Positions 1-64,000 of a stretch of DNA of 64,000 bases are shown in pieces. This stretch comes from Anaeromyxobacter soli. GTDB taxonomy: Bacteria > Myxococcota > Myxococcia > Myxococcales > Anaeromyxobacteraceae. How positions within the stretch are numbered: the stretch's first letter is position 1; each line of letters starts with the position of its first letter. The notes beneath the pieces are model-generated. The model searched no databases and was not told where the DNA came from. It saw nothing but the letters and a program-made list of their open reading frames with translations. The stretch lies in contig NZ_JAKZLF010000007.1 of NCBI RefSeq assembly GCF_022808855.1, positions 1 to 64,000 on the forward strand. Reading direction: 5' to 3'. Made by a program: the position numbers and the translations under genes.

Positions 1-654
1 GGCGTCCAGCACGAGCACGAGGCTGCCCTCGCTCACCCGATCCCCTGCCTTCACCTTGAGCTCGCGGACGGTCCCCGCCGCCGGCGCGGGCACGTCCATG
101 GTCGCCTTCTCGGACTCGAGGGTGATGAGCGGATCGTCCCGCCCGACGGTGTCGCCCGCCTTCACGAGCACGTCGATCACCGGCACGTCCTTGAAGTCGC
201 CGATGGCGGGGACCTTCACCTCGACCCGGCCGCCGCCCGCCGGCGCGGCCCCCGCGGCCGGGGCCTTCGCGGCGCCCTCCGCGGCCCGCGCGGCCGGTGC
301 CGCCGCGCCGTCGCGCTTCCCGGCGGGCGCGGGAGAGGGCGCGGGCTTCGTGGCCGCCGGGGGCGCGGGCTTCGCGGCCGAAGGGGGCGCGGCCTTCGCG
401 GCCGGCCTGGCCGCCCCCGCCTCGTCGAGGGTGAGCACGACGCTCCCCTCGCTCACGCGATCGCCGACCTTCACCCGCAGGTCCTTGATGGTGCCCGCCG
501 CTGGCGACGGCACGTCCATCGTCGCCTTCTCCGACTCGAGCGTCACGAGCGCGTCGTCCTTGCTCACCGCGTCGCCCGGCTTCACGAGGACGTCGATGAT
601 CGGCACGTCCTTGAAGTCGCCGAGCGCGGGGACCTTCACCTCGATGGTGCTCAT
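1..654 (-). CDS. aceF: Pyruvate dehydrogenase E2 (dihydrolipoamide acetyltransferase), N-terminal part, cut by window edge
   Basis: The visible 218 codons encode the lipoyl-bearing N-terminus of the acetyltransferase core of the pyruvate dehydrogenase complex, which moves acetyl groups from E1 to CoA. Two lipoyl domains are seen, at about residues 2-78 and from about residue 140 to the window edge. In the first, the lipoylated lysine lies in the motif ESEKATMD (residues 46-53); the second carries the same motif. An Ala/Pro/Lys-rich flexible linker joins them, as is usual in E2. The ATG at 654 follows the aceE stop by 23 nt, so the two form an operon transcribed aceE then aceF. The E3-binding and catalytic domains lie outside the window. 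Another lipoyl-bearing E2 is formally possible, but AceE next door makes pyruvate the likely substrate. Confidence 0.93.
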   Translation of the reverse strand, partial: MSTIEVKVPALGDFKDVPIIDVLVKPGDAVSKDDALVTLESEKATMDVPSPAAGTIKDLRVKVGDRVSEGSVVLTLDEAGAARPAAKAAPPSAAKPAPPAATKPAPSPAPAGKRDGAAAPAARAAEGAAKAPAAGAAPAGGGRVEVKVPAIGDFKDVPVIDVLVKAGDTVGRDDPLITLESEKATMDVPAPAAGTVRELKVKAGDRVSEGSLVLVLDA

Positions 655-677
655 GGGTCGTTCGCTCTCCGGGGCGC

Positions 678-3344
678 CTACACGGTCCACGGCGCCGGCT
701 TCGCGGGATCGATGCCGTACTTGCGGATGGCCTCCGTCACCTTCGCGGCGGGGAGCTTCCCCTCGTCCGCGAGCGACTTCAGCGCGGCGACCGCCACGTG
801 GTGCCGGTCCACCTCGAAGAAGCGGCGGAGCCGCTCGCGGGTGTCGGAGCGCCCGTAGCCGTCCGTGCCGAGCACGAGGTACCTGCGGCCCACGTACGGC
901 CGGATCTGCTCGGCGAACGTGCGCACGTAGTCCGTCGCCGCGACCACCGGCCCGGAGGTCTCTCCGAGGCAGCGCTCGACGTGCGACTTCTTCGCCGGCG
1001 CCTCCGGGTGGAGGAGGTTCTCGCGCGCGACCGCCATGCCGTCGCGGGCGAGCTCCGTGAAGCTCGGGCAGGCCCACAGGTCGGCGTCCACGCCCCAGTG
1101 GCTCTTCAGGAGATCGGCGGCGGCGATCACCTCGCGGAGGATCGCGCCCGAGCCGAGCAGCTGGACGCGCGGGGCCTTCTTGTCGCCCCCCGCCCCGCGC
1201 TTGAAGAGGTACATGCCGCGGATGATGTCCTCGGCCGCGCCCTCGGGCATCGCCGGGTGCACGTAGTTCTCGTTGAGGACGGTCAGGTAGTAGTAGACGT
1301 CCTCCTGCTCCTGCACCATGCGCCGGAGCCCGTCCTGCACGATGACCGCGACCTCGTAGGAGAAGGTCGGATCGTACGAGCGGCAGTTCGGGATCACCGA
1401 CGCGAACACCTGCGAGTGGCCGTCCTCGTGCTGGAGCCCCTCGCCATTCAGGGTGGTGCGGCCCGACGTGCCGCCGACGAGGAAGCCGCGGCAGCGCATG
1501 TCGCCTGCGGCCCAGGCGAAGTCGCCGACGCGCTGGAAGCCGAACATCGAGTAGAACAGGTAGAACGGGATCATCGAGCGGCCGTGCACGGAGTACGACG
1601 AGGCCGCCGCCATCCACTCCGCCATCCCGCCCGCCTCGGTGATGCCCTCCTGCAGCACCTGGCCCTTCCGGTCCTCGCGGTAGAAGGCGAGCTGGTCCGC
1701 GTCCTCCGGCGTGTAGAGCTGGCCGACGTGGCTCCAGATGCCGAGCTGCCGGTACATGCCCTCCATCCCGAAGGTGCGGCCCTCGTCCGGCACGATCGGC
1801 ACGACGCGCGCGCCGATCTTCTTGTCGCGCGCGAGGATGCTCATGATCTGCACGAGCGCCATCGTGGTGGAGATCTCCCGGTCCTCGGTGCTCTTGAGGA
1901 GCCGGTCGAACGTGGCGAGCGGCGGGACCTCGAGCGTCTCCGGCGCGCGGCGGCGCCGGCGCGGGCGATCGCCCCCGAGCTCGGCGCGGCGGGCGCGCAT
2001 GTACTCGAGCTCCTTCGACCCCTCCTCGAACCTGAGGAAGGGCACCTCCTCGAGCTTGTCGTCGGGGACGGGGAGGTCGAAGCGGTCCCGGAAGCGCCGG
2101 ACCGCGTCCGTCGCGATCTTCTTCTGCTGGTGGGCGATGTTCATCGCCTCGCCCGCCTCGCCCATGCCGTAGCCCTTGATGGTCTTCGCGAGGATGACCG
2201 TCGGCTGGCCCTCGTGGCTCACCGCCGCCTGGTAGGCGGCGTAGACCTTGAACGGATCGTGGCCGCCGCGGTTGAGGCGCCAGATGTCCTCGTCGGAGAG
2301 CTCGGCGACGAGGTCCTTCAGCTCCGGGCTGTCGAAGAAGTGCTCGCGGACGAAGGCGCCGTCCCGCGACTTGTAGACCTGGTACTCGCCGTCCACCACC
2401 TCCATCATCCGGCGGCGGAGGGCGCCGCTCTTGTCCTTCGCGAGCAGCGGATCCCAGTGCCGGCCCCAGATCACCTTGAGGACGTTCCAGCCGGCGCCCC
2501 GGAACGTGCTCTCGAGCTCCTGGATGATCTTGCCGTTGCCCCGCACCGGCCCGTCGAGCCGCTGCAGGTTGCAGTTCACCACGAAGATGAGGTTGTCGAG
2601 CTTCTCGCGGCCGGCGAGGCCGATGGCGCCCATCGCCTCGGGCTCGTCCATCTCGCCGTCGCCGGTGAAGACCCAGACCTTGCGGCCCTCGGTGTCCACC
2701 ACGCTCCGGTCCGCCAGGTACTTCATGAAGCGGGCCTGGTAGATCGCCATGAGCGGCCCGAGCCCCATCGACACGGTGGGGAACTGCCAGAACTCGGGCA
2801 TGAGCCAGGGGTGCGGGTAGGACGAGATGCCCTTCCCCTCGACCTCCTGCCGGAAGTTCGTGAGCTGCTCCTCGCTGAGGAGGCCGAGCAGGAACGCGCG
2901 CGCGTAGATGCCGGGGGAGGAGTGACCCTGCAGGAAGACGAGATCGCCGCCGCGCTCCTCGGACCAGGAGCGCCAGAAGTGGTTGTAGCCGACGTCGTAG
3001 AGCGTCGCGGCGGAGGCGAAGCTCGCGATGTGGCCGCCGACGTTCGTGTGCTTGTTCGCGCGGACCACCATCGCCATCGCGTTCCAGCGGATGTAGTGGC
3101 GGATCCGCTGCTCGAGGGCGAAGTCGCCCGGGAAGCGCGGCTGCAGCTCGACCGGGATGGTGTTGACGTAGGCGGTGTTCGCCGAGAACGGCACGTACGC
3201 GCCGGCTCGCCGCGCCCGGTCGATGAGGTGCTCGATGAGGAAGTGCGCGCGCTCGGTCCCTTCGCGCTCGAGGACGCCCTCGAGGGCGTCGAGCCACTCG
3301 CGCGTCTCCTGCGGGTCCATGTCGGGGCTGGAAAGCGGGTCCAT
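678..3344 (-). CDS. aceE: Pyruvate dehydrogenase E1 component, homodimeric type
   Basis: This is the thiamine-diphosphate enzyme that decarboxylates pyruvate and acetylates the lipoyl groups of E2, in the cytoplasm. At 888 residues it matches the single-chain AceE class (E. coli about 887) and not the two-subunit E1 alpha/beta type. The thiamine-diphosphate motif is clear: GDGEMDEPEA followed by NCNLQRLDGP about 30 residues later. The conserved segments KTIKGYGMGEAGE and SVHGRSMIPFY are also present. The ATG at 3344 is chosen because GAGG lies 7 nt upstream; the open frame extends further up to 3467 but without family similarity. An ATG eight codons inside (3320) is a weaker alternative. It is the first gene of the ace operon; aceF follows after 23 nt. 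Confidence 0.96.
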   Translation of the reverse strand: MDPLSSPDMDPQETREWLDALEGVLEREGTERAHFLIEHLIDRARRAGAYVPFSANTAYVNTIPVELQPRFPGDFALEQRIRHYIRWNAMAMVVRANKHTNVGGHIASFASAATLYDVGYNHFWRSWSEERGGDLVFLQGHSSPGIYARAFLLGLLSEEQLTNFRQEVEGKGISSYPHPWLMPEFWQFPTVSMGLGPLMAIYQARFMKYLADRSVVDTEGRKVWVFTGDGEMDEPEAMGAIGLAGREKLDNLIFVVNCNLQRLDGPVRGNGKIIQELESTFRGAGWNVLKVIWGRHWDPLLAKDKSGALRRRMMEVVDGEYQVYKSRDGAFVREHFFDSPELKDLVAELSDEDIWRLNRGGHDPFKVYAAYQAAVSHEGQPTVILAKTIKGYGMGEAGEAMNIAHQQKKIATDAVRRFRDRFDLPVPDDKLEEVPFLRFEEGSKELEYMRARRAELGGDRPRRRRRAPETLEVPPLATFDRLLKSTEDREISTTMALVQIMSILARDKKIGARVVPIVPDEGRTFGMEGMYRQLGIWSHVGQLYTPEDADQLAFYREDRKGQVLQEGITEAGGMAEWMAAASSYSVHGRSMIPFYLFYSMFGFQRVGDFAWAAGDMRCRGFLVGGTSGRTTLNGEGLQHEDGHSQVFASVIPNCRSYDPTFSYEVAVIVQDGLRRMVQEQEDVYYYLTVLNENYVHPAMPEGAAEDIIRGMYLFKRGAGGDKKAPRVQLLGSGAILREVIAAADLLKSHWGVDADLWACPSFTELARDGMAVARENLLHPEAPAKKSHVERCLGETSGPVVAATDYVRTFAEQIRPYVGRRYLVLGTDGYGRSDTRERLRRFFEVDRHHVAVAALKSLADEGKLPAAKVTEAIRKYGIDPAKPAPWTV

Positions 3345-3595
3345 TCGGGGCGCCTCACGGTCGTTGCGGACGTTGCTTCGGCTGGGGTGAACTCCTAACG
3401 AGAAGCGCCTGCCGATCAACGCCTGCCGGCGTGGATCCGCACCTCGGGTGCGCGCGGCGCCGCGCACCCACCCGCCGCACCGATCCGACGGTGCGATCGC
3501 GCCCCGGGGGCGGGGGTCCAGCCGTCCGCCCTTCGGCTGGGAGAGGACCGCAGTGCCTCGAGCCGCGCCCGCCGGAACACGGTAGGCTCTCGTCC

Positions 3596-4579
3596 GTGCG
3601 CGCGATGGTCGTCGAGCATCCGGGCCGGCCGCTCGCCGCCCGCGACCTCCCCGTCCCCGAGCCAGGGCCCGGCGAGATCCTGGTGCGCGTCCTCGCCTGC
3701 GGTGTCTGCCGCACCGACCTGCACGTCGCCGACGGCGACCTCGCCCTCCCCGGCCGGCCCGTCGTGCCCGGGCACGAGATCGTCGGCGAGGTCGTGCGCG
3801 CTGGCCCGGGCGTGGCGCGCTTCGCGCCGGGAGATCGCGCCGGCGTCGCCTGGCTCGCCTGGGCGTGCGGGGCCTGCGGGTTCTGCAGGGCGGGCCGCGA
3901 GAACCTCTGCGAGCGCGCGCGCTTCACCGGCTGGCAGCGGGACGGCGGGTACGCGGAGTACGCCGTCGCGGACGCGCGCTTCGCGTTCCCGCTTCCTCCC
4001 GGCACCGACCCGGTCGCGACCGCGCCGCTCCTGTGCGCCGGGCTCATCGGGCACCGCGCCTGGCGCATGGCGGGCGACGCGGCGCGGCTCGGGATCTACG
4101 GCTTCGGCGCGGCGGGGCACATCCTCGCACAGGTCGCCCGCCACGCCGGCCAGGAGGTCTTCGCGTTCACGCGGCCCGGTGACGACGCCTCGCAGCGGCT
4201 CGCGCTCGACCTCGGCGCGGCCTGGGCGGGCGGCTCGGACGCGCCCCCGCCAGCCCCGCTCGACGCGGCCGTGATCTTCGCGCCGGTGGGCGCGCTCGTC
4301 CCCGCCGCGCTCGCGGCGGTGGCGCCGGGCGGGACGGTCGTCTGCGCCGGCATCCACATGAGCGACATCCCGCGGTTTCCGTATGCGCTCCTGTGGGGGG
4401 AGCGCGTCCTGCGCTCCGTCGCGAACCTCACCCGCGCGGACGGCGAGGCGTTCCTCGCGCTCGCGCCGCGCGTGCCCGTGCGCTGCGAGGTGACGCCGTT
4501 TCCGCTCGCCGCGGCCAACGAGGCGCTCGATCGGCTGCGCGCGGGGAGGATCGAGGGCGCGGCGGTCCTCGTGCCCTGA
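3596..4579 (+). CDS. Zinc-dependent alcohol dehydrogenase (medium-chain dehydrogenase/reductase)
   Basis: A 327-residue medium-chain dehydrogenase/reductase. It has the catalytic-zinc region CGVCRTDLH (residues 35-43), GHEIVGEVV, and a structural-zinc loop with four cysteines (CGACGFCRAGRENLCE). A third catalytic ligand Cys is in APLLCAG. A Rossmann turn (GIYGFGAAGH) binds NAD(P). The family oxidises alcohols or reduces aldehydes; the exact substrate cannot be read from sequence. The GTG at 3596 is preferred because it yields the family-typical VRAMVVEHPG beginning; an ATG three codons later (3605) is an alternative. It stands alone, divergent from aceE across about 250 bp. Confidence 0.9.
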   Translation: MRAMVVEHPGRPLAARDLPVPEPGPGEILVRVLACGVCRTDLHVADGDLALPGRPVVPGHEIVGEVVRAGPGVARFAPGDRAGVAWLAWACGACGFCRAGRENLCERARFTGWQRDGGYAEYAVADARFAFPLPPGTDPVATAPLLCAGLIGHRAWRMAGDAARLGIYGFGAAGHILAQVARHAGQEVFAFTRPGDDASQRLALDLGAAWAGGSDAPPPAPLDAAVIFAPVGALVPAALAAVAPGGTVVCAGIHMSDIPRFPYALLWGERVLRSVANLTRADGEAFLALAPRVPVRCEVTPFPLAAANEALDRLRAGRIEGAAVLVP

Positions 4580-4676
4580 AGGGGCCGCGCGCCCGCCGGG
4601 CCCCGCAGTGCTCGCCCGGCGAGTCCTCCCCGGGCCCCGCGCGGCTCCGGTCGCCGCTGGCCCGCGCCAGCGCCTC

Positions 4677-4703
4677 TTGCAAATGAAAGATGCCGCCATT
4701 AAT
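4677..4703 (+). promoter_or_regulatory. Weak sigma-70-like promoter candidate for the toxin-antitoxin operon
   Basis: A short AT-rich patch in otherwise very GC-rich DNA lies 45-70 bp before the antitoxin start. TTGCAA (4677-4682) and ATTAAT (4698-4703) are separated by 15 nt, each matching four of six consensus bases. Position and composition support a promoter; the short spacer weakens it. Confidence 0.3.
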
Positions 4704-4747
4704 CTTCCAGGTGAAAGCAGTCCTTCCCCGCGTCATCTGGAGGTCCG

Positions 4748-5125
4748 ATGCGCGCATCCGCCCACACCGCGAGGTCGCCGGAGCCGGGCGCCGTCCTGAC
4801 GAAGGCGACGCTCCGCGCGGCGGAGCTCCTCGAGCTCACGGACGCGCAGCTCGCGCGGATCATCGGCGTCAGCGGCGCCTCCGTCTCGCGGCTCCGCGCG
4901 TCCGCGCGGGCGATCGACCCCGGCGCCAAGGAGGGCGAGCTCGCGCTCACTTTCCTGCGCATGTACCGCAGCCTCAGTGCTTTACTGGGAGACGCAGCGA
5001 GCTGCCGCGCGTGGTTCCACGCCGAGAACGCTCATCTCGGCGGCACTCCCGCACTCCTCGTGCGGAGCGTCGAGGGGCTGGTGAATGTCACGCAGTATCT
5101 GGACGCGATGCGGGGGAAGGTCTAA
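4748..5125 (+). CDS. Xre/MbcA/ParS-type antitoxin (DUF2384)
   Basis: A 125-residue protein with an Xre-like helix-turn-helix in the N-terminal half (about residues 28-55, ending GVSGASVSRLRA) and a C-terminal toxin-binding DUF2384 region (about 65-125). The tail WFHAENAHLGGTPALLVRSV is the signature of antitoxins paired with RES toxins. It binds and inhibits the toxin and, in this family, usually represses its own promoter. The RES gene starts inside the last 41 nt of this gene, so the two are translationally coupled. The family call rests on the C-terminal motif and the adjacent RES gene. Confidence 0.9.
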   Translation: MRASAHTARSPEPGAVLTKATLRAAELLELTDAQLARIIGVSGASVSRLRASARAIDPGAKEGELALTFLRMYRSLSALLGDAASCRAWFHAENAHLGGTPALLVRSVEGLVNVTQYLDAMRGKV

Positions 5126-5855
5126 CGCCCGGGCGCTCGAGGGCCGGCCCTGGCGCATCGCGGAGGGCCAGCGGATCATCTCGACGCGGCCCCTCGTCGA
5201 TTCGGACGCCGAGCACGCGCTGCTCGAGCGGATGATCGACGACCACAAGCCGCCGCTGCCGCCGGACCCCGTGCTCGGGAGGCTGCACTACCTCCTCTAC
5301 TCTCCGTTCCGGTACCCGCCGCTCAGGTACGGCTCGCGCTTCGGGGGCCGCCACGAGCCGAGCCTCTGGTACGGCTCCGAGGAGCTCCGCACCGCGCTCG
5401 CCGAGACGGCCTACTACCGGATCGTCTTCTTCGAGGGGACGAAGGCGAAGCTCGCGCCGCACGCGATGCCGTTCTCGGCGTTCCAGGTCGCGGTCGCGAC
5501 GCGGGCGGGGGTGGACCTGTCGTCGCCCGCGTTCAAGGCCTCCCTCCGCAAGCTCTGCTCGCCGAGCGACTACACGGTGAGTCAGCAGCTCGGGACCGAG
5601 ATGCGGGCCGACGGGATCGAGGCCGTCCGCTACCCCTCGGCGCGCGACCCCCGCCGCGGCCCGAACCTGGCGCTCTTCTCGCCGGCGGCGTTCGCGGCCC
5701 CCGCCCCCCTCGCGACGCCGGAGACCTGGTACTGCACGGTCACCGCCGCGCACGACGTCGAGTTCCGGCACGAGCGCGCCCTCACCATCGACACCGAGGC
5801 GTTCCCGCGCAGCACGTTCCTCGTGGCCGGCGTGCTGCCGGCGCCCGCGGCGTGA
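5085..5855 (+). CDS. RES-domain toxin (NAD+ phosphorylase family)
   Basis: A 256-residue RES-domain protein. The conserved start (WTRCGG then RIAEGQRIISTRPLVDS), the central GGRHEPSLWYGSEELRTALAE and the later SDYTVSQQLG match the family. Known RES toxins degrade NAD+, stopping growth until the antitoxin neutralises them. The ATG at 5085 overlaps the antitoxin gene by 41 nt. That start is favoured because the conserved W-T-R-C segment begins at codon 6 and would be lost with any later start. The conserved Arg, Tyr and Glu residues are in place, so it looks intact and active. Confidence 0.9.
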   Translation: MSRSIWTRCGGRSNARALEGRPWRIAEGQRIISTRPLVDSDAEHALLERMIDDHKPPLPPDPVLGRLHYLLYSPFRYPPLRYGSRFGGRHEPSLWYGSEELRTALAETAYYRIVFFEGTKAKLAPHAMPFSAFQVAVATRAGVDLSSPAFKASLRKLCSPSDYTVSQQLGTEMRADGIEAVRYPSARDPRRGPNLALFSPAAFAAPAPLATPETWYCTVTAAHDVEFRHERALTIDTEAFPRSTFLVAGVLPAPAA

Positions 5856-5920
5856 AGGGCCGGGGGCTCGGGGCCGACCGGGGCGCGGCGCGGGCGCGCT
5901 CCGCGCGATAGGCTTCGCGG

Positions 5921-6769
5921 ATGCCAGGTCCCCTCGATCGCGCCGACGCCCTCGCCCTCGAGCAGGCGAAGCACGTCCTCGAGACCCCCGATCTCGCCAT
6001 CCAGCTCGCGAGCCGCGTCGGCCGGCCGATCGAGCGGCTCGTCGAGAAGCTGCCGGTTCGCACGCGCGATCTCGTGGGGAGCGCGACGCGCACCGCGCTC
6101 GAGAAGGGGCTCGAGCTCGCCGTGCGGACCCTCGACTTCCGCGAGGCGACGGGGGCCGGCGGCTCGCCTCCGCTCGCCGTGCGCGGAGCGCCCGGCGCCG
6201 CCTCCGACCTCGCCCACCGCGCGGCCGTCATCGCCTCCGGGGCGCTCGGCGGCGCGCTCGGCGCCGCGACCCTCGCCATCGAGCTGCCCTTCTCGACGAC
6301 GCTCATGCTCCGCTCCATCGCGGACCACGCGCGCGCCCAGGGCGAGGATCTCTCCGAGCTGCGCGTGCGGCTCGAGTGCCTCGGCGTCTTCGCGATGGGC
6401 GGCCGCGCCGCGAGCGACGACGCGGCCGAGGCCGGCTACTTCGCGGTGCGCGTGGCGCTCTCGCAGGCGGTCGCGCGCGCCGCCGAGCAGCTCGGCGCCC
6501 GCGCCATGGGAGACCTCGCCGCCGAGCGCAGCGCGCCGGCGGTCGCGCGCCTCGTCGGGCTCATCGCCCAGCGGTTCGGGACCCAGGTCGCGCAGAAGGC
6601 GGTCGCCCAGCTCGTCCCCATCGTGGGCGCGCTCGCCGGGGCCGGCATCAACTCGGTCTTCATCCAGCACTACCAGAAGACCGCCTGGGGTCACTTCACG
6701 GTGAGGCGGCTCGAGCGGAGCTACGGGGCCGACGAGGTGAGGCGAGCGTACGAGGCGATCCCGGGCTGA
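5921..6769 (+). CDS. EcsC family protein
   Basis: A 282-residue protein with the EcsC-family layout: a helical N-terminus, a glycine/alanine-rich hydrophobic stretch at about 106-125 (IASGALGGALGAATLAIELP) followed by TTLMLRSIADHA. The C-terminal segment LVPIVGALAGAGINSVFIQHYQ precedes a conserved WGHFTVRRLER end. EcsC was named from a gene near an ABC transporter in Bacillus; its biochemical role is unknown. The hydrophobic stretches suggest membrane association. It follows the RES gene by 65 bp on the same strand, but nothing ties it functionally to the toxin-antitoxin pair. Confidence 0.8.
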   Translation: MPGPLDRADALALEQAKHVLETPDLAIQLASRVGRPIERLVEKLPVRTRDLVGSATRTALEKGLELAVRTLDFREATGAGGSPPLAVRGAPGAASDLAHRAAVIASGALGGALGAATLAIELPFSTTLMLRSIADHARAQGEDLSELRVRLECLGVFAMGGRAASDDAAEAGYFAVRVALSQAVARAAEQLGARAMGDLAAERSAPAVARLVGLIAQRFGTQVAQKAVAQLVPIVGALAGAGINSVFIQHYQKTAWGHFTVRRLERSYGADEVRRAYEAIPG

Positions 6770-6790
6770 GCCTCGTCGCGGGGACGCGTC

Positions 6791-7024
6791 TCAGGACCGC
6801 AGGAGCTCCATCACTGCGTCGGCGGTGAGGACCTTGCCGGCGGCGCGGACCTTCCCGTCCACCACCAGCGCGGGCGTGGTCATCACCCCGAGCCGCATGA
6901 TCTCGCGGAGGTCCTCCACCTTCTCCACCGCCACCGAGAGCCCGAGCGCCTCGACGGCCTTCTCGGCGTTGGCGGTGAGCGCCTTGCACCTGTCGCAGCC
7001 GGTACCGAGCACCTGGATCTTCAT
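6791..7024 (-). CDS. Small thioredoxin-fold redox-active disulfide protein
   Basis: A 77-residue thioredoxin-like protein. It opens MKIQVLGTGCDRCKAL, with a CxxC pair at residues 10-13, and has a cis-proline-like TTPALVVDGKV segment near residue 50. This is the 'redox-active disulfide protein 2' type often found beside permeases of the ArsP/YraQ kind. It lies 8 nt after the upstream permease gene on the same strand, so the two are co-transcribed. A role in delivering or reducing a metalloid or thiol substrate for the permease is inferred from that pairing. Confidence 0.88.
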   Translation of the reverse strand: MKIQVLGTGCDRCKALTANAEKAVEALGLSVAVEKVEDLREIMRLGVMTTPALVVDGKVRAAGKVLTADAVMELLRS

Positions 7025-7032
7025 CCGTCACC

Positions 7033-8145
7033 TCACAGGACCGCGTTGAAGAGCCAGCCGACGAGCAGGATGCCGAGCGCGACGATCCCGACGAAGGCGG
7101 CGATGAGCGGCGGGCGGAGCACCTTCCGGAGGATCACGATCTCCGGGAGCGAGAGGCCGATCACCGACATCATGAAGGCGAGCACGGTGCCGAGCGCGGC
7201 CCCCTTCCCGAGCAGAGCCTCGACCACCGGGATGATGCCCGCCGCGTTCGAGTACATCGGGACGCCGATCGCGACCGCGGCCGGGACGGACCACCACGCG
7301 GACTTCCCCATGAACCCGGCGAGCAGCCCCTCCGGCACGTACCCGTGGACTCCTGCGCCCACCGCGATCCCGGCGAGCACCCAGGGCCACACCTTGCCGA
7401 CCACGTCCCGCACCGCCTCGACGCCCTTCTCGACTCTGCCCTGGAACCCGAGCCGCTCGCGCTCGTGGACCTCGCTCCGCTTCATCGACGCGTAGACCCA
7501 TGGCTCGACGTAGCGCTCGAGCTTCATCCTCCCCAGCACGAAGCCCGCGGCGACGGCGATCGCGAGCCCGGTGACGAGGTAGAGCGCGGCGACCTTCCAC
7601 CCGAAGAGCCCGAGGAGGAGGACCAGCGCGACCTCGTTCACCATGGGCGCGGCGACGAGGAAGGACAGCGTGACGCCCAGCGGGATCCCGACCTCCACGA
7701 ACCCGAGGAAGAGCGGAACGGCGGAGCAGGAGCAGAACGGCGTCACGACGCCGAGCAGCGCGGCGAGGACGTTCCCCACCGACTCGCGCCTGCCGGCGAG
7801 CAGGGCGCGGGTCCGCTCGGCGGTGAAGAACGAGCGCACGATCCCGACGCCGAAGACGATGAGGACGAGGAGCAGCAGCACCTTCGGCGCGTCGTAGAGG
7901 AAGAACGCGACGCTCTGGCCGAGGCGCGAGGACGGCGAGAGCCCGAGCACCCGGAAGGCGGCGAGCTCCGAGAGCGGGTGGACGAGCGCATAGGCGGCCG
8001 CCCAGACGGCGAGGCCACCGGCGAGCAGCGCCGCGGTCTTGACGCGGCTCGCGCCTCGCGCCGCCGCCTCCGCCGTCGTCCGCGGCGCCGGCTGCGCGCA
8101 GCACGCCGGCGCCTCCTCCGACTCGCCGAGCACGGGTAGCTTCAC
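7033..8145 (-). CDS. Permease of the ArsP/YraQ (DUF318) family
   Basis: A 370-residue inner-membrane protein with about eight hydrophobic segments. It has the family hallmark TPFCSCSAVPLF near residue 135 and a second conserved stretch GVPMYSNAAGIIPV near 290. Members include ArsP, which exports trivalent organoarsenicals; others are of unknown substrate. The N-terminus has a CC pair (APACCAQ) that could bind a thiophilic metalloid. The GTG at 8145 has AAGGA 7 nt upstream. It is co-transcribed with the small thioredoxin-fold gene and divergent from arsR-acr3-arsC, which supports an arsenic or metalloid substrate. Confidence 0.85.
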   Translation of the reverse strand: MKLPVLGESEEAPACCAQPAPRTTAEAAARGASRVKTAALLAGGLAVWAAAYALVHPLSELAAFRVLGLSPSSRLGQSVAFFLYDAPKVLLLLVLIVFGVGIVRSFFTAERTRALLAGRRESVGNVLAALLGVVTPFCSCSAVPLFLGFVEVGIPLGVTLSFLVAAPMVNEVALVLLLGLFGWKVAALYLVTGLAIAVAAGFVLGRMKLERYVEPWVYASMKRSEVHERERLGFQGRVEKGVEAVRDVVGKVWPWVLAGIAVGAGVHGYVPEGLLAGFMGKSAWWSVPAAVAIGVPMYSNAAGIIPVVEALLGKGAALGTVLAFMMSVIGLSLPEIVILRKVLRPPLIAAFVGIVALGILLVGWLFNAVL

Positions 8146-8186
8146 GAGGCCGTCCTTTCGCGAGCCGACCCTCGGCCGCGGCGCGG

Positions 8187-8215
8187 AGTATCGGGAATCC
8201 CGGAGCCGGTGTCAT
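8187..8215 (-). promoter_or_regulatory. Promoter of the permease/thioredoxin-fold operon, with internal palindrome
   Basis: Read on the minus strand, ATGACA (8215-8210) and GATACT (8192-8187) are separated by exactly 17 bp. They sit about 42 bp upstream of the permease GTG. An 11-bp palindrome CGGGAATCCCG (8192-8202) lies between the two boxes, overlapping the edge of the -10, which is a good place for a repressor. Whether ArsR binds it is unknown. Confidence 0.5.
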
Positions 8216-8281
8216 CGTCTTTTTGCGATTTGCGGATCCCGCGCGGCTTGCCGTGCGCGACCCCGCGACCGCTCGATCTCG

Positions 8282-8425
8282 CTAGCGCGCGCGTCTGCGC
8301 GGGCGCCGCTCGTGCCCGTGGCCGAGGATCCCCGCCATGCGCAGGAACCCGTAGACGAGCACGACCAGCGACGACCAGATCACGATCGCCAGCCCGACCA
8401 TTCCCTGTGGCTGAGCGTTTTCCAT
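8282..8425 (-). CDS. Hypothetical 47-residue single-pass membrane peptide
   Basis: A short frame from ATG 8425 to TAG 8282 encodes 47 residues. After MENAQPQG comes a hydrophobic stretch of about 20 residues (LAIVIWSSLVVLVYGFLRMAG), then a His/Arg-rich tail ending RRPRRRAR, a typical positive-inside topology. No strong Shine-Dalgarno is seen. It lies in the otherwise empty gap between the permease promoter and arsR. The family is not recognised; it may be a real small membrane protein or a chance frame. Confidence 0.4.
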   Translation of the reverse strand: MENAQPQGMVGLAIVIWSSLVVLVYGFLRMAGILGHGHERRPRRRAR

Positions 8426-8561
8426 GAACCGGCGATACCCCGAACCCGCTCGCCGGGCGCCGCCCGGCGGGGGCCCATCCGGTGACAGGTGCGTGACGCG
8501 CCCGCTCGCCCGGGCGCCCGGTCTTGCCTCTCGCGCGCGTCCATCGTAGATAGCCGATTCC

Positions 8562-8915
8562 ATGGCGCCCCAGCTCAAGAAGGTCCCGGCCTGCGGTCCG
8601 GCTCCGGAGCCGAGACAGGAACCCGACCTCCGGCCGGTCGAGGGCTCCGACGCGGACGAGGAGCTGGCGCTCCTCGCGAAGGCGGTCGGGCACCCGGCGC
8701 GGGTCCAGATCCTCCGCCTCCTGGTCCGCCGCGAGGCGTGCGTCTGCGGCGACATCGTCGACGAGCTCCCGCTGGCGCAGTCCACCGTCTCGCAGCACCT
8801 CAAGGTGCTCAAGGAGGCGGGCCTCATCCGCGGCGAGATCGACGGTCCGCGCGTCTGCTACTGCATCGAGCCCCGCACCCTGCGCCGGCTCAAGTCCCTC
8901 GTCGGGAGCCTCTAG
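8562..8915 (+). CDS. arsR: ArsR-family metalloid-responsive repressor
   Basis: A 117-residue winged-helix repressor. [20 protein letters not shown] is followed by EACVCGDIV, the metal-sensing box on helix alpha-3 (ELCVCDL in classical ArsR), and then the recognition helix [16 protein letters not shown]. Binding of As(III) or Sb(III) to the cysteines releases DNA in this family. Two more cysteines occur in VCYCIEP near the C-terminus and one near residue 11, which could change metal selectivity. It is the first gene of arsR-acr3-arsC; the acr3 ATG follows the stop by 3 nt. Confidence 0.93.
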
Positions 8916-8918
8916 CCC

Positions 8919-10064
8919 ATGTCCGAAGCCACCCTCGTCGCGCCGGCGCGCGCCGGCGTGACCCGTCGCCTCTCGTTCCTCGACCGCTACCTGACGCTCT
9001 GGATCTTCCTCGCCATGGGCGCGGGCGTGGCGCTCGGCTTCCTCGTGCCGGGCGTCGTCCCCATGCTCGAGCGGATGTCGGTCGGGACGACCTCGATCCC
9101 GATCGCGGTGGGCCTCGTCCTGATGATGTACCCGCCCCTCGCGAAGGTCCGCTACGAGGAGCTGCCGCGGGTCTTCCGGAACGGGAAGGTGCTCGCGCTC
9201 TCCCTCGTCCAGAACTGGATCGTGGGACCGTTGCTCATGTTCGCGCTGGCCGTGATCTTCCTGCGCGACCGCCCCGAGTACATGGTCGGCCTCATCCTCA
9301 TCGGCCTCGCGCGCTGCATCGCGATGGTCATCGTCTGGAACGACCTCGCCAGGGGCGACACCGAGTACTGCGCCGGGCTCGTCGCGTTCAACTCGATCTT
9401 CCAGGTGCTGTTCTTCTCGGTCTACGCCTGGGTCTTCATCACGGTCCTGCCGCGCTGGCTCGGCCTCGCCGGCGCCGAGGTCCACATCACCATCGGCGAG
9501 ATCGCGAAGAGCGTCTTCGTCTACCTCGGCGTCCCCTTCCTGGCCGGGATGGCGAGCCGCTTCGGCCTCCGCGCCTGGAAGGGCGAGGCGTGGTACCGCG
9601 GGGTCTTCATCCCGCGCATCTCGCCCATCACGCTCGTCGCCCTCCTCTTCACCATCGTCGTGATGTTCTCGCTCAAGGGCGAGACCATCGTGCAGGTGCC
9701 GCTCGACGTGGTGCGGATCGCGATCCCGCTCCTCGTCTACTTCGTCGTCATGTTCTTCGTCTCGTTCTTCATGAGCCGGAAGGTGGGGGCGAGCTATGGC
9801 CAGACCGCCACCCTCTCCTTCACGGCCGCGTCGAACAACTTCGAGCTCGCCATCGCGGTGGCGGTCGCGACCTTCGGGATGGCGCACGGCGCGGCGTTCG
9901 CGGCGGTGATCGGGCCGCTCGTCGAGGTGCCGGTGCTCATCGGCCTCGTCACGGTCGCCCTCGGGCTCCGCGACCGCTTCTTCCCGGGCGAGACGGCGGA
10001 GCTCGCGGGCGTGAAGAACTGTGCGGGGAGCGTCGGCCCGTTGCGCGGGAAGGCGAGCCCGTGA
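8919..10064 (+). CDS. acr3: Arsenite efflux transporter Acr3
   Basis: A 381-residue inner-membrane protein of the Acr3 (bile/arsenite/riboflavin transporter) family with about ten hydrophobic segments. Family marks are [17 protein letters not shown] near residue 70, [19 protein letters not shown]-like sequence near 132-145 containing the Cys associated with arsenite transport, and the late [18 protein letters not shown]. It expels As(III) using the proton gradient. It starts 3 nt after arsR, and its stop overlaps the arsC GTG by 3 nt, so the operon is tightly coupled. Confidence 0.95.
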
Positions 10065-10513
10065 CCGGCGCGGACTGGCGGCGCGAGGCGGAGGAGCTCC
10101 GCAGGCTCGGGCCGCGCCACGTCCTGTTCCTCTGCGTCGCGAACTCCGCTCGCAGCCAGATGGCCGAGGGCATCGCGCGTTCGCTCGCGCCCGCCGGGGT
10201 GACCGTGTCGTCGGCGGGCTCGCAGCCCTCGCGCGTGAACCCGCTCGCCGTGCGCGCGCTCGCCGAGATCGGCCTCGACATCGCCGCCCACCGCTCGAAG
10301 AGCGTGGAGGCGATCCCTCCCCACACCGTCGACGCGGTCGTCACGCTCTGCGCCGAGGAGGTCTGCCCGGCCTTCCTGGGGAAGGCGCGCCGCGTCCACT
10401 GGGGCCTCCCCGATCCCGCCGGCGCGGGAGGCCCGGAGGAGGACCGGCTCCAGGCGTTTCGCGACGTCCGCGACGAGCTCCGCCGCCGCCTCGCGGTCGT
10501 CTTCGGGCGGTAG
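10061..10513 (+). CDS. arsC: Arsenate reductase, low-molecular-weight phosphatase (thioredoxin-coupled) type
   Basis: A 150-residue protein tyrosine phosphatase-fold arsenate reductase. The P-loop [17 protein letters not shown] carries the nucleophilic Cys and Arg (C-x5-R). A second Cys lies in [14 protein letters not shown], giving the Cys-x6-Cys relay used with thioredoxin, and WGLPDPAG is the conserved general-acid loop. It reduces As(V) to As(III) for export by Acr3. The GTG at 10061 overlaps the acr3 stop. The first 15 or so residues are an extra N-terminal extension relative to minimal ArsC. Confidence 0.93.
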
Positions 10514-10524
10514 CCGTCCGAGCC

Positions 10525-13500
10525 TCACGATCCCGGCCGCTCGCAGGCGAGCCGCAGCACCTCGCCGTCCGCCGTCCCGGCCAGGATCACCTCGTCCGCC
10601 CCCGCCCACACCGCCGACACGGCGAGGCGCTCGAGCCCGCGCGGCCTCCCCGCGCCGAGCCCCGCCTCCCGCGTCCGAGCGAAGACGAGCCCGCCGCCCT
10701 GCGTCCCGACCACCACCCCCTCGCCGGTCGCCGCGGCGGCGTTCGGGTTCACCTCGTTCGCGCGGGCGTCGGCGAGCCTCAGCGCGGCGACGCCCCCGTC
10801 CCGCGCGAGCCGCACGAGCCCGCCGTCGTCGGTGCCGGCGAGCGCGCCGTCGCCGAGCGGCGCGAGCGCGGTGACGACGTTCGTCGCGGCGCCCGGCGCG
10901 CCGAACACGAGCGGGTGCCAGGCGGCCGTCCGCGCGAGGAGCGGCGCGTCGAGGTTCGCGAGCGGCAGCGCGTAGGCGCCGGAGGCCGTCCCGATCCAGA
11001 GCTCGGTCGCCGTCGCGGCGAGCGCGGTGGCGCGGATCGGCTCGCCGTCCGGGCCGGTCACCGCCATCGGCTCGGCGCCGCGGTCCGCCGAGACGCGGAA
11101 GACGCCGCGCGCCGTCCCGGCGTAGAGCCGCGCTCCCGCGCGCGCGAGCGCCGTGACGCCCTCTCCCCGTAGCAGCACGAGCGCCTCCCGCGGCCCGTCG
11201 AGCGCCACGAGCCCGCCCTGCGTCGCCGCCCACACGAGCCCGTCGTGCTCCGCGAGCGCGTTCACGAACCGCTCGCGCCCCTCGAGCCCGGGGACCGCTT
11301 CCGCGGCGCCGTCAGGCCCGAGCCACACGACGCCGTCGTCGAAGGTGCCGACCACCGTCGCGCCGTCGGCGGCGGCGAGCACGGCGGTGACCCGCCGGCC
11401 GAGTCGCGCGAGCGGCGCGCTCGCGCAGGGCGGCAGCTCCGCGAGCGCGGCGGCCGGCGCCGGCGCGAGCGACGCGTCGCTCAGGGCGGGGAGCGCGAGG
11501 TGACGGAGCCGGGCCCGGTCGCTCCAGGCGAGCGCACCCGCGCTGGCCGCGAGGAGCGCCCCGCCCGCGAGGAGGGCGCCGAAGAGGAGTCGCGTTCCGC
11601 CGCGACGGCCGCCGCCCCGGTGGCGCGGCGCGAGCGCCGGTGCGGGGGCGGGTGCGAGCGCCGGGCCGAGCGCGAGGGCGAGGAGCTCCGCGCGACGGCG
11701 GCCCTGGCGAGCGGCCCCGAGGCCGAGGATCGCCGCGGCGAGGCCGGCCGCGCCGAGGGCGAGGAGCGCGAGCCCGGCGCCGGCCCCCGCGAGCAGCATC
11801 GGACCCGCTGCGTCCGGCGCGCCCGGCGGGGGCAGCGGGAGGAGCGTGAGCGCCACCCTGCGGCGGCTCACGTTGCCCGCCGCGTCGGAGGCCACCACCT
11901 CGAGGTCCGCCGCGCCCGCCCCGGCTCCGGCCGGGACGTGGAGCTCGGCCACCCAGGCCCCGAGCGGCCCCTCCATCCGCGCCCGCGCGAGCTCCCCCCA
12001 CGGCGCGCGCACGAGCACCTCCTTCACCTCCATCGCGCCCTTCACCGCGTTCGCGAGGCCGCCGGGGCGCCTCGAGAGCGCCGGGAGCCGGGAGACGGCC
12101 AGCGACGGCTTGAGCGCGAGGCGGATCGCCTCGCCGGGCGCGGCGGTCGCCGGCGCGGAGAGCACCGCGATCGCGGCGGGCGTCGTGTCGACGCGGATGG
12201 GGGCGGTCCGCTCCTCGCGCCGGCCGTCCGCGTGCCGGATCGTGATCCTGGCGTCGTAGCTCCCGTCCGGCCAGGCGGGCGGGACGAGGAAGCGCAGCAC
12301 GAAGTCGCCACGGAGCGGATCGCGGATCGCCTCGCGTGGCGCGGCCTCGAAGGGGAGCGCGACCGACACCGAGCGCGCGCCGGGCGCCGCGACGCGCAGC
12401 TCCGGGTCGCCGGGCTTCACGCGCGCGGGGGCGAGGTCCACCTCGGAGGCGGGGCCGAAGATGCCCTCATGGGAGACGCCCTCGGGGAGCTCGTTCGGCA
12501 CGAGCGCCTGCGCGAGCGGCAGCGACGGGTCGACGCGCAGCGCCCGCTCCACCGCGACGAACGAGGTGTAGGGCGTCACGAGCTTGAAGCGCAGCGCGAG
12601 GGCGACCGTCTCCTCGATGGCGGACGCGGGTGGCGCCATGGGCTCCGCGGTGAGGAGGTCCTCGATGCGGCGGCGCGCCCAGAGCGTCCCGAGGATCGGC
12701 TGAGCCGTCCCCTCGCCCGCGTCCACCCGCGCCTCGGCGACCTCGATGCGCGAGGCCCACGGCGCCTCGCCGAGCCGGCCGCGCAGCACGAGGTGCGTCG
12801 GCGCCCCGCGCCGGACTCGCCCCGCGACCACGAGCGGCTGCCCGGCGAAGAGATCCGGCAGGCGCGCCGGCAGGAGCTCGGTCACCTCGGCGCCCTCGAA
12901 CCCGACCTCGAGATCGGTGAGCACCGGCCGGTCGATCCGCTTGAAGAGGCGCGCCACCGCCGCGTCCGGCGCCTCGTCGAGCGACACCACCTCCGAGGCG
13001 CCGCGTCCGGCCCGGCCCACGCCCTCCACCAGGTAGCGGTTCACCGACGTGCCGATGCCGAACCCGAACACCCGCGCCCGGCCGCGGAGGGCCTCCACCG
13101 CCTGGATGATCTCGGTCTCGTTGCCGATGAAGCCGTCGGTGCAGAACACCACCATGCGCAGCCTCCGCGGGTCCTCCGGCGGCGTGAGCGCGGCGCGGAC
13201 CCCCTCGAGCATCTCGGTGCCGCCGCCGCCCTGGAGCCCGGCGAGCCACGCCTTCGCGCGCGCCACCGCCGAGGGGGTGGCGGGGAGCGGCGCCTCGCTC
13301 ATGGCCTGCGCGGCGCCGTCGAAGGCGACGATCTGGAAGGTGTCATCCGGCCCCATCGCGTCGAGCGCGCGCAGGACGAGCGCGCGCAGCCGATCGAAGG
13401 GCGCGCCCATCATCGAGCCCGACTTGTCGAGGAGGAACACGAGCTCCTTCGGGCGCACGAGCGCGGGCGCGATCTCCGCCGGCGGCTGCACGAAGAGCAT

Positions 13501-14583
13501 GAGGAAGTCCTCGCCCTTCTCGCGCTGCACGACCGCGTGCGCCGCCGGCGCGGCGCCCGCAGGCCGCCAGGTGAGCACGAAGTCCTTGTTCGGGATCCGG
13601 TCGTCCTCCGCGAGGGCGACGATCCGCGCGCCGCCGGGCTCGAGCCCGGTCACGGCGCGATGGCTGCGCGTCTCGACGTCGTCGAACGCGCCCCCGGGGA
13701 CCAGCCGGACGAGGATGTCGACGTCGTGGCCGGAGCGCGTGCCCGGCGGCACGACGGGCGGCGTCACGCGCGACGCGTCGGGGACGCGATCGGTGTCGGG
13801 GGCCCAGCCCGGGCCCGCGGCGCCGGCGGCGAGCCGCTCGCCGGGCACGTAGCGCGGGCCGATGGTGGTCGGGAAGTGGAACGCGTAGCGCCCGTCGTCG
13901 AAGGGGACCTCGTGGACGTAGCGCAGCACGACCGCGACGGTCTCTCCGGGCGGCACGTTCGCGACCGACTGGGTGAACAGGTTCGGCCGCTCCTGCTCGG
14001 TGAGCGCGGCGGTGCGGCCCTCGCGCTTCGCCGCCTCGTACGTCCGGCGCGCCTCCTCGCGGCGGCGGACCTCCGAGAGCACCACCCGATCGCCGATGCG
14101 GAACAGCATGTCCGTGACCGCGGCGTTGGCCGGGAGCGGGAACGCGTAGATCGCCTCGAGCCGGTCGGACGAGGGGTTCGCGTAGAACTGGGTCACCTCG
14201 ACGCGGGCCACGTTCCCCGTGACCTGCGCCACGACGCGGGTGTGGACGAGCGGGAACTCGAGGAGCGCCTTCCCGTCGGGGGTGCGCCCGGTGAGACGCG
14301 GCGTGAACATCGCCGCCGCCTCCTCTCCCGCGGCGGCGGGCGAGGGCTCGAGCGTCTCCGTCGAGGGGAGCGCCGCGACGAGCGCGGCGAGGCGGACGAG
14401 GTCCGCGCGCGGCAGCCGGGCGCGCTCCCCGGCGGGCGCGGCCGGGGGCGGCGGCGGGTGGGCGGTGGACGGGACGTCCCGCGGCGCCTGGCGCGAGCAG
14501 GCGAGCGCGAGCACGGCGAGGACGGTGACGAGGCGGGAGCGGTTCGGGTGCAAGGCGGACGACGGGCGCATTGGGCCCTCCAT
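10525..14583 (-). CDS. Large VIT/VWA lipoprotein with membrane segments and C-terminal beta-propeller
   Basis: A 1352-residue envelope protein. The N-terminus is a lipoprotein signal (MRPSSALHPNRSR, a hydrophobic core, lipobox LALAC). A VIT domain (inter-alpha-trypsin inhibitor type) spans about 85-215, with SEVRRREEARRTYEAAKREG typical of it. A VWA domain at about 345-500 has an intact MIDAS (DKSGSMMG, GGGTEM, CTDGFIG). After an Ig-like region, two hydrophobic segments lie near 950 and 1015. The last 300 residues hold repeats such as GTFDDGVVWLGPDG and WAATQGGLVALDG, like the propeller of sensor kinases. The ATG at 14583 has AAGGAG 6 nt upstream. VIT-VWA proteins are thought to mediate metal-dependent adhesion or assembly; the propeller addition is unusual. 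It converges on arsC. Confidence 0.85.
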   Translation of the reverse strand: MEGPMRPSSALHPNRSRLVTVLAVLALACSRQAPRDVPSTAHPPPPPAAPAGERARLPRADLVRLAALVAALPSTETLEPSPAAAGEEAAAMFTPRLTGRTPDGKALLEFPLVHTRVVAQVTGNVARVEVTQFYANPSSDRLEAIYAFPLPANAAVTDMLFRIGDRVVLSEVRRREEARRTYEAAKREGRTAALTEQERPNLFTQSVANVPPGETVAVVLRYVHEVPFDDGRYAFHFPTTIGPRYVPGERLAAGAAGPGWAPDTDRVPDASRVTPPVVPPGTRSGHDVDILVRLVPGGAFDDVETRSHRAVTGLEPGGARIVALAEDDRIPNKDFVLTWRPAGAAPAAHAVVQREKGEDFLMLFVQPPAEIAPALVRPKELVFLLDKSGSMMGAPFDRLRALVLRALDAMGPDDTFQIVAFDGAAQAMSEAPLPATPSAVARAKAWLAGLQGGGGTEMLEGVRAALTPPEDPRRLRMVVFCTDGFIGNETEIIQAVEALRGRARVFGFGIGTSVNRYLVEGVGRAGRGASEVVSLDEAPDAAVARLFKRIDRPVLTDLEVGFEGAEVTELLPARLPDLFAGQPLVVAGRVRRGAPTHLVLRGRLGEAPWASRIEVAEARVDAGEGTAQPILGTLWARRRIEDLLTAEPMAPPASAIEETVALALRFKLVTPYTSFVAVERALRVDPSLPLAQALVPNELPEGVSHEGIFGPASEVDLAPARVKPGDPELRVAAPGARSVSVALPFEAAPREAIRDPLRGDFVLRFLVPPAWPDGSYDARITIRHADGRREERTAPIRVDTTPAAIAVLSAPATAAPGEAIRLALKPSLAVSRLPALSRRPGGLANAVKGAMEVKEVLVRAPWGELARARMEGPLGAWVAELHVPAGAGAGAADLEVVASDAAGNVSRRRVALTLLPLPPPGAPDAAGPMLLAGAGAGLALLALGAAGLAAAILGLGAARQGRRRAELLALALGPALAPAPAPALAPRHRGGGRRGGTRLLFGALLAGGALLAASAGALAWSDRARLRHLALPALSDASLAPAPAAALAELPPCASAPLARLGRRVTAVLAAADGATVVGTFDDGVVWLGPDGAAEAVPGLEGRERFVNALAEHDGLVWAATQGGLVALDGPREALVLLRGEGVTALARAGARLYAGTARGVFRVSADRGAEPMAVTGPDGEPIRATALAATATELWIGTASGAYALPLANLDAPLLARTAAWHPLVFGAPGAATNVVTALAPLGDGALAGTDDGGLVRLARDGGVAALRLADARANEVNPNAAAATGEGVVVGTQGGGLVFARTREAGLGAGRPRGLERLAVSAVWAGADEVILAGTADGEVLRLACERPGS

Positions 14584-14783
14584 TCCCCGCTCCTTGAGCA
14601 ACGGGCGTGCCCCGCACGAATTCGCGGAGCGCCAGGGCATTCCGCACGCTGTGTCCAGCCGGCCACGTGGCGGAGGACGGGGAGACGCGGGCCGGCCCCG
14701 GGGCCGCGCGCGCGCGAAGCGTTGAAGATGGACGCCTCCCTCGCGACATTGACGTCGAGGTGCGGCCAACGGAGGGAACGACG

Positions 14784-15269
14784 ATGGGGATGCTCGACGC
14801 GCTGCTCGAGGGGCTCGGCCGGGAGAGCTTCGAGGACTTCACGCGCCGCTGGGAGCGGGGCGCTCCCTGGGACGCGCTCAGGGACGAGGAGACGATCGCG
14901 AACTACGACCGCGTGGCCGACGAGATCGGCCCGGCGGAGTTCCAGGAGGCGGCGCTCGCGAGCGTCGAGCGGCTCTCGCCGGAGGAGCGCCGTCGCTTCG
15001 TGTCCGAGCTGCAGCGCAGCGCGCGCAGGGCGGACGTGAACTATCCCGGCGTCCACGACGAGGGGCTCGAGGAGCCGCAGGCGCTCGCGGCGCTCCTCTC
15101 GCGCATGCACGGCGAGCGTCGCGGCATGATCCGCCAGCTCCTCGCCGCCAACGAGTCGACGCCCGCCACGAGCGGCCTCCTGTCGAGTCCGGTCGCAGGA
15201 GCGGTCCTCGCCGGCGTCGCCGTCATGGCCGTCCGCCAGTTCACGAACCGCTCCAGCCGCAAGCGCTGA
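14784..15269 (+). CDS. Hypothetical protein with C-terminal hydrophobic segment
   Basis: A 161-residue protein of no family I recognise. The first 110 residues are acidic/basic helical sequence (FTRRWERGAPWDAL, YDRVADEIGPAEFQEAAL) without signal peptide. A short hydrophobic Gly/Ala/Val stretch lies near 140-152 (VAGAVLAGVAVMAV), followed by a basic tail ending NRSSRKR, suggesting a C-terminal membrane anchor or association. GGAGGG sits 7 nt before the ATG at 14784, which fixes the start. It is divergent from the VIT/VWA gene across 200 bp. Confidence 0.7.
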   Translation: MGMLDALLEGLGRESFEDFTRRWERGAPWDALRDEETIANYDRVADEIGPAEFQEAALASVERLSPEERRRFVSELQRSARRADVNYPGVHDEGLEEPQALAALLSRMHGERRGMIRQLLAANESTPATSGLLSSPVAGAVLAGVAVMAVRQFTNRSSRKR

Positions 15270-15493
15270 TCGTGGCCGGCGAGGTGTCGAGGATCTCAAC
15301 GCCCGGTCCCTCGCGACCGTCGAGCAGTCGAGACCGCCAGGCCGCGCCGGTTCACCTGCAGCGGAACCCCGCCGGAGCCCCTCGCGTGCCGGTCCCCTGG
15401 TGCGGTGGGTCCGTGTTGGGAGGTGCTGCACCCAGCGTGCGACATTAGACCGCTGGTCATCCGCTCCGCCGCGCGACGCGCGGCTCCGCGCCC

Positions 15494-15751
15494 ATGTCGA
15501 CCTTCGCCCGCCGGCTCTCGCTCTGGAAGCTCCTCGCCACCGCGAGCGAGCCGCTCTCGCTCGCGGACCTCGCGCGCCGCTGCGGCGTGTCCAAGAACAC
15601 CGCGCAGCGCGACCTCGACGCGCTCTCGGCGGCGGGCGTGGGCGTCGTGGAGGAGCGCCGCGGGCAGCGGCTCTACTTCAGCCTGGCGCCGGGCGAGTGG
15701 GCGCCCTCCGCCGGGCACAGGTCCGCTGCTCGGAGCGAGCGCCGGCGCTGA
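15494..15751 (+). CDS. Small winged-helix DNA-binding protein
   Basis: An 85-residue protein made almost only of a DeoR/HTH_11-like helix-turn-helix. SLWKLLATASEPLSLADLARRCG is followed by the recognition helix VSKNTAQRDLDALSAAGV and a short wing (EERRGQRLYFSL). This form is commonly fused to a WYL or sugar-binding sensor domain; here it ends after the wing. It is either a stand-alone repressor or a truncated regulator. A hairpin with six Ts lies about 95 bp downstream and probably ends its transcript. Confidence 0.75.
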   Translation: MSTFARRLSLWKLLATASEPLSLADLARRCGVSKNTAQRDLDALSAAGVGVVEERRGQRLYFSLAPGEWAPSAGHRSAARSERRR

Positions 15752-15846
15752 CCGAGGACCCCGAGGCTACTCCCGGCAAAACACCACAGGCGACCACCCC
15801 ATTTGCTGGAGCGGTGGTGTGATACCAAGGGATCCGCCGGGGGGGA

Positions 15847-15890
15847 GGGCCGTGACGGGCGCCAAGCGCGCCGCGCCACGGCCCTTTTTT
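15847..15890 (+). terminator. Rho-independent terminator with 8-bp stem and T6, behind a second hairpin
   Basis: GGGCCGTG (15847-15854) pairs perfectly with CACGGCCC (15877-15884), followed directly by TTTTTT (15885-15890). The 22-nt loop is itself GC-rich and could pair further. Just upstream, ACACCAC (15781-15787) and GTGGTGT (15814-15820) form another hairpin. The simplest reading is the terminator of the winged-helix gene; a short structured RNA is possible. Confidence 0.75.
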
Positions 15891-16031
15891 GTTGCCTGTC
15901 GCGCTTTCGGCCAGGAACGCGCGGCCCGCCAAGGACGTGCGTGCGGCGAATGGGCCCGTTCTTATGAAGGGCCCTGATGGCGGCCCTCGCTCAGGCTCCA
16001 GGTGCGCGGGTGAGGCCAGGGAGGGGCGAGC

Positions 16032-16778
16032 TTGAAGATCGGCACCTGGAACGTGAACGGCATCCGCGCGCGGGAGGCGCAGGTCGCGGAGTGGATCGCG
16101 CGCGAGCGGCCGGACGTGGTCTGCCTGCAGGAGATCAAGGCGCCACCGGCGCGCGTTCCCCCCTCGCTCTGCGAGCTCGAGGGCTACTGGTGCCTGTGGC
16201 ACGGGGCGACCGCGTACTCCGGGGTCGGCCTCCACGTCCGGCGCGAGGTCGCGCCCGAGCGCCCCGCGTTCACGCACCCCGACTTCGATCTCGAGACCCG
16301 CATCGCCGTCGCCGAGGTGGCGGGCGTCACCGTCGCGTCCGTGTACGTCCCGAACGGCGGCAAGGACTTCGCTGCGAAGCTCCGCTTCCTGGAGGCGCTG
16401 GATCGCTGGGTGGAGGCGGCGTGCGCCGCCGGCCGCCCGCTCGTCATCGCCGGCGACCTGAACGTCGCCCGCACCGACCAGGACGTCCACCCCAAGGAGC
16501 GGAAGGCGGGCGCCATCGGCCAGCGCCCGGAGGAGCGCGCCCTCATCGAGCAGATCCTGTCGCACGGCCTCGTCGACCTCGGCCGCGCGATGGATCCCAA
16601 GAACGAGGGGCTGTTCACCTACTGGGCGCCCTGGCGGAACCTTCGCCAGCGCAACATCGGCTGGCGGATCGACTACGTGCTCGCGAGCGCCGCGCTCGCG
16701 AGCCGGGCGACGCGCTGCGCGGTCCTCGCCGACTTCGGCACGAGCGATCACGCGCCGGTGGTCGCCGAGCTGCCGTGA
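16032..16778 (+). CDS. xthA: Exodeoxyribonuclease III (AP endonuclease)
   Basis: A 248-residue exonuclease III-type enzyme that cuts DNA at abasic sites and trims 3' blocked ends in base excision repair. The N-terminal TWNVNGIRAR, the metal-binding Glu in VCLQEIKAP, the catalytic Tyr segment SVYVPNGGKD, the active GDLNVARTDQDVH and the C-terminal SDHAPVVAE are all present. The start is TTG at 16032, with a purine-rich GGGAGGGGCGAG just upstream and no better ATG; the homology begins at codon 2. It stands as a single gene convergent with the DUF72 gene (28 bp apart). Confidence 0.93.
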   Translation: MKIGTWNVNGIRAREAQVAEWIARERPDVVCLQEIKAPPARVPPSLCELEGYWCLWHGATAYSGVGLHVRREVAPERPAFTHPDFDLETRIAVAEVAGVTVASVYVPNGGKDFAAKLRFLEALDRWVEAACAAGRPLVIAGDLNVARTDQDVHPKERKAGAIGQRPEERALIEQILSHGLVDLGRAMDPKNEGLFTYWAPWRNLRQRNIGWRIDYVLASAALASRATRCAVLADFGTSDHAPVVAELP

Positions 16779-16806
16779 CCCGGGCAACAGCGTTGGGGGC
16801 GGCGCG

Positions 16807-17664
16807 TCAGACGAAGGGGCGGAGCGCCTCGGGATAACGCGCCACGAGCCCCGGCGGCGCCTCCACCCGCCGGCGCCTCACCATGGCCTCGAGCATCGTG
16901 GCGTTCGCGGGCGCCTTCCCCTCGAAGTGGTTGTTCGTGACGACGTAGACGTCGGGCTGCGCCGGGGCGGCCTCGAGCGCGCGGATGCGCTCGACCCAGG
17001 GCTCGAGCTCGCGCGCGGTGTAGAGGTAGTCGTAGCGGGCATCGCGGCCCGCGTCCTTCCGGAACCAGTCCTTCCAGTTCCTCCCGTGGACCCTCACGTA
17101 GGCGACCGCCGAGGTGACGGCGGCGCCGGGCCGGATCGAGCGGTGGAAGAGCGGCTGGTCGACGTTCACGATCCCGACCGCCGCCTCGGCGAGCTCGGCG
17201 TGGACCTCCGGGACGTCCCACGAGTCGTGGCGCACCTCGAGGACGAGCGGCAGCCCCGCGAAGGCGCGGAAGAGCCCGCGCAGCCACTCCTCGTTGCCGT
17301 CCGTCCGCTTGAACGACCAGGGGAACTGGAGCAGCGCCGCCCCGAGCTTCCCGGCCGCGTGCAGCGCGTCGAGCGCCGCGCGCGCCTCCTCGACCTCCTT
17401 CGTCCCGTACGGCTCCCCGCGCTCGTGCGTGAAGCGGCGCCAGACCTTCGCGCCGAAGCGGAACGTGGGGACGTCCGCGACGCGCTCGAGCCAGCGCGCC
17501 GCCACCTGCGCGGAGAACGGCCGGTAGAAGGTCGCGTTCACCTCCACCGTCCCGTAGTAGCCGGCGAGGAAGCGGAGCCGGTCGAACCCGCGCGGCTCGG
17601 GCCTGGGGTAGACGATCCCGCCCCAGTCCACGTACTCCCACCCCGCGGGCCCGAATCGGATCAC
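16807..17664 (-). CDS. DUF72 family protein
   Basis: A 285-residue TIM-barrel-like DUF72 protein. Typical segments are IRFGPAGWEYVDW at the start, EVNATFYRPFS, FGAKVWRRFTHER, LQFPWSFKRT, LEVRHDSWD and a late YVVTNNHFEGKAPANA. The biochemical role of DUF72 is not established. The GTG at 17664 is preferred, since the family begins at that point and GGAG lies 5 nt upstream; the open frame continues up to 17841 without similarity. The divergent FHA-GGDEF gene starts about 145 bp away. Confidence 0.88.
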   Translation of the reverse strand: MIRFGPAGWEYVDWGGIVYPRPEPRGFDRLRFLAGYYGTVEVNATFYRPFSAQVAARWLERVADVPTFRFGAKVWRRFTHERGEPYGTKEVEEARAALDALHAAGKLGAALLQFPWSFKRTDGNEEWLRGLFRAFAGLPLVLEVRHDSWDVPEVHAELAEAAVGIVNVDQPLFHRSIRPGAAVTSAVAYVRVHGRNWKDWFRKDAGRDARYDYLYTARELEPWVERIRALEAAPAQPDVYVVTNNHFEGKAPANATMLEAMVRRRRVEAPPGLVARYPEALRPFV

Positions 17665-17809
17665 AGGCCCTCCGCGTAACACCGCGCCCCGCCTCGCGGC
17701 AGGGCTCGCCCGGGTTCCAGCCATTCCGCCTCGTCGTGCGGCCCCGGGACTCCTCGCCGGTCGCTGTCCGGGGTCCTCCCGGAGTAGAATCCCGCGCGGG
17801 GGTGGGACC

Positions 17810-18742
17810 ATGCCGGCGAGGCCCGAGGAGAAGGAGCGCACCTACACGGCGCTGCCGAGCATCGCTGCGGCGTCGGAGCGGCACGGCTTCTTGCTCGTGC
17901 TGTCGGGGCCGCAGTTCGGGGACGTCTTCCCGCTCGCTCCAGGCCGCGAGGTGACCATCGGCCGGCGCGAGGACGTGGACCTGCGCATCGTGGACGAGGC
18001 CGTCTCGCGCCTGCACGCCGCCGTCCGGATCGAGGGGGCGGGCGCGGTGCTCCGCGATCTCGGCAGCGCGAACGGCACCTGGGTGAACGGGCGGCGCGTC
18101 GTCGAGGAGAAGCTCGACGACGGCGCCCGCGTCCAGATCGGCGGCGCGACCACCCTCAAGTTCCTGTGGGCGGACGAGCTCGAGGCCCGCTGGCAGATGA
18201 AGATCGCCGAGGGCGCGCTCCAGGATCCGCTCACCGGCCTCTTCAACCGGCGCCACCTGGAGGAGCGGCTCGCCTCCGAGCTCGCCGCCGCGCAGCGCCA
18301 CGGGCGCGAGCTCTCGCTGCTCCTCGCCGACGTCGACTTCTTCAAGGCGGTGAACGACCGCCACGGCCACCTCGCCGGCGACGAGGCGCTCAAGATGGTC
18401 GCCTTCGTGCTGCGCGGCGCGATCCGGAAGGAGGACGTGCTCGCGCGCTACGGCGGCGAGGAGTTCGTGGTCGTCGCCCGGGAGACGGGGCTCCAGGGCG
18501 CGCGCGCCCTGGGGGAGCGGATCCGCCGCGCGGTCGAGCGGAGCCGCTGCGCGTGGCACGGCCACGACCTGGGCCTCACCGTGTCGATCGGCGTGACCGT
18601 CTCGATCGGCCTCGCGGAGTACGTGGCCGGCCGCAGCGATCGGGAGCTGCTCGAGGCCGCGGACCGCGCCCTGTACCTCGCGAAGCAAGCCGGGCGGAAC
18701 CGCGTCGTCGCGATCCCGCCCGGCGCCGCCGCGGTACCTTGA
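17810..18742 (+). CDS. FHA-GGDEF diguanylate cyclase
   Basis: A 310-residue cytoplasmic protein with an N-terminal FHA domain (about 28-112; TIGRREDVDL, SRLHAAV, GSANGTWVNG) that binds phosphothreonine. The C-terminal GGDEF domain (about 137-300) makes cyclic di-GMP. The active site is GGEEF in RYGGEEFVVVA. An allosteric I-site is intact: RKED lies exactly five residues before GGEEF, so product inhibition is expected. The phosphopeptide-binding FHA implies control by a Ser/Thr kinase, common in myxobacteria. An oddity is a local repeat, TVSIGVTVSIG, where the family has one VSIG. Confidence 0.93.
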   Translation: MPARPEEKERTYTALPSIAAASERHGFLLVLSGPQFGDVFPLAPGREVTIGRREDVDLRIVDEAVSRLHAAVRIEGAGAVLRDLGSANGTWVNGRRVVEEKLDDGARVQIGGATTLKFLWADELEARWQMKIAEGALQDPLTGLFNRRHLEERLASELAAAQRHGRELSLLLADVDFFKAVNDRHGHLAGDEALKMVAFVLRGAIRKEDVLARYGGEEFVVVARETGLQGARALGERIRRAVERSRCAWHGHDLGLTVSIGVTVSIGLAEYVAGRSDRELLEAADRALYLAKQAGRNRVVAIPPGAAAVP

Positions 18743-18796
18743 GGCGCGGGCCGGCGCCCCGCGGTTTGCGAGGCGCCGGATCACGCTCCGTTGCCG

Positions 18797-20278
18797 TCAG
18801 CGCTGCGGCGCGGGCGGCGCGACGGAGCCGGGCGCCGGCGCGGGCGCCGGCGTCGAGGCGGGCGCCGGCTGCGCCTGCGGACGGCGGAGCGGGTCGAACT
18901 CCCCCGCCACCTGCAGGAGCCTCACCGCGGCGAGCTGGGCCGAGAGCGACTCCGTCGTGAGGGCGATCTCCGAGTTCCGGAGCTGCGCCGTCGCGTCCGC
19001 CTGCTCGACGGCCGTCGCGGCGCCGGCGCGGTACGACACGTCCACGAGGCGCTGGTTCTCGGCGGCGAGGTCGCGCTGCTCCTTCGCCTTCGCGGCGTTC
19101 GCGCGGGCGCTCTCGAGGTCGAGCGTCGACTGGCGCACCTGGGCGCGGACGCGGGCCTCGGTGCTCGCGGCGCTCGCCTCCGCCTCCGCGATCCGCGCGT
19201 TCCCCTCGCGGATCTGCGACTCGCGCAGGCCGCCGTCGAGGAGCGTCCAGGACAGGCCGAGCCCGAACGCCCACTGGTCGTTCTGCCCGGTGAAGCCGGC
19301 GGCGTTCTGGATCTGGTAGCGCCCGAACGCGGCCACGTTCGGCAGGTAGCGGCCCACGGAGGCGTTGCGGCTCGCGCGCTGGAGCTCGACGTTCCGCCGC
19401 GCGGCCTGGAGGTCCACGCGCTCGCGCAGCGCCCCCTGCTCGAGCACCGTGAGGTCGTCGGGGAGCTGCGGCTCGGGGGGCGCGGTCACCTCGAAGTCGA
19501 CCGGGCGGTCGAGCAGGGTCGCGAGGCCGATGCGCGCCGACTCGTAAGAGTTGCGGGCGCGGCGCAGGTCCTGCTCCGCGCGGGCGCGGTCGATCTCCGC
19601 GCGCAGGAGGCCGACCTTCGCGATGGTGCCGGCCTGGTAGCGGACGCGGGCGTCGTTCTCCTGGCGGCGCGCGATCTCGAGGAGCCGCTCGGAGACCTCG
19701 GTCGACTGCTTCAGCGCGGCGACGCCGTAGTAGGACTGGGCGACGCCGAACACGATGTCCCGCCGGACGTTCTCGATGGTGAGGCGCGAGACGGCCTCCG
19801 CCTTCGACGCGGCGCGGATCCCGAACGCGAGCGCGGGCGAGAACAGCACCTGGTTCGCGTCCACCTGGCCGGCGAGCTGATCCTTCGCGACGATCGTGAT
19901 CTCCGGGCTGCCCGCGCCGAACGTCCCGGCGGGGAGCACGGCCGCGGGCTCGTTGCGCGTGTAGGTGCCGCTCGCGTTCACCTGCGGCAGGTAGCGCGCC
20001 CAGGCCTGCACGGAGATCTCGTCCGCCTGGCGGAGCCGCGCCGCCGCGGCCTTGAGGTCCAGGTTGCGCGCGGCGGCGAGCTGCAGCGCCTGCTCGAGCG
20101 TGACGATCTCGCCGGCAGGCGTCGGCTGCGGCGTCGGCTGCGCCTCCAGGCTGGGCCCTGCGCCCTGCGGCGCCGGCTGGCCGGCCTGCGGCTGCGGCGC
20201 GGGCGCGGCGCTCCGGGACGGCTCCGGCGCCTGCGCCACCGCGAGCGCGAGCACGGTCACTGCGATCACTGCGTTCAT
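18797..20278 (-). CDS. TolC-family outer-membrane efflux protein
   Basis: A 493-residue outer-membrane channel subunit of the TolC/OEP family. A signal peptide (MNAVIAVTVLALAVAQA) and a Pro/Ala-rich linker precede two OEP repeats. These contain long helices with heptad-like alternation (LEQALQLAAARNLDLKAAAARLRQADE; later SLSAQLAAVRLLQVAGEFD). It forms the exit duct for tripartite pumps or type I secretion; no pump or adaptor gene is adjacent. GGAGG lies 4 nt before the ATG. It is probably co-transcribed with the upstream marR gene (151 bp gap), which suggests drug- or phenolic-inducible expression. Confidence 0.9.
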   Translation of the reverse strand: MNAVIAVTVLALAVAQAPEPSRSAAPAPQPQAGQPAPQGAGPSLEAQPTPQPTPAGEIVTLEQALQLAAARNLDLKAAAARLRQADEISVQAWARYLPQVNASGTYTRNEPAAVLPAGTFGAGSPEITIVAKDQLAGQVDANQVLFSPALAFGIRAASKAEAVSRLTIENVRRDIVFGVAQSYYGVAALKQSTEVSERLLEIARRQENDARVRYQAGTIAKVGLLRAEIDRARAEQDLRRARNSYESARIGLATLLDRPVDFEVTAPPEPQLPDDLTVLEQGALRERVDLQAARRNVELQRASRNASVGRYLPNVAAFGRYQIQNAAGFTGQNDQWAFGLGLSWTLLDGGLRESQIREGNARIAEAEASAASTEARVRAQVRQSTLDLESARANAAKAKEQRDLAAENQRLVDVSYRAGAATAVEQADATAQLRNSEIALTTESLSAQLAAVRLLQVAGEFDPLRRPQAQPAPASTPAPAPAPGSVAPPAPQR

Positions 20279-20429
20279 GTCTCCTCCCGCCGGACGGCGT
20301 GGATGCGTGGTGCTACCTCGCGCCCGCCTGCGAACGCCGCCCCCCAGAAGGGGTCCGGCCGGTCGCGCCGGGCGGGCGCGGTGAAGGGGTCTCTGGCCGC
20401 GGCTCGCGGCCCGGAGCTCGGGGCGCGCG

Positions 20430-20906
20430 TCATCTCCCGCCGCCCTCCTCCGGCGCGCCCAGGCGGACGACGAGCCGGTCGACGATCCGCGCGAGGGCCT
20501 TGCGGTCCGCGGGATCGAGCGCGCCGAGGATCGCGGCGAACTTGTCCTCGATGTCGGCGTCGATGCGGCGGAAGAGCTGCTCTCCCCGGGGGGTGAACCG
20601 GGCGCGGACGACGCGGCGGTCCGCGGTGTCGCGCTCGCGGCGCAGGTGGCCGTCGCGCTCCAGGCGGTCGACGATCCCGGTGACGGTCTTCTCCGTCACC
20701 GCCACGCGCCGGGCGAGCTCGCCCATGGTGAGCGGGCCGTCGTGGCCGATCCAGAGGAGCGCGTGGATCTGCGGCGGGGTGAGCTCCAGCTCGCCGCAGC
20801 TCGCGGCCACCGGGTCGCGCAGGGAGCGGCGCCGCGCGAGCGCGATCACCTGCTCGCGGAGCGCCCGCGCCTCCCGGCGAAGCCCGGCGTCGGAGATAGT
20901 CCGCAT
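20430..20906 (-). CDS. MarR-family transcriptional regulator
   Basis: A 158-residue MarR-type winged helix. Helices leading to the recognition helix are seen in LTPPQIHALLWIGHDGPLTMGELARRVAVTEKTVTGIVDRLERDG, and the wing RRERDTADRRVVRARFTPRG has the conserved Asp-Arg. MarR proteins usually repress their own operon and release DNA on binding small aromatic ligands. The ATG at 20906 lies inside an inverted repeat and has no Shine-Dalgarno; a leaderless transcript or a later GTG start is possible. It is upstream of, and likely controls, the tolC-family gene. Confidence 0.88.
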   Translation of the reverse strand: MRTISDAGLRREARALREQVIALARRRSLRDPVAASCGELELTPPQIHALLWIGHDGPLTMGELARRVAVTEKTVTGIVDRLERDGHLRRERDTADRRVVRARFTPRGEQLFRRIDADIEDKFAAILGALDPADRKALARIVDRLVVRLGAPEEGGGR

Positions 20907-20919
20907 TGCGGACCGTCTC
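20893..20919. promoter_or_regulatory. Candidate MarR operator over its own start codon
   Basis: A two-part inverted repeat: GAGA (20893-20896), GTCCGC (20899-20904), a 3-nt centre, GCGGAC (20908-20913) and TCTC (20916-20919). All ten arm bases pair. Its length and location at the head of a marR-tolC operon match autorepressor sites. The marR ATG (20904-20906) falls in the centre. Confidence 0.6.
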
Positions 20920-20940
20920 TATGCCGGGTGGTCCGCGCCG

Positions 20941-23900
20941 TCAAGGGGAAGCGACCGGGCGCTCCGGGGTCCCGCCCAGATCCTCGATCTCCCCCTCGAT
21001 GTCCTTCCGCTCCTCGGCGTCCGGCCGCAGCGCGAGGAAGGCCTTGAACTCCTCGATCGCCCGCCGCCGCTCGCCGCGCTCCTTGTACAGGTAGCCGAGG
21101 TAGTAGTGCGGCATCGGGTTGTCCTTCTCCTCGCGCGCCGCCCGCTCGTACCAGGGGAGGGCCGCGCGCTCCCCCTCGGCCTCGTGCAGCGCGCGCCCGA
21201 GGCGGTAGATCACCGGCACCGCCTTCGGCTCTACCCTCAGCACCTCCCGGAACACCTTCGCGGCTTCCTCGGCCTTGCCGAGCCGGAGCTGGCAGTCGCC
21301 GAGCGCGATCCGCAGGCGCGAGAGGCGCGGCGCGGCCGCGATCGCCTTCTCGTAGGCGCCGATCGCCGCGTCGCAGCGACCGTTCGCGGCGAAGAGGAGC
21401 GCCATCCGCTCGTGGGGATCCGCGCGCCGCGGGTCGGCCTTCGCGGCGCCGCGGTAGGCCGCGAGCGCCTCCTCGAGCGCGTTCGCGCGCTCGAGCGCGG
21501 CGCCGAGGTGGAGCTGGTGGTCGGCGTTCGAGGGCTCGAGCTCGACCGCGCGGCGCAGCTTCGCCACGGCCGCCGGGGTCTCCCCCTTCGCGAGGAGCGC
21601 GCGGCCGAGCCACTGCTGCGCCTCGGCGAGCTGGGGCGCCTCGGCGGCGGCGGCGGTGAGCCGCTGCACGGCGCCGTCGGCGTCGCCCCGCTCCAGCTTC
21701 ACCGCGCCGAGCCGCACGAGCGCGCCCGCGTTCCGCGGCTGGAGCTCGACGGCCGCCTCGAGCGCCTTCTCCGCGCCGGTGAGATCGCCGGCGGCCCAGA
21801 GCAGCGCGCCGAACGTCACGTGCCCCTCCGCGTCGCGCGGGTCGAGGGTGAGCGCGCGCTCGAGGCGCGCCCGCGCGCCGGCCGCGTCGCCGCGGGCGAG
21901 CGCGATGCGCGCGAGGCCGGTCTCGGCGGCGGCGCACTCCGGATCGACCGAGAGCGCCCGCCGGTAGGCGGCCTCCGCGCCGGCGGGATCGCCCTGCGCG
22001 AGCGCGAGCTCGCCGCGCGCCGCGTGGACCGCCGCCACGCGCGGGCCGCGCTCCACCGAAGCGGCGAGCTCGGCGGTCGCGACGTCGAGCTGGCGGCGGG
22101 TGACGGCGATGCGGCCGAGCGCGAGCCGCGGCTCCCAGGCCGCGGGGGTCTTCGCGGCGACCTCGCGGTAGAGCGTGACCGCGTCCTCGATCCGCCCGGC
22201 GCCCTCGAGCGCGGCCGCCTTCGAGAGCGAGAGGGCCGCGTCCCCCGGCGCGGCCGCGAGCGCTCGGTCCGCGAGCGACAGCGCGTCGAGCGCGCGGCCC
22301 GCGGCGGCGAGCGCGCGCACGCGCACCGCGGCGAGCGCCGGGTCCTTGTCGGCCGACCCCGCCACCGCCTCCGTCGCCGCGACCGCGCCGGCCGGATCGC
22401 CGTGGGCGAGGCGGTGGCGCGCGAGCGCGGTGCGGGCCTCCGTCGCGAGCGAGTCCGCGGCGATCGCCGCCTCCCAGGCGCGATCGGCCTCGGCCGCCCC
22501 CGCCGAGGTCCGGGCCAGGAGCCCGGCCCGCAGCGCGAGCGCCCGCGCCCGCTCGCCGGGACCGAGCCGCGCCTCGGCCCCCTTCTCGAGGAGGGGCGCG
22601 AGCTCGGCCTCCGCCGCCGCGGGGTCGCCCGCCGCGACCGCGAGCGCGGCGAGCTCGAGCCGCGCGGGCAGGTAGCCCGAGTCCCGCGCGAGCGCGATCC
22701 CGAACGCCGCCTTCGCGGCGGCCGCGTCGCCGCGCGCCGCCTCGGCGAGGCCCTTGCCGTGAGGCGCCCGCGCGCCCTTGGGCTCGAGCGCGCCGAGGGC
22801 CTCGAAGCGCGCCGCCGCGCGGGCAGCGTCACCGCGGGCGAGCGCCGCGCGCGCGAGCAGCGCGAGCACCTCCACGTCCTTGCCGTCCCCGGCCGCGTGC
22901 TCGAGCGCGGCCTCCTGAGGCCCGGTGGGCCCGCCGCCCGTGGCGACGCTCACGGCGAGGCGGGCCCCGAGCGCCGCCGCGTCCGTCGCGTCGCGGTCCG
23001 CGAGCCGGTCGGCGGCGCGGCGCGCCTGCTCGAGCGCGGCGGGCGGCGCCCCGTGCCTGAGCTCGAGCGCCGCCACCGCCATGGCGTGCAGCGCGGCCGC
23101 GTCGCGCGCCTCGGGGTCGGCGGCGACCGCCTGCGCGGCGAGATCGAGCCCGGCCCGCTCGGAGGCGTAGTCGCCCTTCGCGAGCGCGGCGCGCGCCCTC
23201 GAAAGGAGCGCCGCGGTGCGCGCGGTGTCCCGCCCGCGCAGCGCGCCGGCGAAGAAGAAGCCGTGCTCCGTGAACCCGGCGCCGATCCCCACCGCGAGCA
23301 CGAGCACGAGCGCCACCACCGCGACGGCCAGCCCGGCCGCGCGCGGCCGGCCGGCGCCGCGCCCGAGCCTCGGCGACCCGCGGCGCCGCGCGCCCCCGGC
23401 GACCGCCTTCGAGAACGCCTCCACGTCGCCGAGCGGAGCCCACGCGTCCTCTCCGTCCTTGCATGCCTCCTCCTTGCCGGTGAGATCGCCGCGCGAGAGG
23501 AGCTCGAGGACGCGCCGCTCGTCGAACGGGCCCACGACCTTGCCGGAGCGGATGCGCACGCGGTAGCGGGCGCCGCCCGGAGCCGGCGCGGCGGCGCCCT
23601 CCCCGAAGAGCATCTCGAGGTTCTCGCCGCCCGCGGCGGGCGGATGGGCCGGGGGCGCCTCCGGCGCGGCAGGCGCCGGCGCGCCGAACGGATCGGCCGC
23701 GGCGGGCGAGGCCGCGCCGAAGGGCGAGGCCCCCGGCGCGGGGGCGAACGGATCGGTGTCGTCGAGCGAGGGAGGCGGCGGGGCGGCGGGCCGCCCGGCG
23801 CCGAGCTCGACCTCGCCGAACCCGAGCGCGCCGCCGTCGGGCGTCGCCTCCACCGCGTCCGCGGTGGCGTCGGGGACGTCGGCTCCGAACGGATCGGCGC

Positions 23901-24294
23901 CGGGCGTCGAAGGCGGCGCGAGTGGATCGTTTTGCCGCGGCGCGGCGGGGATCGGCGGCGGGAGCGGGACGCTGTCCGGTGCAGGCAGCGCCGGGGGCGG
24001 GAGCGGCACCCCTGCCGCCACGGAGCGCGGTGCCGGGAGCGGGACCCCGGCGCTCGGGGGGGGCGGGAGCGGGACGCCCGCGGAGGCGGGCGGCGCGAGC
24101 GGGACGGCGCCCTCGGTCTTCCCGGGGAGCGGCACCGGCTCGTCCCCCGCCCGCCGGCCCGCGCCGTCCGCGTCGGCGGGGCGGACCGGGAACGTCTCGC
24201 GGCACTTCGGGCACCGGACGTTCAGGCCGGACGCGGGGATACGCCGGTCGTCGATGTTGTAGGCGGCGTGGCAGTGGGGGCAGCCGACCCTCAT
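20941..24294 (-). CDS. Zinc-ribbon / GYF / TPR-repeat membrane protein
   Basis: A 1117-residue modular protein. An MJ0042-type zinc ribbon is at residues 1-35 (CPHC and CPKC with NIDDRRIPASGLNVR between). A Pro-rich linker with repeats of GVPLPPP type follows to about 190. A GYF_2-like domain is at about 245-295 (KVVGPFDERRVLELLSRGDLTG), and one membrane helix at about 315-337. After it come more than 15 tetratricopeptide-like repeats to the end. GGAGG lies 8 nt before the ATG at 24294. Proteins with this ribbon-plus-GYF head are common in myxobacteria. The head should be cytoplasmic and the TPRs periplasmic, suggesting a scaffold. The partner is unknown. It ends 35 bp before the marR gene's upstream edge. 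Confidence 0.85.
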   Translation of the reverse strand: MRVGCPHCHAAYNIDDRRIPASGLNVRCPKCRETFPVRPADADGAGRRAGDEPVPLPGKTEGAVPLAPPASAGVPLPPPPSAGVPLPAPRSVAAGVPLPPPALPAPDSVPLPPPIPAAPRQNDPLAPPSTPGADPFGADVPDATADAVEATPDGGALGFGEVELGAGRPAAPPPPSLDDTDPFAPAPGASPFGAASPAAADPFGAPAPAAPEAPPAHPPAAGGENLEMLFGEGAAAPAPGGARYRVRIRSGKVVGPFDERRVLELLSRGDLTGKEEACKDGEDAWAPLGDVEAFSKAVAGGARRRGSPRLGRGAGRPRAAGLAVAVVALVLVLAVGIGAGFTEHGFFFAGALRGRDTARTAALLSRARAALAKGDYASERAGLDLAAQAVAADPEARDAAALHAMAVAALELRHGAPPAALEQARRAADRLADRDATDAAALGARLAVSVATGGGPTGPQEAALEHAAGDGKDVEVLALLARAALARGDAARAAARFEALGALEPKGARAPHGKGLAEAARGDAAAAKAAFGIALARDSGYLPARLELAALAVAAGDPAAAEAELAPLLEKGAEARLGPGERARALALRAGLLARTSAGAAEADRAWEAAIAADSLATEARTALARHRLAHGDPAGAVAATEAVAGSADKDPALAAVRVRALAAAGRALDALSLADRALAAAPGDAALSLSKAAALEGAGRIEDAVTLYREVAAKTPAAWEPRLALGRIAVTRRQLDVATAELAASVERGPRVAAVHAARGELALAQGDPAGAEAAYRRALSVDPECAAAETGLARIALARGDAAGARARLERALTLDPRDAEGHVTFGALLWAAGDLTGAEKALEAAVELQPRNAGALVRLGAVKLERGDADGAVQRLTAAAAEAPQLAEAQQWLGRALLAKGETPAAVAKLRRAVELEPSNADHQLHLGAALERANALEEALAAYRGAAKADPRRADPHERMALLFAANGRCDAAIGAYEKAIAAAPRLSRLRIALGDCQLRLGKAEEAAKVFREVLRVEPKAVPVIYRLGRALHEAEGERAALPWYERAAREEKDNPMPHYYLGYLYKERGERRRAIEEFKAFLALRPDAEERKDIEGEIEDLGGTPERPVASP

Positions 24295-24414
24295 GTCGCG
24301 TTCCTCCGGTGCAGGACGTCTCCGGCGGGCAGGCGAGAGAGCCCTCGGGGTCACGGAAGGTAGCACCCGGTCCGCGGCCCCTTCAAGGAAGCAGGCCCGT
24401 GATAAACGGAGGGA

Positions 24415-25269
24415 ATGTCGGAGCTGTCGGACGCCGTGCGCGCGCGGCTCAAGGCGTGGACGTACGAGCTCGGCGGCCCCGGCACCCGCGCCCGGCTCGA
24501 CAAGATCACCGCGCCCGCCAACGAGTTCGGGGTCGATCCCTACGGCTTCGACCTCGACTTCGCCGTCGCAGCGGTCGCCCCGCTCACCTGGCTCTACCGC
24601 AAGTACTTCCGGGTGGAGCTCCACGGCGTCGACAACGTCCCGGCGGAGGGGCGCGTCCTCCTCGTGTCGAACCACTCGGGCCAGCTCCCGTTCGACGCGG
24701 CGATGATCGAGGTCGCGCTCCTCGTCGAGAAGGACCCGCCGCGCGTCGTGCGCGCGCTCGTCGAGCGGTGGGTGCCGACCCTCCCGTTCGTCTCGACCTT
24801 CATGGCGCGCTGCGGGCAGATCGTCGGCACGCCCGAGAACTGCCGGAGGCTCCTCGCCGCGGACGAGGCGATCCTCGTCTTCCCCGAGGGGGTGCGCGGC
24901 CTCAACAAGCCGTTCAGGGAGCGCTACCAGCTCCGCCGCTTCGGCCCGGGGTTCATGCGGCTCGCGCTCGAGTCGGGCGCCCCCATCGTGCCGGTCGGCG
25001 TGGTCGGCGCGGAGGAGCAGGCGCCGGCGCTGCTCGACCTGAAGCCGCTCGCGCGCCTCCTCTCCTTCCCCGCCTTTCCCATCACCCCCACCCTCCTCCC
25101 CTTCCCCCTCCCCGCGCGCTACCACCTCCACTTCGGCGAGCCGCTCCGCTTCACGGGCTCGCCGGACGAGGACGACGCCGAGCTCGAGCGCAAGGTGGCG
25201 GAGGTGCAGGCGGCGGTGGCCGCGCTGCTCGAGCGCGGCCTCGCCGAGCGCAAGCACGTGTTCTGGTAG
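24415..25269 (+). CDS. 1-acylglycerol-3-phosphate acyltransferase-like (PlsC family)
   Basis: A 284-residue lysophospholipid acyltransferase. The catalytic HX4D motif is in SNHSGQLPFDAAM (about 87-99), and the substrate-binding FPEGVRGLNK is at about 160-169. A late IVPVGVVGAEE matches block IV. The family transfers acyl chains to glycerophospholipids at the inner membrane. Compared with the minimal domain there is an extra N-terminal segment of about 60 residues (DPYGFDLDFAVAAVAPLTWLYRKYFRVE), as in the longer myxobacterial members. GGAGG lies just before the ATG. The epimerase gene follows after 8 nt, so the two are an operon. Confidence 0.9.
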   Translation: MSELSDAVRARLKAWTYELGGPGTRARLDKITAPANEFGVDPYGFDLDFAVAAVAPLTWLYRKYFRVELHGVDNVPAEGRVLLVSNHSGQLPFDAAMIEVALLVEKDPPRVVRALVERWVPTLPFVSTFMARCGQIVGTPENCRRLLAADEAILVFPEGVRGLNKPFRERYQLRRFGPGFMRLALESGAPIVPVGVVGAEEQAPALLDLKPLARLLSFPAFPITPTLLPFPLPARYHLHFGEPLRFTGSPDEDDAELERKVAEVQAAVAALLERGLAERKHVFW

Positions 25270-25277
25270 GAGCCCCC

Positions 25278-26234
25278 GTGGCGCCCCGCACCGAGCCCAT
25301 CACCTTCCCCGGCATGCCGCGCACGGTCCTCGTGACCGGGATCTCCGGAAACCTCGGCCGCGCGCTGGCGAAGCTCCTGCACACCGAGACGCGCGTCGTG
25401 GGCCTCGACCGGCGCCCGTTCGCGGGGAAGCCCAAGGACCTCGCCCACCACCAGCTCGACATCCGCAAGGCGCGGGTCGAGGAGGTGTTCCGGCGCCACC
25501 GGCCCGAGGCGCTCATCCACCTCGGGATCATGCACGACCCCCGCGAGCTGCGGAGCGAGACCCACTCGTTCAACGTCCTCGGCACGCACAAGATCCTGGA
25601 TCTTTGCGCCCGCCACGGCGTGAAGAAGGCCGTGGTGCTCTCCTCGGCGAACGTCTACGGGCCGCGCCCCGACAACTCGAACTTCCTCCCCGAGGAGACG
25701 CCGCTCATGGCGGGGGAGCGCTTCAGCGAGATGCGCGATCTCGTCGAGCTCGACATGTACGCGCAGTCGTTCATGTGGAAGCACCCCGAGCTCGAGACCG
25801 TCCTCCTGCGCCCGGTGAACATCGTCGGGCCGACGGTGCGCAACGCGCCGTCGAACTACCTCCGCCTCGCGCGGCCCGTCACGGTCCTCGGCTTCGATCC
25901 GATGGTGCAGATCATCCACGAGCAGGACGTGTGCCGCGCGCTCGCGCTCGCGCTCCGGCCCGGCCTGCGCGGCGTCTTCAACGTGACCGGGCCCGGACAG
26001 CTCCCGCTCTCCGCGATCCTGCACCAGCTCGGCCGTCACCCCATCCCGGTGCCGCACCTCGTGGTCCGGTCGCTGCTCCGGCGCGCGTTCGAGGCGCGGC
26101 TCACGAGCTTCCCGCCGGAGGAGGTGGATCACATCCAGTACCTCTGCGTCGTGGACGGCTCCCGCTTCGTGCGGGAGGTCGGCTGGAGCCCCTCGGCGTC
26201 CCTCAGGGATACCATCCGCAGCGTCGTGGCGTAG
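25278..26234 (+). CDS. NAD-dependent epimerase/dehydratase (extended SDR)
   Basis: A 318-residue extended short-chain dehydrogenase. The nucleotide-binding TVLVTGISGNLGRALAK is near the start. SSANVYGPRPDNSN follows, with a catalytic-type Ser and Tyr in VYG; the usual YxxxK is replaced by DMYAQSF, so chemistry may differ. The C-terminal half (LRPVNIVGPTVRN, GVFNVTGPGQLPLSAIL) resembles sugar-nucleotide epimerases. The GTG at 25278 has AGGAG 5 nt upstream; the ATG at 25314 lacks one. It is coupled to the acyltransferase gene, which suggests a lipid or surface-glycan role, by context only. Confidence 0.85.
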   Translation: MAPRTEPITFPGMPRTVLVTGISGNLGRALAKLLHTETRVVGLDRRPFAGKPKDLAHHQLDIRKARVEEVFRRHRPEALIHLGIMHDPRELRSETHSFNVLGTHKILDLCARHGVKKAVVLSSANVYGPRPDNSNFLPEETPLMAGERFSEMRDLVELDMYAQSFMWKHPELETVLLRPVNIVGPTVRNAPSNYLRLARPVTVLGFDPMVQIIHEQDVCRALALALRPGLRGVFNVTGPGQLPLSAILHQLGRHPIPVPHLVVRSLLRRAFEARLTSFPPEEVDHIQYLCVVDGSRFVREVGWSPSASLRDTIRSVVA

Positions 26235-26263
26235 GCGGATCGCGCTCTGCTATGGGTCACGGC

Positions 26264-26827
26264 ATGCGCACCCTCTCGTCGACCCTGCTGCTCGCCGGCG
26301 CGCTCTTCGCGTCGCGTGCCCTCGCGCAGGAGCCCGCCTTCCAGCCCCAGGGCGAGGTCCGCTTCTACTCGACCGGCGGCATGGGCAGCGGGGCCTCGTT
26401 CGACGACACCCGCATCGTCGGACCGGACGTGAACCTGACGCGCCGGGAGGACGGCAGCTGGGCGGGCGACATCGCCGGACAGGACGTGAACCTCGTGGGC
26501 GGCGAGTCGCGGCTCTCCGGTCCCCAGGTGAACCTCACCTTCAAGCAGAAGAGCGGCAAGACGGACGTCGAGGGGCTGTTCTACGGGCAGCGCGTGCGGA
26601 TCTCCATCGACCCGAAGAAGCTCAAGGGACGGTACGGGAGCTGCTCGTTCGATCTCTCGCGCGGGCGCGGACCGCCGGTCTACCGCGGCGACGTGGGCTG
26701 CCTGCACGAGGGCCAGCGGCTGCCCTCCGCCGGAAAGGCGGGCGTCGAGCTCATCGGCGAGGCGGCGGGCGAGAAGCCGCCTGCCGTCCAGCTCGGCCTC
26801 GCGCTCGTCGCGACCCTGCCGCGCTGA
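26264..26827 (+). CDS. Hypothetical secreted protein
   Basis: A 187-residue protein with a clear Sec signal peptide (MRTLSSTLLLAGALFASRALA, cut before QEP). The mature part is beta-rich and has a loose repeat of 'GPDVNLTRREDGSW', 'GQDVNLVGGESRL' and 'GPQVNLTFKQKSG', each built on VNL. Two cysteines (CSFDL, DVGCLHEG) could form a disulfide. I do not recognise the family. The ATG at 26264 gives the tidy signal; an ATG four codons earlier (26252) is also possible. It sits between the epimerase and hslO genes on the same strand. Confidence 0.7.
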   Translation: MRTLSSTLLLAGALFASRALAQEPAFQPQGEVRFYSTGGMGSGASFDDTRIVGPDVNLTRREDGSWAGDIAGQDVNLVGGESRLSGPQVNLTFKQKSGKTDVEGLFYGQRVRISIDPKKLKGRYGSCSFDLSRGRGPPVYRGDVGCLHEGQRLPSAGKAGVELIGEAAGEKPPAVQLGLALVATLPR

Positions 26828-26903
26828 CGGGCCGCGACGGGCGCGCGCCGGCGGGCTTCCTCGCGGTGCGCGCGGGTGGCGCCGCGCCACGCATCCGGAC
26901 AGA

Positions 26904-27797
26904 ATGACCCGGATGTCCGATCGTCTCTGCCGCGGCCTCTTCCCCGAGCACGGCCTACGCGCGGTGTTCGTCCGCGTGGGCGACACCGCCCGGATGGCCC
27001 GCATGCTCCACGGCCTCTACCCGACGAGCGCCCACCTGTTCGCGCAGGCGCTCACCGGCGGGGCCCTGCTCGGCGCGCTGCAGAAGGAGAAGGGGCGCGT
27101 GAACCTGCAGCTCGAGTGCGACGGTCCGCTCTCGGGCCTGTTCGTGGACGCCGATCACGACGGGAACGTGCGCGGCTACGTCCGGCGACCCGCCGTGAAC
27201 TTCCCGGGCGATCCGGCGCGCGGCGCGCGCGCGGCGCTCGGGGGCTCGGGCTTCCTCTCGGTCCTGCGGCAGCTCGGCGACGGCCAGCACTACCGCAGCG
27301 CCGTCGAGCTGGTCACCTTCGACCTGCCGGAGGACCTGCGCCGCTGGTTCGCGGCGAGCGAGCAGGTTGAGACCGCCCTCGACGTCGCCGTCGTACCGCG
27401 CGAGGGCGAGCCGCTCGGCGAGGTCGCCGGGGTGCTCCTGCAGCGCCTGCCGGACGGCGACGACGCGGCGATCGAGGCGGCGCGCGCCCGACTCCTCGGA
27501 GGCGCGCTCCCGGCGGCCCTCTCCCGCGGCGCCCCAGCCCAGGACATCCTCAGGGAGGTGGGCGGCCAGGGTTTCGAGCTGCTCGCCGACGGCGAGGTGG
27601 CGTACCGGTGCGGCTGCAGCGACGCCCGGGCGCGCTCGGCGGTCTCCGCGCTCGGTCGCGAGGGCGTCCTCGAGGTGCTCGCCACCGAGAAGCAGGCCGT
27701 GATCACCTGCGAGTTCTGCCGCTCGCGGTACGTCGTGGACGAGGCGGCGCTCCGTGACATCGCGCGCCGGCTGGGGGAGCGCGAGGCGAGCGGGTGA
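26904..27797 (+). CDS. hslO: Redox-regulated chaperone Hsp33
   Basis: A 297-residue Hsp33 holdase, activated by oxidative stress. The N-terminal domain has typical GGALLGALQKEKGRVNLQLECDGPLSGL sequence. The C-terminal zinc switch is complete: CGCS (CxC) near 234 and CEFC (CxxC) about 33 residues later. When oxidised, the cysteines release zinc and the protein binds unfolding clients in the cytoplasm. The start may be the ATG at 26904 or one three codons later. The stop overlaps the next gene's GTG by 4 nt. Confidence 0.95.
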   Translation: MTRMSDRLCRGLFPEHGLRAVFVRVGDTARMARMLHGLYPTSAHLFAQALTGGALLGALQKEKGRVNLQLECDGPLSGLFVDADHDGNVRGYVRRPAVNFPGDPARGARAALGGSGFLSVLRQLGDGQHYRSAVELVTFDLPEDLRRWFAASEQVETALDVAVVPREGEPLGEVAGVLLQRLPDGDDAAIEAARARLLGGALPAALSRGAPAQDILREVGGQGFELLADGEVAYRCGCSDARARSAVSALGREGVLEVLATEKQAVITCEFCRSRYVVDEAALRDIARRLGEREASG

Positions 27798-28558
27798 GCA
27801 CGGCTGTGGTAGATTCTGCTCCCCTGCCGGGCCGGACGAACGGCCCCCTCTCCCGGAGGACCGCCATCCCGACCTCGAAGAAGAGGAAGACCGCCGCCCC
27901 CGCGAAGCGCCGCTCCGCGAAGCCCGCCCGCGCCGCCGGAAAGCCCCGCCGCGGCGCGGTGGCGCGCAAGGCGAAGCGCAGCGCCCCGATCGTCGACCAC
28001 CCGCTCGGCATGGGGGTCGCCGACGGCTTCGCCATGGACCGCCTCGCCGCGCCGGCGCGCATGAAGCGCGCGCCCAAGAAGGCGGTGCGCGAGATCGGCT
28101 GGGCCGCCTTCGGCGAGGTCGCGCGGAGCCTCGCGCAGCGGATCGCCGCGCGGTACGAGCCGGACGTGGTCGTCGGCGTCGCCAAGGGCGGCGTGTTCGT
28201 GGGCGGAGCGCTCGCCGCCGCGCTGGGCGTGGACTTCTACCCGGTGCGCATCGAGAAGCGCCGGCGCGACGCCGCGCCGCTGCCGGAGCCCGTGGTCGAG
28301 CTGCCCGATCTCTCGCGCAAGAAGGTCCTCGTCGTGGACGACGTCGCGGCGAGCGGCGCCACGCTCGCGAAGGCGCGCGCGGTGACCCGCAAGGCGGGCG
28401 CGCGCGAGGTGCGCACCGCCGTGCTCGTCGTCCGGCCCGACGGGGCGCGGCCCGACTTCTCCTTCCTCGAGACGGACGAGCTCGTCCTGTTCGGCTGGGA
28501 CTACCAGCTCGACGGCGGCGAGGCGGGCGGCGTCGATCCGGGCGAGGTCGGGGTTTGA
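27794..28558 (+). CDS. Phosphoribosyltransferase with long basic N-terminal tail
   Basis: A 254-residue type I phosphoribosyltransferase. The PRPP loop VLVVDDVAASGATL is at about 177-190, and VVVGVAKGGVFVGGALAAALGV is the other core motif; the ending resembles hypoxanthine/xanthine-type enzymes (LFGWDY). What is odd is the first 65 or so residues: an Ala/Lys/Pro/Arg tail (TSKKRKTAAPAKRRSAKPAR and on) like histone H1 or nucleoid proteins. The GTG at 27794 overlaps hslO, indicating coupling. Activity on purines is inferred; the tail could bind nucleic acid or polyphosphate. Confidence 0.85.
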   Translation: MSTAVVDSAPLPGRTNGPLSRRTAIPTSKKRKTAAPAKRRSAKPARAAGKPRRGAVARKAKRSAPIVDHPLGMGVADGFAMDRLAAPARMKRAPKKAVREIGWAAFGEVARSLAQRIAARYEPDVVVGVAKGGVFVGGALAAALGVDFYPVRIEKRRRDAAPLPEPVVELPDLSRKKVLVVDDVAASGATLAKARAVTRKAGAREVRTAVLVVRPDGARPDFSFLETDELVLFGWDYQLDGGEAGGVDPGEVGV

Positions 28559-28666
28559 CGGCGCCCCCCGCGCGCACGGAGCCTGCCGCGACGCACGCTG
28601 CCTGCCTGCGCCGGGCGCCATGAGGCGGAGGTTCGGGGGGGCCTGCGGGCCGTCCCGGGGGAGCAC

Positions 28667-30616
28667 ATGAAGCGCGTCGTCGTCGGCACCGCCGGACACA
28701 TCGATCACGGCAAGAGCTCGCTCGTGCGCGCACTCACCGGGATCGATCCGGACCGGCTGCGCGAGGAGAAGCGGCGCGGCATCACCATCGAGCTCGGGTT
28801 CGCGCACCTCGCGCTGCCCGACGGCACCGTGGCCGGCGTCGTGGACGTCCCCGGCCACGAGCGGTTCGTCCGGGCGATGGCGGCCGGCGCGGGCGGGATC
28901 GACCTCGTCGTGCTGGTCGTCGCCGCGGACGAGGGCGTCATGCCCCAGACCCGCGAGCACCTCGACATCTGCCGCCTCCTGGGCGTGCCGCGCGGGCTCG
29001 TGGCGGTGACGAAGTCGGATCTCCTGCCCGGGCTGGGCGCCGACTGGTTGCCGCTCCTCGAGCAGGACATCCGCGAGGCGACGAAGGGGACGTTCCTGGA
29101 GGGCGCCGCGGTGCTGCCGGTGTCCTCCGCCACGGGCGAGGGGCTGGACGAGCTCCGCGCCGAGATCGCCCGGCTCGCGGGCGAGGTGACGGAGCGGCCG
29201 GCGGACGGGCCGGTGTTCCTGCCCATCGACCGCGCCTTCTCCATGAAGGGGTTCGGGACGGTGGTCACCGGGACGCTGCTCTCGGGGCAGATCGCCGAGG
29301 GTGACGAGGCGGCGCTCCTGCCGTCGCCGCCGGGGGCGCCGCCCCTCCGCGTCCGGAGCGTGCAGGTGCACGGCAAGGCCGCCCCGCGCGCGCTCGCCGG
29401 CCAGCGCACGGCGGTGAACCTCCCCGGCATCGAGCCCACCGCGGTCGCGCGGGGCCAGGCGCTCGTGCACGCCGGCGTCGTGCCGCCGTCCTCGATCCTC
29501 GACGCCGAGGTGACGCTCCTCGCCGCCGCGCCGCGCCCGCTCAAGCACCGCGCGAAGCTCCTCCTCCACGTGGGCACCGCGCAGGTGCCGGCCGCCGTCG
29601 CGCTCCTCGATCGCGCCGAGCTCCGCCCCGGCGAGACCGCCTTCGCGCAGCTCCGCCTCGGGGCGCCGGTCGCGGCGCTCCCGGGCCAGCGCTTCATCCT
29701 GCGCGGCTTCGCGGTGCTCGAGGGGCGCGGCAAGACCGTCGGCGGCGGGCGCGTCCTCGCCGTGGCCGCCCCGCGGCGCCGCCGCGGGCGTCCCGAGGCG
29801 ACGCGGCAGCTCGAGGTGCTCGCCCGCGGCGACCCCGACGCGCGCGTCGCGGCCGTGCTCGAGCTGGCCGGGCCGGCGGGGCTCGACCTGCCCGGCCTCG
29901 TGGGGCGGACCGCGCTCGCGCCCAGGGCGGCGCAGGGCGCGCTCGACCGCCTCGGCGCGAAGGGCGGCGCCGTGCTGTTCGATCGCGAGCGCCGCGCCTA
30001 CGTGGGGGGCCCGGTCGCCCAGGAGCTCGCGCGGCGCCTCCTCGCCGCGGTCGACGCGTTCCACGCCGCGCACCCGCTCGCGGCGGGCATCGGCCGCGAG
30101 GAGCTGCGGGGGAGCCTGCCCCCCATCACCGATCCCCGCCTGTTCCAGCGGCTCCTCGCCCAGCTCGCGGAGAGGGGCGAGCTCGTCGTCCAGGGCGACC
30201 AGGTGCGCCGGAAGGGCCACGCCGCCGCCTCCGGCGCCGACGCGGGGGCGCTGAAGGAGAAGGTCGCGCAGGCGCTCGCCCAGGGTGGGCTCACGCCGGC
30301 CTGGCTCGCGGAGCTGCCGCTGCTCGTGGGAGGCGCGCCGGCCGACGTGCAGGCGGTGCTGAAGCTCCTCCTCGCCGAGGGGCGCGTCGTCCGCGCGAGC
30401 GCGGAGCTCTGGTTCGACGCGGGCGCGGTCGGGGCGCTCCGGGAGCGGCTCGTCGCCTTCCTGCGCGAGCGGCGCGAGATCTCGACCCAGGAGTTCAAGG
30501 ACCTCGTCGGCGCCACCCGCAAGCACGTCATCCCGCTCGCCGAGTACTTCGATCGCGAGAAGGTCACCCTGCGCGTCGGCGAGAAGCGCGTGCTGCGCGG
30601 GGAGGGGCGCGCATGA
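28667..30616 (+). CDS. selB: Selenocysteine-specific elongation factor SelB
   Basis: A 649-residue translation GTPase that carries Sec-tRNA to UGA codons marked by a SECIS hairpin. The G motifs are intact: [29 protein letters not shown] and VTKSD. The SelB-specific long C-terminus (about 380-649) consists of winged-helix repeats; the last ([28 protein letters not shown]) is the typical SECIS-binding fourth unit. It is close to the usual length. Its stop overlaps the ATG of the sensor kinase (ATGA), so selB and the two-component genes are one operon. selA lies 12 kb away at 42534. Confidence 0.96.
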
Positions 30617-33600
30617 GCGAGGCGCCGCTCGAGGCCGTCGGCACGGTCGTCATCCGCGGGGGGCGGATCCTGTACGCGAGCCCGCTCGTGGCGGCGCTCG
30701 TGGAGAGCACGAGCGCCGCGCTCGTCGGCGCGAAGGCGTTCGAGCTCCTCGCCCCGGAGGACCGGTCGCGCACGGCGGACCGGTACGCGCGGCTGCTCCG
30801 CGGCGAGCCGACGCCGGCCGAGTACGAGGTCGCCCTCGCGCTGCCCGGCGGCGGGCGCCGGGCGGTGGAGCTCAGGATGGACGTCGACGGCCGGGACGTG
30901 CTGGTGCGCGTCCGGGACGTCTCCGCGCGCGCCGACCGCCGCCCCCGCCTCGAGGCGCTCGCGGCGCTCGGCGCGGCCATCCAGCGCGAGCGGAACGAGG
31001 CGGGGGTGTTCGAGCGCGTCCGCGACGGGCTGCGCGCCATCGGGCTCACCTCGCTCCTCATGCGCCCCGAGTCGGACGGCGTCCGCCTGGAGTGGGCCGC
31101 GCCGGCGCCCGCGATCGAGGCCGAGTTCGTGGAGAAGGCGGGGCCCCTCGTCGGCCGCGTTGGCGCGTGGGGATCGTTCTCCCGCGCCGTGTGGGCGGAC
31201 GGGGTGGCGTTCTCCGACGACTGGGGGTCGGAGGTCGCGGCGTTCGTGGGTGACCCGCGGGCCGAGGTCGCCCACGCGAGCGCGGTCGCGCTCCGCCTCA
31301 CCCGCGCCATCGCGGTCCGCCTCGACGAGCGGACCGCCATCCGGAACTACCTCGTCATCGTCGGCGACTGGCTCGACCGCGGCGACGTCGCGGCGGTGCG
31401 GCTCTTCGGGGCGCAGGTGGCCGCCGCGCTCGACGCGGCGCGCATCATCGCCGACCTCTCGCGCCGCAACGCCGAGCTCGCGGCGCTGAACCGGCTGGGC
31501 GCCATCGCCGGCGACGCGGCGGATCTGCCGAGCTTCTTCGCGCGCTCCGCCGAGCTGGTGCGGGCCGCCACGGGCTGCGACGCGCTCGGCGTCTACGTGC
31601 TCGAGGACCGCGAGGGCGAGCTCGCCTGCCGCTTCCACGACGGGGTCGAGAACGCGCCGGCGGACACCGCCCGCCTCCCGCTCACCTCGCCGCTCGGGGA
31701 CGTCGTGCGCGACCGCACCGCGCGGGTGGTGGAGGCCCGCGCCGACGATCCGGGCGGCGCGCTGGTGGCGCGCCTCGGCTTCGCGGCCAGCGCCTGGGTT
31801 CCGCTCGTGGCGCGCTCGCGCGTGGTCGGCGTCATGACCGCCGGGTACCGCTCCGGCCCGGAGCGGGCGCACTCGCGGCTCGACGTGCTCGCCGCGGCGG
31901 CCGCCCACTTCGCCGGCGCGATCGAGTCCCACGGCCTGCTCGGTGACCTGCGCCGGCGCGTCGGCGAGCTCACCCTCCTCAACGACCTCGCGCTCGCCTC
32001 GGCGCAGCTCGACCCGGTGCTGCTGCTCGACGCCGCGCTCCGCCGCGTGTGCGGCACGCTCGACGCGGGCGGGGCCGCGTTCCTGCGCGACGGCGACCGG
32101 CTCCTGCTCGTCTCCGGCGTGGGCCTCGCGCCCGAGGCGGCGCGCGCGGTCGCCCAGCTCCAGGTCGGCGAGGGCGCCCCCGGCCTCGCGGTGGCGCGCC
32201 TCGGCCCCGTGGACGGGCGCGACCCGGCCAGCGGCGGCGACGCCTGGGAGGCGTTCCGCGCCGCGCGCGGCGACGGGCCGCTCGTGGCCGTGCCGCTGCT
32301 CGCGAAGGCCCACGCGCTCGGGGCGCTCCTCGTGACCCGACCCGTCAACGGGCGCGAGCTCGAGCCGGGCGACGTCGGCCTCCTCTCCGCCATCGGCGTG
32401 CAGCTGGGCGTCGCCGTCGAGAACGCGCGCCTCTTCGCGGACGTGCGGCGCCGCCTCTCCGACCTCGAGGCCGTCCACGCGCTCGCGCTGCGGATCTTCG
32501 GGAACGCGCCGGGGGACGTGCGGGCGCTGCTCGAGGACGGCTGCCGCGAGGTCGCCCGCGCCCTCTCCGCCCGCGGCGCGGCGGTGCTGCTCGTGGACGA
32601 CGGAGGGCGCGCCCTGCGGGGCGTGGCCGCGTTCGGGGCGCCGCTGGATCCGGCGAAGATGCGGATCTCGCTCGAGGAGGACGGGATCGCCGCGGAGGCG
32701 TTCCGGCGCCGCGCGCCGGCGTGGAGCGCCGACGTGAAGGGCGATCCGCGCACGAGCATCCACGCCGCGCCCGGCATGCCGTCCCTCGCGATGCTCGCCG
32801 TCCCGCTGACCTCCCGTGAAGCGACCCGCGGGGTGCTCTTCATCGCCGACGACGCCGGCCGCAGCTTCGGCGATCCGGAGCTCGCGCTCGCGAACGCGCT
32901 CGCCGGCGAGCTCGCCGTCGGGCTCGAGAACGCCGAGCTCTACGCCGAGGCGCGCGCGCGCGTCGAGGAGCTCTCGCTCCTCAACGAGATGGGCAGGACC
33001 GTGGCGGCCTCGCTCGATCTCGACCAGGTGCTGCGGGACGGCGTGGAGGCGGGCCGCCGCCTGCTCGACGCGAGCCGCGGTGCGGTGGTGCTCTACGATC
33101 CGGTCGCGAGCGAGCTGCACCTCGCGGCGGGGACGGGGCTCGAGGAGGAGGATCCCGCCCTCTTGCCCCAGGCGCTGCGCGACGGGGGCGTCTCCTTCCG
33201 CGTGATCCGCGAGCGGCGGGCCATCGTGGTGGACGACGCCCGAAACCACCTCGAGGTGAACGCCGAGCTCCGGGACCGGCTCTCGCCGCGCGCCATGCTC
33301 TTCGCGCCGCTGCTCCTGCGCGGCGAGCCGCTCGGCGTGCTCGTCATCGAGGAGTCCCGCCGCCCCCGGCGCTTCACGGAGGCGGACGTCCAGCGGGTCA
33401 CCGCGGTGGCGAACCAGCTCGCGGTGGCGATCGAGAACGCCCGCCTGTACCAGGCCGCGCGCGACCGCCTCGCCGAGCTCTCCGCGGTCATCGACGTCGC
33501 CCGGGTGGTCTCGTCCTCGCTCGAGCTCGAGGAGGTGCTCGGCGCCGGCGCGGAGCAGCTCATGCGCACCCTCGAGGTCCCGGCGTGCACGATCCTCCTC

Positions 33601-35157
33601 GGCGACGTGCGCGGGCAGGCGCTGCGACGCGCGGCGTTCCGGGGCGCGCCGGTCGGCGCGGACCGCCTCTCGCTCGAGGAGCCCTCCATGGCGCGGGCCG
33701 CCCTCGAGGCGCACGCGCCGCTCGCCGGGCGCGCCGACACGGGCGCGGCGGTGCTCGCCGTCCCGCTGCACGTCCGCGACCAGCCGGTCGGCGTCGCGCT
33801 CGTCGAGGGCGCGGACGCGGAGCGCACCTTCACCCCCGGCGAGCTCTCCCGCGCCATGGCCATCGCGAGCCAGCTCGCCGTCGCCGTGGACAACGCGCGG
33901 CTCTACTCCGAGACCCGCCGCCGCGCCGAGGAGCTCGCGCTGCTCCACGACGTCGGCCGCTCCCTCGCCACCCTCGACATCGAGCAGGTGCTCGGCGAGG
34001 GCGTGAAGAACCTCGCGCGCATCGTCGACTGCACCGCCGCGTTCCTCGCGCTCGGGCCCGGCGACGGGGGCAGCCCCGAGATCCGGGCCGTGGCGGGGCC
34101 GCTGCGGGGCCTGCTCGGGCGCCGGCTCCCGCCGGGCTCGACGCCCATCGAGAGCCCCGTCCTCGAGCGGGGCGAGGCCGTCGCGATCGAGGACGTGGAG
34201 CAGGATCCTCGCGTCTCCCCCGAGGCCCGGGCGCTGACCGGGGCCCGCGCCCTGCTCGTGCTCCCGCTCCTCGTCCGCGAGCGCACCATCGGCGCGGCCG
34301 TCATCATCGAGACCCGCGCGCCGCGCCGCTTCACGTCCGCGGAGATCCAGCGCGCCGCCGCCATCTCGAACCAGCTCGCCGTCGCCGCGGAGAACGCCCG
34401 CCTCTACGAGGACCTCCGCAAGAGCTACGCGGAGCTCGCCCGGGCGCAGCGGCAGCTCATCCAGCAGGAGCGGCTCGCCGCGCTCGGCGAGCTCTCCGCG
34501 GTCGTCGCCCACGAGGTGCGCAACCCCCTCGGCGTGATCTTCAACTCGCTCGGCTCGCTGCGCCGGCTCATCCGCCCCGCCGGCGACGCGAAGCTGCTCC
34601 TCGACATCGTGGGCGAGGAGGCGGACCGCCTGAACCGGATCGTCGGCGACCTGCTCGACTTCGCGCGCCCCTCCGAGCCGCAGCTCCGCCCCGAGCGGCT
34701 CGAGCGCGTCGTCGACGAGGCGATCCAGACCGCGCTCGCCCAGAACCCGCAGGGCGTGGAGGTCCACCGGGAGGTGGACCCCGACCTGCCGGCCGTCCCG
34801 ATGGACGCGCGCCTCGTGCGCCAGGCGGTCATCAACATCGCCGTGAACGCGCTCCAGGCGATGCCCCGCGGCGGCCGGCTCACCGTCCGGCTGCGGCGCG
34901 AGGACGGCGCCGCCGCCCTCGACCTCGAGGACACCGGCCCCGGCATCCCCGAGGAGGTCCGGCACCGGATCTTCGAGCCCTTCTTCACGACCAAGGCGAG
35001 CGGGACCGGGCTCGGGCTCGCGGTGGTGAAGCGGATCGTCGACGGCCACGGCGGCGAGCTCACCGTGCAGAGCCGCCCGGGCGGCACCGGCACGGCGTTC
35101 CGCCTCCGGCTGCCCTTGCGCCCGTCCCCCACCGAGAAGGAAGCCGCCCATGGTTGA
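30613..35157 (+). CDS. Soluble hybrid-length sensor histidine kinase with PAS-like head and about seven GAF domains
   Basis: A 1514-residue cytoplasmic histidine kinase without membrane segments. A PAS-like region (about 8-105) is followed by some seven GAF units, each ending in a variant of QLAVAxENARLY then a linker helix ending in ELxxLN (e.g. near 290, 440, 600, 770, 935, 1090, 1255). The kinase core follows: H-box VVAHEVRNPLG (about 1298), N-box NIAVNALQAM, DTGPGIPEEV and GTGLGLAVVKRIVDGHGG. It lacks a receiver domain. GAF domains bind small ligands or redox cofactors; which ones is not visible. It is coupled to selB upstream and overlaps the NtrC-type gene by 8 nt, so the two are cognate partners. 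Confidence 0.92.
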   Translation: MSEAPLEAVGTVVIRGGRILYASPLVAALVESTSAALVGAKAFELLAPEDRSRTADRYARLLRGEPTPAEYEVALALPGGGRRAVELRMDVDGRDVLVRVRDVSARADRRPRLEALAALGAAIQRERNEAGVFERVRDGLRAIGLTSLLMRPESDGVRLEWAAPAPAIEAEFVEKAGPLVGRVGAWGSFSRAVWADGVAFSDDWGSEVAAFVGDPRAEVAHASAVALRLTRAIAVRLDERTAIRNYLVIVGDWLDRGDVAAVRLFGAQVAAALDAARIIADLSRRNAELAALNRLGAIAGDAADLPSFFARSAELVRAATGCDALGVYVLEDREGELACRFHDGVENAPADTARLPLTSPLGDVVRDRTARVVEARADDPGGALVARLGFAASAWVPLVARSRVVGVMTAGYRSGPERAHSRLDVLAAAAAHFAGAIESHGLLGDLRRRVGELTLLNDLALASAQLDPVLLLDAALRRVCGTLDAGGAAFLRDGDRLLLVSGVGLAPEAARAVAQLQVGEGAPGLAVARLGPVDGRDPASGGDAWEAFRAARGDGPLVAVPLLAKAHALGALLVTRPVNGRELEPGDVGLLSAIGVQLGVAVENARLFADVRRRLSDLEAVHALALRIFGNAPGDVRALLEDGCREVARALSARGAAVLLVDDGGRALRGVAAFGAPLDPAKMRISLEEDGIAAEAFRRRAPAWSADVKGDPRTSIHAAPGMPSLAMLAVPLTSREATRGVLFIADDAGRSFGDPELALANALAGELAVGLENAELYAEARARVEELSLLNEMGRTVAASLDLDQVLRDGVEAGRRLLDASRGAVVLYDPVASELHLAAGTGLEEEDPALLPQALRDGGVSFRVIRERRAIVVDDARNHLEVNAELRDRLSPRAMLFAPLLLRGEPLGVLVIEESRRPRRFTEADVQRVTAVANQLAVAIENARLYQAARDRLAELSAVIDVARVVSSSLELEEVLGAGAEQLMRTLEVPACTILLGDVRGQALRRAAFRGAPVGADRLSLEEPSMARAALEAHAPLAGRADTGAAVLAVPLHVRDQPVGVALVEGADAERTFTPGELSRAMAIASQLAVAVDNARLYSETRRRAEELALLHDVGRSLATLDIEQVLGEGVKNLARIVDCTAAFLALGPGDGGSPEIRAVAGPLRGLLGRRLPPGSTPIESPVLERGEAVAIEDVEQDPRVSPEARALTGARALLVLPLLVRERTIGAAVIIETRAPRRFTSAEIQRAAAISNQLAVAAENARLYEDLRKSYAELARAQRQLIQQERLAALGELSAVVAHEVRNPLGVIFNSLGSLRRLIRPAGDAKLLLDIVGEEADRLNRIVGDLLDFARPSEPQLRPERLERVVDEAIQTALAQNPQGVEVHREVDPDLPAVPMDARLVRQAVINIAVNALQAMPRGGRLTVRLRREDGAAALDLEDTGPGIPEEVRHRIFEPFFTTKASGTGLGLAVVKRIVDGHGGELTVQSRPGGTGTAFRLRLPLRPSPTEKEAAHG

Positions 35158-36601
35158 GCTCCCCCCCGGCGTCGCCGGCTCCGAGGACGGCGGGGACCTC
35201 GCGCGCCGCGCGGCCGCGAGCGTTCCCCCCCGGGGCAAGGTCCTCGTCGTCGACGACCAGAAGAACATGCGCGCCACGACCGCCATCGTGCTGCGCCAGG
35301 CCGGACACGTGGTGGAGGAGGCGGAGGACGGCGCGGCGGCGGTGCAGCGCCTCCAGCAGGAGACCTTCGACGTCGTCCTCACCGACCTGCGGATGCCGAG
35401 CGTCGACGGGATGGAGGTCCTGCGCGCGGCGCAGCGGCTCGCGCCCGAGACCCAGGTCATCGTGATGACCGCCTACGGCACGATCGAGTCGGCGGTCGAC
35501 GCGATCCGGGAGGGCGCCTACGACTTCCTCGCGAAGCCGTTCAAGGAGGACGAGCTCCTCCTGCGCGTCTCGAAGGCGCTCGAGAAGCGCCGCCTGCTCG
35601 GCGAGGTGAGCCTCTTCGCGGGGGAGTTCCGCAAGCGCTACGGCCTCGAGCACGTCATCGGCCGCTCCGCCGCCATGCGCGAGGTGCTCGACCGCGTGGT
35701 GCGCGTGGCGCCCACCGACGCCACGGTCCTCGTCACCGGCGAGTCGGGCACCGGCAAGGAGCTCGTCGCCCGCGCGATCCATGTCGCGAGCCGCCGCGGC
35801 GACAAGCCGTTCGTGCCGGTGAACTGCGCCGCCATCACCGAGACGCTCCTCGAGTCGGAGCTCTTCGGCCATGCGAAGGGCGCCTTCACCGGGGCGATCC
35901 GCGCCCGGCGCGGCCTGTTCGAGGAGGCGAACGGCGGGACGCTCTTCATCGACGAGGTCGGCGAGACCGCGCCGGGCTTCCAGGCGAAGCTCCTGCGCGC
36001 CCTGCAGGAGGGCGAGATCCGCCGGGTGGGCGAGTCCGCGCCGGTCCAGGTCGACGTGCGCATCATCGCGGCGACGAACCAGGATCTGCGCCGCGCCATC
36101 TCCGAGCGCCGGTTCCGCGAGGACCTCTACTACCGGCTGGCGGTGGTGCCGGTCCGGATCCCCCCGCTGCGGGAGCGGCGCGAGGACATCCCCCTCCTCG
36201 CCGCCCACTTCGTGCAGCGCTACAACCGCCGCACCGCCGAGGGGAAGATCCTCACCCCCGAAGCGCTCGCCCGGCTCGTCGAGCACGAGTGGCCCGGCAA
36301 CGTGCGAGAGCTCGAGAACGCGATCGAGCAGGCCGCGGCGCTCTCTCCCAGCCGGGAGATCCGCGCGGGCGACGTACACATCGAGGCCGTGCGCGACGTC
36401 GGTCCGGGGCGCGACGAGGACCGCCGCACGCTCGCCGAGGCGGTGGAGGACGCGGAGCGGCGCACCATCGAGGCGGCGCTCGCGCGCTGCGAGGGCGATC
36501 TCGGCCGCGTGGCGCGCGAGCTCGGGGTCTCGCCGACGACGCTGTGGCGGAGGATGAAGCGGCTCGCCATCGATGCCCGCGGCGCCGTTCCCCCGGCCTA
36601 G
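35150..36601 (+). CDS. NtrC-family sigma-54-dependent response regulator
   Basis: A 483-residue activator. The receiver domain (about 25-140) has phospho-Asp in VVLTDLRMPS and Lys in FLAKPFKED. The AAA+ domain (about 165-390) has Walker A GESGTGKE, the sigma-54 contact loop GAFTGA, and Walker B GGTLFIDEVGE. The C-terminal Fis-type HTH (DLGRVARELGVSPTTLWRRMKRL) binds upstream sites. When phosphorylated, such proteins form rings that remodel sigma-54 RNA polymerase. It overlaps its kinase gene. A near-perfect sigma-54 promoter is found only 213 bp beyond its stop, with two dyads upstream, so it likely controls the small RNA there. Confidence 0.95.
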   Translation: MVELPPGVAGSEDGGDLARRAAASVPPRGKVLVVDDQKNMRATTAIVLRQAGHVVEEAEDGAAAVQRLQQETFDVVLTDLRMPSVDGMEVLRAAQRLAPETQVIVMTAYGTIESAVDAIREGAYDFLAKPFKEDELLLRVSKALEKRRLLGEVSLFAGEFRKRYGLEHVIGRSAAMREVLDRVVRVAPTDATVLVTGESGTGKELVARAIHVASRRGDKPFVPVNCAAITETLLESELFGHAKGAFTGAIRARRGLFEEANGGTLFIDEVGETAPGFQAKLLRALQEGEIRRVGESAPVQVDVRIIAATNQDLRRAISERRFREDLYYRLAVVPVRIPPLRERREDIPLLAAHFVQRYNRRTAEGKILTPEALARLVEHEWPGNVRELENAIEQAAALSPSREIRAGDVHIEAVRDVGPGRDEDRRTLAEAVEDAERRTIEAALARCEGDLGRVARELGVSPTTLWRRMKRLAIDARGAVPPA

Positions 36602-36666
36602 CCCGCGGCGACGGCGAGCCGGCGACGCGCGGCCAGGCGCCGCCGAGCGAGTGCGGGACACGCGTT

Positions 36667-36702
36667 TTTCAGCTCTGAAACGGCCGCCTTTCACGTGTGC
36701 AA
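36667..36702. promoter_or_regulatory. Two phased dyads, candidate binding sites of the NtrC-type activator
   Basis: TTTCAGCTCTGAAA (36667-36680) is a perfect TTTCA-N4-TGAAA dyad. TTTCACGTGTGCAA (36689-36702) is the same dyad with one mismatch. Their centres are 22 bp apart, two helical turns. They lie about 145 and 167 bp before the predicted start site, where enhancer-binding proteins act. A third, near-palindromic sequence CGGTGGAACGTTCGACCG lies at 36741-36758. Confidence 0.55.
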
Positions 36703-36813
36703 CGCGGAGGCCCGCTGGGTCACTGCGGGGGTCCCCTCGCCGGTGGAACGTTCGACCGCCATCCTCCTGGATTTCCTCGGTTGTCCGGCAAGAAGGACGC
36801 GCAAGGCCCCGGA

Positions 36814-36829
36814 TGGCACCGATGTTGCT
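36814..36829 (+). promoter_or_regulatory. Sigma-54 (-24/-12) promoter
   Basis: TGGCAC (36814-36819), 5 nt, then TTGCT (36825-36829). The invariant GG (36815-36816) and GC (36827-36828) are separated by exactly 10 nt as sigma-54 requires. This predicts transcription from about 36840, just before the hairpin at 36845. Confidence 0.75.
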
Positions 36830-36839
36830 CTTAGCGAAC

Positions 36840-36918
36840 CAAGAGAAGTGCAAAGCAGCCTGTTGAAGGAGGTCCCCCCCCGCCACTTCAGCTGCGCTTT
36901 GCACTTCTTTTCTTTTTT
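36840..36918 (+). ncRNA. Candidate sigma-54-dependent small RNA (about 79 nt)
   Basis: From the predicted start at about 36840 the RNA folds as one long hairpin: a 12-bp stem (36845-36856 with 36896-36907), a small internal loop, and a 7-bp stem (36862-36868 with 36886-36892, one G-U). A 17-nt loop holds GAGG followed by eight Cs. The 3' end is TTTT-C-TTTTTT. No start codon follows the AAGGAGGT at 36866 at a usable distance. C-rich loops in regulatory RNAs often pair with Shine-Dalgarno regions. Myxococcus xanthus Pxr is, as I recall it, a precedent for a small RNA beside an NtrC-type regulator; I do not claim homology. The alternative is an attenuator in the leader of the receiver gene at 36939. 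Confidence 0.65.
36845..36918 (+). terminator. Intrinsic terminator forming the body of the small RNA
   Basis: GAAGTGCAAAGC (36845-36856) and GCTTTGCACTTC (36896-36907) are perfectly complementary, followed by T4-C-T6 (36908-36918). It is the strongest intrinsic terminator seen in the window, and on the plus strand only. Confidence 0.8.
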
Positions 36919-36938
36919 CTCCGCGGATCGCCGCCCGC

Positions 36939-37265
36939 ATGGCCTCGTTCCTCATCGTCGACGGTGACCGAAACTTCCGCGAGGCACTCGCGATCGCGCT
37001 CAGGTTGGACGGCCACGCGGCCGTCGCCGCGGACACCGCGGACGACGCCCTGGCGCGAATCGCGACGCGGCGACCCGACTGCTGCGTGGTGGACGCGCAC
37101 CTCGTCGGCTCGGACACCGTGCTCGAGGCCGCGGCCGCGGCCGGCGTGCGCACGGTCGTGACGGGCCCCCACGAGGATCTCCTCGCCCACGTCGTGCGCC
37201 GTCACCCGCGCGCGCAGCCGCTCCCGAAGCCGTTCGCCGCCGACGCGCTCGCGCGGCCCGCCTGA
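36939..37265 (+). CDS. Stand-alone receiver-domain protein (CheY-like)
   Basis: A 108-residue receiver domain without output domain. FLIVDGDRNFREALAIAL gives the acidic pocket, CCVVDAHLVG the likely phospho-Asp (about residue 52), VVTGPHEDL the conserved Thr, and PLPKPFAADAL the Lys. Only one acidic residue pair is seen at the N-terminal pocket (DGD instead of DD), so phosphorylation may be weakened. No Shine-Dalgarno precedes the ATG. It begins 20 nt after the small-RNA terminator, so its expression may depend on readthrough. It may act as a phosphate sink or partner of the nearby kinase (inference). Confidence 0.7.
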   Translation: MASFLIVDGDRNFREALAIALRLDGHAAVAADTADDALARIATRRPDCCVVDAHLVGSDTVLEAAAAAGVRTVVTGPHEDLLAHVVRRHPRAQPLPKPFAADALARPA

Positions 37266-37282
37266 AGGTTCTGACGAGGCTG

Positions 37283-37324
37283 CGCGCCCGCCGGCACCGC
37301 GTTGATCGCGGCGCGGCGGGCGCG
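37283..37324. terminator. Hairpin between convergent genes
   Basis: CGCGCCCGCCG (37283-37293) pairs perfectly with CGGCGGGCGCG (37314-37324) around a 20-nt loop, between the receiver gene and nuoN, which converge. There is no T tract on either side. A bidirectional terminator or pause structure is likely. Confidence 0.5.
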
Positions 37325-37343
37325 TGAGGAACGGCCGGAGAGC

Positions 37344-38813
37344 CTAGAGCAGGATCGCGCCGGCGGCCTGGGCGAGGCGGATCACCGGGTCGGCGACGAG
37401 CCCGAGCACCACCACCACCGCGACCGCCGCGGCCAGGGCGACCGAGGTCGCGGCGGACGAGAGCGGCTCCGCCTCGCCGGCCGCGGGCCGCATGTACATG
37501 TAGACCACGACGCGGAGGTAGTAGTAGATGCCCATCGCGCTCGTCAGCACGCCGAGGATGGCGAGGCCGTAGAGCTGCGCGCCGATGGCCGCCTGGAAGA
37601 TGTAGAGCTTCCCGATGAAGCCCGCGGTGGGCGGGATCCCCGCGAGCGACAGCAGGAACACGGCCATCGCGAACGCGAGCCCCGGGCGGCGCCGCGCCAG
37701 CCCCGCGAAGCGCTCGAGGTCCCACGCGTCGGCGGGCTCGTCGTCGAGGCGGGAGCGCCGCTCGAGCGCGCCCACCACGGTGAAGGCGCCGATCGCCGTC
37801 GCCGCGTACACGGCGAGGTAGAAGAGCAGCCCCGCGAGCGCCTTCTCGCGCACGCCCGCGACCGAGGCGGACAGCACGCCGACGAGGAGGTACCCGGCGT
37901 GCGCCACGGAGGAGTACGCGAGCATCCGCTTCACGGAGCGCTGGGGCACCGCGAGCAGGTTCCCGAAGATCATCGTCAGCACGGCGAGGCCGCTGATGAC
38001 GCCCGAGAACGCCGTCGCCTGCGCGGCGGTCCCCGCCTCCGCGGAGAGGAAGATGCGGGCGAGGAGCGCGAACGCGGCGGCCTTCACCCCGGCCGCCATG
38101 AACGCGGTCACCGGCGTGGGGGCGCCCTCGTAGACGTCGGGCGTCCAGGCGTGGAACGGCACCGCCGCGATCTTGAAGGCGATGCCGGCCGCGACGAGGC
38201 TCAGCCCGGCGAGGGAGAGCGGCGAGCCGCGGCCCTTCGCGAGCTCGCCGAACAGGGTGGAGCCGGACGCGCCGTAGAGCAGCGCCGAGCCGTAGAGGAA
38301 GAGCGCCGAGGAGATGGCCCCGAGCACGAGGTACTTGAACGCCGCCTCGGAGGGGCGCTTGCCGCGGCGGAGGTAGGCGGCGAGCGAGTACGTCGCGAGG
38401 CTCATCACCTCGATGGCGATGAACGCGACGAGGAGGTCGGTCGCCATGCCGAGCAGGGCCATGCCGGCCGTGCCGAACAGCGCGAGCCCGTAGAACTCCC
38501 CGCGCTCCGCGTTCCGGGCGCGCAGCCAGCCCGCGCCGACGAGCGCGGAGAGCGCGAGCCCGGCGCACACGACCACCGTCACGAAGGCCGAGAAGTCGTC
38601 GACCACCGCCTGGCGGTTGAACACGTAGCCGGAGTAGGGCCGGGCGATCGCCGCGGCCCCCGCGGCGACGGCGAACACGACCGTGATGGCGGCCTGGTAC
38701 CCGCGCCGCCCCGAGACGAGGAACACCTCGCTGAGGAGCACCGCGAGCGCCCCGACCGTGAGGATCGCGATCGGGAGGAGCGCCACGAAGTCGTTCGTCG
38801 GGAAGCCGTTCAT
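37344..38813 (-). CDS. nuoN: NADH-quinone oxidoreductase subunit N
   Basis: A 489-residue inner-membrane subunit of respiratory complex I with about 14 transmembrane helices and the antiporter-like core that pumps protons. Seen are the conserved Glu in [18 protein letters not shown], the lysine region [21 protein letters not shown], and [23 protein letters not shown] with Lys in AGVKAAAFA. The late [18 protein letters not shown]-like segment is complete. It is the last gene of nuoLMN, starting 1 nt after nuoM ends. Length matches the family. Confidence 0.96.
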
Positions 38814-38814
38814 G

Positions 38815-40419
38815 TCAGTGAGCCCCGCCGGTGGGGAGGACGATGGGGAGCGTCGGGGCGGGAAGCTGGGCGCCCGCGCGGACCGCCACGGACGGCGTGA
38901 CCGTGCCGACCTGCGGGCCGATGCCGAGCCGCGCCTCCGCCTGCTGGAACCGCCCGATGAGCCGGTCGACGGCCGGCTTCGCCGGCGCGAGGAACGGGCC
39001 GGGGAGGATCCCCATCACCACGATGAGCACGAGCATCGGGACGAGGACGAAGCCCTCGCGGACGCTGAGATCGGGGAGGGCGCGGTTCGCCGGGTTCCGC
39101 ATGGCCCCGAAGAACACCCGCTCGACCAGGATGAGCATGTAGACCGCGCCGAGGATGACGCCGAGCGCGCCGAGGGTCGCGAACACCGGCGCCGAGCCGA
39201 GCCGCGAGAGCCAGGTGCCGGAGAGGATGAGGAACTCGCCGACGAAGCCGTTCGTGCCCGGCAGCCCGACCGACGACAGCATCACGATGACGAACGCCGT
39301 CGCGATCCAGGGGACCTGCTTCGCGATCCCGCCGTACTCCGCGATGAGCCGCGTGTGGCGCCGCTCGTAGAGCATGCCGACGAGGAGGAACAGCGCGCCC
39401 GTCGACACGCCGTGGTTCAGCATCTGGTAGACGGAGCCGGTGAGCCCCTCGGCCGAGAGCGCCACGAGGCCGAGCATCACGAAGCCGAGGTGCGAGACCG
39501 AGGAGTAGGCGACGAGCCGCTTCATGTCGGTCTGCACGAGCGACATGAGCGCGCCGTAGAGGATGCCGATCACCGCGAGCACGGCGATGACGTTCCGGTA
39601 CTGCAGCGCCGCCTCCGGGAAGAGCGGCAGCGCGTACCGGAAGAAGCCGAAGGTGCCCATCTTGAGGAGCACGCCGGCGAGGATGACTGAGCCGGCGGTC
39701 GGGGCCTCGGTGTGCGCGTCGGGCAGCCAGGTGTGGAGCGGGAACATCGGCACCTTCACCGCGAACGCGACGGCGAACGCGAGGAAGAGCCAGCGGGCGT
39801 GGTCGGGCGTCACCTGCAGCGCCTGCCGCGCCTGGACGTAGTCGAAGGTCCCGCCGTCGTGGAAGTAGATGTAGATGATGGCGAGCAGCATGAGGACGCT
39901 CGCCGTGAACGTGTAGATGAAGAACTTCACCGTCGCGTACAGGCGGTTCTGCGAGCCCCAGATGCCGATGAGCAGGTACATCGGCACGAGGATGAGCTCC
40001 CAGAACACGTAGAAGAGCACGAGGTCGAGCGCGGCGAAGGTCCCGATCATCGCCGTCTCGAGCACGAGCAGCGCGATCATGAACTCCTTCACGCGCTCCT
40101 CGACCGCCCGCCACGCGGACAGGATCACGATGGGCGTGAGCGCCGTCGTGAGCATCACGAGCAGGAGCGCGACGCCGTCGAGGCCGACGTGGTAGCCGAT
40201 GCCGAGCGACTGGATCCACGGCAGGCGCTGCTCGAACTGGAACTCGGGCGCGCTCGCGGAGGCGTCGAAGCCGAACCAGAGCCCGAGCGACAGCACGAAG
40301 GTGAGGAGCGAGAAGCCGAGCGTGAGCGCGCGGTGCTGCCCGGGCTCGTCGCGCGGGACGAGCACGAGCGCGAGCGCGCCGGCGAGCGGGAGGAAGGTGA
40401 CGAGGGTGAGGAGGTTCAC
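38815..40419 (-). CDS. nuoM: NADH-quinone oxidoreductase subunit M
   Basis: A 534-residue proton-pumping membrane subunit of complex I. The essential Glu lies in [19 protein letters not shown]. The pumping Lys lies in [31 protein letters not shown] with downstream [27 protein letters not shown] is also diagnostic. The start is GTG 40419, four bases after the nuoL stop, with a GGGAGGGC stretch upstream inside nuoL. It is the middle gene of the nuoLMN unit. Confidence 0.96.
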
Positions 40420-40422
40420 GGT

Positions 40423-42453
<2,031 letters not shown>

Positions 42454-42466
42454 AGGAGTGCGCGAA

Positions 42467-42506
42467 GGATTACCCGCTCACGCGTGGTTAGACAAGGCTC
42501 TTGTCA
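42467..42506. promoter_or_regulatory. Overlapping divergent promoters of nuoL and selA with inverted repeat
   Basis: On the minus strand TTGTCT (42495-42490), 17 bp, TAATCC (42472-42467) forms a good nuoL promoter. On the plus strand TTGTCA (42501-42506) could be a -35 for selA, with TAGCAT at 42522-42527. Both -35 boxes are arms of one inverted repeat, GACAAG-GCT-CTTGTC (42491-42505), so one regulator could control both directions. Confidence 0.5.
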
Positions 42507-42533
42507 GCGGAAAACCTCCGCTAGCATGCGGAC

Positions 42534-43982
42534 ATGAAAGCTCCAAATTCGCCCCCGGCCCCCCCTTCCGAGGCTCGAAACTTGCCGCGTGCCGACCGGC
42601 TGCTCGAAGCGGCCGAGAAGGCGGGGCTGGTGCGGCGGCTCGGGCACGGGGTGGTGATGGAGGCGGTGCGAGGGGAGCTGGAGCGGATCCGGCGCGAGAT
42701 CCTGGGCGGCGCCACCTGCCCGCCGCCCGAGGCGATCGAGCGCGACCTCCTCGATCGGCTCGAGGCGGCGTCGAAGGGCTCCTTGCGGCCGGTGATCAAC
42801 GCCACCGGCGTGGTGATCCACACGAACCTCGGCCGCGCGCCGCTCTCCGAGGACACCATCGACGCGATGCGTCGTGCCGCCGCAGGCTACACGAACCTCG
42901 AGTACGACCTCGAGGCGGGCGAGCGCGGCGATCGCTACGGGCACGCCGAGGCGCCGCTCTGCCGGCTCACCGGCGCCGAGGCGGCGGTGGTGGTGAACAA
43001 CAACGCGTCGGCGGTGATGCTCGCGCTCGCCGCGCTCATGCCGGCCCGGCCGTCGGGCGACGCGCCGGCGGACGGGGCGCCCGAGGTGGTGGTCTCGCGC
43101 GGCCAGCTCGTGGAGATCGGCGGCGGGTTCCGCATCCCCGACGTGCTGCGCCGCTCGGGCGCGACGCTCGCCGAGGTCGGCACGACGAACCGCACCTACC
43201 GGCGCGACTACGAGGACGCGATCGGGCCGCGCACGCGCATCCTCATGTCGGTGCACCGCTCCAACTTCCGCGTGCAGGGGTTCGTGCACGACGCGTCGCT
43301 CGAAGAGCTCGTCTCGCTCGGGCGCGAGCGCGACCTGTGGGTGGTGGACGATCTCGGCTCGGGCACCCTCCTCGAGACCGCGCCGCACGGCCTCGGGCTC
43401 GAGCCGACGGTGCAGGAGCGCGTGCGCGCCGGCGCCGACCTCGTCTGCTTCTCCGGCGACAAGCTGCTCGGCGGCCCGCAGGCGGGCGTCCTCGTGGGCC
43501 GCCGGGAGGCGATCCGGCGCGTGAAGCGCCACCCGCTCATGCGCGCGCTGCGCGTCGACAAGGTCACCCTGGCCGGCCTCGGCGCGACGCTCGCCCACTA
43601 CGAGCGCGGCGAGGCGCGCGAGAAGGTCCCCGTCTGGCGCGCGATCGCGGCGGCGCCCGAGGCGATCCGGGAGCGGGCGGAGCGGTGGCGAGCGGCGCTC
43701 GGCGCGGCGGGCGGGGGGGCCTCGGTGGTGCCCAGCCGCTCGGCGGTGGGCGGCGGCTCCCTGCCCGAGGTCACCCTGCCGACCTTCGTGCTCGCCCTCC
43801 CCGCCGGCGATCCCCATGCGCTGCTCGCGCGGCTCCGCCGCCGGGATCCCCCCGTCGTCGCACGGATCGAGGAGGATCGGGTGGTGCTCGATCCGCGTAC
43901 GGTGCTGCCCGGCGAGGACGAGCCGCTCGTTCGCTGCGTGAAGGAGGCGCTCGCAGGCGCAGCCCCCGTCTCTACGGGTTGA
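42534..43982 (+). CDS. selA: L-seryl-tRNA(Sec) selenium transferase SelA
   Basis: A 482-residue pyridoxal-phosphate enzyme that converts Ser-tRNA(Sec) to Sec-tRNA(Sec) with selenophosphate. Diagnostic parts are INATGVVIHTNLGRAPLS, YTNLEYDLEAGERGDRYGH, VVNNNASAVMLALAAL, SHRSNF-like MSVHRSNFRVQGF and the PLP-lysine segment CFSGDKLLGGPQAGVLVGR. Slightly longer than E. coli SelA (463). The start ATG lies close to the predicted transcription start. Its end overlaps that of the convergent response-regulator gene by 11 nt. With SelB at 28667 it shows the organism makes selenoproteins. Confidence 0.96.
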   Translation: MKAPNSPPAPPSEARNLPRADRLLEAAEKAGLVRRLGHGVVMEAVRGELERIRREILGGATCPPPEAIERDLLDRLEAASKGSLRPVINATGVVIHTNLGRAPLSEDTIDAMRRAAAGYTNLEYDLEAGERGDRYGHAEAPLCRLTGAEAAVVVNNNASAVMLALAALMPARPSGDAPADGAPEVVVSRGQLVEIGGGFRIPDVLRRSGATLAEVGTTNRTYRRDYEDAIGPRTRILMSVHRSNFRVQGFVHDASLEELVSLGRERDLWVVDDLGSGTLLETAPHGLGLEPTVQERVRAGADLVCFSGDKLLGGPQAGVLVGRREAIRRVKRHPLMRALRVDKVTLAGLGATLAHYERGEAREKVPVWRAIAAAPEAIRERAERWRAALGAAGGGASVVPSRSAVGGGSLPEVTLPTFVLALPAGDPHALLARLRRRDPPVVARIEEDRVVLDPRTVLPGEDEPLVRCVKEALAGAAPVSTG

Positions 43983-44664
43983 ATCTGTATCCGACCCCGC
44001 GCACCGTCTCGAGATGCCGGGGGTGCTCGGCGTCGTCGCCGATGTGGGCGCGCAGCCGGGCGATGAAGTTGTCCACCGTCCGCGCCGTGCCGAAGTAGCG
44101 CGAGCCCCACACCGCCTCCATGAGCTGCTCGCGGCTGAACACGCGGTCGGGGTGCAGGACGAAGAAGGCGAGGAGGTCGTACTCGCGGCTCGTGAGCTCG
44201 AGCGCGTTCCCGGCCACCGTCGCGCGGCGCGCGTCGAGGTCGAGCTCGATCTGGCCCACCTTCCGCACGGCGCGGTTCGGGCCGGTCTCCCCGCGCGCGC
44301 GCCGCCGGCGCAGGAGCGCGTCGATCCGCGCGAGCAGCTCCTTCAGCCCGAACGGCTTCACCAGGTAGTCGTCCGCGCCGAGCTGGAGGCCGGCGACCTT
44401 GTCGCCCTCCTGCCCCTTCGCGGAGAGGATGAGGACGGGCAGCTCGGGGTCGTCCTTGCGGATCTCGCGCACCACCTCGAGCCCGCCGAGCCGCGGCAGC
44501 ATCACGTCGACGAGGACGAGGTCGGGCTTCTCGGTCTTGGCGAGCCGGAGCCCCGTCTCGCCGTCGCTCGCCGAGCGCACGGTGTAGCCCTCCATCCCGA
44601 GGTTCAGCTGGAGCCCGCGGAGGATGGAGGGATCGTCCTCGATGACCACGATCTTCTCGCCCAC
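43972..44664 (-). CDS. OmpR/PhoB-family response regulator
   Basis: A 230-residue regulator. The receiver domain has the acidic pair IEDD, the phospho-Asp in LVLVDVMLPRLGG (about 52-54), and KPFGLKELLARI. The winged-helix output (about 135-228) has ELTSREYDLLAFFVLHPDRVFSREQLMEAVWG and a RTVDNFIARLRAHIGD recognition helix. It is 11 nt downstream of the sensor kinase gene and its partner. Target genes cannot be read from sequence; the decaheme cytochrome gene lies on the far side of the kinase. Confidence 0.94.
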   Translation of the reverse strand: MGEKIVVIEDDPSILRGLQLNLGMEGYTVRSASDGETGLRLAKTEKPDLVLVDVMLPRLGGLEVVREIRKDDPELPVLILSAKGQEGDKVAGLQLGADDYLVKPFGLKELLARIDALLRRRRARGETGPNRAVRKVGQIELDLDARRATVAGNALELTSREYDLLAFFVLHPDRVFSREQLMEAVWGSRYFGTARTVDNFIARLRAHIGDDAEHPRHLETVRGVGYRFNP

Positions 44665-44675
44665 GTCTTCCCTCC

Positions 44676-45611
44676 CTACGCCGGCCGCGCCGCGCGCGCG
44701 CCTTGCGGCGCCTCGGCGACCGCGCCGAGGGCGGGCAGCGAGATCGTGAACGTCGCCCCGTGGCCCACCTGGCTCGACACCGACACCTTCCCGCCGTGGC
44801 CCACCGCGATGTGCTTCACCATCGCGAGCCCGAGCCCGGTCCCCTCGATCGTGCGCGAGAGCGGATCGCGCGCCCGGTAGAACTTCTTGAAGATGCGCTT
44901 GTGCTCGCGCTCGGGGATGCCGGGGCCGTTGTCGGTGACGCTGATCTGCACGGTCGGGCCGCTCGCCACGGCGCGCACCGTGATGCGCTTCTCGGGGCCG
45001 GTGTACTTGTGGGCGTTCTGCAAGAGGTCGAGGATCGCCTCCGAGAGCGCCTTCCGGTCGGCCATGACCGGCGGCAGGTTCGGCGCGACGTCGCGCTCCA
45101 CCTCGGCGGGGTGCTGCAGGAGCATGGCCTCGAACGCCTGGAGCGCCGAGTCCACGATGGGCCCCACCGGCTCGCGGGAGAGCTGGTAGGTGCGGCGGCC
45201 GGACTCCATGCGCGCCCAGTCGAGGAGCCGGTTGATGAGCCCGGACAGGCGGGCGGTCTCGTCGGAGATGATCTCGAGCGCCTCGCGCTGGCGCGCCTCG
45301 TCGGGGATGCGGCCGAGCTGGAGCGTCTCGACGAACATCCGGATGGAGGTGAGCGGCGTCCGGAGATCGTGGGAGACCTTGTTCACGAAGTCCGTCTGGA
45401 GCTTCGCGAGCCGGGCCTCGCGGAAGATCACCGCGAGCGTGGCGGCCGACCCGAAGATGGTGGTCGCCACGAGCGCGACGATGAGCCAGCCGAAGACGTA
45501 GTCCCGCGGCAGGGTGCCGTAGACCAGGATGAGGATGCCCACCGTCAGCATCAGCGCCGCGGGGACGAAGACGAAGCCGATGACGAGCGGCAGGACGCGG
45601 CGGAGCTTCAC
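44676..45611 (-). CDS. Membrane sensor histidine kinase
   Basis: A 311-residue kinase with two transmembrane helices at about 8-30 and 41-62 and almost no periplasmic loop (GTLPRDYVFG), so it probably senses the membrane or an inner-membrane partner. The H-box FVNKVSHDLRTPLTSIRMFVETL starts near residue 77. The ATPase domain has LLQNAHKYTGPEK, DNGPGIPEREHKRIFKKFYR and GTGLGLAMVKHIAVGHGG. The GTG at 45611 is the start. It is the first gene of the pair with the OmpR/PhoB regulator. Confidence 0.93.
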   Translation of the reverse strand: MKLRRVLPLVIGFVFVPAALMLTVGILILVYGTLPRDYVFGWLIVALVATTIFGSAATLAVIFREARLAKLQTDFVNKVSHDLRTPLTSIRMFVETLQLGRIPDEARQREALEIISDETARLSGLINRLLDWARMESGRRTYQLSREPVGPIVDSALQAFEAMLLQHPAEVERDVAPNLPPVMADRKALSEAILDLLQNAHKYTGPEKRITVRAVASGPTVQISVTDNGPGIPEREHKRIFKKFYRARDPLSRTIEGTGLGLAMVKHIAVGHGGKVSVSSQVGHGATFTISLPALGAVAEAPQGARAARPA

Positions 45612-46320
45612 GGGGCGCCTCGCGGGGGGTCGGATCTCATCTATAGCCCAGGCGCGCCCGGCGCGCCGCGGGTGCTTCCGGGTACGGCCGCGGCCCGCGT
45701 GCGCGGGCCTGCGGGGGGACGCCGTGTCGTGAAGACGACAGGATCGTCCTCGACCCTGGAACGCGGCGAGCCAGCCTTCACGTTTCGTGCGCGCTACGTG
45801 GCGAGGACTCGCTGTCGCAGGGGCACGCTCTCGACCCGGGGTGTCGCCTCACCCGGCCGCGTTAACGATTAGCAAGAGTGAAGCTCAACGGAGCGCAGTC
45901 ACTACGCTTCTGCCGGTGAACGTCGCCACCGAACCGATCCGAACGCGCGGCGCGCAAATTGCGCGCTTCACGTTTCCCGAGCGTCACACGGGAGGTCCTG
46001 CTTCGCGCGTCCGCGCGCAAACCTCCCGTCTCGCCGGAGCCTTATCCGCGAGATCCCGGCTCCGTGCGACGGGCATTGCGCTTCGAATAATTTGCGCCGA
46101 AACCAATCCGCTCATTTTGGCTCGCGGCACGCATTCGGGGGTCGGAATGTTGACGCAGGGGGATGCTCGTCGTTCATTCGCGATGTCAGGCAGTTAGCAA
46201 TTGCTTGAACCACCAATTGCTCGAGATCAACCGTCCGCTGGGGACGTGCGGCGCTCCGAGGTCGGTGGCGCCGCTGGAAAGGCTGCGCGCTCGCGCGAGC
46301 CACTTGGAGGGTTTCACCAC
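45612..46320. other. 709-bp intergenic region before the decaheme cytochrome gene
   Basis: No gene is seen in this divergent gap, which is less GC-rich than its surroundings. It contains a 17-bp palindrome GCGCGCAA-A-TTGCGCGC (45950-45966) and a long hairpin with 9-bp arms ACGGGAGGT / ACCTCCCGT (45986-45994, 46019-46027). A candidate promoter for the cytochrome is TTGACG (46150-46155), 17 bp, TTCATT (46173-46178). An AGCAATTGCT palindrome (46196-46205) is followed by a repeat of CAATTGCT. GGAGG at 46306 precedes the cytochrome start by 10 nt. Confidence 0.5.
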
Positions 46321-48753
46321 ATGCAGAGATGGATGAACAAGTATGGCGCGCTGCTCTTCGCCGGCGTTCTCGCGGTGACGGGCTGCCAGGGCGAGAAGGG
46401 CGCGAACGGTGTCAACGGCACCGACGGCACCGACGGCACGAACGGCCAGGACGGCATGAGCGCGGTCACGGGCAAGCTCAAGCTCGTGATCGACGGCGTC
46501 CAGACCACCGCGACCGCGTCGACGCTCACCTTCACGATCTACCCGGCGGCCGCGGCCTGCCCGGGCGGGACCTGTGACGACGCGCTCGGCATGATGACGC
46601 AGAAGGTCTTCTACGCCTCGGAGTACGACGCGGCGACGAAGACCTTCACCACCGCGCACACCTTCCAGTTCAACGGCGGATTCAAGTTCAAGGCCATCGT
46701 GGACGGCGGCAAGGGAGCTCAGTTCACGGCCGTCACGAAGGCGGGCGTGAACCCGAACTTCGTCCCGGAGACCTCGCAGAGCGCGATGATCTACGGGTAC
46801 ATCGCGGACGCGAACGTCCTCGCGGCGCCGGCGACGGGCCACTACGCCTTCCCGGACAACGTGGCGAGCGCGGGCAAGGTCTACGGCACGATCGACTACG
46901 AGTCCTCGGCCAACGTCACCGGCTGCGAGAAGTGCCATGGCAAGCCGTACTCGAAGCACGGCTACCGCCAGGCGACCGTCGTCGGCCTGCCGGTCTTCGC
47001 CTCCTGCAAGGCCTGCCACACCGGCCAGCGCGTGGGGTCGGACATGAACTGGCAGGTCATCGTCGACGATCCCGCCGCGTACGCCGCCCTCCCGAAGGAC
47101 GCCAAGGGCGCGCCGATCCTCACGGACGCGATGAAGACCACGTACGCCTACACGGCGAACGTCATGAACGACACGCACATGTCGCACGCGATGGAGTTCA
47201 ACTTCCCGCAGTCGATGGCGAACTGCGTCACCTGCCACGACGGCAAGCTCGACGTCATCCTCGCCGACGCCAACTTCAAGATCTCCACCTGCAAGAGCTG
47301 CCACCCCGTGAACGGCAAGGGCGGCACCGACTCGAAGCGCGCGCCCGCCCTCCTCGGCGACGGGACGACGACGAACCCGGGCATCATGCCGGCGGCCATC
47401 CACGGCAGCATGAACCTGGCCACCACGGACTGCCTCACGTGCCACAAGGCCGGCGGCGCCCGGACGTTCAAGCAGATCCACAGCGGCCGCACCGCGGCGA
47501 TCTACGACGACAGCGGCGCGCGGTTCGCCGATGCGGTCAAGACGACGATCGACGCGGCCTCGTACGATCCCGCGACGTACAAGCTCACGGTCGACATCAA
47601 GATGACCGGTCTCGCGGCGAACGCGCTGGTGAAGCCGACGCTCGTGGTCAGCCTCTACGGCTACGGCACGAAGGACTTCGTCGTCAGCGGCCACAGCACG
47701 CAGGCGGACGGCACGACCAACCTCGAGTACACCTACGGCGCGATGCAGCGCGCGAACCCGACGCTGTCCTCGAACAGCGCGCGCCTGACGCTCAGCCCGG
47801 ACGCTCCGACGGCCGGCACCACCTCGTGGACGGCGGTCGCGGACCTCTCGCTGTGGGCCGCCAAGATCGGCGCGGACAAGCAGGTCCAGCGCGTCGAGAT
47901 CGCGTTCCTCCCGTCGGTCGGTCGTGACCAGACGGCCCTCGTCAGCGCCACGAACCCGGCGATCGCCGTCACCGGCAAGACCGCCACGCTCGACCTCGTC
48001 GGCAGCACGACGCTCGTCGCGGACGCGAGCGCGGTCGGCAAGAACATCGTCGACCCGGCGAAGTGCAACGCCTGCCACGACGCGCTCGGCACGACGTTCC
48101 ACGGCCCGAACTACGGGAGCGCGGGCGTCGTCGCCTGCCGCACCTGCCACACCGTCCAGAGCGGCGGGTCGCACCTCGAGATGCAGTCGCGGTCGATCGA
48201 CTCCTACATCCACGCGATCCACTCGATGCAGGCGTTCGATCCGGGCGACATCAACTACGCCGATCCGATCGCGGTGCTCCGCCACGAGCTGCACGTCGAG
48301 GGTAACTACCCGAACTTCGCCGGGACCCTGAACTGCAACTCGTGCCACAGCAGCGGGACGTACGAGGTGCCTGACCAGACGCGGTCGCTGCCGAGCCTCC
48401 TCTCGGGCTCCGACCCCGTCGCGAACCGCAACATCCAGAACGTCCCGAGCTACGTCGTGGGTCCGGCGTCGCGCGCCTGCGGCTCCTGCCACCGCGCGAA
48501 GCTCATCAACGAGGACGACGCGGGCACGCTCGCCGCGTTCAACCAGCACACGGCCATGTTCGGCACGCTCGTGGCCGGTACGTCCGCCAACCTCGACGCG
48601 GTCACCCAGGACATCATGTCCCAGATCGGCGTCGGCCCGGCGTTCACCGGTACGGCGGTCGCTGGCGCGCAGGTCGAGAGCTGCGTGGTGTGCCACCCGA
48701 ACGCGGGTACGGACCACCAGGCGGCGTTCGACCGCTGGGCGGACGGCCTCTAG
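46321..48753 (+). CDS. OmcA/MtrC-type decaheme c-type cytochrome lipoprotein
   Basis: An 810-residue surface electron-transfer protein. A lipoprotein signal (MQRWMNKYGALLFAGVLAVTGC) is followed by eight collagen-like Gly-X-Y triplets (GEKGANGVNGTDGTDGTNG and on). There are ten CxxCH heme sites: CEKCH, CKACH, CVTCH, CKSCH, CLTCH, CNACH, CRTCH, CNSCH, CGSCH and CVVCH, grouped five and five around a beta-domain. This is the two-pentaheme plan of the OmcA/MtrC family, which passes electrons to minerals or other extracellular acceptors. No porin or periplasmic MtrA/MtrB-like partner is adjacent. The ATG at 46321 has GGAGG 10 nt upstream. Confidence 0.94.
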   Translation: MQRWMNKYGALLFAGVLAVTGCQGEKGANGVNGTDGTDGTNGQDGMSAVTGKLKLVIDGVQTTATASTLTFTIYPAAAACPGGTCDDALGMMTQKVFYASEYDAATKTFTTAHTFQFNGGFKFKAIVDGGKGAQFTAVTKAGVNPNFVPETSQSAMIYGYIADANVLAAPATGHYAFPDNVASAGKVYGTIDYESSANVTGCEKCHGKPYSKHGYRQATVVGLPVFASCKACHTGQRVGSDMNWQVIVDDPAAYAALPKDAKGAPILTDAMKTTYAYTANVMNDTHMSHAMEFNFPQSMANCVTCHDGKLDVILADANFKISTCKSCHPVNGKGGTDSKRAPALLGDGTTTNPGIMPAAIHGSMNLATTDCLTCHKAGGARTFKQIHSGRTAAIYDDSGARFADAVKTTIDAASYDPATYKLTVDIKMTGLAANALVKPTLVVSLYGYGTKDFVVSGHSTQADGTTNLEYTYGAMQRANPTLSSNSARLTLSPDAPTAGTTSWTAVADLSLWAAKIGADKQVQRVEIAFLPSVGRDQTALVSATNPAIAVTGKTATLDLVGSTTLVADASAVGKNIVDPAKCNACHDALGTTFHGPNYGSAGVVACRTCHTVQSGGSHLEMQSRSIDSYIHAIHSMQAFDPGDINYADPIAVLRHELHVEGNYPNFAGTLNCNSCHSSGTYEVPDQTRSLPSLLSGSDPVANRNIQNVPSYVVGPASRACGSCHRAKLINEDDAGTLAAFNQHTAMFGTLVAGTSANLDAVTQDIMSQIGVGPAFTGTAVAGAQVESCVVCHPNAGTDHQAAFDRWADGL

Positions 48754-48761
48754 TCGAACCG

Positions 48762-48854
48762 GCGAGGTGGGGTCCGCCCCACCTCGCTCCCTGATCACGC
48801 AGCAGCGTTGAAGACGGGTGAGGCGAGCACGAAGGTGCTCGCCTCACTCATTTT
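48762..48854. terminator. Two strong hairpins between cytochrome and fadJ genes
   Basis: First hairpin: GCGAGGTGGGG (48762-48772), loop TCCG, CCCCACCTCGC (48777-48787). Second: 13-bp arms GTGAGGCGAGCAC (48818-48830) and GTGCTCGCCTCAC (48835-48847), loop GAAG, then TCATTTT. The convergent cytochrome and fadJ genes make them probable bidirectional terminators; only the second has a T-rich side, on the plus strand. Confidence 0.7.
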
Positions 48855-48907
48855 GGAGGATGCGCGGCGGGCGTGCCGGGTGGCCCGGTGCGCCATCGGG
48901 CCCGCTC

Positions 48908-51073
48908 CTAGTGGAAGGGCTTGCCGGAGGCGGCGTGCTCCACGAGGAGCGGCGCCGGCTCGAACCGCTCGCCGTGCCGCCCGCGCAGCGCCTCCAGCCG
49001 CCCGAGCAGCTCCTTCGCGCCGAGCTTGTCGGCGTAGCGGAAGGGACCGCCGCGGAACGGCGGGAAGCCGAGCCCGAACACCGCGCCGACGTCGCCGTCG
49101 CGGGCGCTGCGGAGGATGCCCTCGCCCAGGCAGCGGATGGCCTCGTTCACCATCTGCAGGACGACGCGCTCGCGGATCTCGTCCTGCGGGAAGATCTTGC
49201 GCCGGCGCCCGCCGGGGAGGAGGTCGTAGACGGTGACGTCGACGCGCTTCTCCTTCTTGTCGCCGTACGTGTAGAAGCCCTTCCTGTTCTTCCGGCCGAG
49301 CCGCCCCGCGGCGACCACGTCGTGCAGCGCGGCCGGCGGGGCCATGCGCGCGCCGAACGCGCCGTGCAGGATCTTGCCGACCTTCTCGCCCACGTCGATG
49401 CCGACCTCGTCGAGGAGCGTGATGGGACCCACCGGGAAGCCGAACTGCACGAGCGCCCGGTCGAGGTCCTCGATCGCCGCGCCCTCCACGAGGAGCTCCG
49501 CCGCCTCGTTCATGTACGGGGCGAGGATGCGGCTCGTGTAGAACCCCGGTCCGTCGCCGACCACGATGACCGTCTTGCCCTGCCGCTTGCCGAGCGCCAC
49601 CGCGGTCGCCGTGGCCTCGGGCGAGGTCTTCTCGGTCACGATGATCTCGAGGAGCGGCATCTTCTGCACCGGCGAGAAGTAGTGCATGCCGAGCACGGTC
49701 TGGGGGTGCGCCGAGGCCTCGGCGATCCGGGTGATCGGGATGGACGAGGTGTTCGAGGCGAAGATGCCGGTGGGGTTCACCGCCTCGAACGCGCGGAGCA
49801 TGTCCTGCTTCAAGGCGAGGTCCTCGAAGACGGCCTCGACGAGCACGTCCACCGAGCCGAAGCCCGACCAGTCGGTGGTGGCGGTGACGAGGCGCAGCTT
49901 CTCGTCGCGCTCGAGCCGGTCGATGGAGCGGCGCTTCACGCGCTCGTCGAGGAGCCCCTTCACGCTCGCGAGCGCCTTCGCCGCGGCGCCGTCGTCGCGC
50001 TCCCGGACGCGCACCGGGATCCCGGCGTTCGCGGTCACGAAGGTGATGCCGCTGCCCATGAGCCCGCCGCCGAGCACGCCCACCCTCCGCACCGCCCGCG
50101 CCTTCACCGACGGATCGTCGACGCCCGTGTCCTTCTTGAGCGCGGTGGTGGCGAAGAAGATCTCCATGAGCCGTCGCGCCACCTCGGAGACGGCGAGCTG
50201 GCCGAAGAGCTGCGCCTCCTTCTCGAGCCCGCGCGCGAAGCCCTTCTGGTAGCCGTACTCGACGGCCTCGAGCGCGCGGACCGGCGCGGGGTACATGCCC
50301 TTCGTCTTCGCGAGCACCGCCTTGCGGGCCTGGCGGAAGAGCAGCTCGCGCCCGACGAAGTTCTCCTCCAGGGCGACGCGCGTCGCCCGCGCGACCGGGC
50401 TCGCCTTCCGCCGCGGCTCGCGGCGGAGCTTGCCCGTCGCGAGCGCGAGGGCGCGCTGCCGGGCGACCGCGAGGAGCAGCTCGGGAGGGACCACCTCGTC
50501 CACGAGCCCGATGTTCAGGGCCTTCCGCGGCTTCACCGTCTTGCCGGCGAGGATGAGGTCGAGCGCGGTCTGGATGCCCACGAGCCGCGGGAGCCGCTGC
50601 GTGCCCCCGCCGCCGGGGATGAGGCCGAGCTGGACCTCCGGGAGGCCGAGCTGCGTCTTCGGGTCGCTCGTGGCGATCCGGTAGTGGCAGGCGAGCGCCC
50701 ACTCGAGGCCGCCGCCGAGCGCCGCGCCGTGGATCGCCGCCACCACCGGCTTGCGGTAGCGCTCGAGCCGGTCGAAGCCGGCCTGCATGTCGCGCGCGAG
50801 CTTCTCCGCCTCGCCCGCCTCGGTGATCGCCTGGATGAGGTCGATCTTGGCGCCGGCGACGAAGCCGTCCTTCTTGCCGCTCGCGAGCACGATCGCCTTC
50901 ACCGTGTCGTCCACCGCGAAGCCGTCGAGCAGGCGGAAGAACTCCTCCATCGCCCCCGGCTCGAGGACGTTCACGCTCTCGCCCGGCTCGTCGAGGAGCA
51001 GGGTCGCGACCCCGTCCGCGAGGTCCACCCGGAAGCTCCGGCCCTGCCGCTCTGCCGCCTGTGCCGTCATCAT
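48908..51073 (-). CDS. fadJ: Fatty-acid beta-oxidation multifunctional enzyme (enoyl-CoA hydratase / 3-hydroxyacyl-CoA dehydrogenase)
   Basis: A 721-residue two-domain protein. The N-terminal crotonase domain (about 10-200) has the oxyanion and catalytic regions FVAGAKIDLIQ, HGAALGGGLEWALACHYR and QLGLPEVQLGLIPGGGGTQRLPR with two catalytic-type Glu. The dehydrogenase domain begins at about 320 with VGVLGGGLMGSGIT, followed by FASNTSSIPITRIAE, GMHYFSPVQKMPLLEII and a C-terminal 3HCDH domain. It hydrates enoyl-CoA and oxidises the hydroxyacyl-CoA. GGAGG lies 7 nt before the ATG at 51073. It forms an operon with the thiolase, 31 bp upstream. FadB-type is not excluded; a separate thiolase of FadI kind favours FadJ. 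Confidence 0.92.
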   Translation of the reverse strand: MMTAQAAERQGRSFRVDLADGVATLLLDEPGESVNVLEPGAMEEFFRLLDGFAVDDTVKAIVLASGKKDGFVAGAKIDLIQAITEAGEAEKLARDMQAGFDRLERYRKPVVAAIHGAALGGGLEWALACHYRIATSDPKTQLGLPEVQLGLIPGGGGTQRLPRLVGIQTALDLILAGKTVKPRKALNIGLVDEVVPPELLLAVARQRALALATGKLRREPRRKASPVARATRVALEENFVGRELLFRQARKAVLAKTKGMYPAPVRALEAVEYGYQKGFARGLEKEAQLFGQLAVSEVARRLMEIFFATTALKKDTGVDDPSVKARAVRRVGVLGGGLMGSGITFVTANAGIPVRVRERDDGAAAKALASVKGLLDERVKRRSIDRLERDEKLRLVTATTDWSGFGSVDVLVEAVFEDLALKQDMLRAFEAVNPTGIFASNTSSIPITRIAEASAHPQTVLGMHYFSPVQKMPLLEIIVTEKTSPEATATAVALGKRQGKTVIVVGDGPGFYTSRILAPYMNEAAELLVEGAAIEDLDRALVQFGFPVGPITLLDEVGIDVGEKVGKILHGAFGARMAPPAALHDVVAAGRLGRKNRKGFYTYGDKKEKRVDVTVYDLLPGGRRRKIFPQDEIRERVVLQMVNEAIRCLGEGILRSARDGDVGAVFGLGFPPFRGGPFRYADKLGAKELLGRLEALRGRHGERFEPAPLLVEHAASGKPFH

Positions 51074-51104
51074 GTGCGTCCCTCCGCGACGTCCGGGCCG
51101 GTGG

Positions 51105-52412
51105 TCACTCGCGCTCGAGGACGAGCGCCGCCCCGAGGGCGCCCGCCGCGCACACCGTGATCAGCGCGTGCTGGCCCTTGCGGCGCTCCAGCTCCCGCAG
51201 CGTCTGCAGGATCATCCGCGCGCCCGTGGCGGCGAACGGGTGGCCGAGCGCGATCGAGCCGCCGTTCACGTTGAGCTTCGCGGGGTCGATCTCGCCGAGC
51301 GGCTCGGGGCGCCCGAGCGCCTTCTCGGCGAAGTCCTTCGAGGCGAAGGCCTGCAGGTTCGAGAGCACCTGCACCGCGAACGCCTCGTGCATGTCCACGA
51401 GGTCCATGTCGGCGAGCCGCAGCCCGGCGCGGTCGAGCGCGACCGGCGCGGCGTAGGCCGGCCCCTGCAGGAGCTGGTCACGCGGGTCGAGGGCCGCGTA
51501 GGCGTAGGAGCGGACGAAGCCGAGGGGCCTCATGCCGAGCGCGCGGGCCTTCTCCTCGCTCATGAGCACGAGGGCGGCGGCGCCGTCGGTGAGCGGCGAG
51601 GCGTTGCCGGCGGTGATGGTGCCGTACCTGCGGTCGAACACCGGGCGGAGCGCCGCGAGCGCCTCGAGCGTGGTCTCCTTGCGGACCACGTTGTCCTTCG
51701 CCGAGACCCGCTCGAAGCGCGGCGGCACCGGCACGTGCATGACCTCGCCGTCGAACTTGCCGCTCTCCCAGGCGGCGGCGGCCCGGCGGTGGCTCTCGAA
51801 CGCGACGCGGTCCTGCGCCTCGCGCGAGATCCCGTTCTTCTGCGCCATGAGCTCGGCGCTCTCCCCCATGGTGAGCCCGGTGGTCGGCTCCTTCAGCGCG
51901 GGCGGCTGCGGGGCGAAGTCCTTCGGGCGCAGGGTCGAGAGGATCCGGAGGCGATCGGCGAGGGTCTTCGCGCGCGAGAGCTCCACGAGGCCCTGGGCGA
52001 GCGCGCGGGTCGCGAAGATCGGCGCGTCCGAGAGGGACTCCGCGCCGCCCGAGATGGCGCAGTCGGAGTGGCCGAGCTGGATCTGGTCGGCCGCGTCGGT
52101 GGTGGTCTGGATCGAGGTGGCGCACGCGCGGGCGACGGTGTGCGCCTCCACGCTCCGCGGCAGCTGGGTGCGCAGGACCATCTCGCGGCCGATGAGCGTC
52201 ACCGTGGGAGACGGGATCACCTGGCCGAACACCACCGAGTCGAACTCCTTCGGCGGGATCCCGCTGCGGGCGACGAGCTCGTTCACGACCAGCGCGCCGA
52301 GGTCCACGGCGGAGAGGTCCTTGAAGTCGGTGCCCGCCTTGACGAACGGCGTGCGGAGGCCCGCGACGACCGCCGCTCGGCGGCCCGGGGGAACGGAACC
52401 GTTCATGCCCAT
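51105..52412 (-). CDS. fadI: Acetyl-CoA acyltransferase (3-ketoacyl-CoA thiolase)
   Basis: A 435-residue thiolase that cleaves 3-ketoacyl-CoA at the end of each beta-oxidation turn. The acylated Cys is in VARACATSIQTTTDAADQI; SGGAESLSDAP, VDMHEAFAVQVL, NVNGGSIALGHPFAATGAR with the catalytic His, and the second Cys in TVCAAGALGAALVLE are all present. The long form and the neighbour FadJ match FadI. The ATG at 52412 has GGAG 6 nt upstream; an ATG two codons later is also possible. First gene of fadI-fadJ. Confidence 0.93.
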   Translation of the reverse strand: MGMNGSVPPGRRAAVVAGLRTPFVKAGTDFKDLSAVDLGALVVNELVARSGIPPKEFDSVVFGQVIPSPTVTLIGREMVLRTQLPRSVEAHTVARACATSIQTTTDAADQIQLGHSDCAISGGAESLSDAPIFATRALAQGLVELSRAKTLADRLRILSTLRPKDFAPQPPALKEPTTGLTMGESAELMAQKNGISREAQDRVAFESHRRAAAAWESGKFDGEVMHVPVPPRFERVSAKDNVVRKETTLEALAALRPVFDRRYGTITAGNASPLTDGAAALVLMSEEKARALGMRPLGFVRSYAYAALDPRDQLLQGPAYAAPVALDRAGLRLADMDLVDMHEAFAVQVLSNLQAFASKDFAEKALGRPEPLGEIDPAKLNVNGGSIALGHPFAATGARMILQTLRELERRKGQHALITVCAAGALGAALVLERE

Positions 52413-52579
52413 GGATCTCTCCGGTTGACTGGGGAATCGGCCGGCTGCTCGGCGATTTTTAAGGACCTTGGCGCGGAGCGTCAACGACGCCGAGGGCCTC
52501 CCCCCGGCAGGGCTCGCCCGCCCGCCCGCGGGAGGAGGGTTCTCTTGCGCGTCCCTGGCTTCTCCGACACCATCCCCAC

Positions 52580-53059
52580 ATGAAGCGGTCGCGCGCCCTG
52601 AAGCCACTCTCGAGCGAGCACCACCAGGCGCTCCTGATCTCCTTCCAGCTGAAGCAGGGGCTCGCCGGCCACGCCGAGTCTGCCGGCGCGCCGAAGGATC
52701 TGCCGGGCCTCGTCGCCCTGGCCCGCCGCTTCGAGGAGCAGATCCTCAGGCCCCACTGCCGCGCCGAGGAGGAGCTCATCGGCCAGCACCTCACCGAGGG
52801 CGACCTGCGCCGGCTGCGCGGCGAGCACGCCGAGCTGCAGCGGCTGCTCGACGCGGCCCGGGGGGCCCGCCCGGGCGAGCAGCGCGCCGAGCTCTCGGCC
52901 TTCGCGGACCTGCTCGAGCGGCACGTGCGCTGGGAGGAGCGCGACCTCTTCCCCTACGCGGAGCTGCACGTGGACGAGGCGGCGCTCGCGACGATCGGCG
53001 GCGAGCTCGAGAAGCGGCTCGTCCTCGCGCGGAGCGAGGCGAGGGCCCCGCGCCGCTGA
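52580..53059 (+). CDS. Hemerythrin-like HHE-domain protein
   Basis: A 159-residue four-helix hemerythrin/HHE protein. Metal-ligand histidines and acids are seen in LSSEHHQALLISF, LRPHCRAEEELIG, LRGEHAELQRLL and FADLLERHVRWEERDLFPY. Such proteins bind a di-iron centre and handle oxygen, nitric oxide or peroxide, or store iron. It is transcribed divergently from fadI across 167 bp and converges on the ParB-like gene (4 bp apart). Its ligand is unknown. Confidence 0.85.
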   Translation: MKRSRALKPLSSEHHQALLISFQLKQGLAGHAESAGAPKDLPGLVALARRFEEQILRPHCRAEEELIGQHLTEGDLRRLRGEHAELQRLLDAARGARPGEQRAELSAFADLLERHVRWEERDLFPYAELHVDEAALATIGGELEKRLVLARSEARAPRR

Positions 53060-53063
53060 CCGG

Positions 53064-54038
53064 TCACTCGGCCTCCGCGGCCGCGCCGCCCGAGCGCGCC
53101 ACGTCCTCCCCGCGCACCTTGCCCGGATCCATGCCGCGGGCGCGCTTCGTCATCTGCGCGAAGAGCTCGTCGAACGGCGGCGCGCCGCCCTTCATGAACC
53201 GCAGCGGGTTCACGCGCGCCACGACGAACGCCTTGAGGTAGGGCGAGTCGAAGCCGCGCTCCTTCAGGCGCGCCACCGCCTCGGCGACGGCGTCGTCGAG
53301 CTCCAGCACCGCCCGCGCGCGCCGCTCGCGCTCGGGGACGGCCTTCGAGAGCTTCTCGTCCACGAAGGCGTCCACCTTCTTGAGGATGGGCGCGTAGGCG
53401 CTGCCCGAGAGGCGCGGGCGCTCCTCGTAGGCGAAGCCGAGCGTGACGAGGCCGGCCTCCTCGAACTCGAGCGCCATCTCGCTCTCCGACGGATCGACGG
53501 ACGCCGCGAGGTCGCGGTACATGCGCACGACCTCGAGCGCCTTCTCGCGCAGGTTGTGGGCCTTCTCGATGTTGAGCGCGAGGATCTGGTAGGCGACCTG
53601 CTTCTCCGGCACGACGAGCGCGAGGACGCTCCGCGCGCCGAGCTCCTTGAGCGCCGTGAGCCGGTGGCCGCCGTTCGGCGTGAGCCAGGCGTCCTTCTCG
53701 CGCACCACGATGATGGGGTCGAGGTAGCGGCGGGTCTTGTCCATCGCGACGGTGAGCTTGCGCACGTGCGCGTCGGAGACGTCGCGCTGGAACGGCGTGC
53801 GCTCCACCTTGTCCACCGGCAGCGCGGCGAACAGCAGGGCGTGGCCGCCGAGCGGCTCGCGGTAGGCGGCGAGCACCGCGCCGCCGTCCCGCTCGATCTC
53901 CCCGGCGAGCTCCTCGAGCTCCGGGGGACGCTCGGCGAGGGCGAGCTGGGGCGGGGCGAGCTCGGTCGGCGTGAGCTTCACCCCCTTGCGGGCGCGCGGC
54001 CGCCCGCTCTTCGTCACCGGCCGCTTCTTCTGAGCCAT
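53064..54038 (-). CDS. ParB-nuclease-domain protein
   Basis: A 324-residue protein with a ParB N-terminal (ParB/Srx-like) domain at about 70-170: VERTPFQRDVSDAHVRKL, LDPIIVVREKDAWLTPNGGHRLTALKELG. The GGHR motif corresponds to the CTP/nucleotide-binding GxxR box of ParB. A helical region follows, then a long Lys/Glu-rich part to the end. The N-terminus is very basic (AQKKRPVTKSGRPRARKG). No parA or parS is adjacent, so it is probably not the chromosomal ParB; its target is unknown. Confidence 0.8.
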   Translation of the reverse strand: MAQKKRPVTKSGRPRARKGVKLTPTELAPPQLALAERPPELEELAGEIERDGGAVLAAYREPLGGHALLFAALPVDKVERTPFQRDVSDAHVRKLTVAMDKTRRYLDPIIVVREKDAWLTPNGGHRLTALKELGARSVLALVVPEKQVAYQILALNIEKAHNLREKALEVVRMYRDLAASVDPSESEMALEFEEAGLVTLGFAYEERPRLSGSAYAPILKKVDAFVDEKLSKAVPERERRARAVLELDDAVAEAVARLKERGFDSPYLKAFVVARVNPLRFMKGGAPPFDELFAQMTKRARGMDPGKVRGEDVARSGGAAAEAE

Positions 54039-54109
54039 GAACCCATTGTAACGGCGGGCTCGCGACGAGGGGCTTGCCCCGTCGAGGGCGCTGCCGCTAG
54101 ATCCCCCGG

Positions 54110-55105
54110 GTGATCGACGTCCGCGGCCTCCGCAAGCACTACCAGGTCCACCGCCGCCCGCCCGGCCTCGGCGCCGCGCTGCGCTCGGTCTTCCGCCGCC
54201 GCTACGAGACGGTGCGCGCGGTGGACGGCATCGACTTCTCGGTGGGTGAAGGCGAGCGCGTCGGGTTCCTCGGCCCGAACGGCGCTGGGAAGACGACGAC
54301 CCTCAAGATGCTCTCGGGCCTCCTCCACCCGACCGAGGGGGAGGTGACCGTGGCGGGGCACGTGCCGCGCCGCCGCGAGCCCGCGTTCCTGAAGCAGATC
54401 ACGCTCGTCATGGGCCAGAAGCAGCAGCTCCTCTGGGACCTGCCGCCGGCCGAGACCTTCGCGATGAACCGCGCGATCTACGACATCCCGCGGGCGCAGT
54501 TCGACGAGACGCTCGAGGAGCTCGTGCGGCTCCTCGAGCTCGGCGAGCTCATCCAGAAGCCGACCCGCCAGCTCTCGCTCGGCGAGCGCATGAAGTGCGA
54601 GCTCGCCGCGGCGCTCCTCCACCGGCCGCGCGTGCTCTTCCTCGACGAGCCCACCATCGGCCTCGACGTCTCGATGCAGGCCACCGTGCGGAGCTTCGTC
54701 CGCGCCTACAACGAGCGGTTCGGCGCGAGCGTGCTCCTCACGAGCCACTACATGGAGGACGTCGTGCAGCTCTGCCCGCGGGTCATCGTCATCGACCGCG
54801 GACGGCTCATCTACGACGGCGACCTGCGCGCGCTCGCGCTCAAGGTGCGCCCCGACAAGCGCATCGTGGTGCGCTTCCGGGACCCGAACGGCGGCGCGCC
54901 GAGGGACCTCGGCCGGTTCGGCAAGGTCGTGTCGAGCGAGCCCAGCCAGGCGACGATCCAGGTCGCGGCGGAGGAGGTCTCCGGCGCGGTGGCGCGGATG
55001 CTCGGCGCGCTGGCGGTCGCCGACCTCACCGTGGAGGATCCGCCGCTCGAGGAGGTGATGTCCGAGCTCTTCCGCACCTCGCGCGAGCGAGCCGCGGGGG
55101 GGTGA
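54110..55105 (+). CDS. ABC-2 type exporter ATPase subunit
   Basis: A 331-residue ATPase. Walker A GPNGAGKTTTLKML, the Q-loop in LVMGQKQQLLWDLPP, signature LSLGERMKCELAAAL, Walker B RVLFLDEPTIGLDV and the H-loop LLTSHYMED are intact. A C-terminal extension of about 90 residues follows. It resembles the ATPase class that pairs with two small ABC-2 permeases (as in 62204-63791). The GTG at 54110 is the start. No permease is next to it; the likely partners lie about 7 kb downstream on the other strand. Confidence 0.92.
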   Translation: MIDVRGLRKHYQVHRRPPGLGAALRSVFRRRYETVRAVDGIDFSVGEGERVGFLGPNGAGKTTTLKMLSGLLHPTEGEVTVAGHVPRRREPAFLKQITLVMGQKQQLLWDLPPAETFAMNRAIYDIPRAQFDETLEELVRLLELGELIQKPTRQLSLGERMKCELAAALLHRPRVLFLDEPTIGLDVSMQATVRSFVRAYNERFGASVLLTSHYMEDVVQLCPRVIVIDRGRLIYDGDLRALALKVRPDKRIVVRFRDPNGGAPRDLGRFGKVVSSEPSQATIQVAAEEVSGAVARMLGALAVADLTVEDPPLEEVMSELFRTSRERAAGG

Positions 55106-55294
55106 GCGGAAGCGTTAGCGAGAGATCGCGCGTTGCGAGTGGGCGCGAACCGCGAGCGGGCGCGGGTCGCAAGCGGGCGTTGCGTCGCGAGCGCAGGGGC
55201 AGGCGGCGGAGCCTGCCCCGTAGCGAGCAGGGGGCATGGGGGAGCCGCGGAGGCCGGGCGCGTCAGCGACCCCGGCCGACGAGGTTCCCCCATC
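55106..55294. repeat. Structured convergent intergenic region with several hairpins
   Basis: Between the ABC ATPase and DUF5714 genes. A 9-bp hairpin GGGGCAGGC / GCCTGCCCC (55196-55204, 55211-55219) has a 6-nt loop. A nested structure has ATGGGGGA / TCCCCCAT (55236-55243, 55286-55293) outside GGCCGGG / CCCGGCC (55252-55258, 55271-55277). Upstream is imperfect repetition of GCGAGCGGGCG-like units. No gene is seen. Confidence 0.6.
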
Positions 55295-56086
55295 TCAACG
55301 ATGAAAAGGACAGGCCGATCCGCCGCACTGCTTGTTCACCGAGCGCCACTCGCACTCGGGCCCGCGCGCGGAGAGGTCCACGCGCAGGTGCTCGCGCGCG
55401 AACTTGACGGCCGCGAGGATCGACAGCATCGAGTCGCGCTTGCAGCAGCGGGCGGCGTCGGTGGCGCCGACGACGGTGAGCGCGCGGGCGGTCATGCGGT
55501 TCGCGAGCCCGCGCTCCTTGCCCTTGAGCGGCGTCGCCTCGGTGACGATCGACACGAACGCGCCCGCCCCGACGGCCGCGCCACAGGTGCCGAGCATGCC
55601 GCAGGAGCCGCCGAGGACGGGCGCCACTCGCCGGCGCGCCTCCGCGACGCGCTCGGCGCGCTTCTGCTTCTCGCCCTTCACGTTCGAGTACGCGGCGACG
55701 AGCACGGCGGGCACGAGGAAGTGGTGCTCCGGGCCGTGCAGCTTCACGGCGGGGTGACGGAGCATCCGGAGCGCGAGCGCCATCGGATCGCGCTCGTCGG
55801 AGGACGCGCAGACCTTCTCGATCACGTCCATCGCCGGGGCGGAGTGGCAGGCGTCGCAGGCGAAGTGGCCCGCCTTGCAGCGCGCCGAGGAGACCTTGGG
55901 GGCGCCGCACAGCACGCAGACGAGCTCGGCCGACGCCGGCAGGTAGACGAGGTCCTCGCCGCAGACGAGGCAGCCGGTGAAGGGAGCGTCGGCGTCGGAG
56001 GTCGCCGAGGCGGCGTCGCCGCAACCAGCGTCACAGGCCGCGGACGGCGTCTCGGGCGGGGGGCTCGACCTGAACAGCTTGAACAC
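55295..56086 (-). CDS. DUF5714-type cysteine-rich protein
   Basis: A 263-residue protein with an N-terminal Cys-rich part: CLVCGEDLVYL, CVLCGAPK, CKAGHFACDACH. These could bind zinc or an Fe-S cluster. The body has helical sequence (MALALRMLRHPAVKLHGPEHHFLVPAVLVAAY) and further cysteines at GSCGMLGTCGAA, RCCKRDS and the C-terminal KQCGGSACPFH. I match it to DUF5714, a family of unknown role often beside methyltransferases. The GTG at 56086 has GAGGA upstream. It is the last gene of rnz-rsm22-DUF5714. Confidence 0.7.
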   Translation of the reverse strand: MFKLFRSSPPPETPSAACDAGCGDAASATSDADAPFTGCLVCGEDLVYLPASAELVCVLCGAPKVSSARCKAGHFACDACHSAPAMDVIEKVCASSDERDPMALALRMLRHPAVKLHGPEHHFLVPAVLVAAYSNVKGEKQKRAERVAEARRRVAPVLGGSCGMLGTCGAAVGAGAFVSIVTEATPLKGKERGLANRMTARALTVVGATDAARCCKRDSMLSILAAVKFAREHLRVDLSARGPECEWRSVNKQCGGSACPFHR

Positions 56087-56143
56087 GCGGGAAGTCCTCG
56101 ATCCTGAGGGATCCTCAGCATGGAACCGCGGACGGGCGCAAGA

Positions 56144-57400
56144 TCATCCCCCCGGCCGCTCGCCCGGCGGGACGGGCCGGCCCGCCGGCGCGATGACCTT
56201 CACCGACGACGCCTCCCCGAGCGCGAGCCCGTCCCCCCGCGGCTCGGCCCCGGTGATCTCGACCACGTCGCCGCGGAGGAGCTCCCCGAAGCGGCGGTTC
56301 GCGTCCGTGACGTGCTTCTCCTGGAGCGAGAGCCCCACCCGCCCCTCCGGCCCGCACCCCATGTAGCGGAGGCGGCCCTTGGAGGCGAGCGGCTCGGAGA
56401 CGATGCGGAACACGCGCCCGGGGGGCGGCTCGGCCCAGGCCTCGCCCTTCGGCGCGAGGACGAGGTAGCTCATCTTCACCGCCTCCTTGCGGAGGCCGGC
56501 GGCCTTGCCGAGCTGCGCGACGATGGGCGGCGGCTCGATGGGCCGCTCGGCGTGACACCAGTCGGTCTCGCGCACGAGCGCGGGGCACGCGCCGCGGAAG
56601 AGGCAGGGGGCGCGGACGGTGTAGCCGCGCGCGACGAGCAGGTCGCGGACGCGGAGGAGCGCGCGCGAGGTGTCGCGGAGCGCGGGCTCGAAGACCACGA
56701 GCGAGCCGCCCGCCACGACGAGCGCGAGCGCCTCCTCGAGGAGGTCCGCCCGCCGCGCGTCGGCCTCCGGCCCGGGGAAGAGCTCGTTCACGACGTGACC
56801 CATCGTGACGAGGTCGAACCTGCGGCCGCCGGCGAGCTCCGCGAGCGGCCGGTTGCGGGTGGGGTTCCACTCCCGCGTGGCGAGGGGCTCGCCCGCCGCG
56901 GCGGCGAGCGCGCGGGCCGCGCCGAGCGCGCGCGCGGAGCGATCCGCGGCGACCACCTCGGCGGCGCCGGCGTCGAGCGCCGCGAAGGCAACGGGCGCGG
57001 GGCCGCTGCCGAGGTCGAGCGCCGTGTGGGGGCGGCGCGGCAGCTCGGAGAGGATGCCGCGCGCCTGGAGGTAGGAGATTGGCCAGTAGAAGAGCAGGTA
57101 CGCGCCGAGGAGCCGCCCCTCGTCCATGTAGCGCGCGCCCGCGAGCTCGCGCTCGCGGGTCAGCCCCCTCGACAGCCGGGCGACCGCGGCGCCCACCTCG
57201 CGCAGCTCGTCCGGCGCGAGCAGCTCGGGGGAGCCGCCGCGAACGCCACGGGGAGGGCCGCCGCGGGGCGGGTGACCGCCGTGGCGGCCGCGCTGGCCGT
57301 GCGGGCCGCCGGACCGGGAGGGCGCGTCGCGGCCCTCGCGCCACACGCGGACGAGGTGCGGGACCCAGCGGGCGAGATCTTCGGCGGGCGTGCGCGGCAC
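56144..57400 (-). CDS. Rsm22-family ribosomal small-subunit methyltransferase-like protein
   Basis: A 418-residue SAM-binding protein of the Rsm22 family, which acts in ribosomal small-subunit assembly. The fold shows ALDLGSGPAPVAFAAL (motif I), DRSARALGAARAL, and FDLVTMGHVVNELF. Cysteines in RAPCLFRGACPALVRETDWCH match the metal/Fe-S ligands of this family. An unusual Gly/Arg/Pro/His-rich insert lies near residues 29-56. The GTG at 57400 is the start; it begins 12 nt after rnz. Methyltransferase activity of the family is uncertain. Confidence 0.8.
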   Translation of the reverse strand: MPRTPAEDLARWVPHLVRVWREGRDAPSRSGGPHGQRGRHGGHPPRGGPPRGVRGGSPELLAPDELREVGAAVARLSRGLTRERELAGARYMDEGRLLGAYLLFYWPISYLQARGILSELPRRPHTALDLGSGPAPVAFAALDAGAAEVVAADRSARALGAARALAAAAGEPLATREWNPTRNRPLAELAGGRRFDLVTMGHVVNELFPGPEADARRADLLEEALALVVAGGSLVVFEPALRDTSRALLRVRDLLVARGYTVRAPCLFRGACPALVRETDWCHAERPIEPPPIVAQLGKAAGLRKEAVKMSYLVLAPKGEAWAEPPPGRVFRIVSEPLASKGRLRYMGCGPEGRVGLSLQEKHVTDANRRFGELLRGDVVEITGAEPRGDGLALGEASSVKVIAPAGRPVPPGERPGG

Positions 57401-57412
57401 GGGCCCGCGGTT

Positions 57413-58357
57413 CTAACCCGGAGCGGGCGCGCGGGCCAGATCGTCCGGGAGCGGCACCTCGATCGTCATCCCGTCGCTCGCGACCGAGAGCGGCCCCTGC
57501 CACTCCGCGCGCGCCTCGTCGACGAGCGGCTGCCACTCGCGATCGTAGCGGGTGGAGAGGTGCGTGAGCACGAGCTCGCGCACGCCGGCCTCGCGCGCGA
57601 CGCGCGCCGCCTCGCGCGCGGTCGAGTGCATCGTCTCCTCGGCGCGCGCCTGCTCCGGAGCGCCGAAGGTACAGTCGTGCACGAGCAGATCCGCGCCGCG
57701 CGCCGCCGCGATGGTGCCCGCGCACGGGCGGGTGTCGCCGGTCACCGCCACCGCCCGGCCCCGGCGACGCGGCTCGACCACCTCCTCCGGCCGGACGACC
57801 CGGCCGTCGGCGAGCGTCACTGCCTCGCCGCGCTGGAGCGCGCCGTAGAGCGGGCCCATCGGCACGCCGAGCGCGGCCGCCTTCTCCGGGTGGAAGCGCC
57901 CCGGCCGCTCGTCCTCGACGAGCGCCCAGCCGACCGAGGGGATCCGGTGCTCCGTCGCGAACGCGCGCATGACGCAGCCCTCGCGGCGGATCTCGGTGCC
58001 CGGCGCGACCTCGTGGATGCGGACGTCGAAGGCGAGCCGCTCGGTCCCCGTGAAGAGCATCACGTCGAGGAGCCGCTTCGCCGGCCGCGGGCCGTACACG
58101 TCCATGGGCGTCGTGCGGCCCTGCATCGAGAGCGTGCGCAGGAAGCCGATGGCGCCGAGGTAGTGGTCGGCGTGGAAATGCGTGAAGAAGATGGCGTCCA
58201 CGTCGAAGCCGGTGCCGAAGCGGATCATCTGCCGCTGCGTCCCCTCCCCGCAGTCGACGAGGAACAGCTCCCGGTCGCGCCGCACCGCGAGGCCGGTGAG
58301 GTTCCGGTGGATGGTCGGCTGGGCGGCCGAGGTGCCGAGGAAGGTGAGGCGCAGCAT
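57413..58357 (-). CDS. rnz: Ribonuclease Z
   Basis: A 314-residue metallo-beta-lactamase nuclease that trims tRNA 3' ends. The zinc motif FFTHFHADHYLG is at about 59-70. The early FLGTSAAQPTIHRNLTG, the later AVTGDTRPC (zinc Asp) and VHDCTFGAPEQARAEETMHSTAREAA (with His), and LVLTHLSTRY complete the site. The MBL fold and length fit. First gene of the minus-strand operon rnz-rsm22-DUF5714, linking tRNA and ribosome maturation. Confidence 0.93.
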   Translation of the reverse strand: MLRLTFLGTSAAQPTIHRNLTGLAVRRDRELFLVDCGEGTQRQMIRFGTGFDVDAIFFTHFHADHYLGAIGFLRTLSMQGRTTPMDVYGPRPAKRLLDVMLFTGTERLAFDVRIHEVAPGTEIRREGCVMRAFATEHRIPSVGWALVEDERPGRFHPEKAAALGVPMGPLYGALQRGEAVTLADGRVVRPEEVVEPRRRGRAVAVTGDTRPCAGTIAAARGADLLVHDCTFGAPEQARAEETMHSTAREAARVAREAGVRELVLTHLSTRYDREWQPLVDEARAEWQGPLSVASDGMTIEVPLPDDLARAPAPG

Positions 58358-58449
58358 CGGGCGGGAATGTAACGGAAGGCGGGGCGCGGAGGGGCTCCGG
58401 TCGGCGGATGGCCGGAAGGGGTGGTGGCGAGGGCGGCGGCGTTGGCCCA

Positions 58450-58563
58450 GACCGAGAGTTCCGCCTGGCGGCCTTCCCGTCCGCGGCGCGGGCTCTGGTT
58501 ACGGACCGAACGGGCCGTTTAATGCCGGGTCCGACCGTGCCGTGCCCGACCGGGAGTTCCGGC
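58450..58563 (-). repeat. Two inverted copies of the repeat element, left of the transposase gene
   Basis: GACCGAGAGTTCCGC (58450-58464) is the exact reverse complement of GCGGAACTCTCGGTC found at 61935 and 62078. A diverged copy GACCGGGAGTTCCGGC is at 58548-58563. Both lie in a 294-bp gap (58358-58651) with no gene. The orientation is opposite to the copies on the right of the transposase gene. Confidence 0.7.
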
Positions 58564-58651
58564 TGACGGTCACAACGGCCGCGGCGCGGACCGACAGAGG
58601 AAGGTTGGCTTCGTCGTTGCGGCGAGCAGCCGAACGGCGAAGGATGGGCCG

Positions 58652-59107
58652 ATGCCGAAGTGGTTTGCCCTCGCCCTCTGCAGCGCCGGCGCGCTCATGC
58701 TGGCCATGGCGGTCCGCCAGTCAAGCCGCGGGAGGGAGTCGCGCCACTGGACGCGCACGCTGGGACGCGTCGTCGAGTCGCGAGTGGAGCTCCTGAACGA
58801 GGCTGACGAGCAGCGCTCGAGACGGTGGGGGTTCGTGATTCGCTACGCGTATGAGGCTCGGGGACGCGCGCAGGGATCGAGGCAGATCTGGATCGGCTCG
58901 GCCGGCGTGGCGTACGAAGACGAGGAGCGTGCGCTCGAGTGGGTGGAGCGGTTCCCCAAAGGCGCCGAGGTCACGGTCTGGTTCGACCCGGCCGCTCCGT
59001 CGCAGGCGGTGCTCGTACCGGGTGTCCCTGGAGCGCAGGTGGCCCTGCTCGTCCTCGCCGGGCTGGCGCTCGTGGGAATCGGCATCTTCTTGCTCTCGCG
59101 CGCATGA
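58652..59107 (+). CDS. DUF3592-like membrane protein
   Basis: A 151-residue protein with two hydrophobic segments: residues 4-20 (WFALALCSAGALMLAMAV) and about 128-149 (GAQVALLVLAGLALVGIGIFLL). Between them is a beta-rich soluble part (GRVVESRVEL, FVIRYAYEARG, VTVWFDPAAPSQAVLVPG). The last matches the DUF3592 pattern YDPxNP..AVL. Function of the family is unknown. It lies in the repeat-flanked island, between the left repeats and the transposase gene. Confidence 0.7.
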   Translation: MPKWFALALCSAGALMLAMAVRQSSRGRESRHWTRTLGRVVESRVELLNEADEQRSRRWGFVIRYAYEARGRAQGSRQIWIGSAGVAYEDEERALEWVERFPKGAEVTVWFDPAAPSQAVLVPGVPGAQVALLVLAGLALVGIGIFLLSRA

Positions 59108-59146
59108 GGGTGTTGGGCGGCTCCGATGCGCTCGCCCGCGATATGG

Positions 59147-60040
59147 CTAAGTGAAGCCGACGCAGGGCACGCCGTGAGCTACCCGCATCAAGTACGTGCC
59201 GCATGGGAAGATGATGCCGGTGTCCCCTGCGCGTCTCGAAGCCAATGCCGACCGGTAGGAGCGCACGAACTCCGCGAGCCGCCCAAGCGTCTCGATGCGC
59301 TTCCACTTGTCGCGTGAGGCGACGCGCGGGCGCAGATTGCGCCGCGCCTCACCGGACGTGGGCCGCCCTGTCGGCTTCTGTGCCAGGACGCGGGCGATTC
59401 CAAGGAAGCCGCCGCGAGACTGTCCCTCTCGTACGGCCTGCTCTTCCCTCTCGGCGAGTGCCGACTCGAGCTTGCGCCTGAAATCGTCGGCCGAGGCAAA
59501 GCCCGGGGGCGCGGTCAGCTGTAAGGCGGCAGTATCGGGAAAGGCGCCCTTGGGATCGAAGAAGTGCTTGGGTCGTTGAACCACGATGGCGTCCCCGCCG
59601 ATCAACTCGGGAGCAGACCACAGCCCCGGCCACAACCGACCGGAGCGGACGAGACGCGCGGCGACGGGGTTCGCGAGGACGTAGGCGGCCTTGTCGATGA
59701 CGTCAGTCGGCGAGACGAGCCTCACGGCGCTGTAGCTGTTGGGATCCCAGAAGGCTTCCCAGCGCCCGAGGGAGGCGTTCACGGCGCGAGCAACCAGGGC
59801 ATCCAGGAACTGATGAAACGCCGGAAGGCGCGCGTCAGGGTCCGTCACGACGAGATGGAAGTGGTTCGACATGACGCAGAAGGCGTGGACGTCGATGCCG
59901 TACCGACGGGCAGCGACGGCGAGGAGAAACAGAAACACGCCGTTCAAACACTTGGAGGGCCGGAGCAGGAACTGCCGGTGCGCGCAGCGTCGAGTTACGA
60001 GATAGGTGGTCCCTCTGAGAACTTGTCGCGGAACGGTCAT
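59147..60040 (-). CDS. IS200-like (RAYT-type) Y1 transposase
   Basis: A 297-residue protein of the Y1 transposase/REP-associated tyrosine transposase group. The start TVPRQVLRGTTYLVTRRCAHRQFLLRP is typical. The HUH metal motif is HFHLVV in FCVMSNHFHLVV, and the likely catalytic Tyr is in DKAAYVLANPVAARLV. The family cuts single-stranded hairpin ends. The C-terminal 120 or so residues are longer than in minimal members. ATG 60040 is chosen because the family begins there. Base use is less GC-rich than the surroundings. Related short repeats flank it, inverted on the left and direct on the right. Confidence 0.88.
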   Translation of the reverse strand: MTVPRQVLRGTTYLVTRRCAHRQFLLRPSKCLNGVFLFLLAVAARRYGIDVHAFCVMSNHFHLVVTDPDARLPAFHQFLDALVARAVNASLGRWEAFWDPNSYSAVRLVSPTDVIDKAAYVLANPVAARLVRSGRLWPGLWSAPELIGGDAIVVQRPKHFFDPKGAFPDTAALQLTAPPGFASADDFRRKLESALAEREEQAVREGQSRGGFLGIARVLAQKPTGRPTSGEARRNLRPRVASRDKWKRIETLGRLAEFVRSYRSALASRRAGDTGIIFPCGTYLMRVAHGVPCVGFT

Positions 60041-60138
60041 GCGACGGGTGTGAGCAGGGAGTGTGCCCGCCACTCTGCGCAAATCCATTGGAACTTCATA
60101 AGCGACACCGTCCGACCGGCGGCCCCACGGTGCGGAGC

Positions 60139-60198
60139 GCGGAACTCTCGGTGCGGGCTCGCGCGGTGCGGCTCGGCGACGCGCGCGGTGCGGCTCGG
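60139..60198 (+). repeat. Repeat element copy plus 22-bp-spaced direct repeat
   Basis: GCGGAACTCTCGGTGC (60139-60154) shares its first 14 bases with the element at 61935. Right after it, GCGCGGTGCGGCTCGG occurs at 60161-60176 and 60183-60198, 22 bp apart. It lies between the start of the transposase gene and the end of the tetR gene. Confidence 0.65.
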
Positions 60199-60224
60199 AG
60201 CGCTGCGCGGGCGCCGACGAGCGG

Positions 60225-60920
60225 TCAGTCGCGGCCGCGGGCGACGCGCTCCAGGCCTCGCACGAGGACCTCGAGCCCGAACTGGAAGAGGCCGTCGGGG
60301 TCGTCCTCCGCCAGGTGGTCCGCCAGCGCGACGAGGAGCGGGAACTCCTCTCGGGGCAGCGCTCTGAACTGCTTGCGCGCCTCGCCGAGCATCTTCCGAC
60401 GTGTGACGCCCATCGCCGCCGCGGCGGCCTCGTAGCGCGCCTCGTCCGCCGCGAACTCGGTTACGAAGTTGTTGAGATGGTAGGCAGCGCGCGCGGCGTC
60501 CCGGTCGGACAGGCCGGACGACCGCAGGACGCGCAGCACTGCCTCGATGTGGCGAAGCCGCCGCGGCCCGATCGGCGGGGTGCTCGCGAGCACCCGGGCC
60601 GCGTCCCGATGAGCGAGCAGGCCCCGGCGGTTGACCCGCGCCATCTCCGTGAGCTGGTCGCGCCATGAGCCCGTCGGGGCAATCTCCGGGATCTCCCCCG
60701 CGATCTCGTCCGCGACGAGCACGAGCAGCTCGTCCTTGTCGCGAACGTGCCGGTAGAGCGAGGCGGCCTTGACGCCGAGCTTCTCGGCCAGGCGGCGCAT
60801 GGTGAGCTCATCCAGCCCGACCTCGTCGAGGAGGTCGAGGGCCGCCCGGACGACCTGCGCCCGGTCGAGCGGCTTGCGTCGGGGAGGGCCCCTGTGGTCG
60901 CGGTACGGAACGAAGCTCAC
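60225..60920 (-). CDS. TetR-family transcriptional regulator
   Basis: A 231-residue repressor. The HTH is at about 18-62 (RAQVVRAALDLLDEVGLDELTMRRLAEKLGVKAASLYRHVRDKDELL) and a TetR-type C-terminal ligand domain follows (AYHLNNFVTEFAADEARYE). This layout resembles TetR proper (class with tetracycline-repressor C-domain). The GTG at 60920 is selected for GGAGG 5 nt upstream; a GTG at 60953 is possible. It is divergent from the methyltransferase gene and probably represses it and itself. The ligand is unknown. Confidence 0.88.
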   Translation of the reverse strand: MSFVPYRDHRGPPRRKPLDRAQVVRAALDLLDEVGLDELTMRRLAEKLGVKAASLYRHVRDKDELLVLVADEIAGEIPEIAPTGSWRDQLTEMARVNRRGLLAHRDAARVLASTPPIGPRRLRHIEAVLRVLRSSGLSDRDAARAAYHLNNFVTEFAADEARYEAAAAAMGVTRRKMLGEARKQFRALPREEFPLLVALADHLAEDDPDGLFQFGLEVLVRGLERVARGRD

Positions 60921-60982
60921 CCTCACCTCCCTGGCGCCGATCCTACGCGCCACCCCCTTGATCCGACAACGCTGGTCGCATT

Positions 60983-61020
60983 ACGTTAACGTCGTTAGCT
61001 TGTAGCGACCGTTGTTAGCT
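60983..61020. promoter_or_regulatory. Candidate TetR operator region
   Basis: In the tetR-methyltransferase gap, a perfect 10-bp palindrome ACGTTAACGT (60983-60992) is followed by GTTAGCT at 60994-61000 and again at 61014-61020. The AT-rich palindrome in GC-rich DNA and the divergent layout suit TetR control. Confidence 0.45.
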
Positions 61021-61047
61021 GGGCGTTGGCCCGAGGGAGAATGCGAC

Positions 61048-61713
61048 ATGACGGCACGAGCGAAGGCGTACAAGGGTGTTGCGATGGAGGGGCTCATCGC
61101 GAGCTGGTACACGCGGAACACGGGGCGTGACAGGAGACGCTTCGTGACCGCCGCGAATGCGGTCGCTGCCCGCGTGGCGCCAGGTGGGCGCGTGCTGGAG
61201 GTCGCCCCTGGGCCCGGGTACCTCGCAATCGAGCTCGCGAAACGCGGCTACGCGGTCACCGGACTCGACATCAGCCGGTCCTTCGTGCGGATCGCCGGTG
61301 AGAACGCGGCGCGGGCGGGGGTCTCGATCGAGTTCCGCCACGGCAACGCGGCCGAGCTTCCCTTCCCGGAGGCGTCGTTCGACTTCGCGGTGTGCATGGC
61401 CGCCTTCAAGAACTTTGCGGACCCCGTCGGCGCGCTCGACGAGCTTCACCGCGTCCTGCGGCCGGGCGGGCGGGCGTCGATCTTCGACCTGCGGAGGGAT
61501 GCGCCCCTCGACGCCATCGATGCGGAGGTGCGAGCGATGAACCTGACGCGCCTCGACGCCTTCGTCACGCGCTGGACCTTCCGACACATGCTGCTGAAGA
61601 GCGCCTACTCGCGTGAGGATCTCGAGCAGATGTCGGCCCGGAGCCGGTTCGGAGGCTGCGAGATCGCCGCAAGCGGCGTCGGGTTCGAGCTGCGGCTCAC
61701 GAAGTCGGCGTGA
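61048..61713 (+). CDS. Class I SAM-dependent methyltransferase
   Basis: A 221-residue methyltransferase of the UbiE/type 11 group. SAM-binding motif I is RVLEVAPGPGYLAIELAKRG (about 48-67), then VTGLDISRSFVRIA, FRHGNAAELPFPEASFDFAVCMAAFKNFADP and LRPGGRASIFDLR. The substrate is not visible. The ATG at 61048 is preceded by GGGAGA. Divergent tetR suggests that its product or substrate induces it, for example detoxification of a small molecule. It sits in the repeat-rich island. Confidence 0.88.
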   Translation: MTARAKAYKGVAMEGLIASWYTRNTGRDRRRFVTAANAVAARVAPGGRVLEVAPGPGYLAIELAKRGYAVTGLDISRSFVRIAGENAARAGVSIEFRHGNAAELPFPEASFDFAVCMAAFKNFADPVGALDELHRVLRPGGRASIFDLRRDAPLDAIDAEVRAMNLTRLDAFVTRWTFRHMLLKSAYSREDLEQMSARSRFGGCEIAASGVGFELRLTKSA

Positions 61714-61844
61714 GGTACGTCCGGAGCTCTCCGTGGGGCGTGGGGCGGGGGAGACGCGTTCGACGGACGGGCGTTTGCCTCTCGCTCGGCTGGGCTCACG
61801 CGGACGCCGCGCCGGGGCGGAATCATGGACGCGCTGGACGAGCC

Positions 61845-62102
61845 GCGGAACTCTCGGACCGCTACGCGAGCTCGCTCCGACGTTCGGTCCCATGGCGCGT
61901 CCAGCGGACGAATCGCGGACGGATCGGACGAACAGCGGAACTCTCGGTCGGGCGCGGGCTCGGACCGCTACGCGAGCCCGCACTGACGTTCCGGGCTCGG
62001 ACCGCTACGCGAGCCCGCACTGACGTTCGGTCCCATGGCGCGTCCAGCGGACGAATCGCGGACGGATCGGACGAACAGCGGAACTCTCGGTCGGGCGCGG
62101 GC
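61845..62102 (+). repeat. Array of repeat elements and long direct repeats in a 490-bp gene-free stretch
   Basis: The gap 61714-62203 has no convincing gene. The element GCGGAACTCTCGG occurs at 61845, 61935 and 62078. An 81-bp direct repeat lies at 61879-61959 and 62022-62102, copies 143 bp apart and apparently identical. Between them a 37-bp unit is duplicated in tandem (61956-61992 and 61993-62029). Each unit holds a 7-bp inverted repeat GGGCTCG / CGAGCCC around a 10-nt loop. A diverged third unit starts at about 61855. Confidence 0.8.
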
Positions 62103-62203
62103 GCGGTCGGGCGCGGGCGCCGGGCGCGGAAATCGTGGAGCGGATCGGGAAGGTCGGCTCGGTCCGGGTGATCGGGCGGGGCCGGACGGGGCGCGGCGCC
62201 GGC

Positions 62204-62992
62204 CTACGACGACGCCGACGTGTAGTGCCCGATCGAGCGCAGCCAGACGAGCCTCGCGAAGGCCGAGAACGCGAGCGCACCGAGGAGGACGAACACCCCC
62301 TGGGAGAACGCGAGTGTGCCGAGGAGCGCGCGCGCCGGGTACGTCGTCATGAGCGCGAGCGGGATGACGACGGTGAAGACGACGCGCAGGGCGCCGCGGA
62401 AGACGTCCGCGGGCCAGCGGGCGGCGTCGAAGATGGAGAGGAGCAGGAACGAGAGGTTGTCCACCTTCACCACGAAGAACGCCGACGAGACGACCAGGAT
62501 CCAGAGCGCGTAGAGGATGAGCGTGGCGCAGAGGAGCAGGACGAGCGAGGCGAGGACCGCGCCGGGCGACGGCCAGCGACCCATCCGGTGGAACGCCACG
62601 GCGAAGACGGCGAGCCCGCCCACGACGTCGAGCGCGCGCCACGGCGCGAACTTCCCGGTGGAGACGAGGAACTGCGCGTCGGCGGGCTTGAGCAGCACGA
62701 AGTCGAGCGTTCCCTTGCGGATGTGCTCGACGACGGAGGCGAGCGACGGGTTCACCGCCCCCTCGAGCACGCCCTTCATCACCGTGAACCAGCCGATGAC
62801 GACGAGCGCCTCCTCGAAGGACCAGCCCGCGATCGAGGAGCGCCGTCCGTAGACGACCAGGATCGGGACGAGCGACCAGGAGGTCCAGAAGAGCGCGAGC
62901 CCGCCCTGGACGAGGAAGTCGACCCGGTACTGCATCGCCACCGCGATGGAGGCGCGGAGCTGGATCGCGAGGAGCGTGAGGTAGCGGCGCAC
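62204..62992 (-). CDS. ABC-2 type permease, second subunit
   Basis: A 262-residue inner-membrane protein with six hydrophobic segments. The start MRRYLTLLAIQLRASIAVAMQYRVDFLVQGGLALFW and the ending IRKGTLDFVLLKPADAQFLVS segment, followed by GGLAVFAVAF, match the DUF990/ABC-2 permease family. GTG 62992 is 1 nt upstream of the preceding gene's stop, so the two permeases are coupled. Exported substrate unknown. The matching ATPase is probably at 54110. Confidence 0.85.
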   Translation of the reverse strand: MRRYLTLLAIQLRASIAVAMQYRVDFLVQGGLALFWTSWSLVPILVVYGRRSSIAGWSFEEALVVIGWFTVMKGVLEGAVNPSLASVVEHIRKGTLDFVLLKPADAQFLVSTGKFAPWRALDVVGGLAVFAVAFHRMGRWPSPGAVLASLVLLLCATLILYALWILVVSSAFFVVKVDNLSFLLLSIFDAARWPADVFRGALRVVFTVVIPLALMTTYPARALLGTLAFSQGVFVLLGALAFSAFARLVWLRSIGHYTSASS

Positions 62993-62993
62993 C

Positions 62994-63791
62994 CTACCCT
63001 CCGAACGCCGCGAAGCGGCGGAGCCCTGCGCGCCAGGTGACCCGCGCCGCGAGCGCGAGCACCGCCACGTAGGTCCACTGGACCGCGAGCTCGCGGAGCG
63101 CGGTCGCCCGCGGGGTCATGCCGATGACCATCTCGACCGGGAAGGAGAGCATGAAGCGGAACGGCAGGAGCTTCGCGGTGACCTCCAGCCAGCGGGGGAA
63201 GAGCTCGAGCGGGATGAGGTAGCCGGAGAACACGCCGTACAGGCCGAGCCACAGCTCGAACACCGACGAGGACGAGTCGATCGCGAAGGCGAGCGCGCCG
63301 ATGACGGCCATGGCGAGGAACGTGATGAGCCAGGCGCCGATCACGGTCACGGGGAAGAGCGCGAGGAGCAGCGGGTCGTGGGTGAAGCGGCCGGGGCCGA
63401 GGGTCGCGAGCGCGACCGCGATGATGGGGAGCGAGGCGACGAGGCGGATCGGCATCGCGCCGACGTTGGAGCAGGCGTAGGAGACGAGCGGATGGATGGG
63501 TCGGAGCAGCCGGAACGCCAGCGTCCCCTGGCGGATCTCGAAGTTCACCTCCCAGATGACCCACGCCCCGGCGTTGAGCCGCACGACGAGGGCCGCGAGG
63601 TAATAGGCGCCGAACTCCGCCTGCCCGAAGCGCCCGATCGGCGCCTCGCGCGCGACCGCGCTCATCAGGGCGAGCATCACGAGCGGCATCGTGGTGGAGA
63701 GGAGCCACACGAACATCTCGGCCCGGTAAGCGACCGACTCGGCGAAGCCGACGCGGAGCAGCGTGGGGATGGCGCGGAGGGTGCGGCTCAC
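62994..63791 (-). CDS. ABC-2 type permease, first subunit
   Basis: A 265-residue membrane protein with six hydrophobic segments. AESVAYRAEMFVWLLSTTMPLVML near the start and FEIRQGTLAFRLLRPIHPLVSY in the middle correspond to the paralogous permease downstream (IRKGTLDFVLLKPADAQF), showing an ancient duplication. The GTG at 63791 is preferred because the family begins there (SRTLRAIPTLLRVG); no clear Shine-Dalgarno is seen. The remaining 209 bp to the window end hold nothing recognisable. Confidence 0.83.
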   Translation of the reverse strand: MSRTLRAIPTLLRVGFAESVAYRAEMFVWLLSTTMPLVMLALMSAVAREAPIGRFGQAEFGAYYLAALVVRLNAGAWVIWEVNFEIRQGTLAFRLLRPIHPLVSYACSNVGAMPIRLVASLPIIAVALATLGPGRFTHDPLLLALFPVTVIGAWLITFLAMAVIGALAFAIDSSSSVFELWLGLYGVFSGYLIPLELFPRWLEVTAKLLPFRFMLSFPVEMVIGMTPRATALRELAVQWTYVAVLALAARVTWRAGLRRFAAFGG

Positions 63792-64000
63792 GGGCGTACG
63801 GTAACGCGGATCGGCCGCCTGCGCCCGGGCGAGCGGCGCGGCCCTACCCGGCCACCACGCCGCCCGCAGATGGCCGCCTCGTCGGCGCCGAGTAGCCGGC
63901 CCTCCCGGAGCCGCACCTGAAGCGAACACGCGTCCCGGATCGGGCACGGCCGGGACCGCCGCTTCAGTCCCGGGATGGCCGGACCGGGCCGAGCGCCCGC

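Follow-up and report, generated by a model that had tools for sequence, protein, structure and literature searches.

Two palindromic elements located upstream of a sigma-54 promoter of Anaeromyxobacter soli very probably are the upstream activating sequences at which the product of the neighbouring gene, the NtrC-family regulator PxrR, would promote the synthesis of a small RNA of the Pxr type. These elements were analyzed in a window of 64,000 nucleotides (contig NZ_JAKZLF010000007.1) and by comparison with other genomes. In the mechanism that we propose, the histidine kinase PxrK would phosphorylate PxrR, two PxrR dimers would occupy the TTTCA-N4-TG(A/C)AA sites, which are separated by roughly two turns of the helix, and these dimers would assemble into an AAA+ oligomer that a DNA loop would bring to the RNA polymerase-sigma-54 complex at positions 36813-36828. 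The RNA of approximately 77 nt produced in this way would expose a hairpin loop of eight C residues, which may base-pair with G-rich (Shine-Dalgarno-like) targets.

The dyad pair, the sigma-54 promoter and the neighbouring regulator

The distal dyad, TTTCAGCTCTGAAA (TTTCA-GCTC-TGAAA), spans positions 36667 to 36680 and the proximal dyad, TTTCACGTGTGCAA (TTTCA-CGTG-TGCAA), positions 36689 to 36702, no strand being assigned to either; the latter departs from the perfect dyad by a single mismatch, a C for an A, and the two starts are 22 bp apart, just as the original prediction described them. Relative to the start deduced from the -24/-12 site, the dyads are placed 143-166 bp upstream, with their centres at about -165.5 and -143.5, in good agreement with the distance of about 145-167 bp initially proposed. 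The spacing had been given as exactly 22 bp, and this holds for the present genome, but other promoters range from 18 to 22 bp. The arrangement is that of an NtrC-family enhancer, in which two dyads precede a -24/-12 element by 80-200 bp and are one to two helical turns apart. The classical NtrC operator is TGCACC-N5-GGTGCA; its consensus half-sites are absent from the dyads, in which the half-sites are TTTCA/TTGCA.

In the window, which has a GC content of 74%, the pattern TTTCAN4TGAAA allowing one mismatch has three matches versus 0.05 expected from shuffled sequences, and TTKCAN4TGMAA has exactly two, TTTCAGCTCTGAAA and TTTCACGTGTGCAA, with 0.01 expected. When the latter pattern was searched in the whole genome (5.3 Mb), four dyads were found and the sole close pair was that at 36667-36702. 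The single dyads found elsewhere (L140 and L141) are as frequent as those of the reversed-pattern control, and neither a recognised sigma-54 site nor a C-loop core occurs in the DNA that surrounds them. A third near-palindrome, CGGTGGAACGTTCGACCG (36741 to 36758, no strand assigned, 8/9 pairs), had also been noted; it was rejected as a site, given that the window contains 54 equally good 18-mers and that it is not conserved even in the closest relative, Anaeromyxobacter terrae, whose strain SG22 shows 91% identity with the window over 8 kb. This palindrome is a product of chance and lies outside the system.

The -24/-12 element TGGCACcgatgTTGCT (TGGCAC-N5-TTGCT; 36813 to 36828, forward strand) is a very good match to a sigma-54 promoter, and TGGCAC...TTGC is invariant among related genomes. 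Taking the GC of this element as -13/-12, the transcription start was set at about 36839. No protein gene begins at this promoter; transcription would read into the hairpin RNA of approximately 77 nt, which carries a U-run and is not named in the original prediction.

The genes around the promoter follow the order kinase, response regulator, RNA, receiver-only ORF and nuoN. The kinase, a PxrK-type sensor of 1514 aa (30613 to 35157, forward strand), includes PAS, five to six GAF, HisKA and HATPase domains according to Pfam, and its C-terminal 449 aa are 45% identical to the protein encoded upstream of pxrR in Myxococcus xanthus AM003 (tblastn). The gene at 35150 to 36601 (forward strand) encodes PxrR, a response regulator of the Nla19/SpdR type with receiver, sigma-54 AAA+ and Fis-type HTH domains in Pfam and 57% identity to M. 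xanthus PxrR (tblastn, AM003); the GAFTGA motif can be read in its ORF, and hence an enhancer-binding protein of the cognate type is encoded near the dyads. nuoN (37344 to 38813, reverse strand; 56% identity by tblastn, M. xanthus AM003) is syntenic: in fruiting myxobacteria, pxr is flanked by the same NADH dehydrogenase gene (PMC5568312). By reading alone, a selB-like gene (28667-30616) and a selA-like gene (42534-43982) flank the pxrKR-pxr-nuo block.

PxrR is the best candidate for the protein acting at the dyads. It has been shown that Pxr synthesis in M. xanthus needs PxrR (PMC10217877), and the open papers go no further than predicting an "enhancer binding region" (PMC5684412). An alternative, which we consider unlikely, is that the dyads are used by a different regulator, either another NtrC-family protein or a dimeric factor other than an enhancer-binding protein, PxrR being simply adjacent. 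NtrC-family regulators are numerous in this genome (19 matches at E<=1e-100 in G000), and another of them could bind the dyads if its HTH were similar; and in several genomes the sRNA unit is placed away from pxrR. Nevertheless, the dyad pair and PxrR co-occur (66/101 versus 1/16 genomes; Fisher p 8e-6, ignoring phylogeny), Pxr is genetically dependent on PxrR in M. xanthus, as mentioned, and the HTH has been kept from Anaeromyxobacter to Myxococcus, since PxrR of both carries the recognition-helix region S-TTLWR(K/R)MKRL, whereas the paralogues carry DRKTLYRIL. PxrR is also present at L020 (G023) and L024 (G015), where neither dyads nor RNA are detectable in the genome; in these bacteria PxrR may thus act at different sites or on different targets.

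The small RNA and its relation to Pxr

The predicted RNA extends from 36839 to 36915 on the forward strand (approximately 77 nt) and includes an outer stem (GAAGTGCAAAGC/GCTTTGCACTTC), an inner stem-loop SL1 (TTGAAG...CTTCAG) with a loop of eight C residues, and a U-run. The fold of this region is a single strong hairpin with the U-run after it (-38.2 kcal/mol, z -6.8), in which SL1 is enclosed by the 12-bp outer stem that serves as terminator. The poly-C loop CCCCCCCC (36874 to 36881, forward strand) is the presumed seed and its core of seven C residues is invariant in the alignments; in M. xanthus, function is lost when a C of the SL1 loop is replaced by A (PMC5684412).

An alignment of 11 sequences, which come from Anaeromyxobacteraceae and another family and include no Myxococcaceae, supports 24 pairs, with 95.8% of the cells paired, and compensatory changes occur at 8 pairs (23 cells versus 7.1 in shuffles). 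The covariance model derived from it, which contains no Myxococcus sequence, matches M. xanthus pxr (L122) at the right place with an E-value of 8.6e-6 in 140 kb, and it also places the RNA correctly in the other Myxococcaceae loci tested. On pxrR loci without the RNA it gave one match only (E 0.7), and on a whole Myxococcus-type genome the E-values were only about 5e-4. Matches of the model on the opposite strand were discarded, as they reflect the near-palindromic hairpin. The common SL1 core, YTGAAGnnGGTYCCCCCCCRCCnCTTCARY, was searched in approximately 85,000 species genomes, where it was found in 32 stretches: 4 from Anaeromyxobacter, 27 from other myxobacteria and 1 labelled Comamonas. 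The last record (L113, titled Comamonas sp. KCTC 72670) has a Myxococcus-type pxr and is probably mislabelled or a mixed assembly. A search of positions 30000-46000 against Rfam gave no match at E<=1.

As expected for a member of the Pxr family, the RNA is encoded downstream of pxrK-pxrR, between pxrR (nla19) and the NADH dehydrogenase gene (a position that defines the family in PMC5568312), its sigma-54 promoter is directly upstream, and its SL1 stem-loop shows the conserved poly-C loop. In contrast, no separate SL2 and SL3 are present in the folded Anaeromyxobacter RNA, and for this reason it is regarded as a homologue and structural variant, rather than as a standard Pxr. SL3 of M. xanthus Pxr has a conserved 8-bp core and is needed for accumulation, and SL2 is also missing from two Cystobacter paralogues (PMC5568312); the absence of SL3 in a Pxr relative is new.

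Two other views of this RNA have to be considered, both of them very improbable. The first is that the hairpin is the 5' leader or attenuator of the receiver-only ORF that directly follows it (36939 to 37265, forward strand, 108 aa; Pfam Response_reg, below cut-off), and that the dyads and the promoter serve this ORF. The order RNA-ORF is kept in several Anaeromyxobacteraceae genera; nonetheless, relocated or second units have no such ORF downstream, e.g. those of L154-L156 and that of L149, close to a mutL-like gene, the hairpin terminates in a U-run, and the M. xanthus counterpart is a stand-alone sRNA (PMC5568312). The receiver ORF is probably not driven through the terminator. The second is that an unrelated hairpin arose at the pxr position, which would fit with the lack of separate SL2 and SL3 and with the modest similarity of the whole RNA to that of M. 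xanthus, reflected in the E-values of about 5e-4 mentioned above. However, gene order, promoter type and dyads are the same as at M. xanthus pxr, the -12 element and the poly-C run are separated by a nearly constant distance (39-45 nt in every family examined), and the SL1 pattern matches, 31 of the 32 stretches bearing myxobacterial titles.

Dyad pairs and relocated units in other genomes

When five Anaeromyxobacter intergenic regions were aligned, the conserved blocks corresponded to the two dyads, the -24/-12 element and the RNA, while the remainder was strongly diverged. On a broader scale, a dyad pair (TTKCA-N4-TGMAA, 18-22 bp) was present in 51 of the 60 promoters that precede the C-loop RNA, either orthologous or relocated, although these 51 sequences are mutually related and therefore do not represent 51 independent events; 200 dinucleotide shuffles of the 60 promoters gave 0.0 dyad pairs. 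Conservation in orthologous loci, on which the original prediction had made the enhancer reading depend, is thus observed. The spacing among the 51 promoters is 19 bp in 31 and 22 bp in 2, and the other 9 promoters show no second recognisable dyad at an accepted spacing. The idea that the dyads are AT-rich palindromes that arose by chance in intergenic DNA of high GC content can be dismissed with hardly any reservation: short palindromes do arise, CGGTGGAACGTTCGACCG being an example, but only 0.01-0.05 such matches are expected per window and the recurrence just described already refutes it.

The scan of 117 whole genomes of the order revealed 78 places with a pair, and none with the reversed pattern. 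These places are located no more than 5 kb from pxrR in 68 cases, and 7 of the other 10 precede a C-loop sRNA, so that 75 of the 78 stand beside a pxrR orthologue or a sigma-54/sRNA unit; outside the order, the pair was found in 2 of about 45 genomes. Judging by the motif, the PxrR regulon would apparently be nearly single-target. Three dyad pairs (L157, L158 and L160) are not accompanied by a recognised sRNA or sigma-54 site; these could be other PxrR targets or the result of chance.

In the reciprocal approach, the RNA model, which is blind to the upstream DNA, was applied to complete genomes, in many of which no RNA follows pxrR. Eighteen matches were obtained in other genomes away from the standard locus, not all of them new, since the search with the dyad pattern had already revealed L149/L180, L150/L182 and L190. 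In 17 of the 18, a dyad matching at least 9/10 was present 85-140 nt upstream (shuffle mean 0.15); a sigma-54-like element was likewise found in 17 of the 18, at no more than 32 nt (shuffle mean 0.07). Three weak matches of the model in G005 and G007 (L186-L188), with neither dyad nor promoter, were considered false positives. Dyad pairs stand before the sRNAs and the off-locus RNAs have dyads, thus each predicts the other; where the sRNA unit has been relocated, the dyads travel with it. The recurrence of the pair in 51/60 related promoters together with the reciprocal result of 17/18 strongly supports, by comparison, the candidate role originally assigned to the dyads as an enhancer for the protein encoded at 35150-36601.

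Relocated or second units formed by dyads, sigma-54 promoter and sRNA were observed in related genera (L149/L180, L150/L182, L184, L179 and L181), with a slightly different core (GAGGGGACCCCCCCGCACCTC); that of L149 adjoins the mutL-like gene. In another family of the order (L154, L155 and L156) the unit precedes a gene that reads like a PLP enzyme of Cys/Met metabolism (LAVHAG...), and an extra terminator follows. Four head-to-tail dyad pairs, repeated every 325-328 bp approximately, were found at G072:C1:8811828-8812844 and G092:C1:1721481-1722488; these series are tandem arrays of the whole pxr unit. In one genus of Myxococcaceae (g23; L094, L098, L101, L102, L104 and L107) a further single dyad is located about 200 bp downstream of the -24/-12 element, behind pxr.

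Known systems and the role of the module

The pxr locus of M. xanthus consists of pxrK-pxrR-pxr followed by MXAN_1079 and the NADH dehydrogenase gene (PMC5568312, PMC10217877, PMC5684412, PMC11928866). The locus of A. soli shares with it the order pxrK-pxrR-pxr-(one gene)-NADH dehydrogenase, the sigma-54 promoter, the SL1 with a poly-C loop and the upstream dyad pair, which in M. xanthus AM003 is 19 bp apart; in contrast, the dyads of A. soli are 22 bp apart and about 32 bp further upstream. The single gene that separates pxr from the NADH dehydrogenase gene is also different, pxrA in M. xanthus and the receiver ORF in A. soli, and so is the end of the RNA, given that in A. soli the outer stem that closes around SL1 acts as terminator in place of a separate SL3, and this stem and terminator are unlike SL2/SL3 of M. 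xanthus. The hosts are different as well: Pxr holds back fruiting-body formation in Myxococcus (PMC5568312), whereas Anaeromyxobacter forms no fruiting bodies (PMC8538405) and several fruiting genes are missing from A. dehalogenans (PMC2330069).

Pxr and PxrKR are already known. To judge from the literature covered here, no description exists of the motif of the operator, of a regulon that by motif is nearly single-target, of copies that are relocated or additional, or of the SL3-less variant of Anaeromyxobacter. Pxr, known for its gatekeeper role in multicellular development, has been described as arising in the suborder Cystobacterineae. No description of an Anaeromyxobacter pxr was found in the open pxr literature, a scope that does not include the suborder survey of Chen et al. 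2014. Tentatively, we suggest that PxrK-PxrR and the RNA with the poly-C loop could form an ancient, nearly single-target and order-wide module that was not born as a fruiting brake; its ancestral role might be nutrient or respiratory control, perhaps still exerted in Anaeromyxobacter, and the recruitment of the module by fruiting bacteria would be a later event. Since Pxr is accompanied by a regulator and an operator of its own in these non-fruiting bacteria, a pre- or non-multicellular role becomes testable in A. dehalogenans, for which a concrete candidate for the PxrR operator is now available; in addition, the covariance model recovers relocated as well as duplicated copies in different families, Rfam having no matching model.

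RepG of Helicobacter is an sRNA with a C-rich loop, and this loop is the probable seed for G-rich targets; the hairpin loop of C residues is common to both RNAs, by analogy only. In Vibrio, the NtrC-family regulator LuxO activates the sigma-54-dependent qrr sRNA genes. As in that system, here a two-component enhancer-binding protein would control a small RNA that in some genomes has several copies (PMC10162802); however, the RNA, the partners and the phylum are others, and the likeness resides in the logic alone, no sequence relation being claimed. Within M. xanthus, the operator of Nla28 also consists of paired sites for an NtrC-type enhancer-binding protein at sigma-54 promoters, typically 80-150 bp upstream of -24/-12, which is also the range observed here; unlike the present dyads, its half-site is CT(C/G)CG(C/G)AG and it has many targets, as compared with apparently one in our case (PMC7910581).
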